In this document: piece after piece, positions 1 through 64,000 of the stretch
Layout of the letters: each line of letters begins with the position of its first letter
How positions within the stretch are numbered: the stretch's first letter is position 1
Assembly (NCBI RefSeq): GCF_024169315.1
Contig: NZ_JALJWR010000001.1
Location: forward strand, 1,199,501-1,263,500
DNA: 64,000 nucleotides
Direction of reading: 5' to 3'
DNA from: Pseudomonas migulae
Lineage (GTDB): Bacteria; Pseudomonadota; Gammaproteobacteria; Pseudomonadales; Pseudomonadaceae
The notes under the pieces: generated by a model
The model's database searches: none
Told to the model about the DNA's origin: nothing
Seen by the model: the letters and a program-made list of their open reading frames with translations, nothing else
Program-made: the position numbers and the translations under genes

Positions 1-1433
1 AGGCGCGGATTCAAGGCAGCATTCGCCTGGAAGGCCAGGAGTTGCTGGAAAAATCCGAAACGCAGATCCGGCAGATTCGCGGGCGCGACGTGGCGATGAT
101 TTTCCAGGAGCCGATGTCGGCGCTGAACCCCCTGTTCAGCATCGGTGAACAGATCATCGAGACCCTGCAACTGCACGAAGGCCTGACCCCGCGCGAGGCC
201 CGGGAAAGAACCATCGCCCTGCTCGCCCGCACCGGCATTCGCGAGCCGGAACGACGGGTCGACAGCTATCCGCATCAGTTGTCCGGTGGCCAGTTGCAGC
301 GGGCCGTGATCGCCATGGCGCTGGCCTGCCGGCCGAAACTGCTGATCGCCGACGAGCCGACCACCGCGCTGGACATGACTGTGCGTGCACGCATCGTGCA
401 ACTGCTGCTGGATCTGCAGGACGAAGAACTCGCCCGCGGCGATGGCCAGGGCATGGCGATTTTGCTGATCACCCACGACCTCAACCTGGTGCGGCGCTTT
501 GCCCAGCGCGTGGCCGTGATGGAACACGGCAAGCTGGTGGAGAGCAACGAAACCGCTGCACTGTTCGCCAATCCGCAACATCCCTACACCATCAAGCTGC
601 TCAACAGCCGCCCGCAACGGCAGATCGAAGCGATCGCCAACGACGCCGCGACCTTGCTGCAAACCTCGGGGCTGCGCGTGGAGTATCCGAAGAAACGCCC
701 GGGTTGGCGCGGCTGGTTCGGCCATGAGCGCTACATCGCCCTGGAAGGTGCCGAAGTCTCGTTGAAGGCTGGTGAAACCATAGGCGTGGTCGGTGAATCC
801 GGCTCGGGAAAATCGACCCTGGCCCAGGCCATTCTCAGCCTGATCCCGGTGCAGGGTGGTGAACTGGCATTCGACGGCATCCCTATCAGCCAGCGTACCC
901 GACAACAGAAGCGTGCCTTGCGCGCCCGGTTGCAGGTGGTGTTCCAGGACCCGTACGGCTCGCTTTCGCCGCGGCAGACGGTGGCGCAGATCGTCGGCGA
1001 AGGACTGGCCCTGCACTTCCCCGAACTGAATGCCGCGCAACGCTTGCAGCGCATCGTCGAAGTGCTGGGCGAAGTCGGCCTGCCCACCAGCGCCCTGACC
1101 CGTTACCCCCACGAGTTTTCCGGCGGTCAGCGCCAGCGCATCGCCATTGCCCGGGCGTTGGTGCTCAAGCCGCGGGTGGTGGTGCTGGACGAGCCGACTT
1201 CGGCCCTCGACGTCTCGATCCAGAACCAGGTGCTGCAACTTCTGGTCAGCCTGCAGAAAAAACACGCCCTGAGTTATGTGCTGATCAGCCATGACCTGGC
1301 GGTGGTCAATGCCCTGGCGCACCGCCTGTATGTCATGAAGGACGGGGTGATCGTCGAGTCCGGGGACACTGCCAGCCTGATCGCCAATCCCCGGCACCCC
1401 TATACCCAACGTCTGGTTCAGGCCTCGTTGTAA
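1..1433 (+). CDS. Dual-domain ABC transporter ATPase (YejF/DppDF type), 5'-truncated
   Basis: This is the cytoplasmic ATPase of a peptide/oligopeptide importer, two nucleotide-binding domains in one chain. The reading frame is already open at base 3, so the start and the first Walker A lie outside the window. The first domain shows the signature LSGGQLQR and Walker B LLIADEP. The second has Walker A GESGSGKST, signature FSGGQRQR and Walker B VVVLDEP. Both domains end in the RHPYT/QHPYT motif typical of the Dpp/Opp/Yej group. A family-5 binding protein begins 23 bases downstream, so both belong to one importer whose permease genes should lie upstream. The substrate cannot be read from the sequence; the downstream sulfur-type genes make an organosulfur peptide or conjugate plausible. 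Confidence 0.93.
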   Translation, partial: ARIQGSIRLEGQELLEKSETQIRQIRGRDVAMIFQEPMSALNPLFSIGEQIIETLQLHEGLTPREARERTIALLARTGIREPERRVDSYPHQLSGGQLQRAVIAMALACRPKLLIADEPTTALDMTVRARIVQLLLDLQDEELARGDGQGMAILLITHDLNLVRRFAQRVAVMEHGKLVESNETAALFANPQHPYTIKLLNSRPQRQIEAIANDAATLLQTSGLRVEYPKKRPGWRGWFGHERYIALEGAEVSLKAGETIGVVGESGSGKSTLAQAILSLIPVQGGELAFDGIPISQRTRQQKRALRARLQVVFQDPYGSLSPRQTVAQIVGEGLALHFPELNAAQRLQRIVEVLGEVGLPTSALTRYPHEFSGGQRQRIAIARALVLKPRVVVLDEPTSALDVSIQNQVLQLLVSLQKKHALSYVLISHDLAVVNALAHRLYVMKDGVIVESGDTASLIANPRHPYTQRLVQASL

Positions 1434-1456
1434 TCCGGTTCATGGAAGCAGTGCTT

Positions 1457-3325
1457 ATGAAAGTGTTCAGACTCCCGTTGTTGCAGCCCCTGAATCGCCT
1501 GGCCCAGGGCATGACGTTCGCCGCTGTGCTGCTGGGTACCGCGTCACCGGCTTCGGCGGCCCATGCGGTCGCGCAATTCGGCACGCCTAAATACCCGGCG
1601 GATTTCCAGTACTTCGATTATGTGAATCCCCAGGCACCCAAGGGTGGCAGCCTGTCCATGTCGCTGGTCGCCACCAACAGCAGCTTCGACAAATACAACC
1701 CTTACAGCCTGCGCGGCACGCCGCCGCCGGGGTTGCTGGAATTGGTGTTCGAAACCCTGACCATCAACGGCCTCGACGAAATGAATACCCAATACGGCTT
1801 GCTCGCCGACGATATCCAGGTGGCCCCGGACTTCGGCGCGGTGGAGTTTCACCTCAACCCCAAGGCGCGTTTCTCCAATGGCGATCCGGTGACCGCCGCC
1901 GACGTGCTGTATTCGTTCCAGACGCTCACCGGTGGCAAGGCCAGCCCGCGCTTCAAAGCCTACTTCGGCGAAATCGAGCGGGTGGTGATCCTGGACCCAC
2001 TGCGGGTGCGTTTCGAGTTCAAGCGCAAGGGCCGTGACCTGTCGTTCATCGCCGGCAGCCTGCCGGTGTTCTCGCCCAAGTGGGGGTTGCAGGCCGACGG
2101 CCAGACCGTGGCGTTCGACGAACTGCGCTTCGAACAGCCGATCGCCAGCGGTCCCTACCGGATCGACAAGGCCATCAGCGGACGCAGCATCGTCTATCGA
2201 CGCAATCCCGACTATTGGGCCAGCGACCTGCCGGTGCGCCGCGGTTCGTTCAACTTCGACAGCATCGACTACAAACTCTACAAGGACCGCGACACCCAGG
2301 TTGCAGCCCTGCGTGCCGGCGATTATGACTTCATCAGCGAAACCCAAATGCGCTACTGGTGCTGCCAATACATCGGCAAGCGCTTCGATAAAGGCGAGTT
2401 GATCAAGCGTGAGTTCCCCCATCGCAACCCGCCGGCCATGAATGGCTGGGTGGTCAACCTGCGCAAGGAGCGCTTCCAGGACCCGCGAGTGCGCGAGGCG
2501 CTGAACTACGCCCTGGACTTCGAATGGATCAACCAGAAGATTTTCGATAACGAGTTCAAGCGGGTCGACAGCTTTTTCGCCAACAGCCCGTTGGCCGCCA
2601 CGGGTTTGCCCAGTGCCGACGAGCTGAAGCTGCTGGAGCCTTACCGTGGGCAGATACCGCCGGAGGTGTTCGGCCCGATGCTGGTGCAGCCGTCGACCAA
2701 GGCGCCGGCCAGCGTCCGGCAGAACCTGACCAAGGCCCTGGACCTGTTTGCCGCCGCCGGTTGGCATAACCGCGACGGCGTGTTGCGCAACGCCAAGGGC
2801 GAGCCGTTCATTCTCGAAGTGGCCGGCACCCGCGCGCAAAGCCCCTTTACCGATCCGATCTACCTCAACCTGAGCAAGATCGGCGTGGTGGTGAAGAAGC
2901 GCCTGACCGACGCCGCCACCAGCCGCAAACAGATGACCCATTTCGAATACGACTACACCACCCTCGCCTTGCGTGAGGCGCGCATGCCCGGTGACGAACT
3001 GTGGCGCAACTTCAACAGCCGGGATGCCGATCGGCCGGGGTCGGAAAATATCACCGGAGTGAAGTCCGCGGCAGTCGACGGCCTGATCAAGAACCTGCTC
3101 GAAGCCGACAGCCTGCCAGCGCAACAGACCGCCGCCCATGCCCTCGACCGGGTGCTGATGCACAGCCACTACGTGATCCCCTGGCGCTACCTGGACAAGC
3201 ACTACTTCATCTACAACCAGCGCCTGCAACAGCCGCAAACCCTGCCGCTGTATTACGGCGCCAACGAGTGGGTGATCGCCACCTGGTGGGACAAGACCGC
3301 CAATCCCCTGACCGCCAAACGCTGA
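1457..3325 (+). CDS. ABC transporter substrate-binding protein, family 5 (YejA-like)
   Basis: Periplasmic solute receptor of about 622 residues that delivers peptide-like ligands to the importer. I prefer the ATG at 1457 because GGAAG lies 8 bases upstream; an ATG at 1442 in the same frame has no good ribosome site. The N-terminus is a signal peptide ending near residue 33 (ASPASAA/HAV). The long SBP_bac_5 lobes follow, with the family's buried Trp-rich C-terminus (YGANEWVIATWWD). The tail resembles YejA and microcin C/oligopeptide receptors more than DppA. It sits directly behind the dual ATPase, an inverted order relative to enterobacterial yejABEF, and ahead of a nitroreductase gene 25 bases away, suggesting one transcript. 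Confidence 0.92.
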   Translation: MKVFRLPLLQPLNRLAQGMTFAAVLLGTASPASAAHAVAQFGTPKYPADFQYFDYVNPQAPKGGSLSMSLVATNSSFDKYNPYSLRGTPPPGLLELVFETLTINGLDEMNTQYGLLADDIQVAPDFGAVEFHLNPKARFSNGDPVTAADVLYSFQTLTGGKASPRFKAYFGEIERVVILDPLRVRFEFKRKGRDLSFIAGSLPVFSPKWGLQADGQTVAFDELRFEQPIASGPYRIDKAISGRSIVYRRNPDYWASDLPVRRGSFNFDSIDYKLYKDRDTQVAALRAGDYDFISETQMRYWCCQYIGKRFDKGELIKREFPHRNPPAMNGWVVNLRKERFQDPRVREALNYALDFEWINQKIFDNEFKRVDSFFANSPLAATGLPSADELKLLEPYRGQIPPEVFGPMLVQPSTKAPASVRQNLTKALDLFAAAGWHNRDGVLRNAKGEPFILEVAGTRAQSPFTDPIYLNLSKIGVVVKKRLTDAATSRKQMTHFEYDYTTLALREARMPGDELWRNFNSRDADRPGSENITGVKSAAVDGLIKNLLEADSLPAQQTAAHALDRVLMHSHYVIPWRYLDKHYFIYNQRLQQPQTLPLYYGANEWVIATWWDKTANPLTAKR

Positions 3326-3350
3326 CCCATCCCATTTTCGAGGCCTTGCC

Positions 3351-3950
3351 ATGTCCCAGACCCGACAGTCCACCCACGCGATTCATCCGCTGTTCATCAA
3401 TCGCTGGTCGCCCCGTGCCTTCACCGGCGAGCCAATCGACCAAGGCACGCTCGACAGCCTGTTCGAGGCGGCGCGCTGGGCACCTTCGGCGAACAATTCG
3501 CAGCCCTGGCGCTTTATCTATGCGCGCAACGACTCCGCACATTGGGGCTCGTTGCTCGAGTTGCTCAACGAGAACAATCGGCGCTGGGCGGCCAAGGCCT
3601 CGGCGCTGATCGTGCTGGTGTCGAAAACCAGCCATTGGCGTCCCGGTGCGAGTGAAGCCACCCACCTGCGCAGCCATTCGCTGGACGCCGGTGCAGCCTG
3701 GGCCAGCCTGGCCCTGCAAGCCGAGCACGCCGGTTGGCGCAGCCATGCCATCGGCGGCTTTGATCGTGACAAGGCCCGCGAAGTGCTCGGTGTGCCGGAG
3801 GGTTATCAGGTGGAAATCGCCATCGCCATCGGCAGACAGGCCGCCCGGGAAACCCTGTCCATTGAACTGCAGGCACGGGAACAGCCAACCCCGCGCCATC
3901 CGCTGCCGAACGTCGTCGCCGAAGGACGTTTTGCTTTCGAAGCGACCTGA
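3351..3950 (+). CDS. Nitroreductase-family FMN oxidoreductase
   Basis: Predicted soluble FMN-dependent reductase of 199 residues, the usual size for small nitroreductases. The N-terminal RWSPRAF motif and the segment ARWAPSANNSQPWRF form the phosphate and isoalloxazine binding site of the family. A glycine-containing C-terminal motif (AIAIGRQA) follows. Such enzymes use NAD(P)H to reduce nitro, quinone or flavin substrates. It lies between importer and exporter ABC genes in the same direction, so it may supply reduced flavin to, or modify, the compound handled by this cluster. The partner substrate is unknown. Start is the ATG at 3351; upstream spacing to the binding-protein gene is short. 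Confidence 0.9.
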   Translation: MSQTRQSTHAIHPLFINRWSPRAFTGEPIDQGTLDSLFEAARWAPSANNSQPWRFIYARNDSAHWGSLLELLNENNRRWAAKASALIVLVSKTSHWRPGASEATHLRSHSLDAGAAWASLALQAEHAGWRSHAIGGFDRDKAREVLGVPEGYQVEIAIAIGRQAARETLSIELQAREQPTPRHPLPNVVAEGRFAFEAT

Positions 3951-4026
3951 CCGACAGCACCGTACAAGCGCAGGCACGACTGACGTCGCGATGCCCCCTA
4001 TCAGCCTTTGATCGACAAGAAACCCT

Positions 4027-5790
4027 ATGAAAAACCTCTGGCGCACCATTCAGTTCATCCCCGAATACCGTGGACGGGTGATCGGCGTCATCGCCGTCGG
4101 CACCATCCTCGGGTTCATCGGCACGGCCACGCCCTATCTCTACAAGTTCATCGTCGACGCCATCGCGCAACTGCTCGCCGGCACCATCAGCAAGGAGGAG
4201 GCGACCTGGAGCGTGACCGTACTGCTGAGCATCTTCTTTGCCCTGCGCCTGGGGGTCGTGGTGTTCGGCGCCCTGCAAAACAAACAGGCCGACGATCTCT
4301 GGCTGGATACCGTCAGTACCTTTCGCCAGCGCGTCTTCGACAACATGACGCAGAAGTCCATCGACTACTTCGAGAAGACCCGGGTCGGTGAAATCATGGA
4401 CCGCTTCGGCAACATCACCAGCATCACCATGTGGCTGTCGTCGCTGACCGAAGGCACCCTGGCGAACATCCTGCAAATGCTTTTCATCATCACGGTGCTG
4501 CTGGTCAAGGCACCGCTGGTGGGCGCGATCATGACCGGCGTGTTGCTGCTCAACTTCTGGATCTCCTACCGCACCGTCGGTTGGACTCGCCCCTATCGGC
4601 GCGGCTGGCAGGCCCTGGCCGGACGCATGACCGGACTGCTGGCGGAGATGGTCGGGAACATTTCCACCGTGCGCAGTTTCGGTGGCGAGCCGGCGGTCAA
4701 GCAGCGCTATGACGACACCCAGGCCGAATGGCTGATCACCCGCGGCAAGCTGCACACCACCGAGTGGCGCTCGGAACAGGTGCTGAACCTGATCAACACC
4801 TTCGGCGTGTTCATCGCCGTGGCGTTGACGGTGCATGGCGCCTTGCAAGGGCGCTTCACAACCGGCGATATCCTGCTGATCCTGACCCTGACCCAAAACC
4901 TGATCAACAACATCGCGCCCATCGCCCGGCAGATCAACCAGGCCGGGGAGATCGAGAGCAATGCCGAGCGCCTGATCGAGTTGCTGGACATTGCCGCCGA
5001 GCATGCCGACCGGCCGGATGCGATTCCCCTGACCCGGCTGGACAGCATCATCTTCGACGACGTCGGTTTCCGTTACCCGGGCAAAGAAGAGTACGCACTC
5101 AAGCACGTGTCCTTCCACTTGGAAGCCGGCCGTACCCTGGCCCTGGTGGGCACCAGTGGCAGCGGAAAAACCACCATCGTCAAACTGCTGATGCGTTTCT
5201 ACGATGTCAGCGAAGGCCGGATCCTGATCAATGGCATCGACCTGCGCGACTATCAGCAACGCAGCGTGCGCGCAATGATGGGCGTGGTGTTGCAGGACGT
5301 GGCGTTGTTCAACGACAGCATCGGCGAAAACATCGCGTTCGCCCGCCCCGGAGCGACCATCGAGAAGGTCCGTGAAGCGGCGCGCGCGGCCCATGCCGAC
5401 GAGTTTATCCAGCGCATGGAAAACCAATACGAGACCCTGGTCGGCGAGCGCGGCATCAAGCTCTCCGGTGGTGAAAAGCAACGGGTCGCCATTGCCCGGG
5501 CGATCCTCAAGGACCCGCAACTGATCATCCTCGACGAAGCCACCAGCGCCCTCGATTCCGAGTCCGAGCACCTGGTGCAAAGGGGCCTGGAACAACTGAT
5601 CAGCGGCCGCAGCTCGGTGATCATCGCCCACCGTTTGAGCACCGTGATGAATGCCGATCTGATTCTGGTGATGCGCAATGGCGAAGTGCTGGAGCGCGGT
5701 CGCCACAGCGATCTGGCGGCATTGGAAGGTGGTTTCTATTCCCGGTTGTTTGCCCTGCAGAGTCAGGGCCGACCGGCTGTAGCCAACTGA
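4027..5790 (+). CDS. ABC exporter half-transporter (MsbA/LmrA-like)
   Basis: Inner-membrane half-transporter of 587 residues: a six-helix exporter domain in about residues 1-310 followed by one ATPase domain. Walker A is GTSGSGKTT, signature LSGGEKQR, Walker B LIILDEATSALD, and the H-loop IIAHRLS, so the ATPase looks active. It should work as a homodimer exporting a lipid, peptide or drug. It is not the essential lipid-A flippase by context: there is no lpx or waa neighbour, and it stands between the nitroreductase and DszB-like genes. Likely co-transcribed with the nitroreductase (76-base gap). A GC-rich hairpin lies about 95 bases after its stop. Confidence 0.9.
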   Translation: MKNLWRTIQFIPEYRGRVIGVIAVGTILGFIGTATPYLYKFIVDAIAQLLAGTISKEEATWSVTVLLSIFFALRLGVVVFGALQNKQADDLWLDTVSTFRQRVFDNMTQKSIDYFEKTRVGEIMDRFGNITSITMWLSSLTEGTLANILQMLFIITVLLVKAPLVGAIMTGVLLLNFWISYRTVGWTRPYRRGWQALAGRMTGLLAEMVGNISTVRSFGGEPAVKQRYDDTQAEWLITRGKLHTTEWRSEQVLNLINTFGVFIAVALTVHGALQGRFTTGDILLILTLTQNLINNIAPIARQINQAGEIESNAERLIELLDIAAEHADRPDAIPLTRLDSIIFDDVGFRYPGKEEYALKHVSFHLEAGRTLALVGTSGSGKTTIVKLLMRFYDVSEGRILINGIDLRDYQQRSVRAMMGVVLQDVALFNDSIGENIAFARPGATIEKVREAARAAHADEFIQRMENQYETLVGERGIKLSGGEKQRVAIARAILKDPQLIILDEATSALDSESEHLVQRGLEQLISGRSSVIIAHRLSTVMNADLILVMRNGEVLERGRHSDLAALEGGFYSRLFALQSQGRPAVAN

Positions 5791-5885
5791 GCGGGTGCAA
5801 CCTTGCTGGCCCCCAGACAACTGCTGCTGTTGCTGTGTTGCTGGCAACGCAACCGCCCGCCCCGAACACCAGTCCTCGGCACTGA

Positions 5886-5906
5886 AAGCCCCGAATCACG
5901 GGGCTT
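5886..5906 (+). terminator. GC-rich hairpin, possible terminator
   Basis: AAGCCCCG (5886-5893) and CGGGGCTT (5899-5906) form a perfect 8-bp stem with a 5-base loop, about 95 bases after the exporter stop. There is no long T-run on the plus strand, so termination may be weak; a short TTTC follows on the minus strand. It separates the exporter gene from the sigma-54 promoter that follows 20 bases later. Confidence 0.55.
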
Positions 5907-5925
5907 CCAACCCGACACAAGAGAC

Positions 5926-5941
5926 TGGCACAGGGGTTGCA
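5926..5941 (+). promoter_or_regulatory. Sigma-54 (RpoN) promoter, -24/-12
   Basis: TGGCACAGGGGTTGCA matches the RpoN consensus TGGCAC-N5-TTGCA exactly, with the invariant GG (5927-5928) and GC (5939-5940) ten bases apart. Expected transcription start is near 5952, giving a leader of about 55 bases before the DszB-like gene at 6008. In pseudomonads the organosulfur sfn genes are driven by RpoN with the activator SfnR, so this site supports a sulfur-starvation role. I could not identify the activator's upstream site with confidence. Confidence 0.85.
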
Positions 5942-6007
5942 ATTATTGCTGTAACCACCGGACGCAATCGCGTTTGGGCCCTTCGTCAACGCAAAGGAAA
6001 CGAACAC

Positions 6008-7060
6008 ATGAGTCAAGCTTTGGATACCCTCTGGTACACCCGCTGCCCGGTGCCCACCGGTCTTGGTATTGCCGTGCAGAAAGGCTGGCTGGAGCAGACC
6101 CTGAATGCCCAGGGCACCGCGATCAAGTCCCTGCGCGAATCGGAAAACCAGGCCGTGCGCGAGTCGCACTTCGACCATACCCTGCAGAATTCGGTGCGCC
6201 ACGGCGGCAACATTCCGGCCATCTGGGCCCGTGCCAGCGGCCGCGAAACCCGAGTGATCGGCCTGTCCTGGCAGGATGAGGTGCAATTGATCCTGACCCT
6301 GCCGGACAGCGGGATCAAGACCGCCAAGGACCTCAAGGGACGCAAATTCGGCCTGCCGCTGTGGGCCAACGCGCAGATCGATTTCTCCCGTGCCCAGGCC
6401 ATTCGCGGTCTGGAAAACGCGCTGAAGCTCGAAGGCCTGGAAGTCAGCGATGTCGAACTGGTGGACTACCTGCGCGGTGGCACCCACAGCGATGAAGCCG
6501 CGCAAACCGTGGCCGGCATCAGCACCTTCGGCGGTCGACGCAACGGCGGGCAGAACGCGGAACTGGTCGGCCTGCTACGCGGTGAAGTGGATGCGATCTT
6601 CCTCAAGGGCGCCTCCGCTGCACACGTCGCCCATCAGTTCGGCCTGCACACGGTGATCGACACCGGCTCGCACCCGGAGCCGCTGATCCGCGCCAACAAC
6701 GGCACACCGCGCACCTTGAGTGTCGACCTGCATTTGCTCGATCACCATTACGATGCCGCCGTCGGCATTCTCGACTCGGTGCTGCGTGCCGAGACCTGGG
6801 CCTGGAACAACCCCGAGGACACCCGGCGCTACCTGGCCAGGGAAACCAACAGCAGCGAGTTCTGGGTCACCGCGGCCTATGGTGAGGATGCCCACCAGCG
6901 CCTGCGCACCAACCTGCATGAAAACTCGATCCTCGGCCTGCAGGACTTCACCGACTTCCTGCAGCGCTGGAATTTCATCCCGCAGAGCTTTTCGGTCCGC
7001 GACTGGATCGACCCGCGTCCACTGGAATCCTTGCGCTCAGCCACCGCACTGGCCGGCTGA
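6008..7060 (+). CDS. DszB-like protein (desulfinase / sulfonate-binding fold), Cys form
   Basis: A 350-residue protein without a signal peptide. Its start region (LWYTRCPVPTGLG) and the later HFDH...SVRHGGNIP block line up with the active site of DszB, 2'-hydroxybiphenyl-2-sulfinate desulfinase. Cys13 matches the DszB nucleophile Cys27, and His54 and Arg64 keep the ten-residue spacing of DszB His60/Arg70. The fold is that of SsuA-type sulfonate-binding proteins, so databases may call it a transporter receptor; the missing signal peptide and the kept Cys/His/Arg argue for a cytoplasmic enzyme. The start ATG has AAAGGAAA upstream. It lies 67 bases after a sigma-54 promoter and 40 bases before a paralogue. 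Substrate unknown. Confidence 0.75.
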   Translation: MSQALDTLWYTRCPVPTGLGIAVQKGWLEQTLNAQGTAIKSLRESENQAVRESHFDHTLQNSVRHGGNIPAIWARASGRETRVIGLSWQDEVQLILTLPDSGIKTAKDLKGRKFGLPLWANAQIDFSRAQAIRGLENALKLEGLEVSDVELVDYLRGGTHSDEAAQTVAGISTFGGRRNGGQNAELVGLLRGEVDAIFLKGASAAHVAHQFGLHTVIDTGSHPEPLIRANNGTPRTLSVDLHLLDHHYDAAVGILDSVLRAETWAWNNPEDTRRYLARETNSSEFWVTAAYGEDAHQRLRTNLHENSILGLQDFTDFLQRWNFIPQSFSVRDWIDPRPLESLRSATALAG

Positions 7061-7100
7061 TGCCCCGGGCTCGACAAGACCTTTCCCACAAGCAGGCCTC

Positions 7101-8147
7101 ATGAGCACCCACTTCCTTGATACCCTCTGGTATACCCACAGCCCGGTTCCCACCGGGCTGGGGATTGCCGTCGAATCCGGCCGACTGGCCGCGGCGTTTC
7201 GTCCTTTCGGGACCAACATCCAGGCGTTGCGCGAATCCAATGACCGGGAAATTCGCGAAGCGCACTTTGATCACCACTTGCCCAATTCCGTCCGGCATGG
7301 CGGCAACACGCCCGCCATCTGGGCGCGTTCAACCGGTGTGCAGACCCGGGTCATCGGTTTGTCCTGGAGCGACGAAGTCCAACTGATCGTGAGCAACCCG
7401 GACAGTCCGGTGAAAACCATCCGCGACTTGAAAGACCGGCGTTTCGGCCTGCCCAAATGGGCCAACGTGAAAATCGATTTCAACCGCGCCAGCGCCTTGC
7501 GTGGCCTGGAAAATGCGCTGAGCCTGGAAGGCCTTGAAGTCGCCGACGTCGATCTGGTCGACTACCCCTACGGCGGCACTCACAGCGACACCCCGGTTCG
7601 CCACGTGTTCGGCGCCCAGATCCGGCTGCACGGCAACCGCGTGCGTCGGCGCAACCAGGAGCTGATCGGCCTGTTGCATGGCGATGTCGATGCTATCTTC
7701 CTCAAAGGCGCCCATGGCCTGCAACTGGCGGACGAGTTCGGCCTGCACGTGGTGGTCGACACCGGCTCCCACCCCGACCCGCTGATCCGCGCCAACATCG
7801 GCACGCCGCGCACCCTGACGGTGGACCAGCAGTTGCTGGATGAGCATTTCGACGCCGCGCGGTGCATCGTCGACAGCGTGCTGCATGCCGAACGCTGGGC
7901 TTGGGCCCACCCTGAAGAGACCCGGCGATTCCTCGCTCGTGAACTGAACACCAGCGAATATTGGGTCGCGGCTGCGTACGGCGAGGATGCCCATCGCCGC
8001 TTGCGAACCGCCCTCGACGAAACCTCGATCACCGCCCTGCAACACCTGACGGACTTCCTCCAGCGCTGGGACTTCATCCCCCAACGTTTCGACGTCCGCG
8101 ACTGGATTGATCCGCGTCCACTGGAGGAGGTTTGTCGGGGGATTTGA
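7101..8147 (+). CDS. DszB-like paralogue with Ser in place of the catalytic Cys
   Basis: A 348-residue protein closely similar to the gene just upstream across its whole length. The start block reads LWYTHSPVPTGLG: the position of the DszB nucleophile is Ser14 (codon AGC), while His55 and Arg65 are kept. In DszB, changing that Cys to Ser removes activity but leaves substrate binding, so this copy may bind rather than cleave, or use different chemistry. The second half carries an insertion (HVFGAQIRLHGNRV) relative to its neighbour. There is no signal peptide. The start ATG at 7101 follows the first copy by 40 bases, so both should share the sigma-54 transcript. A convergent LysR gene ends 22 bases beyond the stop. 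Confidence 0.75.
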   Translation: MSTHFLDTLWYTHSPVPTGLGIAVESGRLAAAFRPFGTNIQALRESNDREIREAHFDHHLPNSVRHGGNTPAIWARSTGVQTRVIGLSWSDEVQLIVSNPDSPVKTIRDLKDRRFGLPKWANVKIDFNRASALRGLENALSLEGLEVADVDLVDYPYGGTHSDTPVRHVFGAQIRLHGNRVRRRNQELIGLLHGDVDAIFLKGAHGLQLADEFGLHVVVDTGSHPDPLIRANIGTPRTLTVDQQLLDEHFDAARCIVDSVLHAERWAWAHPEETRRFLARELNTSEYWVAAAYGEDAHRRLRTALDETSITALQHLTDFLQRWDFIPQRFDVRDWIDPRPLEEVCRGI

Positions 8148-8168
8148 CTCCCGTTGCACACGACGTGC

Positions 8169-9068
8169 TCAGGGGGCGAGTATTTCCTGGAGAAATTCTA
8201 TGAACACATTGATGCGACTGGAGCCGCGATGGTTGGGCAGATACAGCGCGTTGATGCAGGTGCTCGCACTGCCTGGGTTGACTTCATACTGCTCCAGCAC
8301 GCGGGTCAACCGACCGGCGCCAACATCGTCACGCACCAGCCAATCGGCCAGCAGCGTCACCCCGCCACCCGCCAACGCGGCCTCCCGCAGGATGTCGGCG
8401 TTGTTGCTTTGCAGCCGCCCCTGCACATTCAAGCGGATGATTTCTTCGACGCCCTGGAATGTCCAGTTGTGGTGGCCCATGCGGTAATCAAAGCGCAAGC
8501 ATTGATGCTCCAACAGATCACGGGGGTGTCGGGGTAATCCGGTCCGCATCAGGTACTCGGGACTCGCCACCACCCAACGCTGGAAATCACCCACTTTCTT
8601 GCTGACGATGTCATCACTGACGACCGAAGAACCGAGACGCACGGACACATCGATTTGCTCGCTGAGCAGGTCACTGACCTCGTCGCTCAACGACAGGCTG
8701 ATCTCCAGGCCAGGATGGCGCTCAAGCAGTCGCCCCAGATGAGGGGCGATGATACGCCGGCCGAATTCCACCGGGACGCTGGCGCGTAATCGTCCCTGGG
8801 CTTCGCTGCCACGGTCGGCAACGACGGCATCGGCCTCGTCGATGGCCTCGAGTATCGCCACTGCTTTCTCGAAATAGTGCTGCCCCGCCACCGTGACACT
8901 GGTGTTGCGCGTGGTGCGGTTAAGCAGGCTGGCGCCCAGCTCACTTTCCAGCCCCGCGACCTGTCGCGTCACTGACGAAGTAGAAATGCCGAGCTTGCGC
9001 GCGGCGGCCGAGTAACCACCGCAGCGTACCGTTTCGACAAACATTTTCAGCGCCAGTAACTTGTCCAT
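8169..9068 (-). CDS. LysR-family transcriptional regulator (paralogue 1)
   Basis: A 299-residue LysR regulator. The N-terminus MDKLLALKMFVETV begins the winged helix-turn-helix (YSAAARKLGISTSSVTRQVAGLE), followed by a linker helix and a substrate-binding domain from about residue 90. I chose the start at 9068 because it matches two other LysR proteins in this window that begin with the same MDKLLALKMFV. It is the last minus-strand gene beyond the FAD monooxygenase gene, which ends 118 bases upstream of its start. It could control that detoxification operon or the convergent DszB-like genes; the sequence does not decide. Confidence 0.92.
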   Translation of the reverse strand: MDKLLALKMFVETVRCGGYSAAARKLGISTSSVTRQVAGLESELGASLLNRTTRNTSVTVAGQHYFEKAVAILEAIDEADAVVADRGSEAQGRLRASVPVEFGRRIIAPHLGRLLERHPGLEISLSLSDEVSDLLSEQIDVSVRLGSSVVSDDIVSKKVGDFQRWVVASPEYLMRTGLPRHPRDLLEHQCLRFDYRMGHHNWTFQGVEEIIRLNVQGRLQSNNADILREAALAGGGVTLLADWLVRDDVGAGRLTRVLEQYEVNPGSASTCINALYLPNHRGSSRINVFIEFLQEILAP

Positions 9069-9185
9069 GAGCGAAGTCCAGGATCGAAAGTAATGGTGAT
9101 GACTATGCATGACCCGGCATTGGGTGTCTTGCATGGCTGTGCTTAACCCGACTCACCGGAGTAAAAACTCAACCTCCAGTCAGGA

Positions 9186-10322
9186 TCAAGTGATGCCCAT
9201 GATCCGGTTGCCCATGCTCACACCCCAATCCCCCATGTGCTTGCCTTCTGCCAGTTGCAGTTGCTGCCAGGCCAGCAGGGCTTTATCGATGTCGCCCATG
9301 TCGTCGATCGCTTGAGCCAGGGCCAGTGCATTGCGGGCCGCCTTGGCCGTGCTTCCGGCCGTGTGAGGGCGCGGCACAAAGGCAGCGTCCCCCGTCAACA
9401 ACACGCGGCCAAACACCATTCGAGGGACGTTGAGATCAAGGATCGCCTGTACGAAAACATCCTTGGTCTGGCGAATCAGTTCACGAAACGCCGGGTTGGC
9501 CTGCTGCTCACCCATTTTCCTGATGTAAGCCTCCTGCTCCCTTGCCAAGGCGCCCGGGGGAATGGAGTGGCTACGCCGATGCCCCTTGTTATCGGTGAGC
9601 ACAGCGTCCAGTTCTGCGCCTTGCGCAGCTTTCAAATACCAGAGCCAGTTGAACCGTCGCTCGCCGGGATCAACCGAGCCGTTCAGGCCCGGCACCATGT
9701 ATTCCAGCATCAGCGATTCGGGGTCCTGCTGAAACACAAAGTCCTCGTAGAGTTGTGCCTTGGCGAAGTCTGGAAGTTCGTGCTCATCGACCAAACCACG
9801 CCAGACCACATAGCCTGAATAGGAATACCCGGCCCCTGGCAACACCAGGCTTCGCACGGTCGACCCTGCCCCATCGGCGCCGATCAACAGGTCGCCCTCG
9901 GCGCTGCTGCCATCTTCAAACATCGCCGTCACGCGTTGCTCATTTTGAACTAGGTCAACCAGCGTTTTACCCCGGTGATAGTGCTCGGCAGGGAATGCAG
10001 AAAACAATGAGTTGTACAGAGTGTTCCAGGACGTCTGGGTTTGCGGCATCGACTCCTTGTGCACGACGGTGCCGGCCCGATCCAGATACAGGCGATCATG
10101 GGACCGGACCCCGAGCGCATGGGTATGTTTGATGTCCGCGTAGCGAAAATGCTGCAAGACGTCCGCTTGCAGGACGATGCCTCCGCCGCGACTGTCCATC
10201 GCAGCCGGGGATCGCTCGAAAACATCGACGTGCCAGCCGATCGCACGCAACGCCGTGGCGGCGAACAGCCCGCCCAGGGAACCACCAATGACCAAGGCCT
10301 TCGGAATGTCTGCACGCGTCAT
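9186..10322 (-). CDS. FAD-dependent aromatic monooxygenase (DHPH-like)
   Basis: Flavoprotein hydroxylase of 378 residues. The FAD-binding GGSLGGL motif is at residues 13-19 (VIGGSLGGLFAATAL), a DG motif lies in LLIGADGAG, and the GD motif is LLTGDAAFVPRPH. The GYVVWRGLVDE and WLWYLKAA stretches resemble 2,6-dihydroxypyridine 3-hydroxylase, more than salicylate hydroxylase. It should use NAD(P)H and oxygen to hydroxylate a ring. The gene has a good ribosome site (GAGGAGAAAG) and follows the old-yellow-enzyme gene by 38 bases, so the two are probably one transcript. A related enzyme lies at 21161-22381. Exact substrate not recognised. Confidence 0.85.
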   Translation of the reverse strand: MTRADIPKALVIGGSLGGLFAATALRAIGWHVDVFERSPAAMDSRGGGIVLQADVLQHFRYADIKHTHALGVRSHDRLYLDRAGTVVHKESMPQTQTSWNTLYNSLFSAFPAEHYHRGKTLVDLVQNEQRVTAMFEDGSSAEGDLLIGADGAGSTVRSLVLPGAGYSYSGYVVWRGLVDEHELPDFAKAQLYEDFVFQQDPESLMLEYMVPGLNGSVDPGERRFNWLWYLKAAQGAELDAVLTDNKGHRRSHSIPPGALAREQEAYIRKMGEQQANPAFRELIRQTKDVFVQAILDLNVPRMVFGRVLLTGDAAFVPRPHTAGSTAKAARNALALAQAIDDMGDIDKALLAWQQLQLAEGKHMGDWGVSMGNRIMGIT

Positions 10323-10360
10323 TAGCTTTCTCCTCGTAGCCGGGTGATTCCCACGTTGCG

Positions 10361-11473
10361 TTATGCCAACACCGGATAGTCGATGTAGCCCTTGGCGTCG
10401 CCGCCAAAAAAGCTGCTGCCGTCCGCCAGGTTGAGTTCGTTACGGCCACGCAAGCGCGCCGGCAAGTCGGGGTTGGCAATGAACGGGCGACCAAAAGCGA
10501 TCAGGTCGGCACGCCCCTGCGCGATGGCCTGTTCGGCCGTTTCGCCGGTGTAACCGCCCGCCAGCATCAGTACGCCGTGGAAGTCCGCGCGCAGCTGTTT
10601 GATGATGGCATCCCAGCGTGGATCGTTACTCTCGTCGAGTACGGTGCCGACCATCATCGGCTCCACCAGGTGCAGGTAAGCGAGATTCCAGTGATTGAGT
10701 CGGGATGCGATGTAGCCAAAGGTCTGTTCCGGGGTGTCATCGTCCATCCCCATGAAACGCCCCATCGGTGTCAGGCGAACGGCGACGCGTTCGGCACCGA
10801 CTTCTTCGGTCACGGCCTCCACGACTTCAAGCAATAGACGCGCGCGGTTTTCGATGCTTCCACCGTAGCGATCACTGCGCTGATTGCTGGCGCTGTTGAT
10901 GAACTGGTCGAGCAGGTAGCCGTTACCCGCATGAATCTCCACACCGTCCATACCGGCCAGCAGCGCATTGCGAGCGGCCTTGCGGAAGTCGGTGACGATC
11001 GCTTCGATCCCCGCAATGTCCAGCTCCTGGGGAACAGGCACATCGCCCCAGACCCCCTCACCCTTTTCATTCAGGATGAACGTCTTGCCGGGGACCGGCT
11101 GCGCAGTCGGTGCCACCGGCAAACCGCCGTTGGGTTGGAACACCGGGTGTGACACCCTCCCCACATGCCAGAGCTGCAGGAAAATGCGCCCGCCCTCTGC
11201 ATGCACGGCTTCGCTGACCGCTTTCCAGCCCTGAATCTGCTCCGCGCTATGAATGCCGGGCGTCCAGGCGTAACCCTGGCCCTGCTGCGAAATCTGCGTC
11301 GCTTCGGTAATGATCAACGCGGCACTGGCCCGCTGACGGTAGTACTCGACGTTCATCGCGGTCGGGACGTTGCCCGGCTGGCCCGCCCGGGAACGAGTCA
11401 GCGGCGCCATGGCGACGCGGTGATCAAGGGAAAGCAGGCCGAGTTTGATAGGGCTGAACAAGTGATGGGGCAT
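10361..11473 (-). CDS. Old yellow enzyme family alkene reductase (NemA/XenB-like)
   Basis: FMN-dependent ene-reductase of 370 residues. Features include the N-terminal LFSPIKLG and MAPLTRSRA strands, the loop FLQLWHVGR, and the substrate-anion pair His and Asn in EIHAGNGYLL followed by the catalytic-type Tyr. FMN phosphate binding is at AFGRPFIAN. Such enzymes reduce alpha,beta-unsaturated carbonyls, nitroesters or maleimides with NAD(P)H. The ATG at 11473 has AGGAATTC ahead of it and I prefer it to an upstream frame extension. Neighbours: DsbA/FrnE-like gene 35 bases upstream, FAD monooxygenase 38 bases downstream. The set looks like a reactive-electrophile detoxification operon. Confidence 0.93.
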   Translation of the reverse strand: MPHHLFSPIKLGLLSLDHRVAMAPLTRSRAGQPGNVPTAMNVEYYRQRASAALIITEATQISQQGQGYAWTPGIHSAEQIQGWKAVSEAVHAEGGRIFLQLWHVGRVSHPVFQPNGGLPVAPTAQPVPGKTFILNEKGEGVWGDVPVPQELDIAGIEAIVTDFRKAARNALLAGMDGVEIHAGNGYLLDQFINSASNQRSDRYGGSIENRARLLLEVVEAVTEEVGAERVAVRLTPMGRFMGMDDDTPEQTFGYIASRLNHWNLAYLHLVEPMMVGTVLDESNDPRWDAIIKQLRADFHGVLMLAGGYTGETAEQAIAQGRADLIAFGRPFIANPDLPARLRGRNELNLADGSSFFGGDAKGYIDYPVLA

Positions 11474-11508
11474 GATGAATTCCTGAATGGATAAGGATTG
11501 AAAACGGC

Positions 11509-12153
11509 TCAAGCCGCCTGGTTTCGTCTGAGTATCCGGGTCATGACTTCGACGGGCTGAGCGCCACTGATCACGTCGTCTGCGATCTGGATACTCGGAA
11601 CCGAGCGCACACCGGACGCCTTGGTCATGGCTTCAAGTTTCAACACTTCAGCAGTGCCTTCATCGGTGTTGAGAAAGTCGACAATGGCCTCGCGGTCCAG
11701 CCCCGCTTCGGCAGCGATGTCCGCCAGCACTTTGAGGTCGCCGATGTCCCGCCCTTCGCCGAAGTACGCCTTGAAAATGGCCTTGACCAGAAAAGCAGCG
11801 TCGCTGCCCGCCTGTTGTTCTCGCCAGACCAGGCGATGGGCCGCCAGGGTGTTGGGGGTTTTTTCGACTCGCTCATAAGCGAACTGAAGACCGATGGCCT
11901 TACCGGCGTGGGTAACCTGTGCGTCCATGGCCTGGCTACGCGCCCAGCTGCCGAATTTGCCGGAGCGATAGGTTTTACGATCCATGCCCTGAACAGGCAT
12001 GTCCGGATTCAACTGATACGGCAGGAAAACAACCTGGCGGTCAGTTGCAAAATTCGAGGCGGCAAGTGCGCGTTCCAGGTGCTCTTCACCGATCCAGCAC
12101 CAAGGGCAAATGAAGTCGTAAATCACGTGAACAGTGGCTGCGTGCAAACTCAT
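11509..12153 (-). CDS. DsbA-family oxidoreductase (FrnE-like)
   Basis: A 214-residue thioredoxin-fold protein of the 2-hydroxychromene-2-carboxylate isomerase/FrnE group. The active-site motif is CPWC in YDFICPWCWIGEEH near residue 18, with the cis-proline segment VRSVPSIQI near residue 180. There is no signal peptide, so it is a cytoplasmic dithiol oxidoreductase rather than a periplasmic DsbA. The ATG at 12153 is preferred over one four codons upstream because GGAG lies 7 bases before it. It is upstream of the old-yellow-enzyme gene on the same strand and may handle glutathione or thiol adducts in the same pathway. Confidence 0.88.
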   Translation of the reverse strand: MSLHAATVHVIYDFICPWCWIGEEHLERALAASNFATDRQVVFLPYQLNPDMPVQGMDRKTYRSGKFGSWARSQAMDAQVTHAGKAIGLQFAYERVEKTPNTLAAHRLVWREQQAGSDAAFLVKAIFKAYFGEGRDIGDLKVLADIAAEAGLDREAIVDFLNTDEGTAEVLKLEAMTKASGVRSVPSIQIADDVISGAQPVEVMTRILRRNQAA

Positions 12154-12237
12154 GAGGATCTCCATGGGTTGAATGTTTTCACCCCCCCAAGGTAGGGGCC
12201 CGGGCCCCGTCAGAGAATCCATCGGCTGCACAACGCA

Positions 12238-12253
12238 GCGTTTCGTAAAACGC
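12238..12253. promoter_or_regulatory. Inverted repeat upstream of the FrnE-like gene
   Basis: GCGTTT (12238-12243) and AAACGC (12248-12253) with a 4-base spacer, 85 bases before the FrnE-like start and after the LysR stop. It is a candidate operator for the LysR or another regulator; AACGCAAAGG around its right end resembles the GCGCAA half-sites at 13280-13308 and 26244. Confidence 0.35.
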
Positions 12254-12266
12254 AAAGGTGGGGAGA

Positions 12267-13184
12267 TCACCCCACGGGATGGCTGTCCGAACCGAGTAAT
12301 TCGGTCAGGAAATCAATGAACGTATTGATACGTTTCGATCCGCGATGATTGGGCAGGTACAGGGCCGAGATCGCCGAACTCGAGCTGTTCGGATTGACGA
12401 CAAAAGCGTCGAACAAGGCGGTCAGGCGACCGCTGTCAATGTCATCGTCGACCAGCCAGTCGGGCAACAGCGCCACGCCGCTGCCGGCCAGCACGACGTC
12501 ACGCAAGACCTCGGCATTGTTGCTCTTGAATTGCCCATCGACGGGTACACGGGTCTCTTGTCCCTTGTCGGTAAATGTCCAGACCTGTTGCGATGTGCCG
12601 TAGCTGAAGCACATGCAGTCGTGTTGCATGAGGTCCATGGGCTGGTCGGGAAATCCTCGCGCATTCAGGTACTCAGCGCTGGCGACGACCCGGCGTCGAA
12701 AGCTGCCGATGCGGCGGCTGACCACCGCTTCCATGGCCGCTGGCGACCCCAGCCGGATCGAGAGATCGATGCGTTCGCCGAGCAAATCGACGATGTCGTC
12801 GGACAGTGTCATGTCGAGGATGAGCAGTGGGTAACGCGCTAGCAGCGCGCAGATATGGGGGGCAATGAGGCGGTGCCCAAACGCCACAGGCACTGAAATG
12901 CGCAGCTGTCCTGCGGGGACTTCACCCCGATCCGATACCGACTCGTCTGCGTCCGCCATGGCGCTCAGGATGTCCCGGGTTTTCAGGTAGTAAACGCCAC
13001 CGGCAGCCGTCAACGTGACTTGCCGGGTAGAACGATGAAGCAGCACGGCACCGAGGTCATCCTCAAGCCTGTCGATCATTCTCGTCACTGAAGAAGTGGC
13101 CAGATTGAGTTGTCTGGCGGCAGACGAAAAGCCCTTCGAATCGACCGACTGGACGAACATTTTCAGCGCGAGCAGCTTGTCCAT
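12267..13184 (-). CDS. LysR-family transcriptional regulator (paralogue 2)
   Basis: A 305-residue LysR protein beginning MDKLLALKMFVQSVDSKGF. The helix-turn-helix is in SSAARQLNLATSSVTRMIDRLE, and the effector-binding domain follows from about residue 90. The start has an AAGGAG ribosome site 5 bases upstream. It is divergent from the cytochrome/molybdenum hydroxylase operon across a 239-base gap containing GCGCAA palindromes, and the genes behind it (FrnE-like, ene-reductase, monooxygenase) run in the same direction. It is therefore placed to control either set. It is strongly similar to the LysR at 23955-24872, including the C-terminal SSSAISALYLPNHRGSKRIN segment. Confidence 0.93.
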   Translation of the reverse strand: MDKLLALKMFVQSVDSKGFSSAARQLNLATSSVTRMIDRLEDDLGAVLLHRSTRQVTLTAAGGVYYLKTRDILSAMADADESVSDRGEVPAGQLRISVPVAFGHRLIAPHICALLARYPLLILDMTLSDDIVDLLGERIDLSIRLGSPAAMEAVVSRRIGSFRRRVVASAEYLNARGFPDQPMDLMQHDCMCFSYGTSQQVWTFTDKGQETRVPVDGQFKSNNAEVLRDVVLAGSGVALLPDWLVDDDIDSGRLTALFDAFVVNPNSSSSAISALYLPNHRGSKRINTFIDFLTELLGSDSHPVG

Positions 13185-13279
13185 GAAACTCCTTCAATGT
13201 CATCGGAACGCTCCTTGAAGATCTATTTTTGGACGTCGGCCGAGGCGGCGCGAGTTAACGGTTGTTAATTCTGCCACCG

Positions 13280-13308
13280 TTGCGCCGGGCGCAATGTAGC
13301 GTTGCGCC
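13280..13308. promoter_or_regulatory. Overlapping GCGCAA inverted repeats, likely LysR operator
   Basis: TTGCGCCGGGCGCAA (13280-13294) is a perfect palindrome with a T-N13-A core, and GGCGCAA (13288-13294) pairs again with TTGCGCC (13302-13308) across 7 bases. The array lies in the divergent region between the LysR gene (start 13184) and the cytochrome gene (start 13424), where a LysR protein normally binds. A further pair of GTTAAY repeats lies near 13255-13270. Confidence 0.55.
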
Positions 13309-13423
13309 TTGATGGGGTACTCCATCACAACCGCCCTCTCTAAGCTCCCTCCCAGAAGTCGCCGTACGCCAATCGCAAGCGGTGGATTGAAAAATCTGTC
13401 GTTAACTCAGGAGAGGTGAGGCG

Positions 13424-14698
13424 ATGAAGCGCAAGACGATCATCGGTGCCGTTCTGGCAATCGGCATCGTGGGGATGGGGTTCGCATTCTGGATGATGTG
13501 GAGGCCGGCCATTCCCGTCGCCGGCCAGCATCAGAATGCCGGTCGCGAAACCCTGGACAGGGGCCGACGCGTTGTCGAAGCGGGAGACTGCGCGGTCTGC
13601 CACACACGGCCAGGGGGCGCTTACATGGCGGGCGGATTGCCGCTGGTAACGCCCTTCGGAACACTCTTCACCACCAACATCACCCCGGACCGGAAAACCG
13701 GAATCGGCGAGTGGTCGCTGGACGCCTTTGAGCGGGCCATGCGTGAAGGCATCGCGCGTGATGGCCATTTTCTCTACCCGGCGTTCCCCTACGTGCATTA
13801 CCGAAAGATGAGCGATGCAGACATCGCCGACGCCTATGCCTTTCTGATGAGCGTGGACCCGGTCAACTACACCGCACCGGAAAACCACATGATTTTCCCG
13901 ATGAATTTCCGCCCGCTGGTGTCTTTCTGGAACCTGCTGTTCCTGCATGGGGATCCGCTGGAACCGCTTCCCGACCGGTCAGCACTGTGGAACCGCGGAC
14001 GCTATCTGGTCGAAGGCGCCGGGCACTGCTCGTCCTGCCATTCGCCGCTGAATCTGATTGGCGGGGAGAAAAGCAGCGAGCTGTTCAACGGTGGTGTCGT
14101 CGACGGCTGGACCGCCCCCGCCCTGCGAGGCATGGCCACGGCGGAACATCCCTGGAATGAAGCCCAGTTGGTCGCCTACCTGACCGGCGAAGTCGCCGAA
14201 GGACACGGCGCAGCGGCGGGCCCGATGTTGCCGGTCAGCCTGAGCATCGCGCAGATGCCGGCGGAAGATGCCCATGCGATCGCGCAGTACATTCTTGACC
14301 TGAAGAAAACCTCTTCGGAGGCGACCTTGCCGCCCTGCACCTCTGCGGCCAAGCCCAGTGCCAAGGCGCTTGAGGGCGCCTCGTTGTTCGAAGGGGCCTG
14401 CGCGAGCTGCCACGGCAATGCCGCACCAATGCGCGTCATTGAGTCAAGACCCGCGCTGGCCCACACCTCGGCAGTGACGGCGGACTCACCACGCAATTTG
14501 ATCCAGACCATCCTGCAGGGCATCCCGATGTCCACCGCCGCTGCGAGCCACTACATGCCGGCCTTCGCCCATAACCTGGACGATGCCGACGTGGCGGCCA
14601 TTGCCGAGTATCTGCGCAACGAGAGCTGCGCGACCCGACCGTGGACGGATCTGGACAAGACCATCAAGAGCATTCGGGCTCAGGAGCAGCAACCGTGA
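13424..14698 (+). CDS. Membrane-anchored tri-haem cytochrome c (molybdenum hydroxylase subunit)
   Basis: Electron-acceptor subunit of 424 residues for the molybdenum enzyme encoded next. An N-terminal membrane helix (residues 6-26) leads the chain to the periplasm. Three CxxCH haem sites are visible: CAVCH at residues 56-60, CSSCH near 205 and CASCH near 325, each with downstream methionines as likely sixth ligands. This three-haem layout is that of alcohol/aldehyde dehydrogenase and isoquinoline/nicotinate-type cytochrome subunits. Its last bases overlap the next gene by GTGA, indicating translational coupling. It should pass electrons from the Mo/2Fe-2S subunits to the respiratory chain. 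Confidence 0.93.
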   Translation: MKRKTIIGAVLAIGIVGMGFAFWMMWRPAIPVAGQHQNAGRETLDRGRRVVEAGDCAVCHTRPGGAYMAGGLPLVTPFGTLFTTNITPDRKTGIGEWSLDAFERAMREGIARDGHFLYPAFPYVHYRKMSDADIADAYAFLMSVDPVNYTAPENHMIFPMNFRPLVSFWNLLFLHGDPLEPLPDRSALWNRGRYLVEGAGHCSSCHSPLNLIGGEKSSELFNGGVVDGWTAPALRGMATAEHPWNEAQLVAYLTGEVAEGHGAAAGPMLPVSLSIAQMPAEDAHAIAQYILDLKKTSSEATLPPCTSAAKPSAKALEGASLFEGACASCHGNAAPMRVIESRPALAHTSAVTADSPRNLIQTILQGIPMSTAAASHYMPAFAHNLDDADVAAIAEYLRNESCATRPWTDLDKTIKSIRAQEQQP

Positions 14699-15159
14699 TC
14701 ACACTCGACATCAACGGCAAGACTCATGAACTGGACATCCCGGAGGACATGCCGCTGCTGTATGCCTTGCGTAACCAGGTGGGACTCAATGGCGCCAAGT
14801 ACGGCTGCGGTTTGGGTCAGTGCGGCGCCTGCACGGTATTAGTGAACGACAAACCGGTTTTTTCATGCCTGACACCCTGTGGTGCGTTGGCGGGCAAATC
14901 AGTGCGTACCGTGGAGAGTCTGGGCAGCGCCGACCAACCGGGGCCGTTGCAAAAAGCCTTTATCGACGTCCAGGCCGCCCAGTGCGGTTATTGCATCGCG
15001 GGAATGATCGTACGGGCCCAGGCTTTGTTGGAGGCCAACCCTCATCCGGACGATGAAACGATCCGTCGCCACATGGCGCCCAACTTGTGCCGCTGCGGCA
15101 CTCACGTGCGGATCCTCGCCGCTATCAAGTCAGTCATCGCGCAGGGAGACAAGGTGTGA
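14695..15159 (+). CDS. 2Fe-2S subunit of xanthine-oxidase-family hydroxylase (IorA/NicA-like)
   Basis: A 154-residue small subunit with two [2Fe-2S] clusters. The plant-ferredoxin type site is YGCGLGQCGACTV, and the C-terminal helical domain holds CGYCIAGM and CRCGTH. Size and motifs match IorA, NicA and related small subunits. Start is the GTG at 14695, overlapping the cytochrome stop and preceded by AGGAG; it ends in a second GTGA overlap with the Mo subunit. The three genes must therefore be translated together. It shuttles electrons from the molybdenum centre to the cytochrome. Confidence 0.95.
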   Translation: MITLDINGKTHELDIPEDMPLLYALRNQVGLNGAKYGCGLGQCGACTVLVNDKPVFSCLTPCGALAGKSVRTVESLGSADQPGPLQKAFIDVQAAQCGYCIAGMIVRAQALLEANPHPDDETIRRHMAPNLCRCGTHVRILAAIKSVIAQGDKV

Positions 15160-17411
15160 AAACCTCAAAGCAACCTGTCGATTTGAGCCGCCGCGCCTTC
15201 GTGATAAACGGCGCATTGGTGATGGGCTTCGCGATGCTTCCCGGCATTCCGCGGGCCTTCGCTGACACCGAAGTGGACACCTTGGGCACGGAAATCCTGG
15301 CGCCTGATCTGCCGGGCAGCCTGCGGGCCACGCCCTATCTGGACGCCTGGATCCGCATTGACGCGAAGGATGGCATCACCGTCTACACCGGCAAAGTTGA
15401 ACTGGGCACCGGCGTCAAAACCGCGCTTTTACAGATAGCCGCCGAACGCCTCGAAGTGTCGCCCAAGCTCATCCGCTTTCTCACCGCCGACACCGCGCTG
15501 ACACCCAATGAAGGTTACACCGCTGGCAGCCACACGCTCGTCGACAGCGGCACCGCACTTTTCAATGCCGCGGCCCAGGTGCGTCAGCTGTTGCTCGAGT
15601 CCGCCGCACGGCAATGGCAGCGCAACATCGACAGCCTGAGCACGCGGGACGCCGTAATCTACGATGCGCAAGGCCGCAGCATGACCTACGCCCAAGCGGC
15701 TGTCGGGGTGCAGATGCATCGCTTCGCATCGGCCCATTCCCCGTTCAAGCCAGCCAGCAGCTTCACCCTGATCGGCACATCACTGCCTCGCCTGGACATT
15801 CCCGCCAAGGTCAGCGGCGGTGCGGCTTACGTGCAGGACATGCGCCTGCCCGATATGCTGCATGCCCGTGTAATACGTCCACCCCGGCGCGGCAGCCAGT
15901 TGCTGGACATCGACGAGGCCGCCCTCAAGCGACTCCCAGGCGTGGTGAAACTGGTCCGCAACGGCAGTTACCTCGCCGTGGTCGCCACCGATGAATGGCT
16001 GGCGGTCAAAGCAATGCGCGAAGGTTATGCCACTGCCCGCTGGACAGAAGGTCGTCCACTTCCCGATTCGACACACATCCATCAACTCCTCACCGAGTTG
16101 CCAGCGCGACGCTACCCGGTGATTGCCAAAGGAAACCTCGCGCAACCTGCACCACGCGCCTACAAGGCACGGGTGACCAAGCAGTACCTGATGCACGGTT
16201 CCATCGGACCGTCCTGCGCTGTGGCCTGGTTCAAGGATGGAACGCTGACCGTCTGGACCCACACTCAAGGTGTCTATCCTTTGCGCGCGGGGATCGCCGA
16301 AATGGTCGGCTTGCCAGTGGCTCAGGTGCGTTGCATCCACACCGAAGGCTCCGGTTGCTATGGCCACAACGGCGCGGATGATGCCGCCGCCGATGCCGCG
16401 CTGATCGCCATGGCCATACCCGGCAAACCGATTCGGGTGCAATGGATGCGCGAACAGGAAAACCTCTGGGAACCCTACAGCTCGGCGATGCTGACGACAG
16501 TGGAAGCGGGACTGGACAGCAGCGGGCGCCTGCGTGACTGGAAATACGAGCTCTGGAGTACGCCGCACAACGAACGCATCGTCAATGCCGGACGCCTGTT
16601 ACCGGCCTGGCTCCTGGCAAGCCCCTTCACCCCTGCCCCTTCGATCCCGATCGCCCAACCCGAGGGCGACGGCGACCGTAACGCGGTGCCGTTGTATGAA
16701 ATACCCAACCTGAAGGTCGACCTGAATTTCGTTCTGACCATGCCATTCAGGACCTCGGCCATGCGTTCGCTCGGCGCCCACATCAACGTGTTCGCCATCG
16801 AGAGCACCGTGGATGAACTGGCGGCGCAGGCCGGCGTGGACCCGGTGCAATTTCGCCTGAATCACTTGACCGATCCGCGAGCGCGGGCGGTGGTGGAACG
16901 AGTGGCCAGCGCCTTCGGTTGGCCGCAAAAGGCAACGGGCCCCGGCAGCGGAATTGGCTTCGGCTTTGCGCGTTATAAAAACATCATGGGCTACTGTGCG
17001 ATTGCCGTGCAGCTGCATGTGCAGCGCCAGACGGGGCAGGTGACGATTGATCGCGTAGTCACCGCCGTCGATGTGGGGCAAATCGTCAGTCCCGATGGGC
17101 TGCTCAATCAGATCCAGGGCGGCATCGTGCAGTCCGCCAGCTGGACGCTCTATGAACGCATCCTCTATGACGCCAATGGCATGCACAGCTTCGACTGGAG
17201 CGGCTATCCGATCATGCGTTTTCCCGATTTGCCGCAACAGGTCGAGGTGCACATGCTTGATCAGCCGGATCAGCCTTTTCTCGGTGCCGCGGAAATCGTC
17301 CAGGGCCCCATGGCAGCAGCGTTGGGCAACGCCATCAGCGATGCCACCGGCAAGCGCTTGCTGGATCTGCCGCTGGCGCGACGTGGCTGGCAGGATGCGC
17401 TGGGATCATAA
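15156..17411 (+). CDS. Molybdopterin-binding large subunit, Tat-exported (IorB-like)
   Basis: A 751-residue catalytic subunit of the isoquinoline 1-oxidoreductase / aldehyde dehydrogenase branch of the xanthine oxidase family. The N-terminus carries a twin-arginine signal (SRRAFVINGALVMGF), so the holoenzyme is folded before export to the periplasm. Two aldehyde-oxidase-type Mo domains follow, with GTSLPRLDIPAKVSGGAAY opening the first and GAAEIVQGP near the C-terminus containing the expected catalytic Glu. The GTG start at 15156 overlaps the 2Fe-2S stop. Substrate could be an aldehyde or an N-heteroaromatic ring; neighbouring DHPH-like monooxygenases favour the latter, by inference only. Confidence 0.92.
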   Translation: MKTSKQPVDLSRRAFVINGALVMGFAMLPGIPRAFADTEVDTLGTEILAPDLPGSLRATPYLDAWIRIDAKDGITVYTGKVELGTGVKTALLQIAAERLEVSPKLIRFLTADTALTPNEGYTAGSHTLVDSGTALFNAAAQVRQLLLESAARQWQRNIDSLSTRDAVIYDAQGRSMTYAQAAVGVQMHRFASAHSPFKPASSFTLIGTSLPRLDIPAKVSGGAAYVQDMRLPDMLHARVIRPPRRGSQLLDIDEAALKRLPGVVKLVRNGSYLAVVATDEWLAVKAMREGYATARWTEGRPLPDSTHIHQLLTELPARRYPVIAKGNLAQPAPRAYKARVTKQYLMHGSIGPSCAVAWFKDGTLTVWTHTQGVYPLRAGIAEMVGLPVAQVRCIHTEGSGCYGHNGADDAAADAALIAMAIPGKPIRVQWMREQENLWEPYSSAMLTTVEAGLDSSGRLRDWKYELWSTPHNERIVNAGRLLPAWLLASPFTPAPSIPIAQPEGDGDRNAVPLYEIPNLKVDLNFVLTMPFRTSAMRSLGAHINVFAIESTVDELAAQAGVDPVQFRLNHLTDPRARAVVERVASAFGWPQKATGPGSGIGFGFARYKNIMGYCAIAVQLHVQRQTGQVTIDRVVTAVDVGQIVSPDGLLNQIQGGIVQSASWTLYERILYDANGMHSFDWSGYPIMRFPDLPQQVEVHMLDQPDQPFLGAAEIVQGPMAAALGNAISDATGKRLLDLPLARRGWQDALGS

Positions 17412-17436
17412 ACGGTCCCTGTTCAGAATAAAAAAA

Positions 17437-17463
17437 GGGCGGTGAAGGATCACTTCACCGCCC
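17437..17463 (-). terminator. Rho-independent terminator
   Basis: GGGCGGTGAAG (17437-17447) pairs perfectly with CTTCACCGCCC (17453-17463) around a 5-base loop. An A-run at 17430-17436 gives a U-tract for minus-strand transcripts, so it chiefly ends the oprD transcript; it may also stop the molybdenum operon. Between here and 17644 I see no further feature. Confidence 0.88.
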
Positions 17464-17644
17464 TACCCCAATCAAGGGAAATGTTGCTCTTCTATAAAAC
17501 ACGCCGTTGGAAGAGAACGACATGTAAACGCAGCACTCGTGAGAGCGCTACCTGTCAGTGAGGGTAGCCAGCCGTAAACAGCACTGGCCCTCCGAATTTT
17601 TCAAGTTCTCGTTATCAGTGCGCTGAAGTGAGCAGCCTGATAAA

Positions 17645-18982
17645 TTAAAACAATGCCAATTGGTAATTGATAATCACGCGGTTCTCATCTTGCTGGCGGG
17701 CGTTGGGGATATTGTTTCGCACCATGGCGTTTTTCCACATGACACCCAAACCTTTCAAGGGGCCCGATTGCACGACATAGGCCAACGTAATGTCACGCTC
17801 CCACTCGCTGGAATTGCTGGAGGCGCCAGTATCGATACCCTCCCCTTTGACATACACAACACCCGCCGTCGCACCGGGCAAGCCCAGTTTGGCAAAGTCA
17901 TAAGCGTAACGGGCTTGCCATGATTTCTCGCCGGCACGAACGAACTTCTGAACCTGCATCTCCGTGATCGTGTAGGTGGTCGGGCCGTCCCCCTGGTTCA
18001 AATACGGGAAGTCACTTTTCCCATCGCTGACTTCATAGCCTGCGCCAAACGTGTGCCCCGCAACCGCGTAGGTAAATAATCCGCTGTACAGATTATTGTC
18101 GACCTCACCCTTTAGCGTATTGCCGCCGTAGAAGCCCGTCGTGAAATACGCAGGGTCATGGCCGTTTGCGCCGTCATTTTTACTATTGAAGTAGCGAAGA
18201 TCACTGGTCAGTACGCCAGGACCAATGGCCCAGTTGTGAATCAGACCGAGAAAGTTTTGCTTATAAAAATCCTTGAGATTGCCGTAATAATATTGAACGG
18301 TCAGATCTTTAGTCAGCTTGTAATCACCGCCGGCGTAGATGAATTTATTACTGAAGCGGCCAGTGACCGCATTATTTGCACCCGCGATGGACATGTTTTC
18401 ATTGTTGCTGGAGTTACGGCCCTTCACCTCATCAATTTGCCCGCCTACCAAGGTCAGGTCCTTGATATCGGCCGAAGTCACCTGGGTCCCCTGCCAGGTT
18501 TGCGGCAACAAACGTCCGTCATTGCTGAAGATGACCGGCAGTTTCGGGACCAAGGTTCCAAGCTTCAGCTCGGTCTTGGATATTTTCATTTTCCCGGTCA
18601 GCCCCAGGTTGGAGACATCGTCAACTGCGTGGTCGCCATCGCTTGGAAACACGATGCCACCGTAGTTGGTGCCCGTTGGATTGCCATGTTTGCCGGCGCT
18701 TGAATCCAGCTTCACGCCCAACATGCCCAACGCATCAACACCGAAACCGACGGGCCCCGGGGTGTAACCGGAGATGAATTCGAGCTGAAAGGCTTGGCCC
18801 CATTCAGCTTGATAACTCTGGTTGGCTGCCTTCTGAGCGGGTGTTGCCGAGTCTCGGTAGTCGCTATTGATATAGAAGTTACGCAGTTTAAGCGCAGCCT
18901 TACTATCATCGATGAAACCCGCCGCATGGGCTTGCTGCGCCAACACACACAGGGCTGCCGCAACAGTAAAAGTACACTTCAT
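17645..18982 (-). CDS. OprD-family outer-membrane porin
   Basis: A 445-residue porin with a cleavable signal peptide ending QQAHA at about residue 20. The mature start, GFIDDSKAALKLRNFYINSDYRD, is the hallmark of the OprD/OpdK family, and the chain ends in the outer-membrane signature aromatic residue (YQLALF). These 18-stranded channels take up amino acids or aromatic and other carboxylates. It is the last gene of a minus-strand series with an ActP-like symporter 133 bases upstream, and probably forms the outer-membrane step of the same uptake route. AAGGTG precedes the start codon. Confidence 0.95.
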   Translation of the reverse strand: MKCTFTVAAALCVLAQQAHAAGFIDDSKAALKLRNFYINSDYRDSATPAQKAANQSYQAEWGQAFQLEFISGYTPGPVGFGVDALGMLGVKLDSSAGKHGNPTGTNYGGIVFPSDGDHAVDDVSNLGLTGKMKISKTELKLGTLVPKLPVIFSNDGRLLPQTWQGTQVTSADIKDLTLVGGQIDEVKGRNSSNNENMSIAGANNAVTGRFSNKFIYAGGDYKLTKDLTVQYYYGNLKDFYKQNFLGLIHNWAIGPGVLTSDLRYFNSKNDGANGHDPAYFTTGFYGGNTLKGEVDNNLYSGLFTYAVAGHTFGAGYEVSDGKSDFPYLNQGDGPTTYTITEMQVQKFVRAGEKSWQARYAYDFAKLGLPGATAGVVYVKGEGIDTGASSNSSEWERDITLAYVVQSGPLKGLGVMWKNAMVRNNIPNARQQDENRVIINYQLALF

Positions 18983-19115
18983 TGTTTCGCACCTTAGTTG
19001 AGATTTTTATTTTTGTATAAACTAATCAACGACTTTTCAGGCATAGGCATTCACAAGAGCTGCACCTGCATGCAGCAAACTTGTAACTATTTAAACTAGA
19101 CAGTAACTACTTGAA

Positions 19116-20771
19116 TCAATCAGCTTTCAGCTGCGCCTTCCATGTTGCCGGTGTACCCAGCTCAGAATCCACCAACTGATTGTCGAAGCGATTGCGCTCA
19201 GCTACTGCACTGGCGGAACGATCAGTAATGGAGAACCAGAAAATACCGATAAAGGCTACGGCCATTGAAAACAGCGCCGGATATTCATACGGAAACCAGG
19301 CTTGCTGGTGATGCAGGATTTTCACCCATACCGTGGGGCTGAGAATGCAAAGGGTGATGGCCGATATCAGCCCCAGCGATCCGCCAATCACGGCGCCGCG
19401 TGTCGTGAGGCCTTTCCAGTAGATCGACAACAACAGCACTGGAAAATTGGAACTGGCGGCGATGGAGAACGTTAAGCTCACGATAAAGGCGATGTTCTGT
19501 TTTTCAAAAGCAATCGCCAGGAGAATCGACAACACACCCAAAACGATAGTTGTGACGCGAGAGACGCGCATTTCTTCGCCGTCGCTGGCGGTACCACGGC
19601 GTATGGCATGTGCATAAAGATCATGAGAAACAGCAGACGAGCCGGCCAGGGTCAGCCCTGCCACGACGGCCAATATCGTCGAGAACGAAACTGCACACAT
19701 AAACCCGAGGAAGACATTACCGCCGACATTGTGTGCGAGGTGAATCGCAACCATGTTGACGCCGCCCAGAATTCCACCTGATGCATCGTGATAGGCGGGA
19801 TTACTGGCAACCAGAGCAATGGTGCCGAAGCCGATAATGACGATCAGTGCGTACCCTATGCCGACAAGACCCGTGGCATAAAGAATACTTTGGCGCGCGG
19901 CCTTGACGTTACCGACGGTGAAGAACCGCATGAGGATGTGTGGAAGACCTGCCGTGCCGAAGACCAAGGCCAATCCCAGGGAAATGGCAGACACCGGGTC
20001 GGTAATCAGACCGCCGGGGCTCATGATTGCTACATGGGAGGGATGAACCTCGGTCGCTTGCGTGAACAACTGGTTCAGGCTGAATCCGAATTCGGATAAC
20101 ACCATAAAAGCCATGAAGACACAGCCGGTCAGCAGTAAGACGGCCTTGATGATCTGAATCCAGGTCGTCGCCAGCATGCCGCCAAAGAAAACATAGATAA
20201 CCATCAGCGTACCCACAAGAAGTACTGCCGCGGTGTAATCGAAGCCAAACAGCAACTCCACCAGTTTTCCTGCGCCTACCAGTTGAGAAACCAGGTAAAG
20301 CAGAACGATCACGATCGAACTGGACGCCGCAAAAGCACGTATGGGTCGTTGTTTCAGCCGATAGGACAGTACGTCCGCCAGGGTATAGCGCCCCAGGTTT
20401 CGCAATGGTTCCGCAATCAGAAACAGAATGATCGGCCAGCTGGCAAGGAAGCCGATCGAGTAGATCAGCCCATCAAATCCGCTGGTAAACACCAATGCGG
20501 AGATGCCCAGCAAAGACGCGGCAGACATATAGTCACCGGCGATGGCCCAACCATTTTGGAAACCGGTGATTTTTCCTCCTGCTGCATAGTGATCGGCAAC
20601 GCTATTGTTTTTACGTGCGGCCCATCGCGTGACAAACAGAGTGAAAATAACGAACGCTAAAAACATGCCGATGGCGATGGGGTTATATTTTTGTGCTGCG
20701 ACCGGGACATCGGCCGCGTATGCCGCTACCGAAGCAAGGACGGCGGAGATAGCAATGAGTAGACGCTTCAT
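19116..20771 (-). CDS. Sodium:solute symporter, ActP-like
   Basis: Inner-membrane SSS-family carrier of 551 residues with an N-terminal signal-like segment and about 13 transmembrane helices. The order and motifs ([40 protein letters not shown]) match acetate/cation symporter ActP. Its start overlaps the DUF485 gene by ATGA, the standard ActP-YjcH arrangement. The setting (aromatic monooxygenase, VOC enzyme, OprD porin) and the absence of acs suggest the cargo is an aromatic or other carboxylate rather than acetate itself. Gene name withheld for that reason. Confidence 0.93.
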
Positions 20772-21130
20772 TTGTTGAAGCTCCTGATGATTGTTTTTAT
20801 TTTTGGGTCGTAGCAGGTATTAGTGCGCCATACATAGACAGCAACGAGGAGAATCGTGAAAGCGAGCATTCCAAAGCCAATCGGCACGCCCCACGTCATC
20901 GGCTGCCCTTCGACGATGGGTGTACCCAAACGGGCGGGTATAAAGGCCAGAGAAAGAATGAAGCCGAAATAGACCGCCAGCATAAGAGCGGTCATGCTCC
21001 ACGAAAATATTCGTCGCTGTTTTACCAACGCACGAAACTGCGGATTGTCGAGAATCGGGTTTTGAAGCGTGTCATCAACCTGTTCAGCGGACATGGCCGG
21101 GCCACCGTCTCGCGGATATGCATGTTCCAT
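20768..21130 (-). CDS. DUF485 membrane partner of the symporter (YjcH-like)
   Basis: A 120-residue inner-membrane protein with two transmembrane helices (about residues 46-68 and 82-104) and the family N-terminal segment [19 protein letters not shown]485 proteins accompany ActP-type symporters and are needed for or modulate their function. I chose the ATG at 21130, which has AGGAG 6 bases upstream, over an ATG five codons earlier. It overlaps the symporter start by four bases and follows the monooxygenase stop by 30 bases, so it belongs to the operon that begins with the VOC gene. Confidence 0.92.
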
Positions 21131-21160
21131 GGTGATCTCCTGCAAAGGCGTGTGGCTGGA

Positions 21161-22381
21161 TTAGAACTTCACGGGCACTGCCGTCTCACGCATCACGGCT
21201 TCTGGCGTTCGGTACAACTCAGCCATTTCGCGCTCTTCCGCACTTTTCAGTTGAGATTGCATATAGGCACCCAGATGCCTGGCATGCTGAACAATCGACG
21301 CCCCGAAACGACAGCGTTGCTCGCTATAGTCCGCCAATGCCTCTTCAACGGATGCATGTCGCTCAAGTGCTTCGACGATTGCCAAGGCATCACCGGCTGC
21401 CTTGGTAACTCCCATCCCGCAATGAGGCCGCGCCACGAATGCCGCGTCGCCAAGCAAAGCGACACGTCCGAAATTCATCTTCGGTACTTCCAGGTCGTAA
21501 ATCGGCTGGAATAACGGCTGGGCCGCTTTCTTTACGACTTCGGCAAACTGCGGGGCAAGTAAGGAGTCTGCGGATTTGTACATAGTGTCGAGCACGTCAC
21601 GGCGTATCAGCGCCGGAGGAATTCCGCCTTCAAATTGCTTGCCGCTTTCATCCCTCAGCAAATCGCGCAAATCGTCATCGTCGCTGGTGCGGTACCACAC
21701 AAAGTTATAACGGCGCTCCCCGACACGGGTGCTGTTGGAATGCCCGGCAACGGGATACCCCAGGATCTGTTCGTGCGGAGGTAAGCAAAACGCAAACTTG
21801 TCGAAAAGTGCCGCGTGGGCAGAATCAGACAGGGCACTTTCATCCACTAACCCGCGCCAGGCGATATACCCGGCATATTGCAGGTGTACGTCAGGTAGAA
21901 AATGCTGGCGAATCGTCGACCGAAATCCGTCAGCCGCAATAATGACGTCGGCTTGATGAGTGGTGCCATCGGCCAACGTGACAGTGGCATGGGTTTCAGT
22001 GCTTTCGACCGATACGACACTGCCACCGCAGCGATACAGCGAATCTGGAAATGCGGAACGAAGCACCTGATACATCTTCCCCCACGCGGTCAACGTTTGT
22101 GGGAGTGCGTTCTCAAGGACGACATCACCGTCCTGGGCCAGCGTGACGCGCGAAAGCACATCGATGCCTACCGACGCATCGAGGGGAATTCCCGCGGCGG
22201 CCATCGCTTCGAACAATTCAGGGTGGGTGACGATGCCCGCGCCTCGTCCAGCGAGTTCCTCCGGAACACGCTCGAAAACTTCAACATCCCAACCTTTGCG
22301 CAACAGCATATTGGCTGCAAACAGGCCACCGAGCGAGCCGCCCACGACAATGGCGCGGCGTTTGTTCAATGAATTGCTCAT
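21161..22381 (-). CDS. FAD-dependent aromatic monooxygenase (DHPH-like)
   Basis: A 406-residue flavin hydroxylase. FAD motifs are VVGGSLGGLFAANML (residues 12-26), IIAADGFRST and the GD motif ALLGDAAFVARPHCG. The segments AGYIAWRGLVDE and YNFVWYRTSDD recall 2,6-dihydroxypyridine 3-hydroxylase, as does the smaller paralogue at 9186. It overlaps the VOC gene upstream by ATGA and precedes DUF485/ActP-like transport genes, so its substrate should be the compound imported here. It has a longer C-terminal tail than its paralogue. The exact reaction cannot be assigned from the sequence alone. Confidence 0.87.
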   Translation of the reverse strand: MSNSLNKRRAIVVGGSLGGLFAANMLLRKGWDVEVFERVPEELAGRGAGIVTHPELFEAMAAAGIPLDASVGIDVLSRVTLAQDGDVVLENALPQTLTAWGKMYQVLRSAFPDSLYRCGGSVVSVESTETHATVTLADGTTHQADVIIAADGFRSTIRQHFLPDVHLQYAGYIAWRGLVDESALSDSAHAALFDKFAFCLPPHEQILGYPVAGHSNSTRVGERRYNFVWYRTSDDDDLRDLLRDESGKQFEGGIPPALIRRDVLDTMYKSADSLLAPQFAEVVKKAAQPLFQPIYDLEVPKMNFGRVALLGDAAFVARPHCGMGVTKAAGDALAIVEALERHASVEEALADYSEQRCRFGASIVQHARHLGAYMQSQLKSAEEREMAELYRTPEAVMRETAVPVKF

Positions 22382-22860
22382 GAACGTACTCCCGCAGTCG
22401 CAGCCGCATGGGCGGCGTAAGAACCGACGGCTTCAATTTCGGAGGCCGGGAAGTTGAGCTCGATGGTGACGCCAGACGGATCTTCGATGAAGACCTGATG
22501 CAAGCCGAGGCTCGGAACGGTGCGATCGCGCCACGCAATCCCTTCGGCTTTGAAGACGCTCCAGAACTCGACAAGGCCCGTTACCAGAAACGCGATGTGG
22601 TCGACGGTTCCAGTGCCGGTCAGCGGGATGTCCTTGTCACCGAGGTACTTCTTCAGACCTTCGGGGTTGGAGGGATCTATCCCGATAATGTGGACGGTGC
22701 CAAAGTCCTCCTCATCCCCTCCCATGTACAACCAGACGCCAGGAAAATCGAACGGCGGCCGATAGCCAGGCTTAAAACCGAGCACCCTTTCATAAAATCG
22801 ACTGGACTTCTCCAGGTCAAACGACCGGATCGAGTAATGAGCGAGCTTCAGGACGTGCAT
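22378..22860 (-). CDS. VOC-superfamily protein (glyoxalase/extradiol-dioxygenase fold)
   Basis: A 160-residue metalloprotein of two beta-alpha-beta-beta-beta modules. Probable metal ligands are His8, His57 or His88 and Glu134 (VTIELNF). It could open or isomerise a ring product, act as a glyoxalase, or bind a toxic intermediate. It is the first gene of the minus-strand operon, has a GGAGG ribosome site, and overlaps the monooxygenase start by ATGA, which points to consecutive steps on the same substrate. A palindrome sits 28 bases before the start codon. Confidence 0.88.
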   Translation of the reverse strand: MHVLKLAHYSIRSFDLEKSSRFYERVLGFKPGYRPPFDFPGVWLYMGGDEEDFGTVHIIGIDPSNPEGLKKYLGDKDIPLTGTGTVDHIAFLVTGLVEFWSVFKAEGIAWRDRTVPSLGLHQVFIEDPSGVTIELNFPASEIEAVGSYAAHAAATAGVRS

Positions 22861-22887
22861 GGTGCCTCCAACTGTTTTTTGTATTTA

Positions 22888-22903
22888 TTTATCACTTGAT
22901 AAA
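22888..22903. promoter_or_regulatory. Candidate TetR operator before the VOC operon
   Basis: TTTATC (22888-22893) and GATAAA (22898-22903) form a palindrome with a 4-base spacer, flanked by GTATT (22881) and AATAC (22905) that extend the symmetry with a one-base offset. It lies 28-43 bases before the VOC start, where a repressor would block the promoter; the TetR gene lies immediately upstream. The rest of 22904-23166 shows no gene and no strong hairpin. Confidence 0.55.
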
Positions 22904-23166
22904 CAATACGACCTGACGAAATTGAAGGCAATAGCTGGAAGCTCAAATTTTTGAGAGTTGGTTTGAATCACGTCGTGACGTCCCGGAAAGAGGACCCGCT
23001 TCAAGCGTTTGGAATGGGACTTTGCGGGGCAGTCAGGCGCGCGTACGCCCTCTCCACCCGCTCAGCTGAAGGCTGAAACAGGTGATGAGTGGTCGACAAA
23101 AAAGAGGGGCAATGCAGCAGTCAGGAGATAGGCAAAGGGAGCATAACTCGTTCGAATCGAAGCCGA

Positions 23167-23874
23167 TCAATTCTCGCCGAGGTCGTTATCGAGTTGCTGC
23201 AGGACATGGGGACTGCCGTTAAGGAACGCATCGACCATCTGCTCGATCTGCGCATCAATGTCCTCAGTCACTGGAAGATCGTAAATCCATTTGCGCACGC
23301 CGATATAGAAAATGCTGGCATGCAAACTCCAGATCAGCTCAAGCTCTTTTTCATTGATCGTTTCACCTGAGGACGGCGCCAATCCATGAGCATGGCGAAT
23401 TTCTGCAATGACAGGAATGAAGACTCGCTCACGCAATTTAGCCAGATACCGATCGTTGATGCCTTCACGTGTCAGCCCGGCAAACACGAAGATACGAATC
23501 CATTCTCGCCGCAGAATCACGCCTGCGTATGAGGTATAGAAACGAACCAGGCGAGGCTGAAGGGGTTCCGAACGATCCTTGATTATCGCCTCCCACTCGG
23601 TATCCCACTGATAGACCTCGTCGTAGACACGGTCTATCAATGCCTCTTTGCTAGGAAAATATCGATAGAGCAAGGGTTGGGTAATATCGAGTTGTCGCGC
23701 CAGCTCACGGGTACTCCCCGAGAATCCGCACGTCGCAAAATGCTCAATGGCTTTCTGCACAATCTGCTTTTCCCTGACCTCTGGCGAAAGGCGTCGAGTC
23801 GTCGATTTGACGAGGCTGGCTGAGTCCGCTGAATGTCCAGGCTCGTTCTCGTCTACATTTTTTGAGTCTTGCAT
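23167..23874 (-). CDS. TetR-family transcriptional regulator
   Basis: A 235-residue regulator. After a charged, low-complexity N-terminal tail of about 35 residues, the DNA-binding helices read EHFATCGFSGSTRELARQLDITQPLLYRYFPSKEALIDRVY. The C-terminal ligand domain is longer than usual. It stands 306 bases upstream of the VOC/monooxygenase/ActP-like operon on the same strand, with a palindrome at that operon's promoter. This makes it the likely ligand-responsive repressor of the aromatic uptake and hydroxylation genes. Confidence 0.93.
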   Translation of the reverse strand: MQDSKNVDENEPGHSADSASLVKSTTRRLSPEVREKQIVQKAIEHFATCGFSGSTRELARQLDITQPLLYRYFPSKEALIDRVYDEVYQWDTEWEAIIKDRSEPLQPRLVRFYTSYAGVILRREWIRIFVFAGLTREGINDRYLAKLRERVFIPVIAEIRHAHGLAPSSGETINEKELELIWSLHASIFYIGVRKWIYDLPVTEDIDAQIEQMVDAFLNGSPHVLQQLDNDLGEN

Positions 23875-23954
23875 AACGCCTCACTAGAGCTTCATCGAGG
23901 CATCATACAAAACAAAAGAATGCGCTGGCTATGAACCCCGCCTACATGGAGGGA

Positions 23955-24872
23955 TCAGCTCTGGGGCAAGCCTTCAGGCCCCAGCAATTCGCTGATGAAA
24001 TCGATAAACGCATTGACGCGTCGAGAGCCACGATGATTGGGAAGATACAGCGCAGAGATGGCCGAACTCGCATCGTTCGGATTGACAACAAACGACTCGA
24101 ACAACGACGTCAATTGGCCGCCCTCGATATCATCGTTGACAAGCCAGTCAGGTAACAACGCCACCCCACCGCCCGCCAGCGCGACTTCACGCAGAACCTC
24201 CGCATTGTTGCTTTTAAAGCGTCCCTCAACGGGTACTCGGCTCTCTTCACCGCCCTTCATGAAAGTCCAGACCTGCTGCTTTGTTCCGTAACTGAAGCGC
24301 AGGCATTCGTGCTGCAAGAGATCCATTGGGTGTTCAGGGTAGCCACGGGTTTTCAGGTACTCGGCACTGGCAACCACCCGACGCCTGAAATGGCCAATGG
24401 GACGACTGACGACACCATCCATTGCGGCGGCCGAGCCCAACCGGATCGACAAATCGACGCGCTCGCCCAGCAACTCGACAATGTCGTCAGAAAGCGTCAT
24501 GTCCAATACGAGTTGCGGGTAACGCTTCAACAGCGAAGCGATATGAGGCGCAATCAGACGGCGTCCAAACGCCACCGGGACAGAAATACGCAGATGCCCT
24601 GCGGGGACTTCCCCACGGTCAGTCACCGAAGCATCCGCTTCGGCTACAGCGCTCAATACCTCCCGCGCTTTCAAGTAGTAGGCGGCCCCGGCATCTGACA
24701 ATGAGATTTGACGCGTGGAGCGGTTAAGCAGAACTGCCCCCAGTTCCGCTTCAAGCCCATCGATCATCCGGGTCACGGAAGACGTCGCCAGGCCTAGTTG
24801 TCGAGCGGCAGAAGAAAAGCCTTTCGAATCCACCGCCTGGACGAACATCTTCAATGCGAGCAGCTTGTCCAT
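23955..24872 (-). CDS. LysR-family transcriptional regulator (paralogue 3)
   Basis: A 305-residue LysR protein opening MDKLLALKMFVQAVDSKGF, with the helix-turn-helix SSAARQLGLATSSVTRMIDGLE and an effector domain ending SSAISALYLPNHRGSRRVN. It is near-identical in arrangement to the LysR at 12267-13184, so the two likely arose by duplication and may recognise related DNA sites. The ATG at 24872 has AAGGAG 5 bases upstream. It follows the MFS exporter gene by 25 bases and should be co-transcribed with it. Confidence 0.93.
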   Translation of the reverse strand: MDKLLALKMFVQAVDSKGFSSAARQLGLATSSVTRMIDGLEAELGAVLLNRSTRQISLSDAGAAYYLKAREVLSAVAEADASVTDRGEVPAGHLRISVPVAFGRRLIAPHIASLLKRYPQLVLDMTLSDDIVELLGERVDLSIRLGSAAAMDGVVSRPIGHFRRRVVASAEYLKTRGYPEHPMDLLQHECLRFSYGTKQQVWTFMKGGEESRVPVEGRFKSNNAEVLREVALAGGGVALLPDWLVNDDIEGGQLTSLFESFVVNPNDASSAISALYLPNHRGSRRVNAFIDFISELLGPEGLPQS

Positions 24873-24897
24873 GACACTCCTTGACTGGTCCGGAGTC

Positions 24898-26109
24898 TCA
24901 TTGAGCCTGTCCGGCTCGACGAGAAACCACCGAGAAGGCAATCAGAGCGACCAGTGACAATGCGCTACCCACCGCCGCAATCGCCAACCAGCTGGCGTGT
25001 TCATAAAGCGAACTGGCCACCGAGGAACCGAATGCACCGCCAATGAAGATACTGATCATGTACAACGCATTCAGACGACCTCTGTTGGCGGCACCCAAGG
25101 CGTAGACGGCTCGTTGGCCCAGCACCATGTTCATCTGCACGGCAAAATCCAGCGCTATACCGGTCACCGCTAACCCGATCACACCGTAAAAGGGATTGAT
25201 GAAGGCCGGAAGGAAGCTCACTACGCCCAGCACCATGGCCAACTGCGAGGCACGTCGAGTGTGCCCTGCATCAGCGAGTCGACCGCTGATAGGTGCGGCG
25301 ACTGCACCGATGGCGCCCACCAGAGAGAACATCGCAATCTGACTTTGCGTGAGGCCAAACTCACGGCTCAATACCAGCGGCACCGCGGTCCAGAACAGAC
25401 TGAACGCTGCAAACATCAGCCCTTGATAAAGCGCACGCTGACGCAGTACGGGCTCGCGGCAAAACAGTTGCCCAAGAGACATCAGCAGTTGGCCATACGA
25501 AGCGCGATGGGCCGGCTGCCATTTGGGCATGGTCATGGCGATCACGATGGAGATGATGAGCATCAAGGCCGCCGCCCCGATGAACACTGCCCGCCAGCCG
25601 AAATGATCAGCCACCAGGCTCGACAGCGGCCGCGCAAGCAGAATCCCCAGCAGCAAGCCCCCCATGATCCCGCCCACCACCCGGCCGCGAGACTCTTCCG
25701 GTGCCAGGTGCGCGGCCAACGGGATCAGCATTTGCACGGAGACCGAGCTGAAACCGATGAGTGCCGAGACGACGAGAAACACGCTCGGCTGCTTGGCCAG
25801 ACCGGCGGCGACCAGGCTGAAGATCGTAACCACGATCGTCGCGATCATCAGCCGGCGGTTTTCTACCAGGTCCGCCAAGGGCACCAGGAAAAACAATCCG
25901 AAGGCATAACCAATCTGAGTCAGCGAAACAATAAAGCTCGCGCTGCCATTCGACATGCCGATATCCGGGGCGATCAAGCTGATGATCGGTTGTGCGTAAT
26001 AGATGTTGGCCACGATGGCTCCGCAACAAAACGCAAACAGAAGCACCAGCCCTCTGGTCATTGAAGCTTTTTGTATCGTCGCTGCTGTACTGCTTGTAGA
26101 AACGCCCAT
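24898..26109 (-). CDS. MFS transporter, drug/metabolite efflux type
   Basis: Twelve-helix major facilitator of 403 residues. The loop 2-3 motif appears as LVPLADLVENRRLM, and motif C-like glycines appear in the fifth helix (GGIMGGLLLGILLA), which points to an exporter of the drug:H+ antiporter group. The ATG at 26109 is preceded by CAGGAG; longer frames upstream lack a ribosome site. It heads a two-gene transcript with the LysR behind it. Expected role is efflux of a toxic aromatic or antibiotic related to the neighbouring catabolic genes. Confidence 0.9.
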   Translation of the reverse strand: MGVSTSSTAATIQKASMTRGLVLLFAFCCGAIVANIYYAQPIISLIAPDIGMSNGSASFIVSLTQIGYAFGLFFLVPLADLVENRRLMIATIVVTIFSLVAAGLAKQPSVFLVVSALIGFSSVSVQMLIPLAAHLAPEESRGRVVGGIMGGLLLGILLARPLSSLVADHFGWRAVFIGAAALMLIISIVIAMTMPKWQPAHRASYGQLLMSLGQLFCREPVLRQRALYQGLMFAAFSLFWTAVPLVLSREFGLTQSQIAMFSLVGAIGAVAAPISGRLADAGHTRRASQLAMVLGVVSFLPAFINPFYGVIGLAVTGIALDFAVQMNMVLGQRAVYALGAANRGRLNALYMISIFIGGAFGSSVASSLYEHASWLAIAAVGSALSLVALIAFSVVSRRAGQAQ

Positions 26110-26222
26110 TCCATAAACTCCTGAGTTTCGACAGCGGTGCCTCTCCAGGAAAAGGTCACCCGCATTGATGTTTGTCAGGCCCACAAAATAGGCGGCGCTC
26201 CCCCTCGAGAGAATATGGGCGG

Positions 26223-26243
26223 GACGCAACGTCATGTTGCGTC
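26223..26243. promoter_or_regulatory. GACGCAAC/GTTGCGTC inverted repeat, likely LysR operator
   Basis: Perfect 8-bp arms (26223-26230 and 26236-26243) with a 5-base spacer, 114 bases before the MFS start and followed by a GGCGCAAA half-site. The GCGCAA core resembles the array at 13280-13308, which precedes genes linked to the paralogous LysR. The remaining bases up to 26527 hold another palindrome but no gene. Confidence 0.5.
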
Positions 26244-26354
26244 AGGCGCAAAGGACACCAGGCGACTTCTCTATCGCCCCTGCTTATCGATGGGCTCTTT
26301 CACCGCCTTTTCCCGAGCATCGACAAGCTGTTCGAGATGAGCGTAGACTACTAT

Positions 26355-26368
26355 TGATCGATCGATCA
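26355..26368. promoter_or_regulatory. Perfect palindrome TGATCGATCGATCA
   Basis: A 14-base uninterrupted palindrome in the divergent region between the MFS gene (start 26109) and the chemoreceptor gene (start 26528). It contains overlapping GATC sites and could be a regulator site or a chance nested repeat. It lies 160 bases before the chemoreceptor start. Confidence 0.35.
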
Positions 26369-26527
26369 TTAAAAGATTTTTCTAACCCATGGGAAGCTGC
26401 CGTTTCCCCGGGCTTGACCGACCCAACCTAAAAAACACCCCACCTTTCAAGCAACGTCGAGCCAACCTTGGTCGAGATAAAAAAATGGGTGGCTAACAAT
26501 AAAATCTCTTGAGTGAGGCGAAACCCA

Positions 26528-28207
26528 GTGACGCTAAGTCTTCGTAGCAAAGTGATTTTCCTGGCGATCATCCCTGGCCTATTGCTGGCTGCCGTGATCA
26601 GTGGCAGCATCTATTGGGTTTTGCAAAAGCTGGCAGCCGAAGCGGTTGAGCAGACGCGAGATCTCTTGATCAATGAGCGCAAAACTTCGCTAACGCACTA
26701 CATGGAAATTGCCCAGGCAGCGATTCAGCCGATATACGACGCTTCAAAATCCGGCGATTCCAACGCTCGGGATCAGGCTGTGAAGATTCTGCGGACGCTC
26801 AGTTTCGATAAACAAAACTACTTTTACGGCTACGACTCTTCGTCTGTCCGAGTGTTCTCCGCCAACCTGAACACCGACATCGGCAAAAGCTTTGTTGATA
26901 GCAAGGATGCCAACGGCGTGTATGTCATTCGCGGGCTAGTGAAAGCGGCCAGGACGGGTACGCATTTTTTCAAGTACCACTGGCAAACGCCCAGCAGCCC
27001 GAAACCCACACCCAAGCTGGGTTACACCGTTTACCTGGATAAGTGGGACCTGATCGTGGGCACCCAAGTGAATCTGGACGACCTTGAAGTTCAGGTGCAG
27101 GCCATCGCCAGTGAGCGTTATGAGCGAATCGGCCAGTACACCCAGTACGTCCTTACGCTCACCATTTGCTTGCTGCTGCTCGTCGCCTTGATCGGCATTT
27201 GGCTCGGCAACAGCATTGTCAAACCGGTACTGGCCATCAAACAGAACCTCGACAACATCGCCGCTGGAGATGGCGACCTCACGCATCGCTTGCCCGTTTC
27301 AAGCAAGGATGAGTTGGGCGATCTGGCCCACTCGTTCAACGTGTTCGTGGAGAAAATCCATAGCCTCGTGCGTCAGATCGCCGAGATGACCGGGCAATTG
27401 ACCGCATTGGTCGAAGACATGTCGGCCCAGGCACAACGGTCGGAGCAGGCCATGGATCGTCAGCACCAGGAGACGGACCAGGTGGCGACCGCCATTCATG
27501 AAATGTCCACGGCCGCGCATCAGGTTTCCGTCAGTGCCCAAGGCGCTTCGCATGCGGCAAGAGAAACCAGCGATGTCGGTGGCCAGGCAAGGGATGTCGT
27601 CAACAAGAGCATCGAAAGCATTCATTCGTTGATTGAGGAAATCGGCCAAAGCAGCTCGTCTTTGGACAGCCTGAACAAGGATGTGCAATTGATTGCCGGT
27701 GTCGTTGACGTCATTCGTTCTATCGCCGAGCAAACCAACCTGTTGGCTTTGAACGCGGCCATAGAAGCAGCTCGGGCCGGTGATGCGGGTCGTGGATTTG
27801 CAGTGGTGGCTGACGAAGTTCGCGCCCTGGCCAGCCGTACGCAAAAGAGCACCCAGGAAATCCACGGGATGATCAGCCTGCTGCAAAAAGGCACCCAGGA
27901 CGCCATGACCACGATGCGTCGCTCCAGTGAAACAGGCCGGACAACGGGGGAACTGGCGAACCAGGCCGGCATGTCGCTGGATGCCATCAGTCAGCTGATT
28001 GAGACCATCAACGACATGAACGCCCAGATCGCCAGCGCATCCGAAGAGCAAAATGCCGTGGCCGAGGAAGTGAACCGCAGCATGACTCACATCTCACAGG
28101 CGGCCGACGTGGTCGCCGAGGACGCCAAGGATGGCGCGCAAACCTCCAGAAGCCTCACCGATCTGGGCAATCGGCTGGGCCGTCTGGTTGCCCAGTTTCG
28201 TATTTAG
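26528..28207 (+). CDS. Methyl-accepting chemotaxis protein with sCache sensor
   Basis: Chemoreceptor of 559 residues. A first membrane helix (about 9-30), a periplasmic single-Cache domain (about 35-205) with the NYFYGYD and [17 protein letters not shown] motifs, a second helix, a HAMP domain ([24 protein letters not shown]), and a long coiled-coil signalling domain with hairpin tip [20 protein letters not shown]. There is no C-terminal CheR/CheB pentapeptide. I chose the GTG at 26528 with GAGG 9 bases upstream; a GTG five codons earlier has no ribosome site. The Cache domain resembles that of the histidine kinase at 37306. Such domains often bind small organic acids. Confidence 0.93.
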
Positions 28208-28274
28208 AGTCTGGCCTGCGCATCCACGCGACCAGGCGAGCGCAACAGGACGACTGCGCGCTCACCTGTCACGC

Positions 28275-30275
28275 TCAGTGCGGCGCGCGAGGGATCGTCT
28301 TGAGCAGGTCTTCGGGGCTGATGTGACCGACGATCGGCTCCATGACGCTACCCGGTTGCGGCAGATCCAGGATGTGTCCCTTGATCTTGCCGATGACGTG
28401 CATCTCACAAGGCTTGCAGTCGAACTTCAGCGTCAGCACCTCGTCACCGTGCACCAGTTGCATCGGCGCGACCTTGGTGCGCACACCGGTGACGCCTTTG
28501 GCTTGCTTGGGGCAAAGGTTGAAGGAGAAGCGCAGGCAGTGCTTGGTGATCATCACCGGTACCTCGCCGGTCTCCTCGTGGGCCTCGAAGGCCGCGTCGA
28601 TCAGCTTCACGCCATGACGGTGATAAAAGTCGCGGGCCTTCTGGTTGTAGACGTTGGCCAGGAACGACAGGTGCGATTCCGGGTACACCGGCGGCGGGTT
28701 GGTTTCGGCCTTGCGACCTCCCCGTGGATGCGCCAGCAGACGGGCCGCGGTCAACGCTTCGATCACTTCGCGGCGCAAGGCCTTGAGTTGCGAATTGGGG
28801 ATGAAGAACGCCTGGGGTGCATCCAGTTTAATGGCGCTGGCGTGGTAGTCGGTGGTGCCCAGTTGACCGAGCAGGTCACGCAGTTGCTCCAGGGCCTGCT
28901 CCGGCTTGTTGGCCAGACCGAACGGGCCGTCCAGGGACACGCTGGCGCTGACGCCCTCCTCGCTGGTGGCGGTGAGTTGCAGGCGCTGCTCGTCGAGTTG
29001 CGCGACCCAGGTCAGGCCGATACGTCGCTCGGCGGAAGTCTTCTGCAGGGCTTGCTGCCAGTTGTGGTCAAGGTTGCGGCTCAGTGGATGGTTGGGCCGC
29101 AGCTTGTACATGCCTTCCGGCATCTCGTTGGGCTCGACGCGGTAGCGATAACGCTTCTGACCCTCTTCGTCGAACTCTCCTTTGGGCTCGGCGATATTGG
29201 CGCGGAATCCCACCACCTCACGTTTGATCTGCACATTGAGGCCATCGCCGTTGGACAACGGTTCGAAGGTCACCACTTGCAAATCGCGCTTGCCAACCTT
29301 CTCCACCACGCCCACCGGCAAGCCGGTAAAGGTCGGTGAGTCGAAGGCGCCGATGTCGATCTTGCGCTCGCTGACGAAGTAGTCGGTGCTGCCACGGTGG
29401 AACGTCTTGTCCGGGTCGGGCACAAAGAAGTGCGCCGTGCGGCCACTGGAAGCGCGGGCCAGGTCCGGGCGATCTTCGAGAACATCGTCCAGGCGCTGGC
29501 GGTAGTAGGCCGTGATGTTTTTCACATAGCCCATGTCCTTGTAGCGCCCCTCGATCTTGAATGAGCGAACGCCGGCTTCCACCAATGCGCGGATGTTGGC
29601 GCTCTGGTTGTTGTCCTTCATCGACAGCAGGTGTTTTTCGTAGGCAACGACGCGGCCCTGGTCGTCCTTGAGCGTGTACGGCAAACGACAGGCCTGGGAG
29701 CAGTCGCCACGGTTGGCGCTACGGCCGTTCTGTGCGTGGGAAATATTGCACTGGCCGGAGAACGCCACACACAGCGCGCCGTGAATGAAGAACTCGATCG
29801 CTGCATCGGTCTCGTCGGCGATGGCGCGAATTTCTTGCAGGTTCAGCTCGCGGGCGAGTACCAGTTGGGAGAAGCCAGCCTGGTCCAGGAACTTGGCTCG
29901 TGCCAGGGTGCGGATGTCGGTCTGGGTGCTGGCGTGCAGTTCGATCGGCGGGATATCCAGCTCCATCACGCCCAGGTCCTGGACGATCAACGCATCGACA
30001 CCGGCATCGTACAGTTCGTGGATCAGCTTGCGGGCCGGCTCCAGCTCGTTGTCATGCAGGATCGTGTTGATGGTGGTGAACACCCGCGCGTGGTAACGAC
30101 GGGCGAATTCCACCAGCCCGGCGATTTCACTCACTTCATTGCAGGCGTTGTGGCGGGCGCCAAAGCTTGGGCCACCGATATACACGGCGTCGGCACCATG
30201 CAGGATGGCCTCGCGGGCAATGCTCACGTCACGGGCGGGACTGAGCAGCTCCAGGTGATGTTTAGGTAGAGACAT
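28275..30275 (-). CDS. rlhA: RlhA: U32-family 23S rRNA C2501 hydroxylation protein
   Basis: A 666-residue U32 peptidase-family protein matching E. coli RlhA (YdcP, 653 residues), required for 5-hydroxycytidine at position 2501 of 23S rRNA. The U32 signature EFFIHGALCVAFSGQCN is near residue 165, with the Cys cluster continuing in RGDCSQACRLPY, thought to hold an iron-sulfur centre. A characteristic N-terminal start MSLPKHHLELLSPARD defines the ATG at 30275, although its ribosome site is weak. It is a stand-alone housekeeping gene, convergent with the chemoreceptor gene and divergent from the DUF3300 gene. Confidence 0.92.
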   Translation of the reverse strand: MSLPKHHLELLSPARDVSIAREAILHGADAVYIGGPSFGARHNACNEVSEIAGLVEFARRYHARVFTTINTILHDNELEPARKLIHELYDAGVDALIVQDLGVMELDIPPIELHASTQTDIRTLARAKFLDQAGFSQLVLARELNLQEIRAIADETDAAIEFFIHGALCVAFSGQCNISHAQNGRSANRGDCSQACRLPYTLKDDQGRVVAYEKHLLSMKDNNQSANIRALVEAGVRSFKIEGRYKDMGYVKNITAYYRQRLDDVLEDRPDLARASSGRTAHFFVPDPDKTFHRGSTDYFVSERKIDIGAFDSPTFTGLPVGVVEKVGKRDLQVVTFEPLSNGDGLNVQIKREVVGFRANIAEPKGEFDEEGQKRYRYRVEPNEMPEGMYKLRPNHPLSRNLDHNWQQALQKTSAERRIGLTWVAQLDEQRLQLTATSEEGVSASVSLDGPFGLANKPEQALEQLRDLLGQLGTTDYHASAIKLDAPQAFFIPNSQLKALRREVIEALTAARLLAHPRGGRKAETNPPPVYPESHLSFLANVYNQKARDFYHRHGVKLIDAAFEAHEETGEVPVMITKHCLRFSFNLCPKQAKGVTGVRTKVAPMQLVHGDEVLTLKFDCKPCEMHVIGKIKGHILDLPQPGSVMEPIVGHISPEDLLKTIPRAPH

Positions 30276-30488
30276 ATTTATTATCTGGTTGTCACGGTCG
30301 AGGCACGCATTGTAGCGGCGAAACTCTTGACCGGCACCCCGTGGCCTACCGAGTGGTAATGGCAAAAAAAATATGTTTGCTACCATTAGAGAGCAGCGTT
30401 GAGGCTGAGGCCTGGCTTGCGAAATCGGCTTTAACCTTCCTGACAGTGATCCATTTGGTTCAAGCCTGCCTGAGCACATGGAGGGCCA
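30276..30488. other. Divergent intergenic region, rlhA / DUF3300
   Basis: No gene is visible. TAATGGCAAA (30357) can pair with TTTGCTACCATTA (30376-30388) except for a 3-base bulge, around an A-rich centre; this could be an operator or a weak hairpin. The DUF3300 gene has a strong GGAGGG ribosome site at 30480. Promoters for both genes must lie here but I could not fix -35/-10 boxes. Confidence 0.4.
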
Positions 30489-31943
30489 ATGCGCATTCCT
30501 TTGTTTTTCGCGCTTTCCGCAGCACTGTTTTTCAACGGATATTCCTGCCTGGCGCAGCCATTGGATGCGACCGCGAACGGTGCCGAAACCGCGCCAGTCA
30601 CGGCGGCCGCCAAAGATGCCGTGTTCAATCAGGAACAGCTGGATCAAATGCTGGCGCCCATTGCGCTCTACCCGGACCCACTGCTGGCACAGGTCCTGAT
30701 GGGCGCCACGTACCCCGGCGAAGTCACCGAGGCGGTGACCTGGTCCAAATCACATCCGGACGCCAAGGGTGACGAGGCGGTCAAACAAGTGGCGAGCCAG
30801 ACCTGGGACCCGAGCGTGCAGGCGCTGGTCGCCTTCCCGCAGGTGCTGGCAACGCTGGGGCAGGACGCGGTTTGGGTACAACGTCTGGGCGATGCCTTCC
30901 TGGCACAGCCCGACGATGTCATGGACGCCGTGCAACGCCTGCGTCATCAGGCGCAAGTGGCAGGCAATCTGCAGAGCAATCAATATCAGAACGTGACGGT
31001 CCAGACCGTCGCGGCACTGGCTCCCGCCACTCCGGCTCCAGCTCCAGCCCCGGCGCCTGCCAGCAGCACGTCCACCATCATCATTCAGCCCGCCGATCCA
31101 CAGGTGGTGTACGTCCCCAGTTACAACCCGACCACTGCCTACGGGACTTGGTCCTATCCCGCGTCACCCCCTGTCTACTACCCGCCTCCGCCCGCCTATT
31201 ACCCCGGTTCGGCATTGATGGCCGGACTGGCGTTTGGTACCGGGGTGGCGATCGTCGGCGCGCTGTGGGGTGAATGTGACTGGGGTAACAACGACATCGA
31301 CATCGACGTCAACCGCTACAACAACATCAATGTGAACAACCGGATCACCAATAACCAGAACAAGTGGCAGCACAACACCCTCCATCGCGATGGTGTTCCC
31401 TATCGAGACCAAAGAAGCCGCGAGCAGTACGGCCGACAACTGGACGGTGCCAATCAGCGTGAAGCGTATCGAGGGGATAATGCCGAGCGAGCCAAGGCGC
31501 GTGAACGAGCCCGTGGGTCCATGGACAGGCACGGCATCGAACAACCTGCCACCAGCAACCGCGAAGCCCGGGATCGGGTGCGCGAAGCCCAGTCTGCAAA
31601 TTCGGCCAACAATCGGTTGCAAGGCTCGGACAGACAGACGTTGTCTGACAGGAACCAGGGCAATGCCAGAAATACTCGGGAGGGCCAGCAACCGAGGAAC
31701 CCGACCGCTCAGGTGAACCCGCGCGAACAGCGCACGGCGCAAAACAGGCCATCCGCCAATGCGGGGAGTGCCCGCAACAATGCATTCGCCGGCGCACGAT
31801 CACCGGCCCAGTCCAATGCACAAGCCAGCCGTGGCCGGGCCAGCCAGGTATCCGCCCAGCGCGCCAGTGCTGCGCGACCCGCCGGCCACCAGATCAGTCG
31901 GCCGTCAAATCCACCCGCGCGTCAACGAGGGGGCCGTCGTTGA
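30489..31943 (+). CDS. DUF3300-domain envelope protein
   Basis: An exported protein of 484 residues. Signal peptide to about residue 22 (GYSCLAQ), then the DUF3300 domain (about 45-240) with the diagnostic APIALYPDPLLAQVLMGATYP motif. An Ala-Pro linker near residue 185, a Tyr/Pro-rich stretch and a glycine-rich hydrophobic segment (LMAGLAFGTGVAIVG) precede a long basic, Asn/Arg/Gln-rich tail to the end that looks disordered. The function of DUF3300 is unknown; the Cys in the signal region could be a lipobox variant. The stop overlaps the next gene's TTG start, so it is translated together with the DUF2950 protein. Confidence 0.9.
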   Translation: MRIPLFFALSAALFFNGYSCLAQPLDATANGAETAPVTAAAKDAVFNQEQLDQMLAPIALYPDPLLAQVLMGATYPGEVTEAVTWSKSHPDAKGDEAVKQVASQTWDPSVQALVAFPQVLATLGQDAVWVQRLGDAFLAQPDDVMDAVQRLRHQAQVAGNLQSNQYQNVTVQTVAALAPATPAPAPAPAPASSTSTIIIQPADPQVVYVPSYNPTTAYGTWSYPASPPVYYPPPPAYYPGSALMAGLAFGTGVAIVGALWGECDWGNNDIDIDVNRYNNINVNNRITNNQNKWQHNTLHRDGVPYRDQRSREQYGRQLDGANQREAYRGDNAERAKARERARGSMDRHGIEQPATSNREARDRVREAQSANSANNRLQGSDRQTLSDRNQGNARNTREGQQPRNPTAQVNPREQRTAQNRPSANAGSARNNAFAGARSPAQSNAQASRGRASQVSAQRASAARPAGHQISRPSNPPARQRGGRR

Positions 31944-32857
31944 AAAACAATCCGCGAAAAAAGTCACTCATGGCTGTGTTCCCCCAGGTATTGGCGATGG
32001 CTGCCGGCGTGGCGTGGTCCTGTGTTGTCATGGCACAGCAGACCTTTCCGACGCCCGAAAAGGCCGCTCAAGCGTTCGTCGAAGCACTGGGTACGGAACA
32101 CGCCGACCAGACGCGCCTGACAGAATTGCTAGGTAATGAATGGCACAGTTTCATACCCCGCGAAGGTGTTCAGCGCGGTGATGTGGATGCGTTTTTGAAG
32201 CAATACCACGAGCAACATTCCATTGAAAAAACCAGCGACCGCAAGGCGCTGCTGTCGGTCGGCAGCGACCACTGGACACTGCCGATACCCATGGTCAAAG
32301 TCGAGAACGGTTGGCGGTTCGACATCAAGGCCGGTCAAGCCGAAGTCCGTGCACGTCGAATTGGCCGCAACGAACTCGCGGCGTTGCAATCCGTACGGAC
32401 TTATCACGACGCCCAGATGGACTATTCGTCAGTGGACCGTGACGGTGACGGCGCACTCGAGTATGCGCAGAAGATCGTCAGCACCGCCGGCAAGCACGAC
32501 GGTCTCTATTGGCCCGATGACGATAGCGATCAGATCAGCCCGTTGGGGGCCTCGTTCGGCAAAGCCATTGCCGGCGAAGACTGGCACGGTTACCACTTCC
32601 GGATTCTTGAAGGTCAGGGTCCTTCGGCACCTGGCGGTGCCTACAGCTACCTCATCGGTGACAAGATGAGCCGTGGCTTTGCACTGATTGCCTGGCCGGC
32701 GAAATACACTGACACCGGGGTCATGAGTTTCATGATCAGCCATGAAGGCGAGGTGTTCGAGAAAGACCTGGGAGCCGAGGGTGAGAAACTGGCGCGGTCA
32801 ATGAAGCGTTTTGACCCGGATGACAGCTGGAAGGAGGTGCCTGCCGGTCAAGAGTAA
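31940..32857 (+). CDS. DUF2950-family exported protein
   Basis: A 305-residue secreted protein of unknown function. The signal peptide ends near AWSCVVMAQQTFPTPE, and the body carries the DUF2950 marks: FPTPEKAAQAFVEAL, GNEWHSFIP, and the GAYSYLIG/FALIAWPAKY core. The TTG start at 31940 overlaps the previous stop by four bases (TTGA) and has GAGGGGG ahead; an ATG ten codons later is an alternative. DUF3300 and DUF2950 genes recur as a pair in proteobacteria, and the overlap here indicates a stoichiometric partnership in the periplasm. Confidence 0.9.
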   Translation: MKNNPRKKSLMAVFPQVLAMAAGVAWSCVVMAQQTFPTPEKAAQAFVEALGTEHADQTRLTELLGNEWHSFIPREGVQRGDVDAFLKQYHEQHSIEKTSDRKALLSVGSDHWTLPIPMVKVENGWRFDIKAGQAEVRARRIGRNELAALQSVRTYHDAQMDYSSVDRDGDGALEYAQKIVSTAGKHDGLYWPDDDSDQISPLGASFGKAIAGEDWHGYHFRILEGQGPSAPGGAYSYLIGDKMSRGFALIAWPAKYTDTGVMSFMISHEGEVFEKDLGAEGEKLARSMKRFDPDDSWKEVPAGQE

Positions 32858-32875
32858 ACACCTCGAACGGCTCAA

Positions 32876-33271
32876 CTACTGAGGCGTCAATGTGTAGTGA
32901 TAGTGCACCTTTCCGGAAACCGGATACACCAGCCAGTAATCGTCGTTGTCCTTCATCAGTCGATAGCACTCTTTGCGGATTTTGGGGGACGTGAAACAAA
33001 TCACACCGTCCTTGGTTGTCCAGCGTTCCGTTTCTGGAGAAAACCCCTGCAGAGTATAGATTTCGGTACCGTCCGCATTGAAGCTCAATGAATAGGGCAA
33101 TCCGGTCTTGCCGATATTGTTCAGTTTGTGGCCGATCAGCGTGCTGTGGATCTGAGCATCGTCAAGTGCCACGGCTGTCGGGGTGACGGGCTTGATGACC
33201 TGTTGTGGCGCAGAGGCACAACCGCCCAGGGCAATGGTGATGACTATGCAGTACAACGTCTTCCGGCTCAT
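32876..33271 (-). CDS. Small putative lipoprotein
   Basis: A 131-residue predicted lipoprotein. The lipobox LGGC is at residues 14-17 (ALGGCASAP), so the mature protein begins at Cys17 and is membrane-tethered. The rest is a compact domain with TLQGFSPETERWTTKDGVICFTSP and a Cys pair, ending in YHYTLTPQ. I do not recognise the family. I chose the ATG at 33271, with GAGG upstream, because it places the signal sequence correctly. It converges on the DUF2950 gene with an 18-base gap, so it is a separate unit. Confidence 0.8.
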   Translation of the reverse strand: MSRKTLYCIVITIALGGCASAPQQVIKPVTPTAVALDDAQIHSTLIGHKLNNIGKTGLPYSLSFNADGTEIYTLQGFSPETERWTTKDGVICFTSPKIRKECYRLMKDNDDYWLVYPVSGKVHYHYTLTPQ

Positions 33272-33453
33272 GTTGCACCTCAGGATGATTCGGGTTTGGA
33301 GGGGTAGATGAAGCTTAGGCAATGGCAGCGGGAACGTTTTTTTTCAGGGCTCAAAAACCCTCGCATTTGCAGAGAAAACAAGAAGACCCAAAAAGAAAGG
33401 GAACTGGCACTAAGCCACTAATGTCGGAGCCGCATCACCTGGAGAATTGGCTG

Positions 33454-33681
33454 ATGCGCTCTCGGCATTTTGAAATCACTTACTGCTTGAATGACTCTCG
33501 TCGAATGTTTGTCCAGCCGGACATTCACATGACCGATGAAGATGCCTGGTACTACGCGTGCCTGCACGCGGGCGTGGGCCTTTTGTATGGGGAAGACAAC
33601 GCTCAGGACAATCACGCGAAGTTGCTTGAACATGCTGAAAAGTCTGGTTTGACTTACGTCAAATGGGAAGAGTTGCCGTGA
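33454..33681 (+). CDS. Small hypothetical protein (DUF6555-like)
   Basis: A 75-residue soluble protein, MRSRHFEITYCLNDSRRMF to KWEELP. The layout (short hybrid strand, MTDEDAWYYACLHAGVG, acidic helix) resembles a small family common in pseudomonads, function unknown. I prefer the ATG at 33454, which has GGAGAA 8 bases upstream; an in-frame ATG at 33421 would add 11 residues. It stands alone between the lipoprotein gene and an AT-rich region. Confidence 0.7.
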   Translation: MRSRHFEITYCLNDSRRMFVQPDIHMTDEDAWYYACLHAGVGLLYGEDNAQDNHAKLLEHAEKSGLTYVKWEELP

Positions 33682-33881
33682 ACGCGTTGAGCGCCCTTCC
33701 CTGCACGCCATAAAAATCAATAACAAACTAAAACATCAAAAAATGTAACCCTTTCAAAAACTTTGAAAAACCATGCCTTAATTTAAAAAACACGCCCTCC
33801 ATTAGAATCTCTATATTCCAGGACATGCACTTCAACCTGAGCGCACAAACCAACAGTTTAAACTTTATCAAGGAAGATAAA
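33682..33881. other. AT-rich intergenic region
   Basis: Some 200 bases much richer in A and T than the surroundings, with several A-runs and no coding frame. It leads into the AT-rich orphan gene that follows and probably contains its promoter. The low GC suggests silencing by H-NS-like MvaT/MvaU proteins, by inference. Confidence 0.5.
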
Positions 33882-34430
33882 ATGAGCACTAATCGTCAAA
33901 AATCCTTCATTGCCGAAATGTCCACCGATATCGATCACCTGGATTTTCCCCGACTGACCCATGGCAAAAAAGTTACCTACTCCTATATCAACCCTTGGAC
34001 CGGCTCCCAGGAAACTATAGACATCTCCAACTATCTTTTTGCAAAAAAGAAAAAGCCTAAAATCACTTTGAAATTCTACTTCAGGTGCACCGGCAACCAC
34101 TACCATATTTACATACGCACCCCAGGCGCCTACTACGGAAGAATCCTCGGCATGAACGAAGATGACGCCATTACTGCGACAGGAGATAAAGACGCTACCA
34201 ACTTCAACCTTCTCGACAACTACGGCAAAGTAATTACATTGGATGACATCAGTTCCGACAAGTTGACCTTACAGATCCAGACCACCCATGGAGACCTGCT
34301 GACTGGTCAAACATTCAAAAAATGGAGCGAGGGTCATTATGTTACTGCCAGCGGAGGGGGCAACATGGATTTTCACTTGAACATCATCGAGCGCAATGCC
34401 TCTTATCTCGACGATCCGGACGAAGTCTGA
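33882..34430 (+). CDS. Orphan hypothetical protein, AT-rich
   Basis: A 182-residue soluble protein with no signal peptide or membrane helix. Strand-like alternation (TYSYINPWTGSQ, KITLKFYFRCTGNHYHIYIRTPG, VITLDDISSDKLTLQIQT) suggests an all-beta, perhaps lectin- or carbohydrate-binding-like, fold, but I recognise no family. The ATG at 33882 has AAGGAAG 6 bases upstream. The gene and its leader use A/T-ending codons unlike the neighbours, a sign of recent acquisition. A REPIN follows. It could be an effector or host/competitor-interaction protein; that is a guess. Confidence 0.75.
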   Translation: MSTNRQKSFIAEMSTDIDHLDFPRLTHGKKVTYSYINPWTGSQETIDISNYLFAKKKKPKITLKFYFRCTGNHYHIYIRTPGAYYGRILGMNEDDAITATGDKDATNFNLLDNYGKVITLDDISSDKLTLQIQTTHGDLLTGQTFKKWSEGHYVTASGGGNMDFHLNIIERNASYLDDPDEV

Positions 34431-34521
34431 ATCTGCCCCGGGCCTTTTCACCCCGTGAGAGTCCAGCTCTGGACAAACCGAATCTCTGACTCACTAAACT
34501 AGAGTATCGACACAAAACAAA

Positions 34522-34611
34522 TGTGGGAGCGGGCTTGCCCGCGAAGAGGTCGTGTCAGTCGACATTAATGTTGAATGACACACCGCTTTCGCGAGCAAGC
34601 CCGCTCCCACA
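34522..34611. repeat. REPIN (paired REP sequences)
   Basis: Two inverted REP units, TGTGGGAGCGGGCTTGCCC... and ...GCAAGCCCGCTCCCACA, 90 bases end to end, of the kind mobilised by RAYT transposases in fluorescent pseudomonads. Related elements are at 37088, 43372 and 51883. Confidence 0.92.
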
Positions 34612-34638
34612 GGTATTGCTGTTAACCCGACAACCGGG

Positions 34639-34836
34639 TCAACAGCACTTCGGCCCGGCCTTGCTGCCGTAACGAGCTTCCTGGCGTTCCCGGAAGAACA
34701 CCTCGTAACTCATCACCGGTTTGTCCGGGTGTTTGCTCTGCATGTGCTCGACGTAGTTGTCGTAGTCGGGCATGCCGACCATCAGGCGCGCGGCCTGACC
34801 GAGGTATTTACCGAGGCGACTCAGGTCATTGAACAT
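34639..34836 (-). CDS. ybdD: YbdD/YjiX-family small protein (CstA partner)
   Basis: A 65-residue cytoplasmic protein of the DUF466 family. Core motifs are [15 protein letters not shown] and [11 protein letters not shown], and the chain ends in a Cys pair (GPKCC). It follows cstA by 14 bases on the same strand, the conserved CstA-YbdD arrangement, and YbdD-type proteins are required for transport by CstA/BtsT carriers. I use the ATG at 34836 with AGGAA upstream. A second copy lacking a carrier gene lies at 63349. Confidence 0.93.
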
Positions 34837-34850
34837 GCTGCATTCCTCGA

Positions 34851-36908
34851 TCAAGCGTCCGGTATGGCCTGGAATGGCGCTTCTTTATCCGTGCGTTCCT
34901 TGGTACCCCAAGCGGCGATACCGACCTTGAGCGCAAAGAACAGGATGCTGAAGACCACCAGCAGGAACAGCGCCGTCAGCGTCGCGTTGGTGTAGGCGTT
35001 GTAGATCACGTGCTGCATCTGCTCGATGCTCTTGGCCGGTGCGAGTACCTGACCGTTGGCCAAGGCGTCGCTGTATTTCTTGGCCAGTGCGAGGAAGCCG
35101 ATGGCCGGGTTGGCGTCGAACAGCTTGATGAAGCCGGCGGTGGTGGTGCAGATCAGCAACCAGACCGCAGGCAGCATGGTCACCCAGACGTAGCGTTGAC
35201 GCTTCATTTTGATCAGTACTACCGTCGCCAGCATCAGCGCGATACCGGCCAGCATCTGGTTGGAGATACCGAACAGCGGCCACAAGGTGTTGATGCCACC
35301 CAGCGGATCGATCACGCCTTGATAGAGCAGGTAACCCCACATCGCCACGCAACCAGCGGTCGCGATCAGGTTGGCGGTCCAGGATTCGGTGCGTTTCAGC
35401 GCCGGTACGAAGGAGCCGAGCAAGTCCTGGAGCATGAAACGCCCGGCACGGGTGCCGGCGTCCACTGCGGTCAGGATGAACAACGCTTCGAACAGGATCG
35501 CGAAGTGGTACCAGAATGCCATGGTGTTTTCACCCGGCAGAATGTTGTGCAGGATCTGCGCGATACCGACTGCCAGGGTCGGCGCACCGCCGGCACGGGC
35601 GAGGATGGTGGTTTCACCGATGTCCTTGGCCACCGCTTGCAGCGCTTCCGGGGTAATCAGGAAACCCCAGCTGCTGACCGTCTGGGCAACCGACACAGCG
35701 TCAGCGCCGACAATGGCCGCCGGACTGTTCATGGCGAAATACACACCCGGCTCGATCACCGACGCGGCAACCATTGCCATGATGGCCACGAACGACTCCA
35801 TCAGCATGCCGCCGTAACCGATGTAGCGGGCATGACCTTCACTCGCCAGCAACTTCGGCGTGGTGCCGGAAGCAATCAGCGCATGGAAACCCGAAACCGC
35901 GCCACAGGCGATGGTGATGAACAGGAACGGGAACAGACCGCCCTTCCACACCGGGCCGGTGCCGTCGATGAACTGGGTCAGTGCCGGCATCTTCAGATCG
36001 GGCATGGTGATCAGGATGCCGATCGCCAACGCGATGATGGTGCCGATTTTCAGGAACGTGGAGAGGTAGTCACGCGGCGCCAGGATCAGCCACACCGGCA
36101 ACACTGCCGCGACGAAACCGTAGCCGATCAGCATCCAGGTGATTTGAATGCCGGTGAAGGTGAAGGCTTTGGCCCAGACCGGATCAGCAGCGATTTGTCC
36201 GCCGAGCCAGATCGAACCGAGCAGCAGCAATACACCGATCACCGAGATTTCGCCAATGCGACCCGGACGGATGTAGCGCATGTAGATGCCCATGAACATC
36301 GCGATCGGGATGGTCGCCATTACGGTGAAAATACCCCACGGGCTTTCGGCCAGGGCTTTTACGACGATCAGCGCCAGCACCGCGAGGATGATGATCATGA
36401 TCAGGAAGCAGCCAAACAGCGCAATGGTGCCAGGGATGCGGCCCATTTCTTCACGGACCATGTCGCCCAGGGAGCGGCCGTTGCGGCGGGTGGACATGAA
36501 CAGGACCATGAAATCCTGAACCGCACCGGCCAGCACCACGCCGGCAATCAGCCACAGCGTGCCGGGCAAGTAGCCCATTTGCGCCGCCAGAACCGGACCG
36601 ACCAGCGGACCTGCGCCGGCGATGGCCGCGAAGTGGTGACCGAACAGCACGTGTTTGTTGGTCGGAACGTAGTCCAGACCATCATTATTGAGGACAGCGG
36701 GGGTGGCTCGATTGGGGTCGAGTTGCATCACCTTGTTGGCGATGAACAGGCTGTAGTAGCGATAAGCAACGAGGTAGATGGCGACGGCTGCGACTACGAT
36801 CCAGAGGGCGTTGATCGCTTCGCCGCGGCGCAGGGCCACGACACTCAGCGCAAACGCTCCCAGAACAGCCACGGCAAACCAGGCGAGGTGTTTAGCCAGA
36901 CGGGGCAT
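34851..36908 (-). CDS. cstA: CstA-family carbon-starvation carrier
   Basis: Inner-membrane carrier of 685 residues with about 16-18 helices; the CstA domain runs from residue 30 to 560 ([21 protein letters not shown] and [15 protein letters not shown] segments). Members import pyruvate or peptides when carbon is scarce. The start has CAGGAG upstream. It is divergent from the sCache histidine kinase gene across 397 bases containing a perfect 32-bp palindrome, so the kinase/regulator pair probably controls it. It is followed by ybdD. Confidence 0.95.
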
Positions 36909-37028
36909 AGCGTGTCTCCTGCCGACAGCCAGTGACTGCGGCGGTAATTTTTATAATTGTGTCCGCTGTGCGGAGCTGGCCCAATATCCGCGCATGCCGT
37001 CCACAAATAAATCCGCGTTACTACGTAC

Positions 37029-37060
37029 GCGGTCTCTACGTAGTTCTACGTAGAGACCGC
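37029..37060. promoter_or_regulatory. Perfect 32-bp inverted repeat upstream of cstA
   Basis: GCGGTCTCTACGTAG (37029-37043) and CTACGTAGAGACCGC (37046-37060) form 15-bp perfect arms around TT. CTACGTA also occurs at 37021, giving three copies in 32 bases. It lies 121 bases before cstA and 246 before the histidine kinase. No T-run follows, so it fits an operator for a LuxR-type response regulator better than a terminator. Confidence 0.6.
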
Positions 37061-37087
37061 TGATCCATCAGCCGAAACGCAAGAGCC

Positions 37088-37177
37088 TGTGGGAGCGGGC
37101 TCGCCCGCGATGGCGGTGGAACAATCAGCATCGATGGTGAATGTCAGTCCGCTTTCGCGGGCAAGCCCGCTCCCACA
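37088..37177. repeat. REPIN (paired REP sequences)
   Basis: Inverted REP pair spanning 90 bases, TGTGGGAGCGGGCTCGCCC at the left and GGGCAAGCCCGCTCCCACA at the right, in the cstA/histidine kinase intergenic region. Same family as the elements at 34522 and 51883. Confidence 0.92.
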
Positions 37178-37305
37178 GGGGGTTGTACTTTCAACTCGCT
37201 GACATCCCAACCACAGGTCATTCCGTCCAGCAGCGCTACTGGACGCGCATCGCTTTGGCATATGATGCCCGCCTTCGCTTTCCGCCGTTCCGGACAGGAG
37301 CCCAG

Positions 37306-38667
37306 ATGCAGCTCAAACACAAAATCGTCGCGCTCGGGATCCTGCCGCTGGTGCTGGCGATCGCCGTGATCTGTGCGCTGGTGATTTCCCTGAACCGCCA
37401 ACTGGGGGATCAACAGGCGCAGCTGATCGAAGACAGCATTCTGGCCAGCAAGCGCGCCGAGCTGAAAAACTACGTGGAAATGGCCCAAAGCCTGATCGCG
37501 CCGCTGTACGACGATGGCCATGGTGACGCGCGCGCCCAGCAGCAGGTACTGGAAGAATTGCGCAAACTCAGCTTTGGCATCAATGGCTACTTCTTCGTCT
37601 ACGACCGCGAGGGTCGCAGCCTGATGCACGCGCGGCAATCGGATCTGGTGGGGCAGTATCTGTGGGACATGAAGGACCCGCACGGCCTGCCGGTGATCCA
37701 GGCCTTGCTCAAGAGTGCGCAATCCGGCGAGGGCTTTCAGCGCTATGCCTGGAACAAACCCTCCTCAGGCCAGGTGACCGACAAACTCGCCTACGTGGTG
37801 ATGCTCGATCGCTGGGGCTGGATGCTCGGCACCGGCATTTACCTTGAGGACGTTGAACGCGCCACCCAGCAGGCCCGCGACGAAGTGGCGATGGGCATTC
37901 GCAAAACCATGCTGGCGATTGCCGCCGTAGCGCTCGTGGCCGTGCTGTTCGTGTTTGCCAGTGGCATGACACTGAATGTCAGCGAACACCGTCTGGCCGA
38001 CAAAAAACTGCAACGCCTGACCCAGCGTATCGTCAGTTTGCAAGAGGAAGAACGATCCCGGGTTTCCCGTGAACTGCACGACGGTATCAGCCAGGTCCTG
38101 GTCTCGATCAAGTTCCAGTTCGAACTGGCCAGCCATGTCCTGGAAAACGGACAGGACAAAGGCTTGAGTATTTTAAGAGAGGCCACCGAGCGGCTGGGAG
38201 AAGCGATTGGCGAGGTTCGCAGCCTCTCCCACGACCTGCGCTCATCCTTGCTCGACACCCTGGGCCTGTCGGCGGCCATCGGTCAACTCGCCGAGGAATT
38301 CGAGCAGCGCAGCGGGCTGACCGTGACTTACAACGATAACGAATTCGACTGCCATCTGGTCGACGGCGCGGCGGTCTCGCTGTTCCGCATCGTGCAGGAA
38401 GGCCTGACCAATATCGAACGCCATGCACAGGCGAAAAACGTTTCAATCAACCTGCACGGGTCTGAAGAATCCATACGCCTGACGGTGGTCGATGACGGCG
38501 TCGGCTTCAACGTCGCCCAGGTCGAACGGCGTCAAGCCGGGATTGGCCTGCGCAATATCCGTGAGCGTGTCGAGCATTTCGGGGGTCGGTTCGACCTGAT
38601 CTCGATGCCGGGAAGAAGTGAGCTGGACGTGCTGCTGCCGATGAAAATGCCCGGCGCAAAACGCTGA
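37306..38667 (+). CDS. Sensor histidine kinase with sCache domain (NarL-type)
   Basis: Inner-membrane kinase of 453 residues. Helix 1 (about 7-28), a periplasmic single-Cache domain (32-200; GYFFVYD, MLDRWGWMLGTGIYLEDVE), helix 2 (about 208-225), a HisKA_3 domain with the phospho-acceptor in VSRELHDGISQVLV, and a HATPase with RIVQEGLTNIERHA and DDGVGF. The Cache part resembles the chemoreceptor at 26528, so both may detect similar small organic acids. It starts at the ATG 37306 (AGGAG upstream) and is followed 17 bases later by its response regulator. Divergent cstA is the likely target. Confidence 0.94.
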   Translation: MQLKHKIVALGILPLVLAIAVICALVISLNRQLGDQQAQLIEDSILASKRAELKNYVEMAQSLIAPLYDDGHGDARAQQQVLEELRKLSFGINGYFFVYDREGRSLMHARQSDLVGQYLWDMKDPHGLPVIQALLKSAQSGEGFQRYAWNKPSSGQVTDKLAYVVMLDRWGWMLGTGIYLEDVERATQQARDEVAMGIRKTMLAIAAVALVAVLFVFASGMTLNVSEHRLADKKLQRLTQRIVSLQEEERSRVSRELHDGISQVLVSIKFQFELASHVLENGQDKGLSILREATERLGEAIGEVRSLSHDLRSSLLDTLGLSAAIGQLAEEFEQRSGLTVTYNDNEFDCHLVDGAAVSLFRIVQEGLTNIERHAQAKNVSINLHGSEESIRLTVVDDGVGFNVAQVERRQAGIGLRNIRERVEHFGGRFDLISMPGRSELDVLLPMKMPGAKR

Positions 38668-38684
38668 CCTGACAATAAGAGTGA

Positions 38685-39326
38685 ATGCCCGTGATGAACC
38701 TGCCCTCCCCGATCCGCGTCGCCCTGGTCGACGATCACTCTTTGGTCCGCGACGGGATCAAGGCGCTGCTGTCTGTCATGGCCCCGCTGGAAGTGGTCGG
38801 CGAAGCGGAAAACGGTGCGGACGCCATCGAGATGGTCGGGCGTTGCCAGCCGGATCTGTTGCTGGTCGATATCAGCCTCAAGGACATGAACGGCCTGGAG
38901 CTGACCCGGTTGCTGCGCAGCCAGTACCCGTCGCTTAAAGTGCTGGTGCTGAGCATGTACGACAATTACGAATACGTGAGTGAGTCCGTACGTTCAGGTG
39001 CCAGCGGCTATGTGCTGAAGAATGCGCCGTCACGGGAAATCATTGCGGCCATCGAAGCCATTGCCAGCGGCGGGACGTTCTACAGCGCTGAAATCGCCCA
39101 GCGGCTCATCGCCGATAAAAGTACCGACAACGAGCTGACACCGCGTGAAAGTCAGGTGTTGTACAAAATGGCGCAAGGGATGAACAACAAGGAAATGGCC
39201 CGCGACCTGGACATCAGCGTGCGCACCGTAGAAACCCATCGCCTGAGCATCCGCCGCAAACTCAACATCGACAAACCGGCGGCGCTGGTGAAATACGCGA
39301 TCGATCACGGGATCATTTCGCCGTAA
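38685..39326 (+). CDS. LuxR/NarL-family response regulator
   Basis: A 213-residue regulator. The receiver has the acidic pair in ALVDDHSLVRDG, phospho-acceptor Asp in LLLVDISLKDMNGLE, Ser and Lys switch residues (LVLSMYD, YVLKNAP), and the C-terminal LuxR helix-turn-helix reads ELTPRESQVLYKMAQGMNNKEMARDLDISVRTVETH. It is the partner of the kinase immediately upstream. The palindrome at 37029 is a candidate binding site. An in-frame ATG three codons later is an alternative start. Confidence 0.95.
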   Translation: MPVMNLPSPIRVALVDDHSLVRDGIKALLSVMAPLEVVGEAENGADAIEMVGRCQPDLLLVDISLKDMNGLELTRLLRSQYPSLKVLVLSMYDNYEYVSESVRSGASGYVLKNAPSREIIAAIEAIASGGTFYSAEIAQRLIADKSTDNELTPRESQVLYKMAQGMNNKEMARDLDISVRTVETHRLSIRRKLNIDKPAALVKYAIDHGIISP

Positions 39327-39367
39327 ACCACGCAAACACCACCGCCACCCACTCGCCGGAGACCGCT

Positions 39368-39676
39368 GTGCCGCCCTTGACCACTCGCGAGATTTACCAG
39401 GTACTGCGCGACGCCGCTCTGGAGGTTCGCCCGCTGCGACTATCGGGCGAACAGTCCGAGTCCGGCGTGGTGCAGGTCGCCATCGAGGGCTGGCGCCTGA
39501 CCCTCGATGTCGACGGCACTCACCTGCGCCACTGCCAGCGTTGCCAGAGTCCCGATGGCCGCGAAGGCACCTTCGACAGTTGGCAACGTTATGGCACCGA
39601 TCCGGTAAGTTTGCTCAGCGGCTGGGAGCTGGCGCAGATCGAGCGTTTGCTGAGCGCACTCAAAAGCGCGGTTTGA
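39368..39676 (+). CDS. Small conserved hypothetical protein
   Basis: A 102-residue soluble protein starting at GTG 39368 with GGAG 6 bases upstream. It contains a Cys pair in LRHCQRCQSPDGREGTFDSW and ends in a helix (LAQIERLLSALKSAV). I do not recognise the family. It follows the response regulator by 41 bases and its last 17 bases overlap the convergent enolase-superfamily gene. Confidence 0.7.
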   Translation: MPPLTTREIYQVLRDAALEVRPLRLSGEQSESGVVQVAIEGWRLTLDVDGTHLRHCQRCQSPDGREGTFDSWQRYGTDPVSLLSGWELAQIERLLSALKSAV

Positions 39677-40934
39677 CTGCCTTCCAGTCCGGTTTGTAGC
39701 GCTGCATCTGTTTCACGTCATCGCGCTGGCGAATGCCGCAGGTCAGGTACTGATCATGCAGCTTGCCGAGCTGATCCTGATCCAATTCGAGGCCCAGCCC
39801 CGGTGCACGCGTGATTTTCACGCAGCCATCGACGATCGGCAGTTTGCCGCCCTTGATCACTTCTTCATCCGGCTCCTGCCACGGGTAATGGGTGTCGCAG
39901 GCGTAATCCAGATTGGGCACCGCCGCCGCCACATGCGCCATCGCCATCAGGCTGATGCCCAGGTGCGAATTGGAATGCATCGACACGCCGAGACCAAAGG
40001 TGTCGCACATTTTCGCCAGCGCCTGAGTGTCACGCAGACCACCCCAGTAATGGTGGTCGGCGAGGACGATCTGCACGCTGTTCAACGCCACGCTACGGCG
40101 GAACTCGTCGAAATCGGTGACGACCATGTTAGTCGCCAGCGGCAGGCCGGTGCGTTTGTGCAACTCGGCCATGCCCTCCAGACCCGGCGTCGGGTCTTCG
40201 TAATATTGCAGGTCATCGCCCAGCAGTTCGGCCATGCGGATCGAGGTTTCCAGTGACCAGTTGCCGTTCGGGTCGATGCGCAACGGATAACCGGGGAAGG
40301 CTTTTTTCAGTGCCTTGATGCACGACACTTCATGCTCCGGCGGCAACGTGCCGGCCTTGAGCTTGATGCTCTTGAAGCCATAAGCCTCGATCATCCGTCG
40401 CGCCTGGGCGACGATCTGCTCTTCGTTCAGGGCCTCGCCCCAATTGTCGGGCTTGTAAGGTGAATCGACATGTTGCGCGTACTTGAAAAACAGGTAGGCG
40501 CTGAACGGAATCTCATCGCGGATCGCCCCGCCCAGCAGGTCCACCAACGGCACGTTCAACGAGTGCGCCTGCAAATCCAGGAACGCCACTTCGAACGCCG
40601 AATACGCGTTGCTCACCGCTTTGCTGGCGTGAGAGCCCGGCGCCAGTTCGGCACCGGCAATGCTCGCGGGTTTGTTCGCCGCCACCGTGGCCTGGACGAT
40701 ACGGCGCAGCTGATTGAGGTCGAACGGGTCGAGGCCGATCAGTTGCGATTGCAGTTGTTGCTGGATCAACAGCGCCGGCGCATCGCCGTAGCTTTCACCC
40801 AGACCGATGTAGCCAGTGTCGCTTTCGATTTCGATGATCGAGCGCAGCGCGAAAGGCTCGTGAATCCCGCTGGCATTGAGCAGCGGCGGATCGCGGAAAG
40901 CGATGGGGGTGACGGTGACACGTTTGATTTTCAA
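39660..40934 (-). CDS. Enolase-superfamily dehydratase, glucarate dehydratase-like
   Basis: A 424-residue (D-gluc/galact)arate-type dehydratase. The mandelate-racemase barrel shows the KxK base in SIKLKAGTL, metal ligands in RIDPNGNWS, YYEDPTPG and LATNMVVTD, and the His of the His-Asp dyad in SMHSNSHLGIS. These match GudD, although it is shorter than E. coli GudD (446) and may be a GudX-like or other acid-sugar variant. Its start overlaps the MFS stop by ATGA, so the transporter and enzyme are translated together. Expected product is 5-keto-4-deoxyglucarate. Confidence 0.88.
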   Translation of the reverse strand: MKIKRVTVTPIAFRDPPLLNASGIHEPFALRSIIEIESDTGYIGLGESYGDAPALLIQQQLQSQLIGLDPFDLNQLRRIVQATVAANKPASIAGAELAPGSHASKAVSNAYSAFEVAFLDLQAHSLNVPLVDLLGGAIRDEIPFSAYLFFKYAQHVDSPYKPDNWGEALNEEQIVAQARRMIEAYGFKSIKLKAGTLPPEHEVSCIKALKKAFPGYPLRIDPNGNWSLETSIRMAELLGDDLQYYEDPTPGLEGMAELHKRTGLPLATNMVVTDFDEFRRSVALNSVQIVLADHHYWGGLRDTQALAKMCDTFGLGVSMHSNSHLGISLMAMAHVAAAVPNLDYACDTHYPWQEPDEEVIKGGKLPIVDGCVKITRAPGLGLELDQDQLGKLHDQYLTCGIRQRDDVKQMQRYKPDWKAVKPRF

Positions 40935-42346
40935 GAGGCTGCTCCCTTTGGATCAGGTTTCAATGCGGGGTGACTTAAAGAAGTGGGCGCTGTTGCGGTA
41001 TCGACCGGTTTCCCCTTCAGAACGCTGTGTGCATCGCCACGCGGTGCCGTGCGGGCAAAGAAAATCACCACCGCCGCCACCAGTGAAGTGGCCGCCAGAC
41101 CGTAGAGGCCGCCTTCGATGGAGCCGGTTTTCTGCTCGAGGAAACCGAACGCCGTCGGCGCCACAAAACCGCCCAGGTTACCGATGGAGTTGATCAGGGC
41201 AATCACTGCCGCGGCGATGCGTGCGTCCAGATAACCCTGGGGGATCGGCCAGAACAACGCCGAGGCGGCTTTGAAGCCAATCGCCGCAAAGCAGATGGCG
41301 ACGAAGGCGAAAATCGGTCCGCCGGTGGTGGACATGAACATGCCGAACGCGGCTATCACCAGGGTCAACGCAACCCAGGCTTGCTGGTGTTTCCATTTGC
41401 TGGCCATGGCGGCGAAGCCATACATCGCGACGATGGAAATGAGCCACGGAATCGAGTTGAACAGGCCGACCTGGAAGTCACCGAGGTTGCCCATTTTCTT
41501 GATCATGCTCGGCAGCCAGAACGTGGCGCCGTAGATGGTCAGGGCGATGGAGAAATAGATGAAGCAGAACAGCGCGATCTGTTTGTCGGCGAGCAGTTTG
41601 AACATCGACGGCTTGACCGTCTGCGTGGCTTCGCGGGCTTGCTGTTCCAGCGCGATGGCGTTCACCAGCGCGTCCTTTTCTTCCGTGCTCAGCCAGTTCG
41701 CCTCACGCGGATGGGACTGCAGCCAGAACCAGACAAACCCGCAGAGCACGATCGAGGCAAAGCCTTCGATCAGGAACATCCACTGCCAGCCGTGCAGGCT
41801 GAAACCGCTGACGTTCAGCAAGGCACCGGACACCGGCCCGGAAATCACCGAGGCAATGGCCGAGCCACTGAGGAAGATCGCCATGGCCTTGCCGCGTTCG
41901 GTCGACGGCAGCCATTGGGTGAAGTAATAAATGATGCCAGGGAAGAAACCCGCCTCTGCCGCGCCGAGAATGAAGCGCAGCACATAGAAGCTGGTTTCGC
42001 CGCGTACGAACGCCATGGCCATGGCCGCTGCGCCCCAGGTGAACATGATGCGCGTCAGCCAGGCGCGGGCGCCGTAGCGCTGCAGCAACATATTCGAGGG
42101 CACTTCGAAGATCGCGTAACCGATGAAGAACAGCCCGGCGCCCAGGCCATAGGCGGCGGCGCCGATGCCCAGGTCGGTTTCCATGTGGCTGCGCACGAAG
42201 CCGATGTTGACCCGGTCGATATAGTTGACGATGAACATCACCACGAACAGCGGCAGCACGTGGCGCTTGACCTTGGCCGCTGCGCGGGCGAGCACAGTCG
42301 GGTCCGGCGGACTCTGGAGGGTATTCAAGGGGCGACTCCCGTTCAT
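40931..42346 (-). CDS. MFS sugar-acid transporter (ACS family, GudP-like)
   Basis: Twelve-helix anion:cation symporter of 471 residues. Typical parts are NYIDRVNIGFVRSHMETDLGIGAAAYGLGAGLFFIGYAIFEVPSNM split by the first loop, and the central LSTEEKDAL loop. It resembles glucarate/galactarate carriers GudP/GarP. The ATG at 42346 lacks a strong ribosome site. It heads a two-gene operon with the dehydratase and is divergent from a LysR gene 88 bases away, the usual arrangement for inducible acid-sugar use. Confidence 0.9.
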   Translation of the reverse strand: MNGSRPLNTLQSPPDPTVLARAAAKVKRHVLPLFVVMFIVNYIDRVNIGFVRSHMETDLGIGAAAYGLGAGLFFIGYAIFEVPSNMLLQRYGARAWLTRIMFTWGAAAMAMAFVRGETSFYVLRFILGAAEAGFFPGIIYYFTQWLPSTERGKAMAIFLSGSAIASVISGPVSGALLNVSGFSLHGWQWMFLIEGFASIVLCGFVWFWLQSHPREANWLSTEEKDALVNAIALEQQAREATQTVKPSMFKLLADKQIALFCFIYFSIALTIYGATFWLPSMIKKMGNLGDFQVGLFNSIPWLISIVAMYGFAAMASKWKHQQAWVALTLVIAAFGMFMSTTGGPIFAFVAICFAAIGFKAASALFWPIPQGYLDARIAAAVIALINSIGNLGGFVAPTAFGFLEQKTGSIEGGLYGLAATSLVAAVVIFFARTAPRGDAHSVLKGKPVDTATAPTSLSHPALKPDPKGAAS

Positions 42347-42392
42347 TGTTTTTTTAGGGACGCGCCGATCATGGACGCGGACATTGATCCCG

Positions 42393-42431
42393 TCTAATCT
42401 AACTTGGCATTCGATTGATACCTGGATTAGA
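42393..42431. promoter_or_regulatory. LysR-divergon inverted repeat TCTAATC...GATTAGA
   Basis: TCTAATC (42393-42399) and GATTAGA (42425-42431) are perfect arms 25 bases apart in the MFS/LysR divergent region; the right arm ends 3 bases before the LysR start. This fits autoregulation plus control of the MFS-dehydratase operon. Confidence 0.5.
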
Positions 42432-42434
42432 TCA

Positions 42435-43337
42435 ATGTTCGAACTGACCCAACTGCGCTGCTTTACCACGGTGGCGACCGAGCTCAATTTCCGCCGCGCC
42501 GCCGAACGGTTGAACATGACCCAGCCGCCGCTCAGCCGACAGATTCAACTGTTGGAACACCACTTGGGCGTCGAATTGTTCACCCGCACCACCCGCAGCG
42601 TCGCCCTGACCGCCGCCGGCCGTGCATTCTTTATCGAAGCGCAGAACCTGCTGGAGCGCGCCCAACAAGCTGCCACCACCGCCCGGCGTTTTGCCGAAGG
42701 CGATATCGGCACGGTGAACATCAGTTTCGTCGGCAGCGCGGTGTACGAGTTCCTGCCCAAGGTGATTGCCGAAGCCCGGCTCAAACAGCCGCATGTGAAA
42801 ATCGACCTGTCGGAAATGAACACTTACCAGCAACACGAAGCCCTGCGTGCGCGCCGTATCGATCTGGGCATCGTCCGTGCGCCGTTGCTGGAACCGGGCT
42901 ACGCCACCGAATGCCTGGTGCGCGAGCCGTTTGTCCTCGCTGTGCCCAGCAATCACCGATTGGCCAACGCTGAAACCGTGTCGGTCAACGACCTCGATGC
43001 ACAACCGTTTCTAATGTACTCCCACGCCGCTTATCCGCCGTTCAACGAACTGCTGACCGGTATGCTGCGCTCGGCCCGCGTCGCCCCGGAATACGTGCAG
43101 TGGCTCGGTTCGTCGCTGACGATCCTGGCGCTGGTCAACGCCGGCATGGGCCTGGCGCTGGTGCCGCGTTGCGCCAGCAGTGTGGTGTTCAAGAACGTGG
43201 TGTTTCGCGATATCGACCTGGGCGAAGGCGTGCAAAGCGAGTTGCATCTGATCTGGCGAGAGAACAACGACAACCCGGCGTTTGCGATGTTGCTGGAGGG
43301 GATACGCAGAGCGGTGCGGGAGGGTTGGGGCGTGTGA
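42435..43337 (+). CDS. LysR-family regulator of the sugar-acid operon
   Basis: A 300-residue LysR protein. The helix-turn-helix reads NFRRAAERLNMTQPPLSRQIQLLEHHLGVELF, followed by the effector domain with FVGSAVYEFLPKVI and a C-terminal tail REGWGV. It is of the BenM/CatM-like subgroup rather than the MDKLLALK group elsewhere here. Divergent placement from the MFS/dehydratase pair makes it their activator; the ligand is likely an aldarate. A REPIN begins 34 bases after its stop. Confidence 0.93.
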   Translation: MFELTQLRCFTTVATELNFRRAAERLNMTQPPLSRQIQLLEHHLGVELFTRTTRSVALTAAGRAFFIEAQNLLERAQQAATTARRFAEGDIGTVNISFVGSAVYEFLPKVIAEARLKQPHVKIDLSEMNTYQQHEALRARRIDLGIVRAPLLEPGYATECLVREPFVLAVPSNHRLANAETVSVNDLDAQPFLMYSHAAYPPFNELLTGMLRSARVAPEYVQWLGSSLTILALVNAGMGLALVPRCASSVVFKNVVFRDIDLGEGVQSELHLIWRENNDNPAFAMLLEGIRRAVREGWGV

Positions 43338-43371
43338 AAGCGGCGCGGATTTCGTCGGTGTTTGTGCTGCC

Positions 43372-43467
43372 GCCTTCGCGGGCAAGCCACGCTCCCACAA
43401 GGGTGGTGTCGTTCACTCAGTAGCGTTTCAACCCAATCCTGTGGGAGCGTGGCTTGCCCGCGAAGGC
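43372..43467. repeat. REPIN with 28-bp perfect arms
   Basis: GCCTTCGCGGGCAAGCC... at 43372-43399 and its exact complement at 43440-43467, 96 bases overall. Here the TGTGGGAGC ends face inward, the opposite arrangement from the other three elements. The following bases to 43655 hold no recognisable gene. Confidence 0.9.
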
Positions 43468-43655
43468 ACTTGTGCTATCGCCATCGCCGGCAATCCTTGC
43501 ATCTGACGATGTAGCGGTGAAAGTACATCCGTCGGACGCGCGGCGGTGCCGGCAAATATGCCCTCCTGCGCCGTGAACCTTGTTTAAACTCCCCAGTCTT
43601 ACAGCGGCGCCAATTCCTTCCCTAATCGTTGTCATCTCTTCAGAGTTGTCCCTCC

Positions 43656-44516
43656 ATGCGCCAAACCGCCTCCGCCTTGCGCCTGACTTCGCTGTGCCTG
43701 TTCACCCTGCTTTCTTTTACCACCCGCCCCGCCCACGCCGGCGCGGAACGGCAACTGGTGGAAGCCATCAACGATTACCGTGCACACCCTCAGCGCTGCG
43801 AGCGGCGTCCCGCCCAACGTTTGTCACCGTTGACGCTGAAATCCAGTCTGGCCTTGCCGATCGGCTACGGCGGCGGCTTACGGGACCGGTTGAAAGCGTC
43901 CGGTTATCAGGCGGTGACCGTGCGCACCCTGCGTGTGGTCGGCGCGCAAGATGCCGAGGAGGCCTTCGACCTGCTGCAGAGCGACTACTGCACGGCATTG
44001 CTGGATAGCCAATACGCCGATATCGGCGTCAGTCGCAGCCGCAGCGAATGGCAAGTGGTGCTGGCGCGGCCGGTACTGGATAGCCAGATGGACGACACGC
44101 GCGCCGTCAGCCGGGCCTTGCTCGCCCAGGTCAACGCTGCGCGGGCGAAACCGCGCCTCTGCGGGCGCCAGCGCTTCGCCGCCGCCCGACCACTTGCCTG
44201 GAATGCCAGCCTCGGGGCCGCAGCGCAGGGCCACAGCAAGGCAATGGCCTACGGAAATTACTTCGCACACCGCGATCCCGACGGTGATACGCCCGCCGAC
44301 CGTGCAAGAGCTGCCGGATTCCGTGGCCGCCAGATCGGCGAAAACATCGCCGCGGGCCAAGGCTCACCGAGCAAGGCAATGGCAGGCTGGCTCGCCAGCC
44401 CCGGACATTGCGCCAACTTGATGAGCCCGCTGTTCACCCAAGTGGGAGCCGCCTACGCGACGGACTCGCGCAGTGACGAAGGGGTTTACTGGACGATGTT
44501 GTTCGGAGCGCCTTGA
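43656..44516 (+). CDS. Secreted CAP-domain (SCP/PR-1) protein
   Basis: A 286-residue exported protein with signal peptide to about residue 28 (TTRPAHAGA). The C-terminal half (about 150-286) is a CAP domain with the conserved GHSKAM, GENIAAG and SPGHCANLMSP segments that carry the cavity His and Glu residues. The N-terminal half (30-140) begins with the similar EAINDYRAHPQRC and may be a degenerate first CAP repeat. Bacterial CAP proteins are poorly understood; proteolytic, lipid-binding or adhesive roles have been suggested. No operon partner: the next gene converges 19 bases away. Confidence 0.87.
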   Translation: MRQTASALRLTSLCLFTLLSFTTRPAHAGAERQLVEAINDYRAHPQRCERRPAQRLSPLTLKSSLALPIGYGGGLRDRLKASGYQAVTVRTLRVVGAQDAEEAFDLLQSDYCTALLDSQYADIGVSRSRSEWQVVLARPVLDSQMDDTRAVSRALLAQVNAARAKPRLCGRQRFAAARPLAWNASLGAAAQGHSKAMAYGNYFAHRDPDGDTPADRARAAGFRGRQIGENIAAGQGSPSKAMAGWLASPGHCANLMSPLFTQVGAAYATDSRSDEGVYWTMLFGAP

Positions 44517-44535
44517 GGCGGTAACGCAGCGAGCG

Positions 44536-45168
44536 TCATGCAGGCCGGCGTATCGCCCTCACCTTTCCGCTGCCACCGCCGCCGCAGAAAAACTGATCGC
44601 CGCCATCTGACTCCAGTCCCGACACGCCGACTCCGGTCGGCATCTTGACGCTATGCAGCACTTCCCCGGTTTCGGAATCAACGTGGCGTAGCTCGCTTTC
44701 CTCCCCTTCCCACGTCCCATGCCACAGCTGCCCTTCAACCCAGGTCACTCCGGTCACGAAGCGGTTGGACTCGATCGTGCGCAAAATCGCGCCGGTCTCG
44801 GGATCGATCTGATGAATTTTCCGGTCGCGATACCGACCCACCCACAGTGTGCCTTCAGCCCAGGTCAGCCCGGAATCATTGCCACCGCCCGGTGCCGCAA
44901 TGGTATTGAGCACCTTGCCGGTCTGCGGGTCGATTTTCTGGATGCGGTCGGCGGCGATCTGGAACAGGTGCTGACCGTCGAAGGCCGTGCCCGCATCCGC
45001 GGTGACATCGATTGAACGCAAGGTCTTGCCGCTTTGCGGGTCGAGAGCGATGAGTTTTTCGCCACTGGCGAACCAGACGCGCTCACCGTCCCAGGTCACG
45101 CCATGCACGCTATCGACACCGGTGAACGGACCGTATTCGCGGAGGATTTCTGCGGTTGAGTGTTTCAT
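44536..45168 (-). CDS. Beta-propeller protein (glutamine-cyclotransferase/PQQ-repeat-like)
   Basis: A 210-residue soluble protein made of five repeats of about 40 residues with the recurring motif LxxIDPxTGxxLxxI (for example LIALDPQSGKTLRSI, IQKIDPQTGKVLNTI, IHQIDPETGAILRTI). This is a small propeller like Vgb, glutamine cyclotransferase or PQQ-type domains, but without catalytic residues I could identify. A GAGGAAAC ribosome site precedes the ATG. It follows the HTH regulator gene by 35 bases on the same strand; the pair may be co-transcribed. Confidence 0.75.
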   Translation of the reverse strand: MKHSTAEILREYGPFTGVDSVHGVTWDGERVWFASGEKLIALDPQSGKTLRSIDVTADAGTAFDGQHLFQIAADRIQKIDPQTGKVLNTIAAPGGGNDSGLTWAEGTLWVGRYRDRKIHQIDPETGAILRTIESNRFVTGVTWVEGQLWHGTWEGEESELRHVDSETGEVLHSVKMPTGVGVSGLESDGGDQFFCGGGGSGKVRAIRRPA

Positions 45169-45203
45169 TTCGGTTTCCTCATCAGGGGTTCGTGAGGTCC
45201 ATC

Positions 45204-46424
45204 CTAGTCACTCTGCAGCGGCGCCGGGAGTAACAAGGTCGTCGCGAAACCCGGCATCGGCGGGGTCATCCAGCGACGCGCCCGTCCATGCCCGAATGAC
45301 TGCACCTTGCCGGCCGCCGCCAGTGTGTCGAGCGAGCGCTGCACGGTGCGCTGACTGGTGCCGAGGGCCAACGCCAGCGCTGAACTCGACCAGGATTCAC
45401 CATCGGCGAGGAAGGCAAACAGCGCCGCATACTGCTCTTCAACCGGTTGCGCCAGCACCACGACGTCGGATGAAACCAATGCCACCAGGGCAAAACCGTG
45501 TTGAGTGGCGATGACGCCAGCCAAGGGTTTCAGCGCCGCGCGCAGACGCCCGACTTCAACGCGCAGTCGTGCCCGGTGGGATTCGTCCGAGAGCTTCAGG
45601 CGGAACGCCCGGCGGATCAGGGTTTCCCTCGACACGTCGCCCGGCCAGGCTTCGGCCAACGCGCGAGCAAGGGTAAACAACACCGGGCGCGTGGCGAGGG
45701 ACACCGACATGCCGGCGCCGCGCACGACATACCGGCAGGCGTCGACCACCAGCGAGGTTGAACCGAGCAAGGCTTCGACTTCTTCCAGCAGTAAAGGCCG
45801 CTCTTCGCCATGGACGATCAGGCGCGCCACCGGGGTGTCGAGAATGAGGAATGCGTTTTCGACTTCTGCAGTCAGCGCCGGAATACCGGCCTCATGCGCA
45901 GCATGCCCGGCCCTCGTCAGAGCATGCCGAGCCGTTTGCGGTTGCAGTCGCCGGATGGCAATCCCCGCAACCACCAATTCATGGGCAGCGCGCAGAGCCG
46001 GGGGCAACGGTGCAGGGTCCAGCGCGGCCAGCAGAACATCCGCCTCGTCGAGCTGCCCGATCAGCAGCAATCGACGAATCTGCAAATACTGCGCATGGGC
46101 GGCGTTGATCCGATCACCGTGCGCTTCAAGCGTGACCCGCGCCGCCTCCAGGGCTTTCACCGGCCAGCCGAGGTCGCGCGAAGCCAGGGCGATCTCGGCC
46201 TCGGCCACTACGCACCGCGCCCGCGCCAACGCCTCCTTTGGCCCGAATGCACGCGCTGCACTTTTCACCAACGCTTTCGCCCGAACCAGATCGCCGAGCT
46301 GCGCCATCGCAATGCCGCGCAGGGCGAGTGCCGGCGCGTCGTCACGCAACGCAATCCGGTCCAGTGCACCCAGCGGATCACCCGCCGCCAGCGCCCGCGC
46401 TGCGGCGGTGATCAACGAGTCCAT
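45204..46424 (-). CDS. Winged-helix regulator with TPR-like N-terminal half
   Basis: A 406-residue putative transcription regulator. Residues 1-190 are helical, Ala/Leu-rich and TPR-like. A winged-helix segment comes at about 225-305 (RETLIRRAFRLKLSDESHRARLRVEVGRLRAAL, split), reminiscent of the response-regulator-like DNA-binding fold. A second helix-turn-helix is at about 340-385 (SSALALALGTSQRTVQRSLDTLAAAGK). I recognise no named relative. It probably regulates the propeller gene behind it. The 122 bases upstream contain no other feature. Confidence 0.75.
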   Translation of the reverse strand: MDSLITAAARALAAGDPLGALDRIALRDDAPALALRGIAMAQLGDLVRAKALVKSAARAFGPKEALARARCVVAEAEIALASRDLGWPVKALEAARVTLEAHGDRINAAHAQYLQIRRLLLIGQLDEADVLLAALDPAPLPPALRAAHELVVAGIAIRRLQPQTARHALTRAGHAAHEAGIPALTAEVENAFLILDTPVARLIVHGEERPLLLEEVEALLGSTSLVVDACRYVVRGAGMSVSLATRPVLFTLARALAEAWPGDVSRETLIRRAFRLKLSDESHRARLRVEVGRLRAALKPLAGVIATQHGFALVALVSSDVVVLAQPVEEQYAALFAFLADGESWSSSALALALGTSQRTVQRSLDTLAAAGKVQSFGHGRARRWMTPPMPGFATTLLLPAPLQSD

Positions 46425-46546
46425 TTGAATTGCCCCACAGCTGTCGCTCCTGCCGTTCGATAACCCTGGTTAGTCTAGTCGCGGGGAAAACTGAAGGCGG
46501 GGCCAGAACTTTCTTTGTTTGATAGCGCCTCTTCGCGCCGCTTTAC

Positions 46547-47107
46547 TCAATGCTCTGCGGCCTGAAGCAATTGATGTTCCCGACAGATCAAATCGATCTC
46601 GAGGGACTCCAACGGTTCCTGCGTCAATCCACAAAACGCCCCGGCGGCCACCGTCTGATGAAACCGGCAAGTCCGGCACAGCCCGAAACTCGGCACGTTT
46701 TGCCCTTGCTGAATGTTCCTCAGCAGTTCCAGCAACAACCCTTCCAGATCTTCTGAACGTGCACCCATGCGCTGTGCAGCAGCGACCAGAAAGTCCGGCG
46801 GCGTCACCGTGTCCAGAAGCGCCCGGGCCGAGGCCGTCAATTCCAGATGCACGCTGCGTTTGTCCCGGGTGTCCTGGGTTTTGACTAACAAGCCTTTGGT
46901 TTCGAGCGCCTTGAGCGACTGCGACACCGTGCCCTTGGTTAACCCGAGGTATTCGGTGACCGCCAACGGTGTGTTGGAGTATCGATTGCAGCGCCCGAGG
47001 TACATCAGCGCACTCAACTGAATCGGCTGTAGTTCGGTCAGTTTCGGGTGCTCGCGGAACCAGACACGGGTCAGGCTCGACAGCCTTTCCAGCAGATCAA
47101 ATAGCAC
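46547..47107 (-). CDS. MarR-family transcriptional regulator with Cys-rich C-terminus
   Basis: A 186-residue MarR protein. The winged helix covers PLAVTEYLGLTKGTVSQSLKALETKGLLVKTQDTRDKRS (in two parts). The C-terminal extension has three cysteines and a histidine (GLCRTCRFH, AFCGLTQEP) plus a final ICREHQ, a likely metal- or redox-sensing site not found in classical MarR. I chose the GTG at 47107 with AGGAAA upstream; a TTG 19 codons earlier is possible. It is divergent from the DUF2024/rof pair, with an inverted repeat between them. Confidence 0.85.
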   Translation of the reverse strand: MLFDLLERLSSLTRVWFREHPKLTELQPIQLSALMYLGRCNRYSNTPLAVTEYLGLTKGTVSQSLKALETKGLLVKTQDTRDKRSVHLELTASARALLDTVTPPDFLVAAAQRMGARSEDLEGLLLELLRNIQQGQNVPSFGLCRTCRFHQTVAAGAFCGLTQEPLESLEIDLICREHQLLQAAEH

Positions 47108-47129
47108 GGAAATTTCCTGATCAAGAACA

Positions 47130-47146
47130 TCGATAGATAGTATCGA
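47130..47146. promoter_or_regulatory. Inverted repeat TCGATA-N5-TATCGA, likely MarR operator
   Basis: TCGATA (47130-47135) and TATCGA (47141-47146) are perfect arms 23 bases upstream of the MarR start and 83 bases before the DUF2024 start. Position and size suit a MarR dimer controlling both divergent units. Confidence 0.6.
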
Positions 47147-47228
47147 ATAAAAACTATTTAACAATGGCCTCAGGCCTTATAGGATTAGTAGCGATCCGAA
47201 ACCAGTCTCCAAAAAAGGAATGAAGCAA

Positions 47229-47495
47229 ATGATGAACGTTAAAGTGTTCGACACCCACGTGCGCACCAAAGACGGTCGCTACCTGCATTTCGATGTGTTG
47301 ATCGACAGCAACGACGCCGACCTGGCGAAGTCGTACGCCCGTCGATTCCTTGAGGAACAGGGCGTTCAGGACGAAGATATTTCCCAGAATGAATGCCGGT
47401 TCTGCCATGTTGAACCCACTAATCCGGTGGTGGCCGAGGCGATCAGCAAGCAAGGTCACTACATCATCAAGCTGCAAGGCTGTGAGGACAAATGA
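47229..47495 (+). CDS. DUF2024-family small protein
   Basis: An 88-residue soluble protein. MNVKVFDTHVRTKDGRYLHFDVLI and the C-terminal ECRFCHVE plus GHYIIKLQGC are the family marks; Cys-x-x-Cys-His suggests a metal or redox site. Function unknown. I use the first ATG of an ATGATG pair at 47229, with AAGGA 9 bases upstream. It is followed after one base by the rof gene, and the upstream MarR protein also has a Cys cluster, so a shared redox or metal signal is conceivable. Confidence 0.85.
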   Translation: MMNVKVFDTHVRTKDGRYLHFDVLIDSNDADLAKSYARRFLEEQGVQDEDISQNECRFCHVEPTNPVVAEAISKQGHYIIKLQGCEDK

Positions 47496-47496
47496 C

Positions 47497-47775
47497 ATGA
47501 ACACGTATCAGCCTTTGGATTGTGATCTGCACGACTATCTGGAGATCGCCTGTCTGCGCGGTTATCAACTGCATGTCGAGTTGATGGATGGCAATAGCCT
47601 GATGGCCAAAGCGCTGACGACGCGGACTTCCAGCGACAAGGAAGAATTTCTCTGCGTTGAAACGGCTGACGGCCAACAGGAGATCCGCCTGGATCAACTG
47701 CTGGCCGTGACGCCACTGGAGGAGCATGCGCAGTTCGGGCGCGTGGTGTTTCAGGGCGCGGTCTGCTCGTTCTAG
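47497..47775 (+). CDS. rof: Rof (YaeO): Rho-binding antiterminator
   Basis: A 92-residue inhibitor of transcription terminator Rho. YQPLDCDLHDYLEIACLRGYQLHVEL aligns with E. coli Rof (YQPINCDDYDNLELACQH...), including the acidic residues that block Rho's primary RNA site; LRGYQ and the later EIRLDQL strand complete the Sm-like fold. It begins one base after the DUF2024 stop, so the two share a transcript and possibly the MarR control upstream. Rof is normally a stress-response brake on Rho. Confidence 0.88.
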   Translation: MNTYQPLDCDLHDYLEIACLRGYQLHVELMDGNSLMAKALTTRTSSDKEEFLCVETADGQQEIRLDQLLAVTPLEEHAQFGRVVFQGAVCSF

Positions 47776-47793
47776 CACTCGGAATGCTCGACC

Positions 47794-48810
47794 TCAGTTC
47801 GGGTCGAGCAAGCCACCGCTCCAGTTGCGTGACGTGCGGCTGCCAGTGAATTTCGCCACCACCATGCCTTGGGAAACCAGGCGATCGCGATAGCGCGTGA
47901 CCATGCGCCCCGCTTGTTCCGCGTGCAGCACCACTTCGGAGGACGGATCGCCGGGACGCCCGAGAATGCGCGCAAAGCGCTGGCCTTCCTCGACGAAATC
48001 GCCAAGCTCTTTTTCAAAGATCAACACGCCTGGCTGCGGCGCTAGAAAGGTCTCCATTTGCCCCATCTCCTTGACCTCTACCGGCCACTCACCGACCGCC
48101 AACGGCTCATCGATCACCCCGCAGCTGCACAGCCAGACATAAAGCCCCTCGGCATCCTGCTCGGCGAACCGATCGCTGACGTCGCCCTGCCCGCGCAGCT
48201 CCAGGGTCGCGGCCATGTGCCGGTCGGTGATGCCGTTGCGCAGCCAGGGGGCAATGATGGTTTCCTCGAAGGAGCCGTCGCCGCCGTCATCCCAGATGAT
48301 CGCCACGTCCATCTTCATCGCCGCCGCCAGTTCGCGGCCCCGCTGCCAGAAGCTGCGATGAACGTAAAGATAGGGCAACGCTTCGTCATCGGTGTGCAGA
48401 TCGAGCATCACGTCCGCCGTGGCGGCCAGTCGCACCAGGCTTTTTTGCCATTCCTGGACATTGGTTGAAGGCTGGGCCATCGCTGCCGACTGATCGAAGC
48501 CGCGATTGAAGTTATGGCCGGTGGCGTCGTGAAAGCGTCCGAGAATCCGCCCCTGGCGAAATTGCCCGATACCCAGCGGATTCGCTTGGGGAACCACGGT
48601 CACATAGCCCTTGAGGCGGCCTTCGGATTCTGCGACCTGCAGCCGCTGCATCAGCAAGTGCAGCACCAGCATCCCGGCGATTTCATCGGCATGCACCCCC
48701 GCCTGCAAATGCACGGTCGGCCCGCTGCCGTCGCCTTCGAAACGCCAGGCACCCACCCGCACCGCGTCGCCGTTATTGTTGCGAACACTGAACGAAATAT
48801 CCTGCGCCAT
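47794..48810 (-). CDS. Succinylglutamate desuccinylase/aspartoacylase-family hydrolase
   Basis: A 338-residue zinc hydrolase of the M14 AstE/AspA group. Zinc ligands are in LQAGVHADEIAG (His, Glu) and MLDLHTDDEAL (His); the C-terminal part adds a barrel-sandwich-like domain (FLAPQPGVLIFEKELGDFVEEGQRFARI). It should remove an acyl group from an amino-acid-like substrate. It is divergent from a TetR gene across a TTGAACG-N2-CGTTCAA palindrome that recurs at the arginine-catabolic promoters, so its substrate may be an N-acyl guanidino or basic amino acid. Inferred, not proven. Confidence 0.85.
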   Translation of the reverse strand: MAQDISFSVRNNNGDAVRVGAWRFEGDGSGPTVHLQAGVHADEIAGMLVLHLLMQRLQVAESEGRLKGYVTVVPQANPLGIGQFRQGRILGRFHDATGHNFNRGFDQSAAMAQPSTNVQEWQKSLVRLAATADVMLDLHTDDEALPYLYVHRSFWQRGRELAAAMKMDVAIIWDDGGDGSFEETIIAPWLRNGITDRHMAATLELRGQGDVSDRFAEQDAEGLYVWLCSCGVIDEPLAVGEWPVEVKEMGQMETFLAPQPGVLIFEKELGDFVEEGQRFARILGRPGDPSSEVVLHAEQAGRMVTRYRDRLVSQGMVVAKFTGSRTSRNWSGGLLDPN

Positions 48811-48863
48811 CTGCCTGCCCTCCCGTCCTGATCATTAAAAACCGCTGTTGCCAACACTGGATC

Positions 48864-48879
48864 TTGAACGCACGTTCAA
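48864..48879. promoter_or_regulatory. TTGAACG-N2-CGTTCAA operator (regulon site 1)
   Basis: TTGAACG (48864-48870) and CGTTCAA (48873-48879) are perfect arms in the divergent region between the M14 hydrolase (start 48810) and the TetR gene (start 48920). It is the most symmetrical of five related sites in 48-63 kb and the best model of the motif. Confidence 0.75.
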
Positions 48880-48919
48880 CTAAGCTCGCCAACCTGGCAC
48901 CGCACTCAAGGATTTCGTT

Positions 48920-49555
48920 GTGACCACCGACTCTCCAAAATACCGCCGCGTTGAACCTGACGAACGTCGCGAACTGCTGGTGGAAGCCACCCTGCGTTGC
49001 CTGGCCCGCGACGGCCACGCCGGGATTTCCGTGCGTCGTATCGCCACCGAGGCCGGGGTGTCCGTCGGCCTGCTCAATCACCATTTCGGCAGCATCGATG
49101 CGCTGATCGCCGACACCTACCAGAAGCTCGCCAGCGAATTGACCGCTGCCCTGCTCCAGGAAATCCAGCAGGTCGGTACACCCGCGGAAAAAATGGACAC
49201 CTTCCTCGTCGGCTCGTTTTCGCCCCGGGTCATGGACCCGAAACTGCTCGGCGTCTGGGTGGTGTTCTGGAGCCTGATTCGTCATTCGGACTACGTCAGC
49301 CAGTCCCACGAAAAGAGCTACCGCGACTACCTCGATCTGCTGCGCACGCTGCTCGATGACCTGGCCGTCAGCGAAGGCTTCGTGATCCACGACACGCGCC
49401 TGGCCGCCATTGGTTTATCGGCGATGCTCGACGGACTCTGGCTCGAGTGGTGCCTCAACCCCGAGACTTTCAGCCCCGCCAACGGCCTGCACATCAGTCG
49501 TTGCTGGGTAAAGGGGCTGCGTCACGGAGCATTCAGCACCGACGACGTCCTGTGA
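48920..49555 (+). CDS. TetR-family regulator (BetI-like), copy A
   Basis: A 211-residue TetR protein. The DNA-binding part is DGHAGISVRRIATEAGVSVGLLNHHFGSIDALI; the C-terminal core ends LAAIGLSAMLDGLWLEWCLNPETFSPANGLHI, characteristic of the BetI group. GTG start with AAGGA ahead. Its paralogue at 57578 shares the same C-terminal block. It lies beside the perfect TTGAACG-N2-CGTTCAA site and is the leading candidate for repressor of the aru-type regulon. Its 3' end overlaps the convergent EamA gene by 141 bases. Confidence 0.93.
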   Translation: MTTDSPKYRRVEPDERRELLVEATLRCLARDGHAGISVRRIATEAGVSVGLLNHHFGSIDALIADTYQKLASELTAALLQEIQQVGTPAEKMDTFLVGSFSPRVMDPKLLGVWVVFWSLIRHSDYVSQSHEKSYRDYLDLLRTLLDDLAVSEGFVIHDTRLAAIGLSAMLDGLWLEWCLNPETFSPANGLHISRCWVKGLRHGAFSTDDVL

Positions 49556-50422
49556 CGGATGCCGACCGAAGATCATGGCCAGGGTGCCGCTGACCGCAAT
49601 CAGACCCGCACCGATCATCAGTGACACATCCATCAACGTGCCCCAGATCAGGCTCGACAGCAGGAACGCCCAGATCAGCCCGGTGTACTCGAACGGCGCC
49701 AGCACGGTCGCGGTGGCGCGCTGGAAACTGGCGAACAGCAGGAACTGACCAATGCCGCCCACCAGCCCGGCGCCGAGCATGCCCAGCCAGGTCGGGGTCG
49801 GCGCCGGGGTGTGAGTCCAGGGCAACGCGACCGTCATGCAGATGACAAACACCACGTTGGTGATCAGCATCTGCTCCAGCACCGACGTCTGGTCATCGAC
49901 CTGCCGCAACTGGATGTAGGTGAACGCCCAGCACATCGCCGCCAGCAACGTCAGCACGATCGGCAACGGGTCGGCCATGTTGCTCGGGCGACAGGCGATG
50001 ATCACGCCGATAAAGCCGAGCACCAGGCTGAACCATTGCCAGCCGCTGGCCCGTTCCTTGAGGATCACCGCCGCCAGCACCGTGACCATGATCGGCGCGG
50101 AAAAATACAGCGTGGTCATTTCCGCAAGCGTCAGGTCCCGGGCCGCCGTGTAATACAGCAGCCACGCCACAATCGACAGCAAACCGCGCACCACCAGCAA
50201 GCGTCGGCTCGGTGAACGCCAGGCGCGCTGCACCAGTCGTAAACGCCCGGCGAGCAAGCAAGCGACGACCACGACAAGGCTGCGCCAGAACAGAATGCTG
50301 ACTACCGAATAATCGGCAACCAGCCATTTGATGCCGGCGTCCTGCAACGCCAGGAACGCGTAGCCCAACGTGCACAGGCCAATGCCCTGCAACGAGCGGT
50401 CGACGATCCGTGGCGCATTCAT
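49415..50422 (-). CDS. EamA-family (DMT) exporter
   Basis: Ten-helix drug/metabolite transporter of 335 residues with two EamA repeats (about 10-140 and 155-285). A 47-residue polar tail after the last helix is encoded opposite the end of the TetR gene. It starts one base after the second permease stop and thus belongs to the ABC importer operon, so it may release an excess or toxic amino acid or metabolite formed from the imported compound. Substrate not known. Confidence 0.9.
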   Translation of the reverse strand: MNAPRIVDRSLQGIGLCTLGYAFLALQDAGIKWLVADYSVVSILFWRSLVVVVACLLAGRLRLVQRAWRSPSRRLLVVRGLLSIVAWLLYYTAARDLTLAEMTTLYFSAPIMVTVLAAVILKERASGWQWFSLVLGFIGVIIACRPSNMADPLPIVLTLLAAMCWAFTYIQLRQVDDQTSVLEQMLITNVVFVICMTVALPWTHTPAPTPTWLGMLGAGLVGGIGQFLLFASFQRATATVLAPFEYTGLIWAFLLSSLIWGTLMDVSLMIGAGLIAVSGTLAMIFGRHPSQDVVGAECSVTQPLYPATTDVQAVGGAESLGVEAPLEPESVEHRR

Positions 50423-51130
50423 TTACACCGACCTGCGCACGGGTGTCCCGCGCCGTTCGACGAAGGCAAACAGCGCCTCGATCAGGAAGGTCAGGCAAAC
50501 GTAGACACCGGCCACCAACAGCAGCGGCTCGTACACTTGCAGGGTCTGCGCCCGGACCACGTTGGCGGCGCCCAGCAGATCGATCACCGCGATGGTCGAC
50601 GCCAGCGCCGTGGACTTCAGCAACATCACGGTCTCCCCGGCCAGTGTCGGCAACAGCAAGCGCATGGCGCGGGGCAACCGCACGCGCAACAGGGACTGGC
50701 GCGAGGTCATGCCAAACGCCGACGCCGCTTCTATTTCACCTTTGGGCACCGCCAGCAGGCCGCCGCGAATCACTTCGCCGACGTAGGCGCCCATCGACAC
50801 CACCAGGGCAAACACGATGTACCAGTAACCGTCACGCAAATAGGGCCAGAGGAAGCTGCCGCGAATCAGCGGGAACTGCGCAAACAGACTGCCGAGCCCG
50901 TAATAGAAGATGTAGATCTGGATCAGCAACGGTGTGCCGCGAAACACGCTGGTGTAGAACAGGCTGGCCCGGGCGATCACTTTGTATTTCGAGATCCGCG
51001 CCAGCGCCACCAGGATGGCCAGCAGGAAACCGAACACACTGGACAGCAACAGCAGGGTAATGGTCGTTTGCAGGCCTCGGCCCAACAGCGCCGCGTATTC
51101 AACTATCCACGCTGGAATCATTTCAATCAC
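50423..51130 (-). CDS. Polar amino acid ABC permease (HisM/ArtM-like)
   Basis: Inner-membrane subunit of 235 residues with about five helices and the EAA motif GEIEAASAFGMTSRQSLLRVRLP. It forms the channel with the preceding permease. The start overlaps the upstream permease stop by ATGA. Together with the SBP and the fused ATPase it completes a HAAT-family importer for basic or guanidino amino acids. Confidence 0.93.
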   Translation of the reverse strand: MIEMIPAWIVEYAALLGRGLQTTITLLLLSSVFGFLLAILVALARISKYKVIARASLFYTSVFRGTPLLIQIYIFYYGLGSLFAQFPLIRGSFLWPYLRDGYWYIVFALVVSMGAYVGEVIRGGLLAVPKGEIEAASAFGMTSRQSLLRVRLPRAMRLLLPTLAGETVMLLKSTALASTIAVIDLLGAANVVRAQTLQVYEPLLLVAGVYVCLTFLIEALFAFVERRGTPVRRSV

Positions 51131-51840
51131 TCGACCAATGGCATCCAGCGACGAATGCGTCGCTCAAGCCGTCCCGACAGGTAGTTGGACACCAACGTCA
51201 CCGCGTAATACATCGCCGCGGCCGTGAGGTAGAACAACAAGTAATGACGTGTCGAACCCGCGCCTTGCTTGGCGGTGTACAACAGCTCGTTGGTGCCGAC
51301 CACGCTGATCAGCGCACTGTCCTTGATCAGGTTGATCCACAGGTTGGCCATCCCTGCCATCGCATACGGCGCCATGATCGGCAGCGTGACGCGCCGGAAC
51401 AGCCCGAACCCGCTCAGGCCGAACGCCCTCGCCGCTTCGATCTGGCCGAACGGAATCGCCTGGATCGCCGCGCGGAAAATTTCCGAGGCGTAGGCGCCTT
51501 GCACCAGCCCCAGCACCACGATCGCCGCCAGCGGGCCGCTGACATTGACCACGCCGTAACCCAGTTCGGTCATCAGCGAGTTGATCAGCATGGAGCCGAC
51601 GTAGTACAGCAACAGGATCAGCAACAATTCCGGAACGGCGCGGAACAAGGTGGTGTAACCGCGCATCAGCGTGGCGATCGGCCGGGGCGCGTTCAGTTTG
51701 AGACAGGCGACGACCAGCCCGATGGCCAGCCCGAGTGCAAAGGCGCCAGCGGATATCTGCAGGGTCATCCACAGCCCTTTGAGCAGCGCACCGCCCCACC
51801 CCGTTTCGCTGAAATTGATCAATTCGAACATGGCTGGCAT
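51127..51840 (-). CDS. Polar amino acid ABC permease (HisQ/ArtQ-like)
   Basis: A 237-residue inner-membrane permease with the EAA motif GQIEAARAFGLSGFGLFRRVTLP. I chose the ATG at 51840, with GGAG 6 bases ahead, over one three codons later. A REPIN separates it from the binding-protein gene upstream. It pairs with the following permease by an ATGA overlap and needs the ATPase part of the aminotransferase fusion for activity. Confidence 0.92.
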   Translation of the reverse strand: MPAMFELINFSETGWGGALLKGLWMTLQISAGAFALGLAIGLVVACLKLNAPRPIATLMRGYTTLFRAVPELLLILLLYYVGSMLINSLMTELGYGVVNVSGPLAAIVVLGLVQGAYASEIFRAAIQAIPFGQIEAARAFGLSGFGLFRRVTLPIMAPYAMAGMANLWINLIKDSALISVVGTNELLYTAKQGAGSTRHYLLFYLTAAAMYYAVTLVSNYLSGRLERRIRRWMPLVE

Positions 51841-51882
51841 TTCTCTCTCCAGATAGCGCAATCACTGTCTGACGCAATCCCT

Positions 51883-51972
51883 TGTGGGAGCGGGCTTGCT
51901 CGCGAAGGCGGTCTTACATTCAGCAATGATGTCGACTGACACACCGCCTTCGCGAGCAAGCCCGCTCCCACA
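51883..51972. repeat. REPIN with 30-bp perfect arms
   Basis: TGTGGGAGCGGGCTTGCTC... at 51883-51912 and its complement ending at 51972, within the ABC operon between the binding-protein and permease genes. REPINs in this position often tune relative expression of SBP and permease by stabilising the upstream message. Confidence 0.92.
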
Positions 51973-51988
51973 GGGATCTATGTACAGG

Positions 51989-52771
51989 TCAGAACGCCGG
52001 TTTCACGCTGGTGCCGAAATAATGCTGGGAGAGGTCGTCATAGTCCTTGCTGGCCAACAAGGAGGCGATGGCCTTGTCGAGTTTGGCCTTGAGCTCAGTG
52101 TCATCCTTGCGCAGACCAGCACCCACGCCCTTGCCGAAAATCGGGTCATACGGCACTGCGCCGAGGTAAGCCAGGTCCTTGGCATCCGGCGTCTTGACGA
52201 AAGCCGCCATGGCCGTGCCGTCCGCCATCATCAGGTCGATGCGACCGGCAATCAGGTCGGCGTTGGCCGAATCCTGGGTATCGTAATACTTCACGTCGGC
52301 AATTTTTTCGTAGTAGGTCTTGAGATAGCTGGCGCTCACCGTCGAGTTCTGCACGCCGATGGTCTTGCCCTTGAGGTCATCCGGGTACTTTTTCACCGAA
52401 GCGTCTTTCGGCCCGACAATCGCGATCACCGAGTCGTAATACGCCTTGCTGAAAGCGATCTGTTTCTCGCGTTCTTCGGTCACCGACATGGAGGAAAAAA
52501 TCACGTCGATCTTCTTCGCCAGCAGCGACGGAATGATCCCGTCCCACGCCACTTCCTTGATCTCGCACTCCGCTTTCATTTCGCTGCACAACTTGTGAAT
52601 CAGGTCGACTTCGAAACCCTTCCATTCACCATTGGCCTGTTTCTCGGTGTACGGCGGATACGGTTCGGCCGCGACCGCGAACCTGATCGGCTGAGCTTGC
52701 GCCGCGCTCATGCCGGCCAGCATTACGCAGGCCACGCCGGTCAACCAGTTTGCCAAACGTCGATTTCCCAT
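51989..52771 (-). CDS. Amino-acid ABC transporter binding protein (Lys/Arg/ornithine type)
   Basis: Periplasmic receptor of 260 residues with a signal peptide (to about 26, SAAQAQPIRF). The SBP_bac_3 fold shows AAEPYPPYTEKQANGEWKGFEVDL and the second-lobe TIGVQNSTVSASYL motif. The ligand profile in this branch is basic amino acids or opines. It lies 27 bases after the fused aminotransferase/ATPase gene, so uptake receptor and first catabolic enzyme are co-transcribed. Confidence 0.93.
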   Translation of the reverse strand: MGNRRLANWLTGVACVMLAGMSAAQAQPIRFAVAAEPYPPYTEKQANGEWKGFEVDLIHKLCSEMKAECEIKEVAWDGIIPSLLAKKIDVIFSSMSVTEEREKQIAFSKAYYDSVIAIVGPKDASVKKYPDDLKGKTIGVQNSTVSASYLKTYYEKIADVKYYDTQDSANADLIAGRIDLMMADGTAMAAFVKTPDAKDLAYLGAVPYDPIFGKGVGAGLRKDDTELKAKLDKAIASLLASKDYDDLSQHYFGTSVKPAF

Positions 52772-52798
52772 GATTTTTTCCCGTCTTTTTATGATGCG

Positions 52799-54802
52799 TT
52801 AGCGAGTTTGATGAGCGTTGACGAATTGCCGGCAACGTTCACTGCGTGGGTGTACGAACACTTCATCCGGCGAGCCGGTTTCCTCGATCAGCCCTTGATG
52901 CAAATAGGCGACTTTGGACGACACATCGCGTGCGAAAGCCATTTCATGCGTCACCAGGATCATGGTCCGGCCTTCTTCCGCGAGAGAGCGGATCACCCGC
53001 AGCACTTCGCCGACCAGTTCCGGGTCGAGTGCCGAGGTGGGTTCATCGAACAGCATGACTTTGGGCCGCATGGCCAAGGCGCGGGCGATGGCCACCCGTT
53101 GCTGCTGTCCCCCGGAGAGAAACGCCGGGTACTCGTTGCGTTTGGCCGCAAGCCCCACGCGCTCCAGCAAGGCTTCGGCCCGTTCAGTGGCTTCAGCACG
53201 GCTTTCACGCAGGACCTGGGTCGGCGCTTCGATGAGGTTTTCCAGCACCGTGCGATGGGGCCAGAGATTGAAGTTCTGGAACACCATGCCCAGGCTCGAA
53301 CGGATTCGCACCAGTTGCTTGGCGTCGGACACCAGCGGCGCGCCGGGGCGTGAGTGGTTCAGGTGAATGCTTTCGCCATCGACCAGAATGCGCCCCTGGT
53401 CCGGCACTTCGAGCATGTTGATGCAGCGCAGCAAGGTACTTTTGCCCGAGCCGCTGGCGCCGATCAAGGAGATCACATCACCTTCGCGGGCGGTCAGCGA
53501 AACGCCCTTGAGCACCTCGATATTGCCGAACCGTTTGTGCAGCCGTTCGACTTCGATCATGGTCTTGGCCGCGACCGGTTCGGCGGCTGCGCTGCTGGTA
53601 ACACGGGCGATCACCGGCCGCGGCGCTTCGCCTTTGAGCACCAGGACAAAATCGCGAATGCGCTGGCAGGCCTGGGCCAGCCGTTCTTCACCGAGGGTGA
53701 ACGAGAGCCTTACAAAACCTTGCGCCGGCTCACCGAACGCGGCGGCATCCAGCACCGACACGCCCGCCTCGCGCAGCAGGCGCCAGGCGAATTCCAGCGA
53801 GGTCAGTCCGGTTTCGCGAACGTCGATCAGCACGAACATCCCGGCATCGGGATTGAGCACGGAAATGCCCGGGCAACCCGCCAAACCGTTCACCACCAGA
53901 TCGCGGCGATGACGGTAGATTTCACGCATGCCGTGGGTGACTTCGTCATGGGCCAGCACCGCCTTCAGCGCGGCTTCCATGACAAACCCCGGCAAGCCGT
54001 AAAGCATGCTCAGCACCAGGGTTTCGGCGTGGGCTACCAATGCCTGATCGGCGACGATCCAGCCGGTGCGCCAGCCGGTCATGGCATGGGATTTCGACAG
54101 GCTGCCGATCACCACGCAACGTTCCGCCATGCCGGGCAAGGCCGCCAGACTGATGTGTTCGCGCTCGAACGCTAGGCTCTCATAGACCTCGTCCACCACC
54201 ACCCACAGGTCGTGGGCGATGGCGATGTCGGCAATGCCTTGCAGCTCTTCGCGGGTCAGCACGACGCCGGTGGGGTTGTTCGGGTTGGAGAAGAAAATCG
54301 CCCGGGTTTTCGGGGTGATGGCTTTGGCGAGTACCGCCGCATCGAGCCGGAAACCGGCGTCCGCCGAGCAAGGCACGCGCACCAGCGTTGCTCCGGAAGC
54401 CTTGAGTGTCGCTTCGTAGGTCACGTACATCGGGTCGAGGGCGATCACTTCATCGCCGGCAGTGAGCAGGCACATTGAGGTGGCGAACAGGGCGTTCTGT
54501 GCACCAGCGACGATGATCACGTTGGAGGCTTGCAGCTCACGGTCGAACAGCTTGCCGTAGCGGTCGGCGATGGCTTCGCGCAAGGCCTGGCGACCGGAGA
54601 TCTCGGTGTAGTGGGTGTCGCCCTCGCGCAAGGCGTGGATCGCGGCATCGGTGATGAAATCGGGGGTGGGGAAATCCGGGTCGCCGACGCTGAGAATGAT
54701 CACATCCTCGCCCCGGCGCTTGGCTTCAAACGCTGCGTTGTGAATATCCCAGGCGGCAACGCCATCGCCTGCTATCCGCTCAACAAAGGGTGAAAACCGC
54801 AT
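52799..54802 (-). CDS. aruH: Fusion: AruH-like aminotransferase + ABC importer ATPase
   Basis: A single 667-residue frame with two complete enzymes. Residues 1-392 are a fold-type I PLP aminotransferase whose start (MRFSPFVERIAGDGVAAWDIH) and SLSKSHAMTGWRTGW lysine site match P. aeruginosa AruH, arginine:pyruvate transaminase. A linker (393-414, Ala/Val-rich) leads to a full HisP/ArtP-type ATPase (415-667): Walker A GASGSGKST, signature LSGGQQQR, Walker B VMLFDEPTSALD, H-loop VTHEMAFA. The importer has no other ATPase gene here. An internal ATG at 53560 could also start a free ATPase, but its ribosome site is weak. GAGG precedes the start at 54802. Coupling of uptake to transamination at the membrane is the obvious inference. 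Confidence 0.92.
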   Translation of the reverse strand: MRFSPFVERIAGDGVAAWDIHNAAFEAKRRGEDVIILSVGDPDFPTPDFITDAAIHALREGDTHYTEISGRQALREAIADRYGKLFDRELQASNVIIVAGAQNALFATSMCLLTAGDEVIALDPMYVTYEATLKASGATLVRVPCSADAGFRLDAAVLAKAITPKTRAIFFSNPNNPTGVVLTREELQGIADIAIAHDLWVVVDEVYESLAFEREHISLAALPGMAERCVVIGSLSKSHAMTGWRTGWIVADQALVAHAETLVLSMLYGLPGFVMEAALKAVLAHDEVTHGMREIYRHRRDLVVNGLAGCPGISVLNPDAGMFVLIDVRETGLTSLEFAWRLLREAGVSVLDAAAFGEPAQGFVRLSFTLGEERLAQACQRIRDFVLVLKGEAPRPVIARVTSSAAAEPVAAKTMIEVERLHKRFGNIEVLKGVSLTAREGDVISLIGASGSGKSTLLRCINMLEVPDQGRILVDGESIHLNHSRPGAPLVSDAKQLVRIRSSLGMVFQNFNLWPHRTVLENLIEAPTQVLRESRAEATERAEALLERVGLAAKRNEYPAFLSGGQQQRVAIARALAMRPKVMLFDEPTSALDPELVGEVLRVIRSLAEEGRTMILVTHEMAFARDVSSKVAYLHQGLIEETGSPDEVFVHPRSERCRQFVNAHQTR

Positions 54803-54877
54803 GCCAGTGCCTCGTTCGAATGGAAGAAACGCAAGCCCGCAACCAACCGGGGGTGGTGGAGCCAACATAGTCGAAGC

Positions 54878-54891
54878 TGAACAGTCGTTCA
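54878..54891. promoter_or_regulatory. TGAAC-N4-GTTCA operator (regulon site 2)
   Basis: TGAAC (54878-54882) and GTTCA (54887-54891), 76 bases before the fusion gene start and beyond the AruI stop. Matches the core of the 48864 site, so the same TetR protein probably controls this promoter. Confidence 0.65.
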
Positions 54892-54979
54892 ATAGAAAAG
54901 TCGTCCGGGTTCGCGTTCAGCGTAAACAGGTCGTTTTCACGACAGTCGAGCCGTTTTTCAGTACGGGTTTTCTCGTGTC

Positions 54980-56614
54980 TTATTGGCAAGCACAGGCGTG
55001 CTTGAGCTCGATCAGGGTGACGCCAGGATGGGCAAAACCACGGCGCAAATCGCGCTCCAGTTGATCGAGGCTTTGCGGCTCGTGCACGGTGCAGCCGAAC
55101 GCTTTGGCCAGCAGTACAAAATCCGGATTGCGCGGCAGCACGCCCACCGGTTCGATATCGAGGCTGAGCATGTCGTCGCGAATCTGCCCCAATGCGTCGT
55201 TGTTCCAGAGCAGCACCACCAGCGGGCTGTCCAGTTCTTCGACGGCGGTGGCCAGTTCCTGCGCGGTGTAGAGAAAGCCGCCGTCACCCACCAGCACCAG
55301 GCCGGGCCGTTGCGGTGCGCCGAATTTCCCGCCGATCCCCGCGGGCAAGCCGTAGCCCAACGTGCCGTAGCCGGTGGGATGCAACCAGCTGCGGATATTC
55401 TGGCTGGCGAACGCGTAGTTGCCGGTGTAGGCCAGTTGGGTCATGTCGCTGCTGATGAACGTGTCGGCGGGCATCGCGGCGGTGATGCGGTCCAGGATAC
55501 GTTGATGGATCGTTTGCAATTCACCGTGACCGGTTCGGATCGCGGCTTTCAAACCGGCGACCGCGGCCACGGCTTCAGTCGAATCCCGTGCCTCGGCCGG
55601 CACCCGCGTCAGTAACGCGGCGAGGGTTTGCCGGGCATCGCCGTGCAAGGCGACGGCACACGGATAGAAATCGTTGAACTTGCGCGAATCGATATCGACC
55701 CGGATCACCTCGCCGCTCAGCGGCAGGCGCTCGCGCCAGTAATCGGTGTCGGCCATTTCGGTGCCGACGGCCAGCACCACGTCCGCTTGCGCGATCAAGT
55801 CCCAACCGGGCTCAACGCACAGGCTGGAGCCGGCATTCAACGGCGCGTCCGGTGCCAGCAGACCTTTGCCGGCGACACTGGTGAACAGTGGCGCGGCGAG
55901 GCGTTCGCTCAAGGCTTGCAACTCGGCACCCGCCGCCAATGCCCCGCCGCCGGCAATAATCATCGGACGCTTGGCGTGTTGCAGGCGTCGGGCGGCTTCA
56001 TCCAGTGCTGTGGCTTCCGGCAGACCACGGCCCGGACGGCGCACCACGTCGGCGCTCCAGTCACGGCTGATCGCGCCCGCCAGCACATCCAGCGGCACCG
56101 AAATGTGCACCGGCCTTGGCCGTTCGCTGTCGAACACGGCAAAGGCGCGGGCGACCAGTTCGGGCAAATCGTCGGTGCTCAACGCCACCGCCGAAAACGC
56201 GGTGATGGGGGCGGTGATCGCCCGTTGATCCTGGGTTTCATGCAGGCAACCCCAGCCTTTGCCGAGGCTGGCGGTGTGGTTGACGCTGGAAATCACCAGC
56301 ATCGGAATCGAGTCGGCGTAAGCCTGGCCGATGGCGGTCGCCGCGTTGGTCACGCCGGGGCCGGTAATGATGAAGCACACGCCCGGTTTGCCGCTGACCC
56401 GGGCATAGCCGTCAGCCATGAACCCGGCGCCCTGTTCGTGGCGGGTCAGCACATGCCGGATGCCGCTGCCGGGCAAGCCGCGATACAGCTCGAGGGTGTG
56501 CACGCCGGGAATGCCGAACACGGTGTCGACGCCGTAATTCGCCAGCAATCGCACCAGGGCCTGGCCGCCGGTGAGGGTCGAGGATGGAGGTTGCGGGGTC
56601 GATTGTGAGCTCAT
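54980..56614 (-). CDS. aruI: AruI: 2-ketoarginine (5-guanidino-2-oxopentanoate) decarboxylase
   Basis: A 544-residue thiamine diphosphate enzyme. The N-terminal domain carries the catalytic Glu (LTRHEQGAGFMADGYARVSG) and the C-terminal domain the GDGGF...WNND cofactor motif (GDG to NN spacing 27). Start TLTGGQALVRLLANYGVDTVFGIPGVHTLE is split here across the signature of AruI-type acetolactate-synthase relatives. It converts 2-ketoarginine from AruH to 4-guanidinobutyraldehyde. It lies 177 bases upstream of the AruH fusion gene, on the same strand, with its own operator. Confidence 0.85.
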   Translation of the reverse strand: MSSQSTPQPPSSTLTGGQALVRLLANYGVDTVFGIPGVHTLELYRGLPGSGIRHVLTRHEQGAGFMADGYARVSGKPGVCFIITGPGVTNAATAIGQAYADSIPMLVISSVNHTASLGKGWGCLHETQDQRAITAPITAFSAVALSTDDLPELVARAFAVFDSERPRPVHISVPLDVLAGAISRDWSADVVRRPGRGLPEATALDEAARRLQHAKRPMIIAGGGALAAGAELQALSERLAAPLFTSVAGKGLLAPDAPLNAGSSLCVEPGWDLIAQADVVLAVGTEMADTDYWRERLPLSGEVIRVDIDSRKFNDFYPCAVALHGDARQTLAALLTRVPAEARDSTEAVAAVAGLKAAIRTGHGELQTIHQRILDRITAAMPADTFISSDMTQLAYTGNYAFASQNIRSWLHPTGYGTLGYGLPAGIGGKFGAPQRPGLVLVGDGGFLYTAQELATAVEELDSPLVVLLWNNDALGQIRDDMLSLDIEPVGVLPRNPDFVLLAKAFGCTVHEPQSLDQLERDLRRGFAHPGVTLIELKHACACQ

Positions 56615-56662
56615 GCCAGCCCTCGTCTTATTGTTTTGGAGTGATGGAGGATTGCGTCGATA

Positions 56663-56678
56663 TTAAACACTCGTTCAA
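56663..56678. promoter_or_regulatory. TTAAAC-N4-GTTCAA operator (regulon site 3)
   Basis: TTAAAC (56663-56668), ACTC, then GTTCAA (56673-56678), 49 bases before the aruI start. One position departs from the perfect site at 48864. Confidence 0.6.
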
Positions 56679-56770
56679 CAGTGAGGCAACTCTTTCCCGC
56701 CTCGTGAAACCACATCACGAACACTAGATATCTATTTGTTTTACATAGGATTTAACTGGCGAATACAGAA

Positions 56771-56790
56771 AGCTGTTACATCTTCGAACA
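56771..56790. repeat. 20-bp promoter repeat, copy 1 (upstream of aruI)
   Basis: AGCTGTTACATCTTCGAACA, identical to 63247-63266. It lies 157 bases before the aruI start and 93 bases beyond the TetR-type site. Contains the palindrome TTCGAA. The bases between the two elements show no gene. Confidence 0.7.
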
Positions 56791-56791
56791 T

Positions 56792-57496
56792 TCAAGCCGC
56801 CAGCGATGCACCGGCGGTGAACAGATAACCTGCCCCATGAATGGTGATGATCAGCTCCGGTTCGGCCGGGTCGTCATGCAGCTTGCGGCGCAGACGTCCC
56901 ACCAGCACATCGATGGAGCGGTCGTTGGGCAGCCATTCGCGGTTGCGCAACTGGTCCATCAACTGGTCGCGGCTCAGGGTGTGGCCACTGTTGCGGATGA
57001 ACACGTTGAGCAACTGGAACTCGCCGTGGCTGAGCAGGGTTTCGCGCCCGTCGCAGGCCTTCAGACGACGGCGGTCGGTGTCGAGCGTCCAGTCGGCAAA
57101 ACGCTTGAGGTGCGCATCGGGGTGTGCGAGCGGCTGGGCGTGGTGCACCCGACGCAACAGGTTGCGGGCGCGTGCTATCAATTCCCGTGGGACCCAGGGT
57201 TGAATCAGGTAATCGTCGGCGCCGCACTCCAACGCCGGGAGACGCTCGGCGTCATTGCCGAGCAGGATAATCCCGACCTCCGAACGCTCGCGCCATTGGC
57301 GCGTCAGGGTCAAGGCGTCCGGCAACTGCGCATCGAGCAACACCAGCCCGACCGGGAAACGATTCAGGCAAGCCTCGGCCTGATCGACGGTGTCGGCGCA
57401 ATGCAACTCATACCCTTGCGGGGTCAGCGCAGCACGCCATTGCTCCCGGTTCAGCGGATCGTCACTCACCATCAGCACGCACGGCATCACCGTCAT
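56792..57496 (-). CDS. OmpR/PhoB-type response regulator with degenerate receiver (AruR-like?)
   Basis: A 234-residue regulator with receiver (1-120) and winged-helix DNA-binding domain (135-228; SHGEFQLLNVFIRNSGHTLSRDQLMDQL, RSIDVLVGRLRRKL). The acidic pair Asp12/Asp13 and phospho-acceptor Asp55 are kept, but the switch Thr/Ser is Gly80 (IILLGND) and the invariant Lys is Gln99 (YLIQPW, codon CAA). No kinase gene is nearby. By position it may correspond to P. aeruginosa AruR, which controls aruIH, but the receiver suggests unusual or phosphorylation-independent control. It follows the TetR gene by 81 bases. Confidence 0.88.
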   Translation of the reverse strand: MTVMPCVLMVSDDPLNREQWRAALTPQGYELHCADTVDQAEACLNRFPVGLVLLDAQLPDALTLTRQWRERSEVGIILLGNDAERLPALECGADDYLIQPWVPRELIARARNLLRRVHHAQPLAHPDAHLKRFADWTLDTDRRRLKACDGRETLLSHGEFQLLNVFIRNSGHTLSRDQLMDQLRNREWLPNDRSIDVLVGRLRRKLHDDPAEPELIITIHGAGYLFTAGASLAA

Positions 57497-57552
57497 GACC
57501 TGGCTCCTTTTCTTGGAATTGTGCGAAGCGGTGAATGCACTCTAGCGACTAC

Positions 57553-57566
57553 TGAACAGTTGATCA
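57553..57566. promoter_or_regulatory. TGAAC-N4-GATCA operator-like site (regulon site 4)
   Basis: TGAAC (57553-57557), AGTT, GATCA (57562-57566), 57 bases before the response-regulator start. One mismatch from the consensus arm; the weakest of the five sites. Confidence 0.45.
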
Positions 57567-57577
57567 ACAAGCCGCTG

Positions 57578-58213
57578 TCACGTTTGACTAAACCGCTGAT
57601 ACCCGCCCATTTGCAGGCCATCGACCCATGCCTCGCAGATCTGCACGCCCTGGGCCGGGGTGAACGTGCTGGGGTTGAGCCCGCATTCCAGCCACAAACC
57701 GTCGAGCAAAGCGCTCAATCCGATCGCGGCCAGACCGCTGTCGAACGCCTCCCAGCCCTCCTCCTGCGCCAGCAACCTCAAGGCATCGCCCATGATGGTT
57801 CGGTACTCGCCATAAGAATGATCGTGCGCACGGTTGATCGCGTCGGCGGTTTTCACCGCGCCCCAGAACGCCAGCCAGGCTTCGAGCAGTTCGGGGTCGA
57901 GCATGCGCGGGGAAAACGACGCTTCGAAGAACGCTGACAGGTGTTGTCGCGCGCCATCGCCCGCGCTCGCCACCGACTCGCGCAGCAAACCCATCACCTG
58001 CCCGGTAATGTGCAGATAGGCATCGGCCACCAGCTCATCCTTGCCGGCGTAGTGATGACTGATCAACCCCACCGACACGCCGGCCTCGGCGCAAATCTTG
58101 CGGATCGAGGTGCCGACAAAACCGTACTTCTTCAGACACGTCAGCGTTGCGGCCACCAGATTGGCCTTGCGCAACTCGGGGTCCATACGCAAAAAACGCG
58201 CTTCCTCGGCCAT
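57578..58213 (-). CDS. TetR-family regulator (BetI-like), copy B
   Basis: A 211-residue TetR protein with DNA-binding part YGFVGTSIRKICAEAGVSVGLISHHYAGKDELV and C-terminal block LAAIGLSALLDGLWLECGLNPSTFTPAQGVQI, closely matching copy A at 48920. The two are likely paralogues that share or have diverged in binding the TGAAC-N4-GTTCA sites. The gene lies between the quinone reductase gene (48-base gap) and the response regulator on the same strand. Confidence 0.93.
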   Translation of the reverse strand: MAEEARFLRMDPELRKANLVAATLTCLKKYGFVGTSIRKICAEAGVSVGLISHHYAGKDELVADAYLHITGQVMGLLRESVASAGDGARQHLSAFFEASFSPRMLDPELLEAWLAFWGAVKTADAINRAHDHSYGEYRTIMGDALRLLAQEEGWEAFDSGLAAIGLSALLDGLWLECGLNPSTFTPAQGVQICEAWVDGLQMGGYQRFSQT

Positions 58214-58261
58214 GGTGCTCCTGTCCTTTTCGATATCGATGGCTGACGGTACAACATTGCG

Positions 58262-58963
58262 TCAGCGCAGGGGATACAACGCCTCGTCGAACTGCGCCAG
58301 ACGAGGGAAGACCAGCGGCGAATCCTGCTCAAGGTTGTCCAGGCGCTGACGGTAATCCACCAGAAACTGCTCGCGGGCCTCGGCGCTGATGTACGGCACA
58401 TGCCACGCCACGAACGGCGGCAACACGTCGAGTCCGACGTACGCCAGCGTGCCACGCAACAGGGGTCGCAGCATGTCTTCCAGCGGGCCATGAATCGCGC
58501 CGTCGCCGAACATGTGCTCGCGTCCGCCGAGCGTCACGGTGACCAGCGCTTTCTTCCCCGCGAGGCCGCCCTGATCGTAGAAACGCTTGCCGCCGTAACA
58601 GACGCCGGACACCAGCACCCGGTCGATCCAGCCTTTCAGGATCGCCGGCATCGAGAACCAGTAGATCGGGAAATTGAGGATCAATAAGTCGGCCCACAAC
58701 AGCTTGTCGAGCTCCTGCTGAATGTCCGGGGCGAGACTTTTGGTCTTCACGCCCAGACGCTGTTCGAGTGCGTACACCAGATAGTCAGGGTTATCCCGGT
58801 CAGAGAAGTCCTCGGCGCTGGCGACAGGGTTCCAGTTCATCGCGTAGAGGTCGGAGACCTGCACTTCGTGCCCCTGAGCCTCCAGGGTCTGCACCGCCTG
58901 ATCGCGCAACGCAGCTGTAAACGACTGCGGCTCGGGATGGGCATGAAGAATCAGTACATTCAT
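58262..58963 (-). CDS. NAD(P)H dehydrogenase (quinone), flavodoxin-like
   Basis: A 233-residue FAD/FMN oxidoreductase of the NQO1/MdaB/KefF group: MNVLILHAHPEPQSF binds the flavin phosphate, and NFPIYWFSMPAILKGWIDRVL is the family core. It probably reduces quinones by two electrons to avoid radicals. In P. aeruginosa a homologous gene sits beside aruH-aruI, supporting the match of this region to that locus. It is 32 bases after the acyl-CoA synthetase stop on the same strand. Confidence 0.9.
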   Translation of the reverse strand: MNVLILHAHPEPQSFTAALRDQAVQTLEAQGHEVQVSDLYAMNWNPVASAEDFSDRDNPDYLVYALEQRLGVKTKSLAPDIQQELDKLLWADLLILNFPIYWFSMPAILKGWIDRVLVSGVCYGGKRFYDQGGLAGKKALVTVTLGGREHMFGDGAIHGPLEDMLRPLLRGTLAYVGLDVLPPFVAWHVPYISAEAREQFLVDYRQRLDNLEQDSPLVFPRLAQFDEALYPLR

Positions 58964-58995
58964 TTGGGCAGCCTTATAGCAATCGATTAAAAGGG

Positions 58996-61083
58996 TCAGG
59001 CCAGGCGGATCAGTGCATCCACCGCCACCGCGCCTTCGGCATTGACCAGCAAAGGGTTCACGTCCAGCTCCAGCAGTCGCTCGGCGTTCTCGCAGGCGTA
59101 ATCCGCCACCGCCCGAATCGCCCGGACCAACGTCGGCATATCCACCGCCGGACCGCCGCGAAAACCGGTGAGCAAGGGCGCACAGCGCAGGCTCAGCAGC
59201 GCCTCGTGAATGGCCTGATCGGTGGTCGGCAACAACAGGCTGCGACTGTCCTTGAGCAGCTCGACCAGAATCCCGCCGGCGCCGATCACCAGCGCCAGAC
59301 CGAAGCCGGTTTCCCGTTTGATCCCCACGATCAGTTCAGCCAGGGGCGGCGACGCCATGCGTTCGAGCAGGACCTGATCGAACGCCAGCCCCGGCGCATG
59401 CCGCGCCAGGTTGCTGCGCATGCTGTCGAGCGCGGCGTTCAACCCTGCCTCGTCTTTCAGGTTGAGGGCGACGCCACCGGCTTCGGTTTTGTGCGGCAGG
59501 TCGGCACTCACGACCTTGAGCACCAGCGGATAACCGAGGCTGCGTGCCTCGTCCAGCGCCTGTTCGGGACGGCACAGGCGAGCTTCGGGCAACGGCAGGC
59601 CGAACGCGCGCAAGGCCTGTTTCGATTGCCATTCATCGAGCAATCGCCCCGATGCCACCGAGACAGCCGGACAGATCGGGGCCAGCGCCGATTCACCGTC
59701 GGCCAACAACGCTTCCCGGCGCGCGCGGTAATGGGCGATGCGTGACCAGGCCGCCAGGCCATCCTCGATCCCTTGCAGCGCCGCCACGCCCCGGGCATGC
59801 AGGCGTTCACGGGCTGTGGCCGGGAGCAGTTCGGGGAACGCCGAGCTCACAAAACCGGTCTTGCCGTGACGCTCCAGCAGGTCGCAATACAGCTCCAGCA
59901 GCAGATCGCACTCTTTGCGCTCACCGGTGAATTCGGCGGGATAGTCGAGCACCAGCAGCGCCGCATCGGCCGGTGTGCTTAGGGCCGTTTCGAGCATCTT
60001 TTCCAGGGCGTCGCGGTCGCCCCAGATGGCCGTGGTGAAATCCAGCGGATTGACCAGATTGGCGTAGCTCGGCAGAACCTGAGCCAGTTCCGCACGCTGG
60101 CTGTCGTCCAGTTTCGGCAAGGTCAGGTGATTGCGTTCGGCGTAGTCGGCGATCAATCCCGCATCGCCACCGGAGCAGGCCAATGCAATCAGGCTTGGCC
60201 CCGCCGGCAAGTTGCCGCAAGCCGCGGCCTTCAGGGTTTCGACAAAACTCACCGGGCCGCTGACGCGAATCACGCCGAGGCGCTCGAACAGACTGTCGTA
60301 CAGCGCATCGGAACCGGCCAGGGAACTGGTGTGACTCAACGCCAGCTCGGCACCGATCTGCGACACACCGGTTTTCAGCGCGATCACCGGAATGCCTTTT
60401 TCCAGCGCCTTGTGCGCGACGCGGGCAAAACCGGGCACGTTCTTCAGCCCTTCGAGGTGCAAGCCGATAGCGGTCACCCGTGGCTCGTCGAGCAGCACGT
60501 CCATCAACTCGGCCACGCCCAGTTGCGCCTGATTGCCCACCGACGCCATGTAGGCCAACGGCAGCGAGCGATCGCTCATGGACAGGTTGTAGGCGAAATT
60601 GCCGCTCTGGGTCAGGATCGCGACGCCCTTCTCCACCACCTTGCCGCCATGGGCCACCGGCCACAACGCGACGCCGTGCAGGTAGTCGAGCAAGCCATAA
60701 CAGTTGGGACCGAGCAGCGCCATGTCGCCGGCGGCGTGCAGCAGCTGTTCCTGCAACGCCAGCCCCTGCTCGCCGGTTTCCGCGAAGCCGGAGGCATAAC
60801 AGATCGCACCGCCCGCGCCTTTGGCGGCCAGTTCGGCGACGCAGTTCAGTGTCAGCTCGCGGTTGGTGGCGATGAAAACGCCGTCCGGGCCACAGGGCAA
60901 ATCGTCAATCGACGCCACGCACGGAACGCCTTCAAGGCTCGCATGTTGCGGATTGACCAGCCACATCTGGCCTTGGAAACCGCCGTCGGCGCAGCGCTTG
61001 AGCGCCCGCGCCATGCTGCGCCCGCCGACGAACGCCAGATGACGCGGCGCGAGCAGACGCTTGAGGTTGTCTCTGATCGACAT
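58996..61083 (-). CDS. NDP-forming acyl-CoA synthetase (acetate-CoA ligase family)
   Basis: A 695-residue fused alpha-beta synthetase. N-terminal CoA-binding domain (FVGGRSMARALKRC), succinyl-CoA-synthetase-like domain with the likely phospho-His in ALSHTSSLAGSDALYD, and a C-terminal ATP-grasp domain (YPLVLKVVSADLPHKTEAGGVALNL). It would activate a carboxylate, in this context possibly 4-guanidinobutyrate or another product of the pathway, to its CoA thioester. The ATG at 61083 has AAGGAG 7 bases ahead. It is third in the enoyl-CoA hydratase / acyl-CoA dehydrogenase operon. Confidence 0.9.
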   Translation of the reverse strand: MSIRDNLKRLLAPRHLAFVGGRSMARALKRCADGGFQGQMWLVNPQHASLEGVPCVASIDDLPCGPDGVFIATNRELTLNCVAELAAKGAGGAICYASGFAETGEQGLALQEQLLHAAGDMALLGPNCYGLLDYLHGVALWPVAHGGKVVEKGVAILTQSGNFAYNLSMSDRSLPLAYMASVGNQAQLGVAELMDVLLDEPRVTAIGLHLEGLKNVPGFARVAHKALEKGIPVIALKTGVSQIGAELALSHTSSLAGSDALYDSLFERLGVIRVSGPVSFVETLKAAACGNLPAGPSLIALACSGGDAGLIADYAERNHLTLPKLDDSQRAELAQVLPSYANLVNPLDFTTAIWGDRDALEKMLETALSTPADAALLVLDYPAEFTGERKECDLLLELYCDLLERHGKTGFVSSAFPELLPATARERLHARGVAALQGIEDGLAAWSRIAHYRARREALLADGESALAPICPAVSVASGRLLDEWQSKQALRAFGLPLPEARLCRPEQALDEARSLGYPLVLKVVSADLPHKTEAGGVALNLKDEAGLNAALDSMRSNLARHAPGLAFDQVLLERMASPPLAELIVGIKRETGFGLALVIGAGGILVELLKDSRSLLLPTTDQAIHEALLSLRCAPLLTGFRGGPAVDMPTLVRAIRAVADYACENAERLLELDVNPLLVNAEGAVAVDALIRLA

Positions 61084-61101
61084 GGGATTCTCCTTGGCCA
61101 A

Positions 61102-62262
61102 TCAGCGCAGCAGTGGCCGCAGCAACTCGCGGGAAATGATGTGGCGCTGGATCTCTGAAGTGCCTTCCCAGATCCGCTCGATCCGTGCGTTGCGCCAGAT
61201 GCGCTCCACCGGGCTTTCGTCCATCAGGCCCATGCCGCCGAAAATCTGCACCGCCTGATCCGCCGCGCGGCCCAGCACTTCACTGGCGAACAGCTTGGCC
61301 ATGCCGGCCTCGCCGTCGGTCATGGTGCCCTGATCCATTTTCCAGGCCGCGTGCAGGGCCAGCAGTTCGGCGGCACGGATTTCGGTGGCCATGTCCGCGA
61401 GTTTGAACGAGATACCCTGATAGGTGCCGATGGCATGGCCGAACTGTTTGCGGTCGGCCGCCCATTGCAGCGACACGTCCAGTGCCCGTTGCGCCTGGCC
61501 GACGCAATTGGCGGCGACCATCACCCGCCCGGCCGTCAGCCAGGCGTTGGCCACGTCCCAGCCCTTGCCGACTTCACCGAGCACTTTGGAGGCTGGAACG
61601 CGGCAGTCGTCGAAGAAGATTTCGCTGGTGTGGTAACCGCGGTTACTGACGCATTTGGGGCCACGGCGAATGGTCATGCCCGGCGTGTCGCGGTCGACCA
61701 GGAAGGACGTCACGGCGTTGCGCTGGCGGCCGTTGTGCTCGTAGGTGTCCGTCACCGCGAACACGATGGCGAAGTCGGCATGGCCGGCGTGGCTGATGAA
61801 ATGCTTGCTGCCGTTGAGCACGAAATCATCGCCGTCACGCACGGCGCGGGTCTTGATCGCATTGGCGTCGGAACCGGCGCCCGGCTCGGTAAGGGCGAAA
61901 CAATCGACCTTTTCCCCGCGCACACACGGCAGCAGGTAGTCCTCGATCTGCGCACCCGTGCAAGCCATGAGAATTTTCGACGGACGCGCGACGAACACGT
62001 GCAGCGCCCAGGACACCTTGGACAGCTCACGCTCGATCAACGCCTGTGACAGGTAATCGAGCCCTCCGCCGCCGACTTCCTCGGGCATGTTGAACGCATA
62101 AAAACCGGCGGCAATCGCCTTTGCGCGAATCTGCGCAGCCAGTTCCGGCGGCACGGCATCGGCGCGGTCGACGGCGTCTTCGTGGGGCAGCAGTTCTCTT
62201 TCGACGAAGCTGCGCACGGACTCAACCAGCATGTCCTGCTCTTGGGTCAGTTGAAAATTCAT
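61102..62262 (-). CDS. Acyl-CoA dehydrogenase
   Basis: FAD-dependent dehydrogenase of 386 residues, the family's usual length. Motifs: FALTEPGAGSDANAIKTRA, the FAD loop FGHAIGTYQGISFKLADM, and the catalytic Glu in IERIWEGTSEIQRHII. It oxidises an acyl-CoA to the 2,3-enoyl-CoA and passes electrons to ETF. I prefer the ATG at 62262 (AGGTG ahead), where homology begins (MNFQLTQEQDML). It is between the hydratase and synthetase genes, all minus strand with short gaps. Confidence 0.94.
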   Translation of the reverse strand: MNFQLTQEQDMLVESVRSFVERELLPHEDAVDRADAVPPELAAQIRAKAIAAGFYAFNMPEEVGGGGLDYLSQALIERELSKVSWALHVFVARPSKILMACTGAQIEDYLLPCVRGEKVDCFALTEPGAGSDANAIKTRAVRDGDDFVLNGSKHFISHAGHADFAIVFAVTDTYEHNGRQRNAVTSFLVDRDTPGMTIRRGPKCVSNRGYHTSEIFFDDCRVPASKVLGEVGKGWDVANAWLTAGRVMVAANCVGQAQRALDVSLQWAADRKQFGHAIGTYQGISFKLADMATEIRAAELLALHAAWKMDQGTMTDGEAGMAKLFASEVLGRAADQAVQIFGGMGLMDESPVERIWRNARIERIWEGTSEIQRHIISRELLRPLLR

Positions 62263-62281
62263 GGTTGCACCTGCGGTTCGA

Positions 62282-63073
62282 TTACTGGCCGATGAAATGA
62301 GGCGTGCGTTTTTCCACGGCGGCCCTGAGGGCTTCAGTGCCGTCCTGGCTGCGACCACACAGCAAGCCCGCTGCCTGTTCGGCCGCGAGTTGCTCGGCCA
62401 GGCTGCGCCGGGCGCCGTCGCGCAGCAGCACCTTGGTCTGGGCGAAGGCGAATGTCGGGCCGCTGGCCAGCCGCGTCGCCAGCTCGGTGGTTTGCGTGAT
62501 CAACGCTTCATCGGCGCACACTTCGCTCACCAAGCCGGTGGCCAACGCGCGGTCGGCACTCCAGATTTCGTCGAGGAACAGCAGGCGTTTGCTCTGCTCG
62601 AGGCCGATCAACCGTGGCAGGTGCCAACTGGCGCCGGCGTCCGGCGAGTAAGCCATGCTGGTGTAACCGGCCTTGAACCGTGCCGATTGCGCGGCGAGTC
62701 GGAAGTCGCAGCACAACGTCAGGTCCATCCCGGCGCCTACAGCAATGCCGTTGATGGCAGCAATGGTGGGTTTGCTGAAACCGTGCAGGCGATTCATCAA
62801 CTGGTGGGCGGTTTCGGTCCAGCCGTAGGTTTCAAGAATGCCGCGGCGCTCGGCGTCGGCCCATTCGGCCACGTCCGCGCCCGCGCAGAAACCTTTGCCG
62901 TTGCCGGTCAGCACCAGCACCCGTATCGCCGGGTCGGCTTCATGGCCGTCGAGCAGATCGATCAAGGCCTTGAGGGTGGGAATGTCCAGCGCGTTGCGTT
63001 GCTCGGTGCGGTTGAGGGTGATCCAGGCGATGCCGTTTTCAACCCGGCTGAGCAGTGACGGTTGCGAAGTCAT
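62282..63073 (-). CDS. Enoyl-CoA hydratase/isomerase family protein
   Basis: A 263-residue crotonase. The oxyanion-hole motifs are GNGKGFCAGADVAEW and AINGIAVGAGMDL; the active-site segment YSPDAGASWHLPRLIG has Asp where many hydratases have Glu, as in PaaG-type isomerases. It is the first gene of the CoA operon, with GAGGACC before the ATG at 63073. A TetR-type site lies 55 bases upstream and the 20-bp shared element 174 bases upstream, so this operon is tied to aruI control. Confidence 0.93.
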   Translation of the reverse strand: MTSQPSLLSRVENGIAWITLNRTEQRNALDIPTLKALIDLLDGHEADPAIRVLVLTGNGKGFCAGADVAEWADAERRGILETYGWTETAHQLMNRLHGFSKPTIAAINGIAVGAGMDLTLCCDFRLAAQSARFKAGYTSMAYSPDAGASWHLPRLIGLEQSKRLLFLDEIWSADRALATGLVSEVCADEALITQTTELATRLASGPTFAFAQTKVLLRDGARRSLAEQLAAEQAAGLLCGRSQDGTEALRAAVEKRTPHFIGQ

Positions 63074-63127
63074 GAAAGGTCCTCGTCGTTCTTATAGTTG
63101 GACTGGAGGTACGAACTGCTGACGATA

Positions 63128-63143
63128 CTAAACAAGTGTTCAG
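63128..63143. promoter_or_regulatory. CTAAAC-N4-GTTCAG operator (regulon site 5)
   Basis: CTAAAC (63128-63133), AAGT, GTTCAG (63138-63143), 55 bases before the enoyl-CoA hydratase start. Arms match the TGAAC/GTTCA theme with one T-for-G change on the left. Confidence 0.6.
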
Positions 63144-63246
63144 TAACAGGGCAATCCTTTCAAAACCGTTTAGACATCGTCGCTACAACCCGCTAATTGT
63201 TTGATTTAAATATAAAATTTCTGAAAAAAGGCAATGGATCCCCTGA

Positions 63247-63266
63247 AGCTGTTACATCTTCGAACA
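63247..63266. repeat. 20-bp promoter repeat, copy 2 (upstream of CoA operon)
   Basis: AGCTGTTACATCTTCGAACA, identical to 56771-56790, 174 bases before the hydratase start and 104 bases beyond its TetR-type site. Probable activator binding site common to aruI and the CoA operon. The bases 63144-63246 are AT-rich with no gene. Confidence 0.7.
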
Positions 63267-63288
63267 ACTCCCGGCCGTCCCAAAAAGC

Positions 63289-63325
63289 AAAAAGCCCCGC
63301 CCTCTCGAAGAGGACGGGGCTTTTT
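63289..63325 (-). terminator. Bidirectional Rho-independent terminator
   Basis: AAAAAGCCCCGCCCTCT (63289-63305) pairs with AGAGGACGGGGCTTTTT (63309-63325), one internal mismatch, 3-base loop, with A-run left and T-run right. It ends the ybdD-like transcript from the right and separates it from the CoA-operon promoter region. Confidence 0.92.
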
Positions 63326-63348
63326 GTTGCCCGCCGATCAACCGGCGT

Positions 63349-63549
63349 TCAGCAGCACCGCGTCGTGCAGCTGCGCTTGCCGTAGCGCGCTTCCTGACGT
63401 TCGCGAAAGAACGCCGAATAACTCATGACCGGCTCGCCGGGATGATTCAGCGCCATCTGCGCCACGTAGTTGTCGTAATCCGGAACGCCCACCATCAGGC
63501 GCGTGCTTTGGCTGAGGAGCTTGGCGGCATGCTGCAGTTTACGGAACAT
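63349..63549 (-). CDS. Orphan YbdD/YjiX-family small protein
   Basis: A 66-residue DUF466 protein, a second copy of the CstA partner at 34639: MVGVPDYDNYVAQMALNHPGEPVMSY and [15 protein letters not shown] with a terminal Cys pair. The ATG at 63549 gives the family length. Its neighbours are a terminator and a LysR gene; no CstA-type carrier is visible in the window on this side, though one could lie further right only if the LysR intervened. It may serve CstA in trans or a distant carrier. Confidence 0.9.
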   Translation of the reverse strand: MFRKLQHAAKLLSQSTRLMVGVPDYDNYVAQMALNHPGEPVMSYSAFFRERQEARYGKRSCTTRCC

Positions 63550-63637
63550 GGCAGAAGTCTCTTTGTGGTGTGGGGACGGTCCAATGAAACCGCACTCATG
63601 TATCTGCAATGTGTCCGCGACCGGATGATTTGTATGT

Positions 63638-64000
63638 TCACGTAGCCCGGCTCTGCGCGATGCGTTTTGCCAGATTGATAAAGTTACTCAGGACCGGCCC
63701 CTCCTCCTCCCCCCGACAGATCAGGGTAATCGGCGCGACCAGCCGTGGTCGGGCGTTGAGGCGGCAATACACCACGGACTCACGATGAAACCCGTTCATC
63801 GACGCCGGCACCACGGAAACGCCGGCACCGGCCGCCACCAGACTGATGTTGGTGAGCATTCGTTCGACTTCGAAAGCGATTTTCGGCGTGAAGCCTGCGT
63901 TCTCACAGGCCTCGATCAGCTTCGAATACATACCCGTGGCACCGCTGCGTCGCACGAGGATGAACGGCTCGTCCGCCAGGTGCTTGATCGATATGACGGG
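63638..64000 (-). CDS. LysR-family regulator, C-terminal part (truncated by window end)
   Basis: The last 120 codons of a LysR-type effector-binding domain. The frame is open to the window edge (ending at HLADEPFILVRRSGATGMY in the N-terminal direction) and stops at 63638 after LAKRIAQSRAT. The segment SLVAAGAGVSVVPASMNGF is the usual strand around the inducer cleft. The helix-turn-helix lies outside the window. Its targets are unknown. Confidence 0.88.
   Translation of the reverse strand, partial: PVISIKHLADEPFILVRRSGATGMYSKLIEACENAGFTPKIAFEVERMLTNISLVAAGAGVSVVPASMNGFHRESVVYCRLNARPRLVAPITLICRGEEEGPVLSNFINLAKRIAQSRAT

Follow-up and report, generated by a model that had tools for sequence, protein, structure and literature searches.

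A single reading frame in Pseudomonas migulae joins an aminotransferase of the AruH group to the ATPase of an amino acid importer, and its conservation in related genomes argues for a real enzyme-ATPase fusion whose product is probably bifunctional. The gene was found in a 64,000-nucleotide stretch of contig NZ_JALJWR010000001.1 (positions 1,199,501 to 1,263,500), referred to here as the window. The reading preferred here, and considered likely, is that one protein carries an AruH-group PLP aminotransferase at its N-terminus and the ATPase of the importer encoded downstream at its C-terminus, and that it works with arginine uptake. The relevant features, in window coordinates, are the following; counts refer to the 20 fused loci with long flanks.

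47794..48810, minus strand: succinylglutamate desuccinylase/aspartoacylase-like hydrolase (M14-like, AstE/AspA group), conserved with the cluster (Pfam; 18 of 20 loci)
48920..49555, plus strand: TetR-family regulator, conserved with the fused cluster (Pfam; 20 of 20 loci)
49415-50422, minus strand: EamA-family transporter, same gene cluster (Pfam; 11 of 20 loci)
50423-51130, minus strand: HisM/ArtM-like permease, BPD_transp_1 (Pfam, NCBIfam)
51127-51861, minus strand: HisQ/ArtQ-like permease, BPD_transp_1 (Pfam, NCBIfam)
51989-52771, minus strand: periplasmic binding protein of family 3, SBP_bac_3 (Pfam)
52799..54802, minus strand: fusion gene, aruH-like aminotransferase and polar amino acid ABC ATPase, 667 aa
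52799..53560, minus strand: ABC ATPase part of the fusion, residues 415-667 and stop codon (ABC_tran, motifs)
53561..53644, minus strand: linker, Ala/Pro-rich and fast evolving, residues 387-414
53645..54802, minus strand: aminotransferase part, class I/II PLP enzyme with an S-x-S-K motif, residues 1-386 (Pfam, motif, dN/dS)
54980..56614, minus strand: AruI-like 5-guanidino-2-oxopentanoate decarboxylase, upstream of the fusion (NCBIfam PRK07524, 778.6 bits, cut-off 500)
58996-61101, minus strand: acyl-CoA-ligase-like gene (Pfam)
61102-62358 and 62282-63073, minus strand: two further frames (ORF calls; families not scanned)

The initial annotation had claimed that one uninterrupted frame encodes both an aminotransferase and an ABC ATPase, and this was confirmed. 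The open reading frame runs from an ATG at 54802 to 52799 without interruption (an alternative TTG start upstream, at 54892, would give a product of 697 aa), and Pfam places Aminotran_1_2 at residues 33-382 (233.1 bits, cut-off 19.7) and ABC_tran at residues 431-590 (126.4 bits, cut-off 25). The top NCBIfam models were HisP/TcyN/EhuA-type ATPases over approximately residues 413-662 and several PLP enzymes over the first part; none of the 25 models listed scored above its own curated cut-off on the window fusion, the HisP equivalog scoring 348.3 bits against a cut-off of 466. The junction had been placed at 53560, which is indeed where the ATG (53560-53558) stands at the position at which unfused ATPases begin; a ribosome-binding site is not clear there. 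No promoter-like site was found at 54700-55100.

Motifs and start sites were examined in 79 fused reading frames, of which 70 are distinct. The catalytic-lysine motif (S-x-S-K) is kept in all 70 distinct genes, as are the Walker A, LSGGQQQR (signature), DEPTSALDPE (Walker B) and VTHEM (H-loop) patterns; a stricter enzyme-half pattern, RLSFTL, is matched by 38. Across the same genes the linker ranges from 22 to 50 residues in length, and in 12 it contains a REP-like element. In four ordinary, hand-picked pairs, dN/dS was 0.06-0.12 for the aminotransferase half and 0.16-0.68 for the linker. Decayed cases apart, purifying selection acts on both halves in the pairs compared.

The fusion, binding protein, permease and EamA genes lie on the same strand, in the order fusion, SBP_bac_3, permeases, EamA. 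The initial annotation was right to assign the fusion to the same operon as the binding protein and both permeases. Relatives of these three transport genes were present in all 20 long-flank loci. The related claim that no separate ATPase gene is present also stands, in that no second ATPase gene was found in the window operon, and none with 50% or more identity to the window's ATPase was found in the fetched stretch of any of the 20 long-flank loci (20 of the 79 fused loci analysed). Many other HisP-like ATPases are encoded elsewhere in the whole genome. The importer resembles those of the HisP/ArtP type in its catalytic motifs and in its operon with a family 3 binding protein and HisQ/HisM-like permeases; it differs in that the ATPase has a whole catabolic enzyme at its N-terminus and falls below the curated HisP cut-off. 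Among solved structures, lysine/arginine/ornithine-binding proteins come nearest to the periplasmic binding protein (160 bits), ahead of those that bind histidine (151 bits), nopaline (145 bits) and octopine (134 bits). Neither the M14-like hydrolase nor the EamA transporter is known to be part of the arginine transaminase pathway. Free arginine would need no AstE/AspA-group hydrolase, yet most of the long-flank loci have one, which speaks against that pathway.

The full-length fusion was found in 45 of 249 genomes of the genus. A family sample yielded it in 38 of 248 genomes, 36 by full-length match and two (G304 and G385) by their reading frames, and the two samples combined give 81 different genomes from three genera of the Pseudomonadaceae. 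The genome searches translate through stops and count them; no internal stops were seen in the 45 genus and 36 family full-length matches, and two order-level relatives had two and one, respectively. When the search was widened to 341 genomes of the order, 369 of the class and 398 of the phylum, stop-free full-length matches were confined to the window's own and those of three family genomes. Named records with the fusion include P. reinekei, P. brassicacearum and P. aylmerensis. Further afield, Psychromonas sp. B3M02 carries a fusion with 59% identity, and a protein search revealed at least 19 more fused clusters, 66-91% identical to the Psychromonas sp. B3M02 protein and including Vibrio hippocampi and Marinomonas agarivorans.

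The initial annotation had suggested searching for the two-domain architecture, and had named an indel that removed a stop between the domains as a possible refutation. The architecture is not peculiar to the window genome, occurring in the 81 genomes and in a marine cluster, and its presence in so many genomes excludes such an indel and, more generally, a sequencing or assembly error. Its distribution indicates that the fusion is real and old, and it is found in many soil pseudomonads. Some members are already annotated in public records as 'polar amino acid transport system ATP-binding protein/arginine:pyruvate transaminase', so annotation pipelines know the two-domain architecture. No account of this aminotransferase-ATPase fusion was found among the titles and abstract beginnings listed from openly licensed PMC papers.

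The enzyme half had been described as AruH-like. It is apparent that this holds in so far as it is an arginine-type aminotransferase of the AruH group; it is not, however, the AruH that is linked to AruI. In eight loci from other genomes, AruI and another AruH lie beside an acyl-CoA-ligase-like gene and two others, an arrangement that we take to be the ordinary aru locus, corresponding to that of P. aeruginosa; relatives of the window genes at 58996..63073 (minus strand) likewise adjoin aruI and the AruI-linked aruH in other genomes. A ninth locus (L196, from G121) has the same aru-type genes without the AruI-linked AruH. The fused aminotransferase domain is 51-54% identical to the AruI-linked AruH of the eight loci, and in the aminotransferase tree the two fall in separate clades with support of 100/100. 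Orthology is thereby rejected, and the fused domain, given that the AruI-linked loci have another AruH at this level of identity, is a paralog. It shares with AruH, the AruI-linked arginine:pyruvate transaminase, membership of the same aminotransferase group, and in the window's lineage the fused gene adjoins AruI; the separate clade and the attached ATPase set it apart.

A possible unfused counterpart was observed in G610, from another family of the order. There the enzyme gene ends in a stop and is followed, after 42 bases that contain a Shine-Dalgarno sequence, by the ATPase gene in the same frame, and then by permeases, EamA, binding protein and TetR genes. In the trees of both domains, the Pseudomonas fusions group with a pair formed by the fused Psychromonas protein and the unfused G610 proteins. 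These topologies would be accounted for either by two fusions, one in the Pseudomonadaceae and one in the Psychromonas cluster, or by a single fusion with a later split in G610. G749 was considered as a second pre-fusion case and rejected as another arrangement, since its enzyme groups with the AruH proteins linked to AruI and its ATPase does not belong to the fused clade. Another type of unfused cluster, with ATPase, binding protein, permeases, an AruH-like enzyme and an AruI-like gene nearby, was found in other Pseudomonas, Burkholderia, Chromobacterium, Craterilacuibacter and Limnohabitans; it brings the same types of parts together in one locus, but as separate genes in a different order. 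Eight genomes have an enzyme 76-79% identical to the fused one, with no such ATPase or permeases within approximately 8 kb, and in the gene tree they sit among the fused genomes of the genus. The simplest reading is that the transporter was lost in these genomes and the enzyme kept. Because the transporter is also gone in all eight of these unfused relatives, simple splitting of the fusion was not observed within the fused clade.

The aminotransferase is not the only domain found at the N-terminus of such ATPases. Seven loci fetched by ATPase similarity, from Mesorhizobium (three), Ensifer, Agrobacterium, Rhizobium and Paracoccus, have N-terminal extensions of 402-459 residues; by Pfam all seven are DUF2817 joined to ABC_tran, one with a weak AstE_AspA match, and all are followed downstream by a binding protein gene and at least one permease gene. 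In a protein search, both domains were present in 118 of 120 clusters among the matches listed, the named ones being mostly rhizobial. No openly licensed PMC papers naming both DUF2817 and an ABC transporter were found. Like the window fusion, these proteins have an enzyme-like domain N-terminal to an ATPase of the same subfamily; the domain is different, and the six of the seven ATPases that were placed in a tree form a clade apart from the AruH-fused ones. Since the clades are separate, ATPases of this subfamily acquired enzyme-like domains on more than one occasion.

The distribution of AruI provides additional data on the pathway in which the fusion may participate. A close AruI, defined by 77% identity or more, was present in all 45 fused genomes of the genus (at 81-100%) and in all nine fused genomes tested from two other genera, but in none of the eight enzyme-only genomes and in 23 of the 172 unfused genus genomes tested (of 204 unfused). 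When the unfused genomes were split by an E 1e-125 match to the fusion search (37 with and 167 without a match), AruI was found in 21 of the 37 (19 of 25 plus two of 12, the latter two being G061 and G225), and in two of the 135 tested without a match (two of 80 and none of 55). The 80-genome control is biased, as it was drawn from the no-match set and leaves out genomes with an ordinary AruH.

The AruI-linked AruH, scored as present at 80% identity or more to the L191 protein, was found in 21 of the 45 fused genus genomes and absent from the other 24, all 45 having AruI. All 23 unfused AruI-bearing genomes have it: in 19 of 19 checked by coordinates it lies no more than 1.5 kb from AruI, and the remaining four have it at 80-88%. 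Because all 23 keep AruH, AruI without an AruH of its own was seen only with the fusion (24 of 45 versus none of 23). In 10 of the 45 genomes, the window's among them, no more than 2 kb separate AruI from the fusion, and nine of these 10 lack the AruI-linked AruH, the exception being G107; the AruI-linked AruH is also absent from all 15 members of a subgroup with fusions that share 81-84% identity with that of the window. At three loci (the window, L201 and L202) the genes typical of the surroundings of the ordinary aru locus run into the fused operon; in L200, AruI is 1.6 kb from the fusion without those neighbours. The AruI-linked AruH is retained in both G225 and G467, the genomes in which the enzyme half of the fusion has been removed or has decayed. 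On supported branches of the tree of fused and enzyme-only genes there were three independent contrasts, all concordant (sign-test p 0.25), and the relatedness of the genomes, which leaves just these three, makes the association weak. Against the association, AruI also occurs in the 23 unfused genomes, and it was not seen in the flanks of Psychromonas L087, nor in G610 at the threshold used. Taken together, the data point to a tie between the fusion and the arginine transaminase pathway, and give indirect support to arginine as the substrate.

Whether the two halves are made as one polypeptide was addressed by comparing potential translation starts. Pairing with the anti-Shine-Dalgarno sequence at the start of the fused genes had a median of -5.9 and reached -5 kcal/mol or lower in 58 of 70; at the ATPase start the median was -2.4, with 11 of 70 at that level, which is similar to other internal Met codons (136 of 996). 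When the best start codon around the ATPase start was taken, 17 of 68 fused genes had pairing of -5 or lower, versus 45 of 69 unfused ATPases. Of the 70 fused genes, 52 have ATG at the ATPase start, eight have GTG there and ten have no start codon; one of these ten (L054) has an ATG one codon earlier. Only two of the 70 are without any start codon from 25 codons before to five after this position, and for this reason, as well as the ATG in L054, some separate ATPase may be made. The two other frames of the linker contain stops in 49 and 48 of the 70 genes, so an open linker frame is non-trivial; these genes were, of course, picked for having both domains in one frame, which builds stop-free linkers in by selection, and open linkers alone are therefore no proof.

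Two decayed genes are informative in this respect. G467 has an ATPase 97% identical to the window's and an enzyme half of which 220 codons still align, interrupted by four gaps in the protein alignment, with dN/dS of 0.28-0.43 versus 0.06-0.12 in the four ordinary pairs, and its frame remains open into the ATPase. In G225 the enzyme half has been excised save for about ten aligned codons, which stand in frame behind the enzyme's start. Both keep the ATPase, binding protein and permeases. An ATPase translated from a separate start would give no reason for these frames to be kept, and their retention argues against such a start. The evidence, a single reading frame with signs of constraint, thus favours one polypeptide as the probable gene product; some additional internal initiation at the ATPase start may occur, and separate translation of the ATPase as the main route is unlikely.

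A mechanism can be proposed on this basis. Two ATPase halves would most likely dimerise on the HisQ/HisM-like permease pair at the membrane, and an aminotransferase dimer would hang beneath them on the flexible linkers. Aminotransferases and ABC ATPases of these families are both dimeric, which makes a 2:2 assembly on the permease pair possible. The binding protein would deliver a basic amino acid, most likely arginine, to the importer; the attached enzyme would transaminate it, and AruI would decarboxylate the resulting 2-oxo acid. The benefit may lie in a fixed 1:1 supply of the two activities and in their nearness, which is more probable than a sealed channel. The initial annotation had proposed a transport-coupled metabolon, in which the amino acid is transaminated as it enters; this is a possible consequence of the fusion, but the tether is not indispensable, since lineages exist with the enzyme alone or with an ATPase that lacks an intact enzyme half. 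What the sequences show directly is the fusion, its spread, the kept reading frame and the association with AruI.

Several other explanations of these data must be weighed. That the ATPase is made mainly from its own internal start, the open linker frame being incidental, is very unlikely: the ATG and GTG codons at that position and the 17 genes with a nearby start codon and moderate Shine-Dalgarno pairing would agree with it, but the ATPase start does not surpass internal Met codons elsewhere in its Shine-Dalgarno pairing, the other linker frames often contain stops, the full-length matches in both samples (45 of 45 and 36 of 36) are free of them, and decayed enzyme halves stay in frame. A reading with considerably more weight, quite possible although not the one favoured here, is co-expression only, in which the loss of a stop between neighbouring genes secured a 1:1 supply of two halves with no influence on each other. 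The tandem, in-frame, unfused genes of G610 are consistent with this, as are the fast evolution and variable length of the linker, its occasional REP-like element, and the persistence of each half alone in some lineages; retention of the fusion in three genera of the Pseudomonadaceae and in the marine cluster speaks against it, as does the loss of the transporter in all eight unfused relatives within the fused clade. Importer ATPases with regulatory domains are known, for example the C-terminal ones of MetN and ModC, and by analogy the aminotransferase half might sense the intracellular substrate or 2-oxo acid and gate the ATPase, since the transported amino acid would be a ligand of the enzyme. 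Such a role is improbable in view of the invariant catalytic-lysine motif and the purifying selection, which suggest an enzyme, and of G225 and G467, in which the ATPase persists with its binding protein and permeases although the enzyme half is no longer intact. As to what the fusion provides, nearness with fixed supply and fixed supply alone are given roughly equal weight, and gating less.

The identity of the substrate was considered separately. Lysine, ornithine or an N-acylated basic amino acid, from which the M14-like hydrolase would first free the amino acid, would be a somewhat unlikely substrate in place of arginine. It would account for the hydrolase gene in 18 of the 20 long-flank loci, and it agrees with the M20 amidohydrolase that adjoins the marine G610 cluster and with the DUF2817 domains, one with its weak AstE_AspA match, on rhizobial ATPases of the same subfamily. 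One report has AruH acting on lysine too (PMC12930750), and another describes AspC of S. meliloti, 40% like AruH, as promiscuous (PMC7268258). Against this stand the restriction of AruI without its own AruH to fused genomes, and, in the window, L201 and L202, the position of the fused operon next to AruI and the genes that accompany it.

The preferred reading, of a bifunctional protein working with arginine uptake, could be extended to propose that arginine meets the transaminase at the cytoplasmic mouth of the importer and is converted there ahead of any mixing with the cell pool, and that enzyme-armed importer ATPases are a recurrent and so far undescribed class, with the DUF2817 parallel having arisen separately in rhizobia; this extension is offered tentatively and is rather doubtful. 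Transporter-enzyme metabolons are usually inferred from loose association, and the present case, being covalent, comes with natural comparisons in its fused, tandem unfused, enzyme-only and ATPase-only relatives. If the coupling is real, the ATPase of an importer is able to bring along a catabolic enzyme, and membrane channelling becomes open to direct test; if it is not, the gene would be a clear example of a fusion maintained over a long time for supply and nothing else. A partial likeness is found in Mycoplasma penetrans, in which an aminotransferase is reported to be appended to methionyl-tRNA synthetase (PMC7694997); there, too, the enzyme is joined to a protein that handles its amino acid, although it supplies a synthetase and not a transporter.

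Tandem, unfused clusters of an aminotransferase and an ATPase gene occur in genomes G749 and G610. The G749 locus was found to include

L178:7983-11557, tandem genes for AruI, an AruH-like enzyme and an ATPase, with those for the binding protein and permeases.

The enzyme falls in the clade of the AruI-linked AruH and the ATPase was placed outside the fused clade; this locus is another, unfused arrangement. In G610, a relative from another family of the order, the tandem unfused cluster is adjoined by divergently running genes,

L177:10465-13802, M20 amidohydrolase and CocE/NonD-type hydrolase.

These neighbours perhaps hint at a conjugated substrate.

The window's own genome also contains a third AruH-like gene, which is likewise present in many of its relatives:

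L002, G000:C1:933451-934629, third AruH-like gene.

This gene matches the AruI-linked AruH at 72% and the fused domain at 50%. Neither AruI nor importer genes were found in its flanks in the window's genome.

The same ATPase subfamily bears a second N-terminal fusion, DUF2817 with ABC_tran, observed in all seven loci scanned, which derive from Mesorhizobium, Ensifer, Agrobacterium, Rhizobium and Paracoccus:

L105, L106, L110, L113, L117, L120 and L135, DUF2817 + ABC_tran fusion.

REP-like elements, defined by TAGGAGC or CAGGAGC together with GCTCC, were identified within the linker-encoding stretch of 12 of the 70 fused genes:

L053, L055, L058, L060-L063, L065, L066, L075, L159 and L160, linker with REP-like element.

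One related genus (g9) supplies 11 of these 12 linkers, and exact copies of one such element occur 229 times in each orientation (forward and reverse) in genome G271. The RNA hairpin z is –5.7 for the REP-bearing linker of L061 and –0.6 for that of the window.

Within the window's operon, a REPIN-like inverted pair (51862-51990) separates the binding protein gene from the first permease gene. The 3' ends of the EamA and TetR genes share 141 bases (window 49415-49555), a tail-to-tail overlap whose length is identical in nine of the ten fused loci in which these genes were found to overlap.
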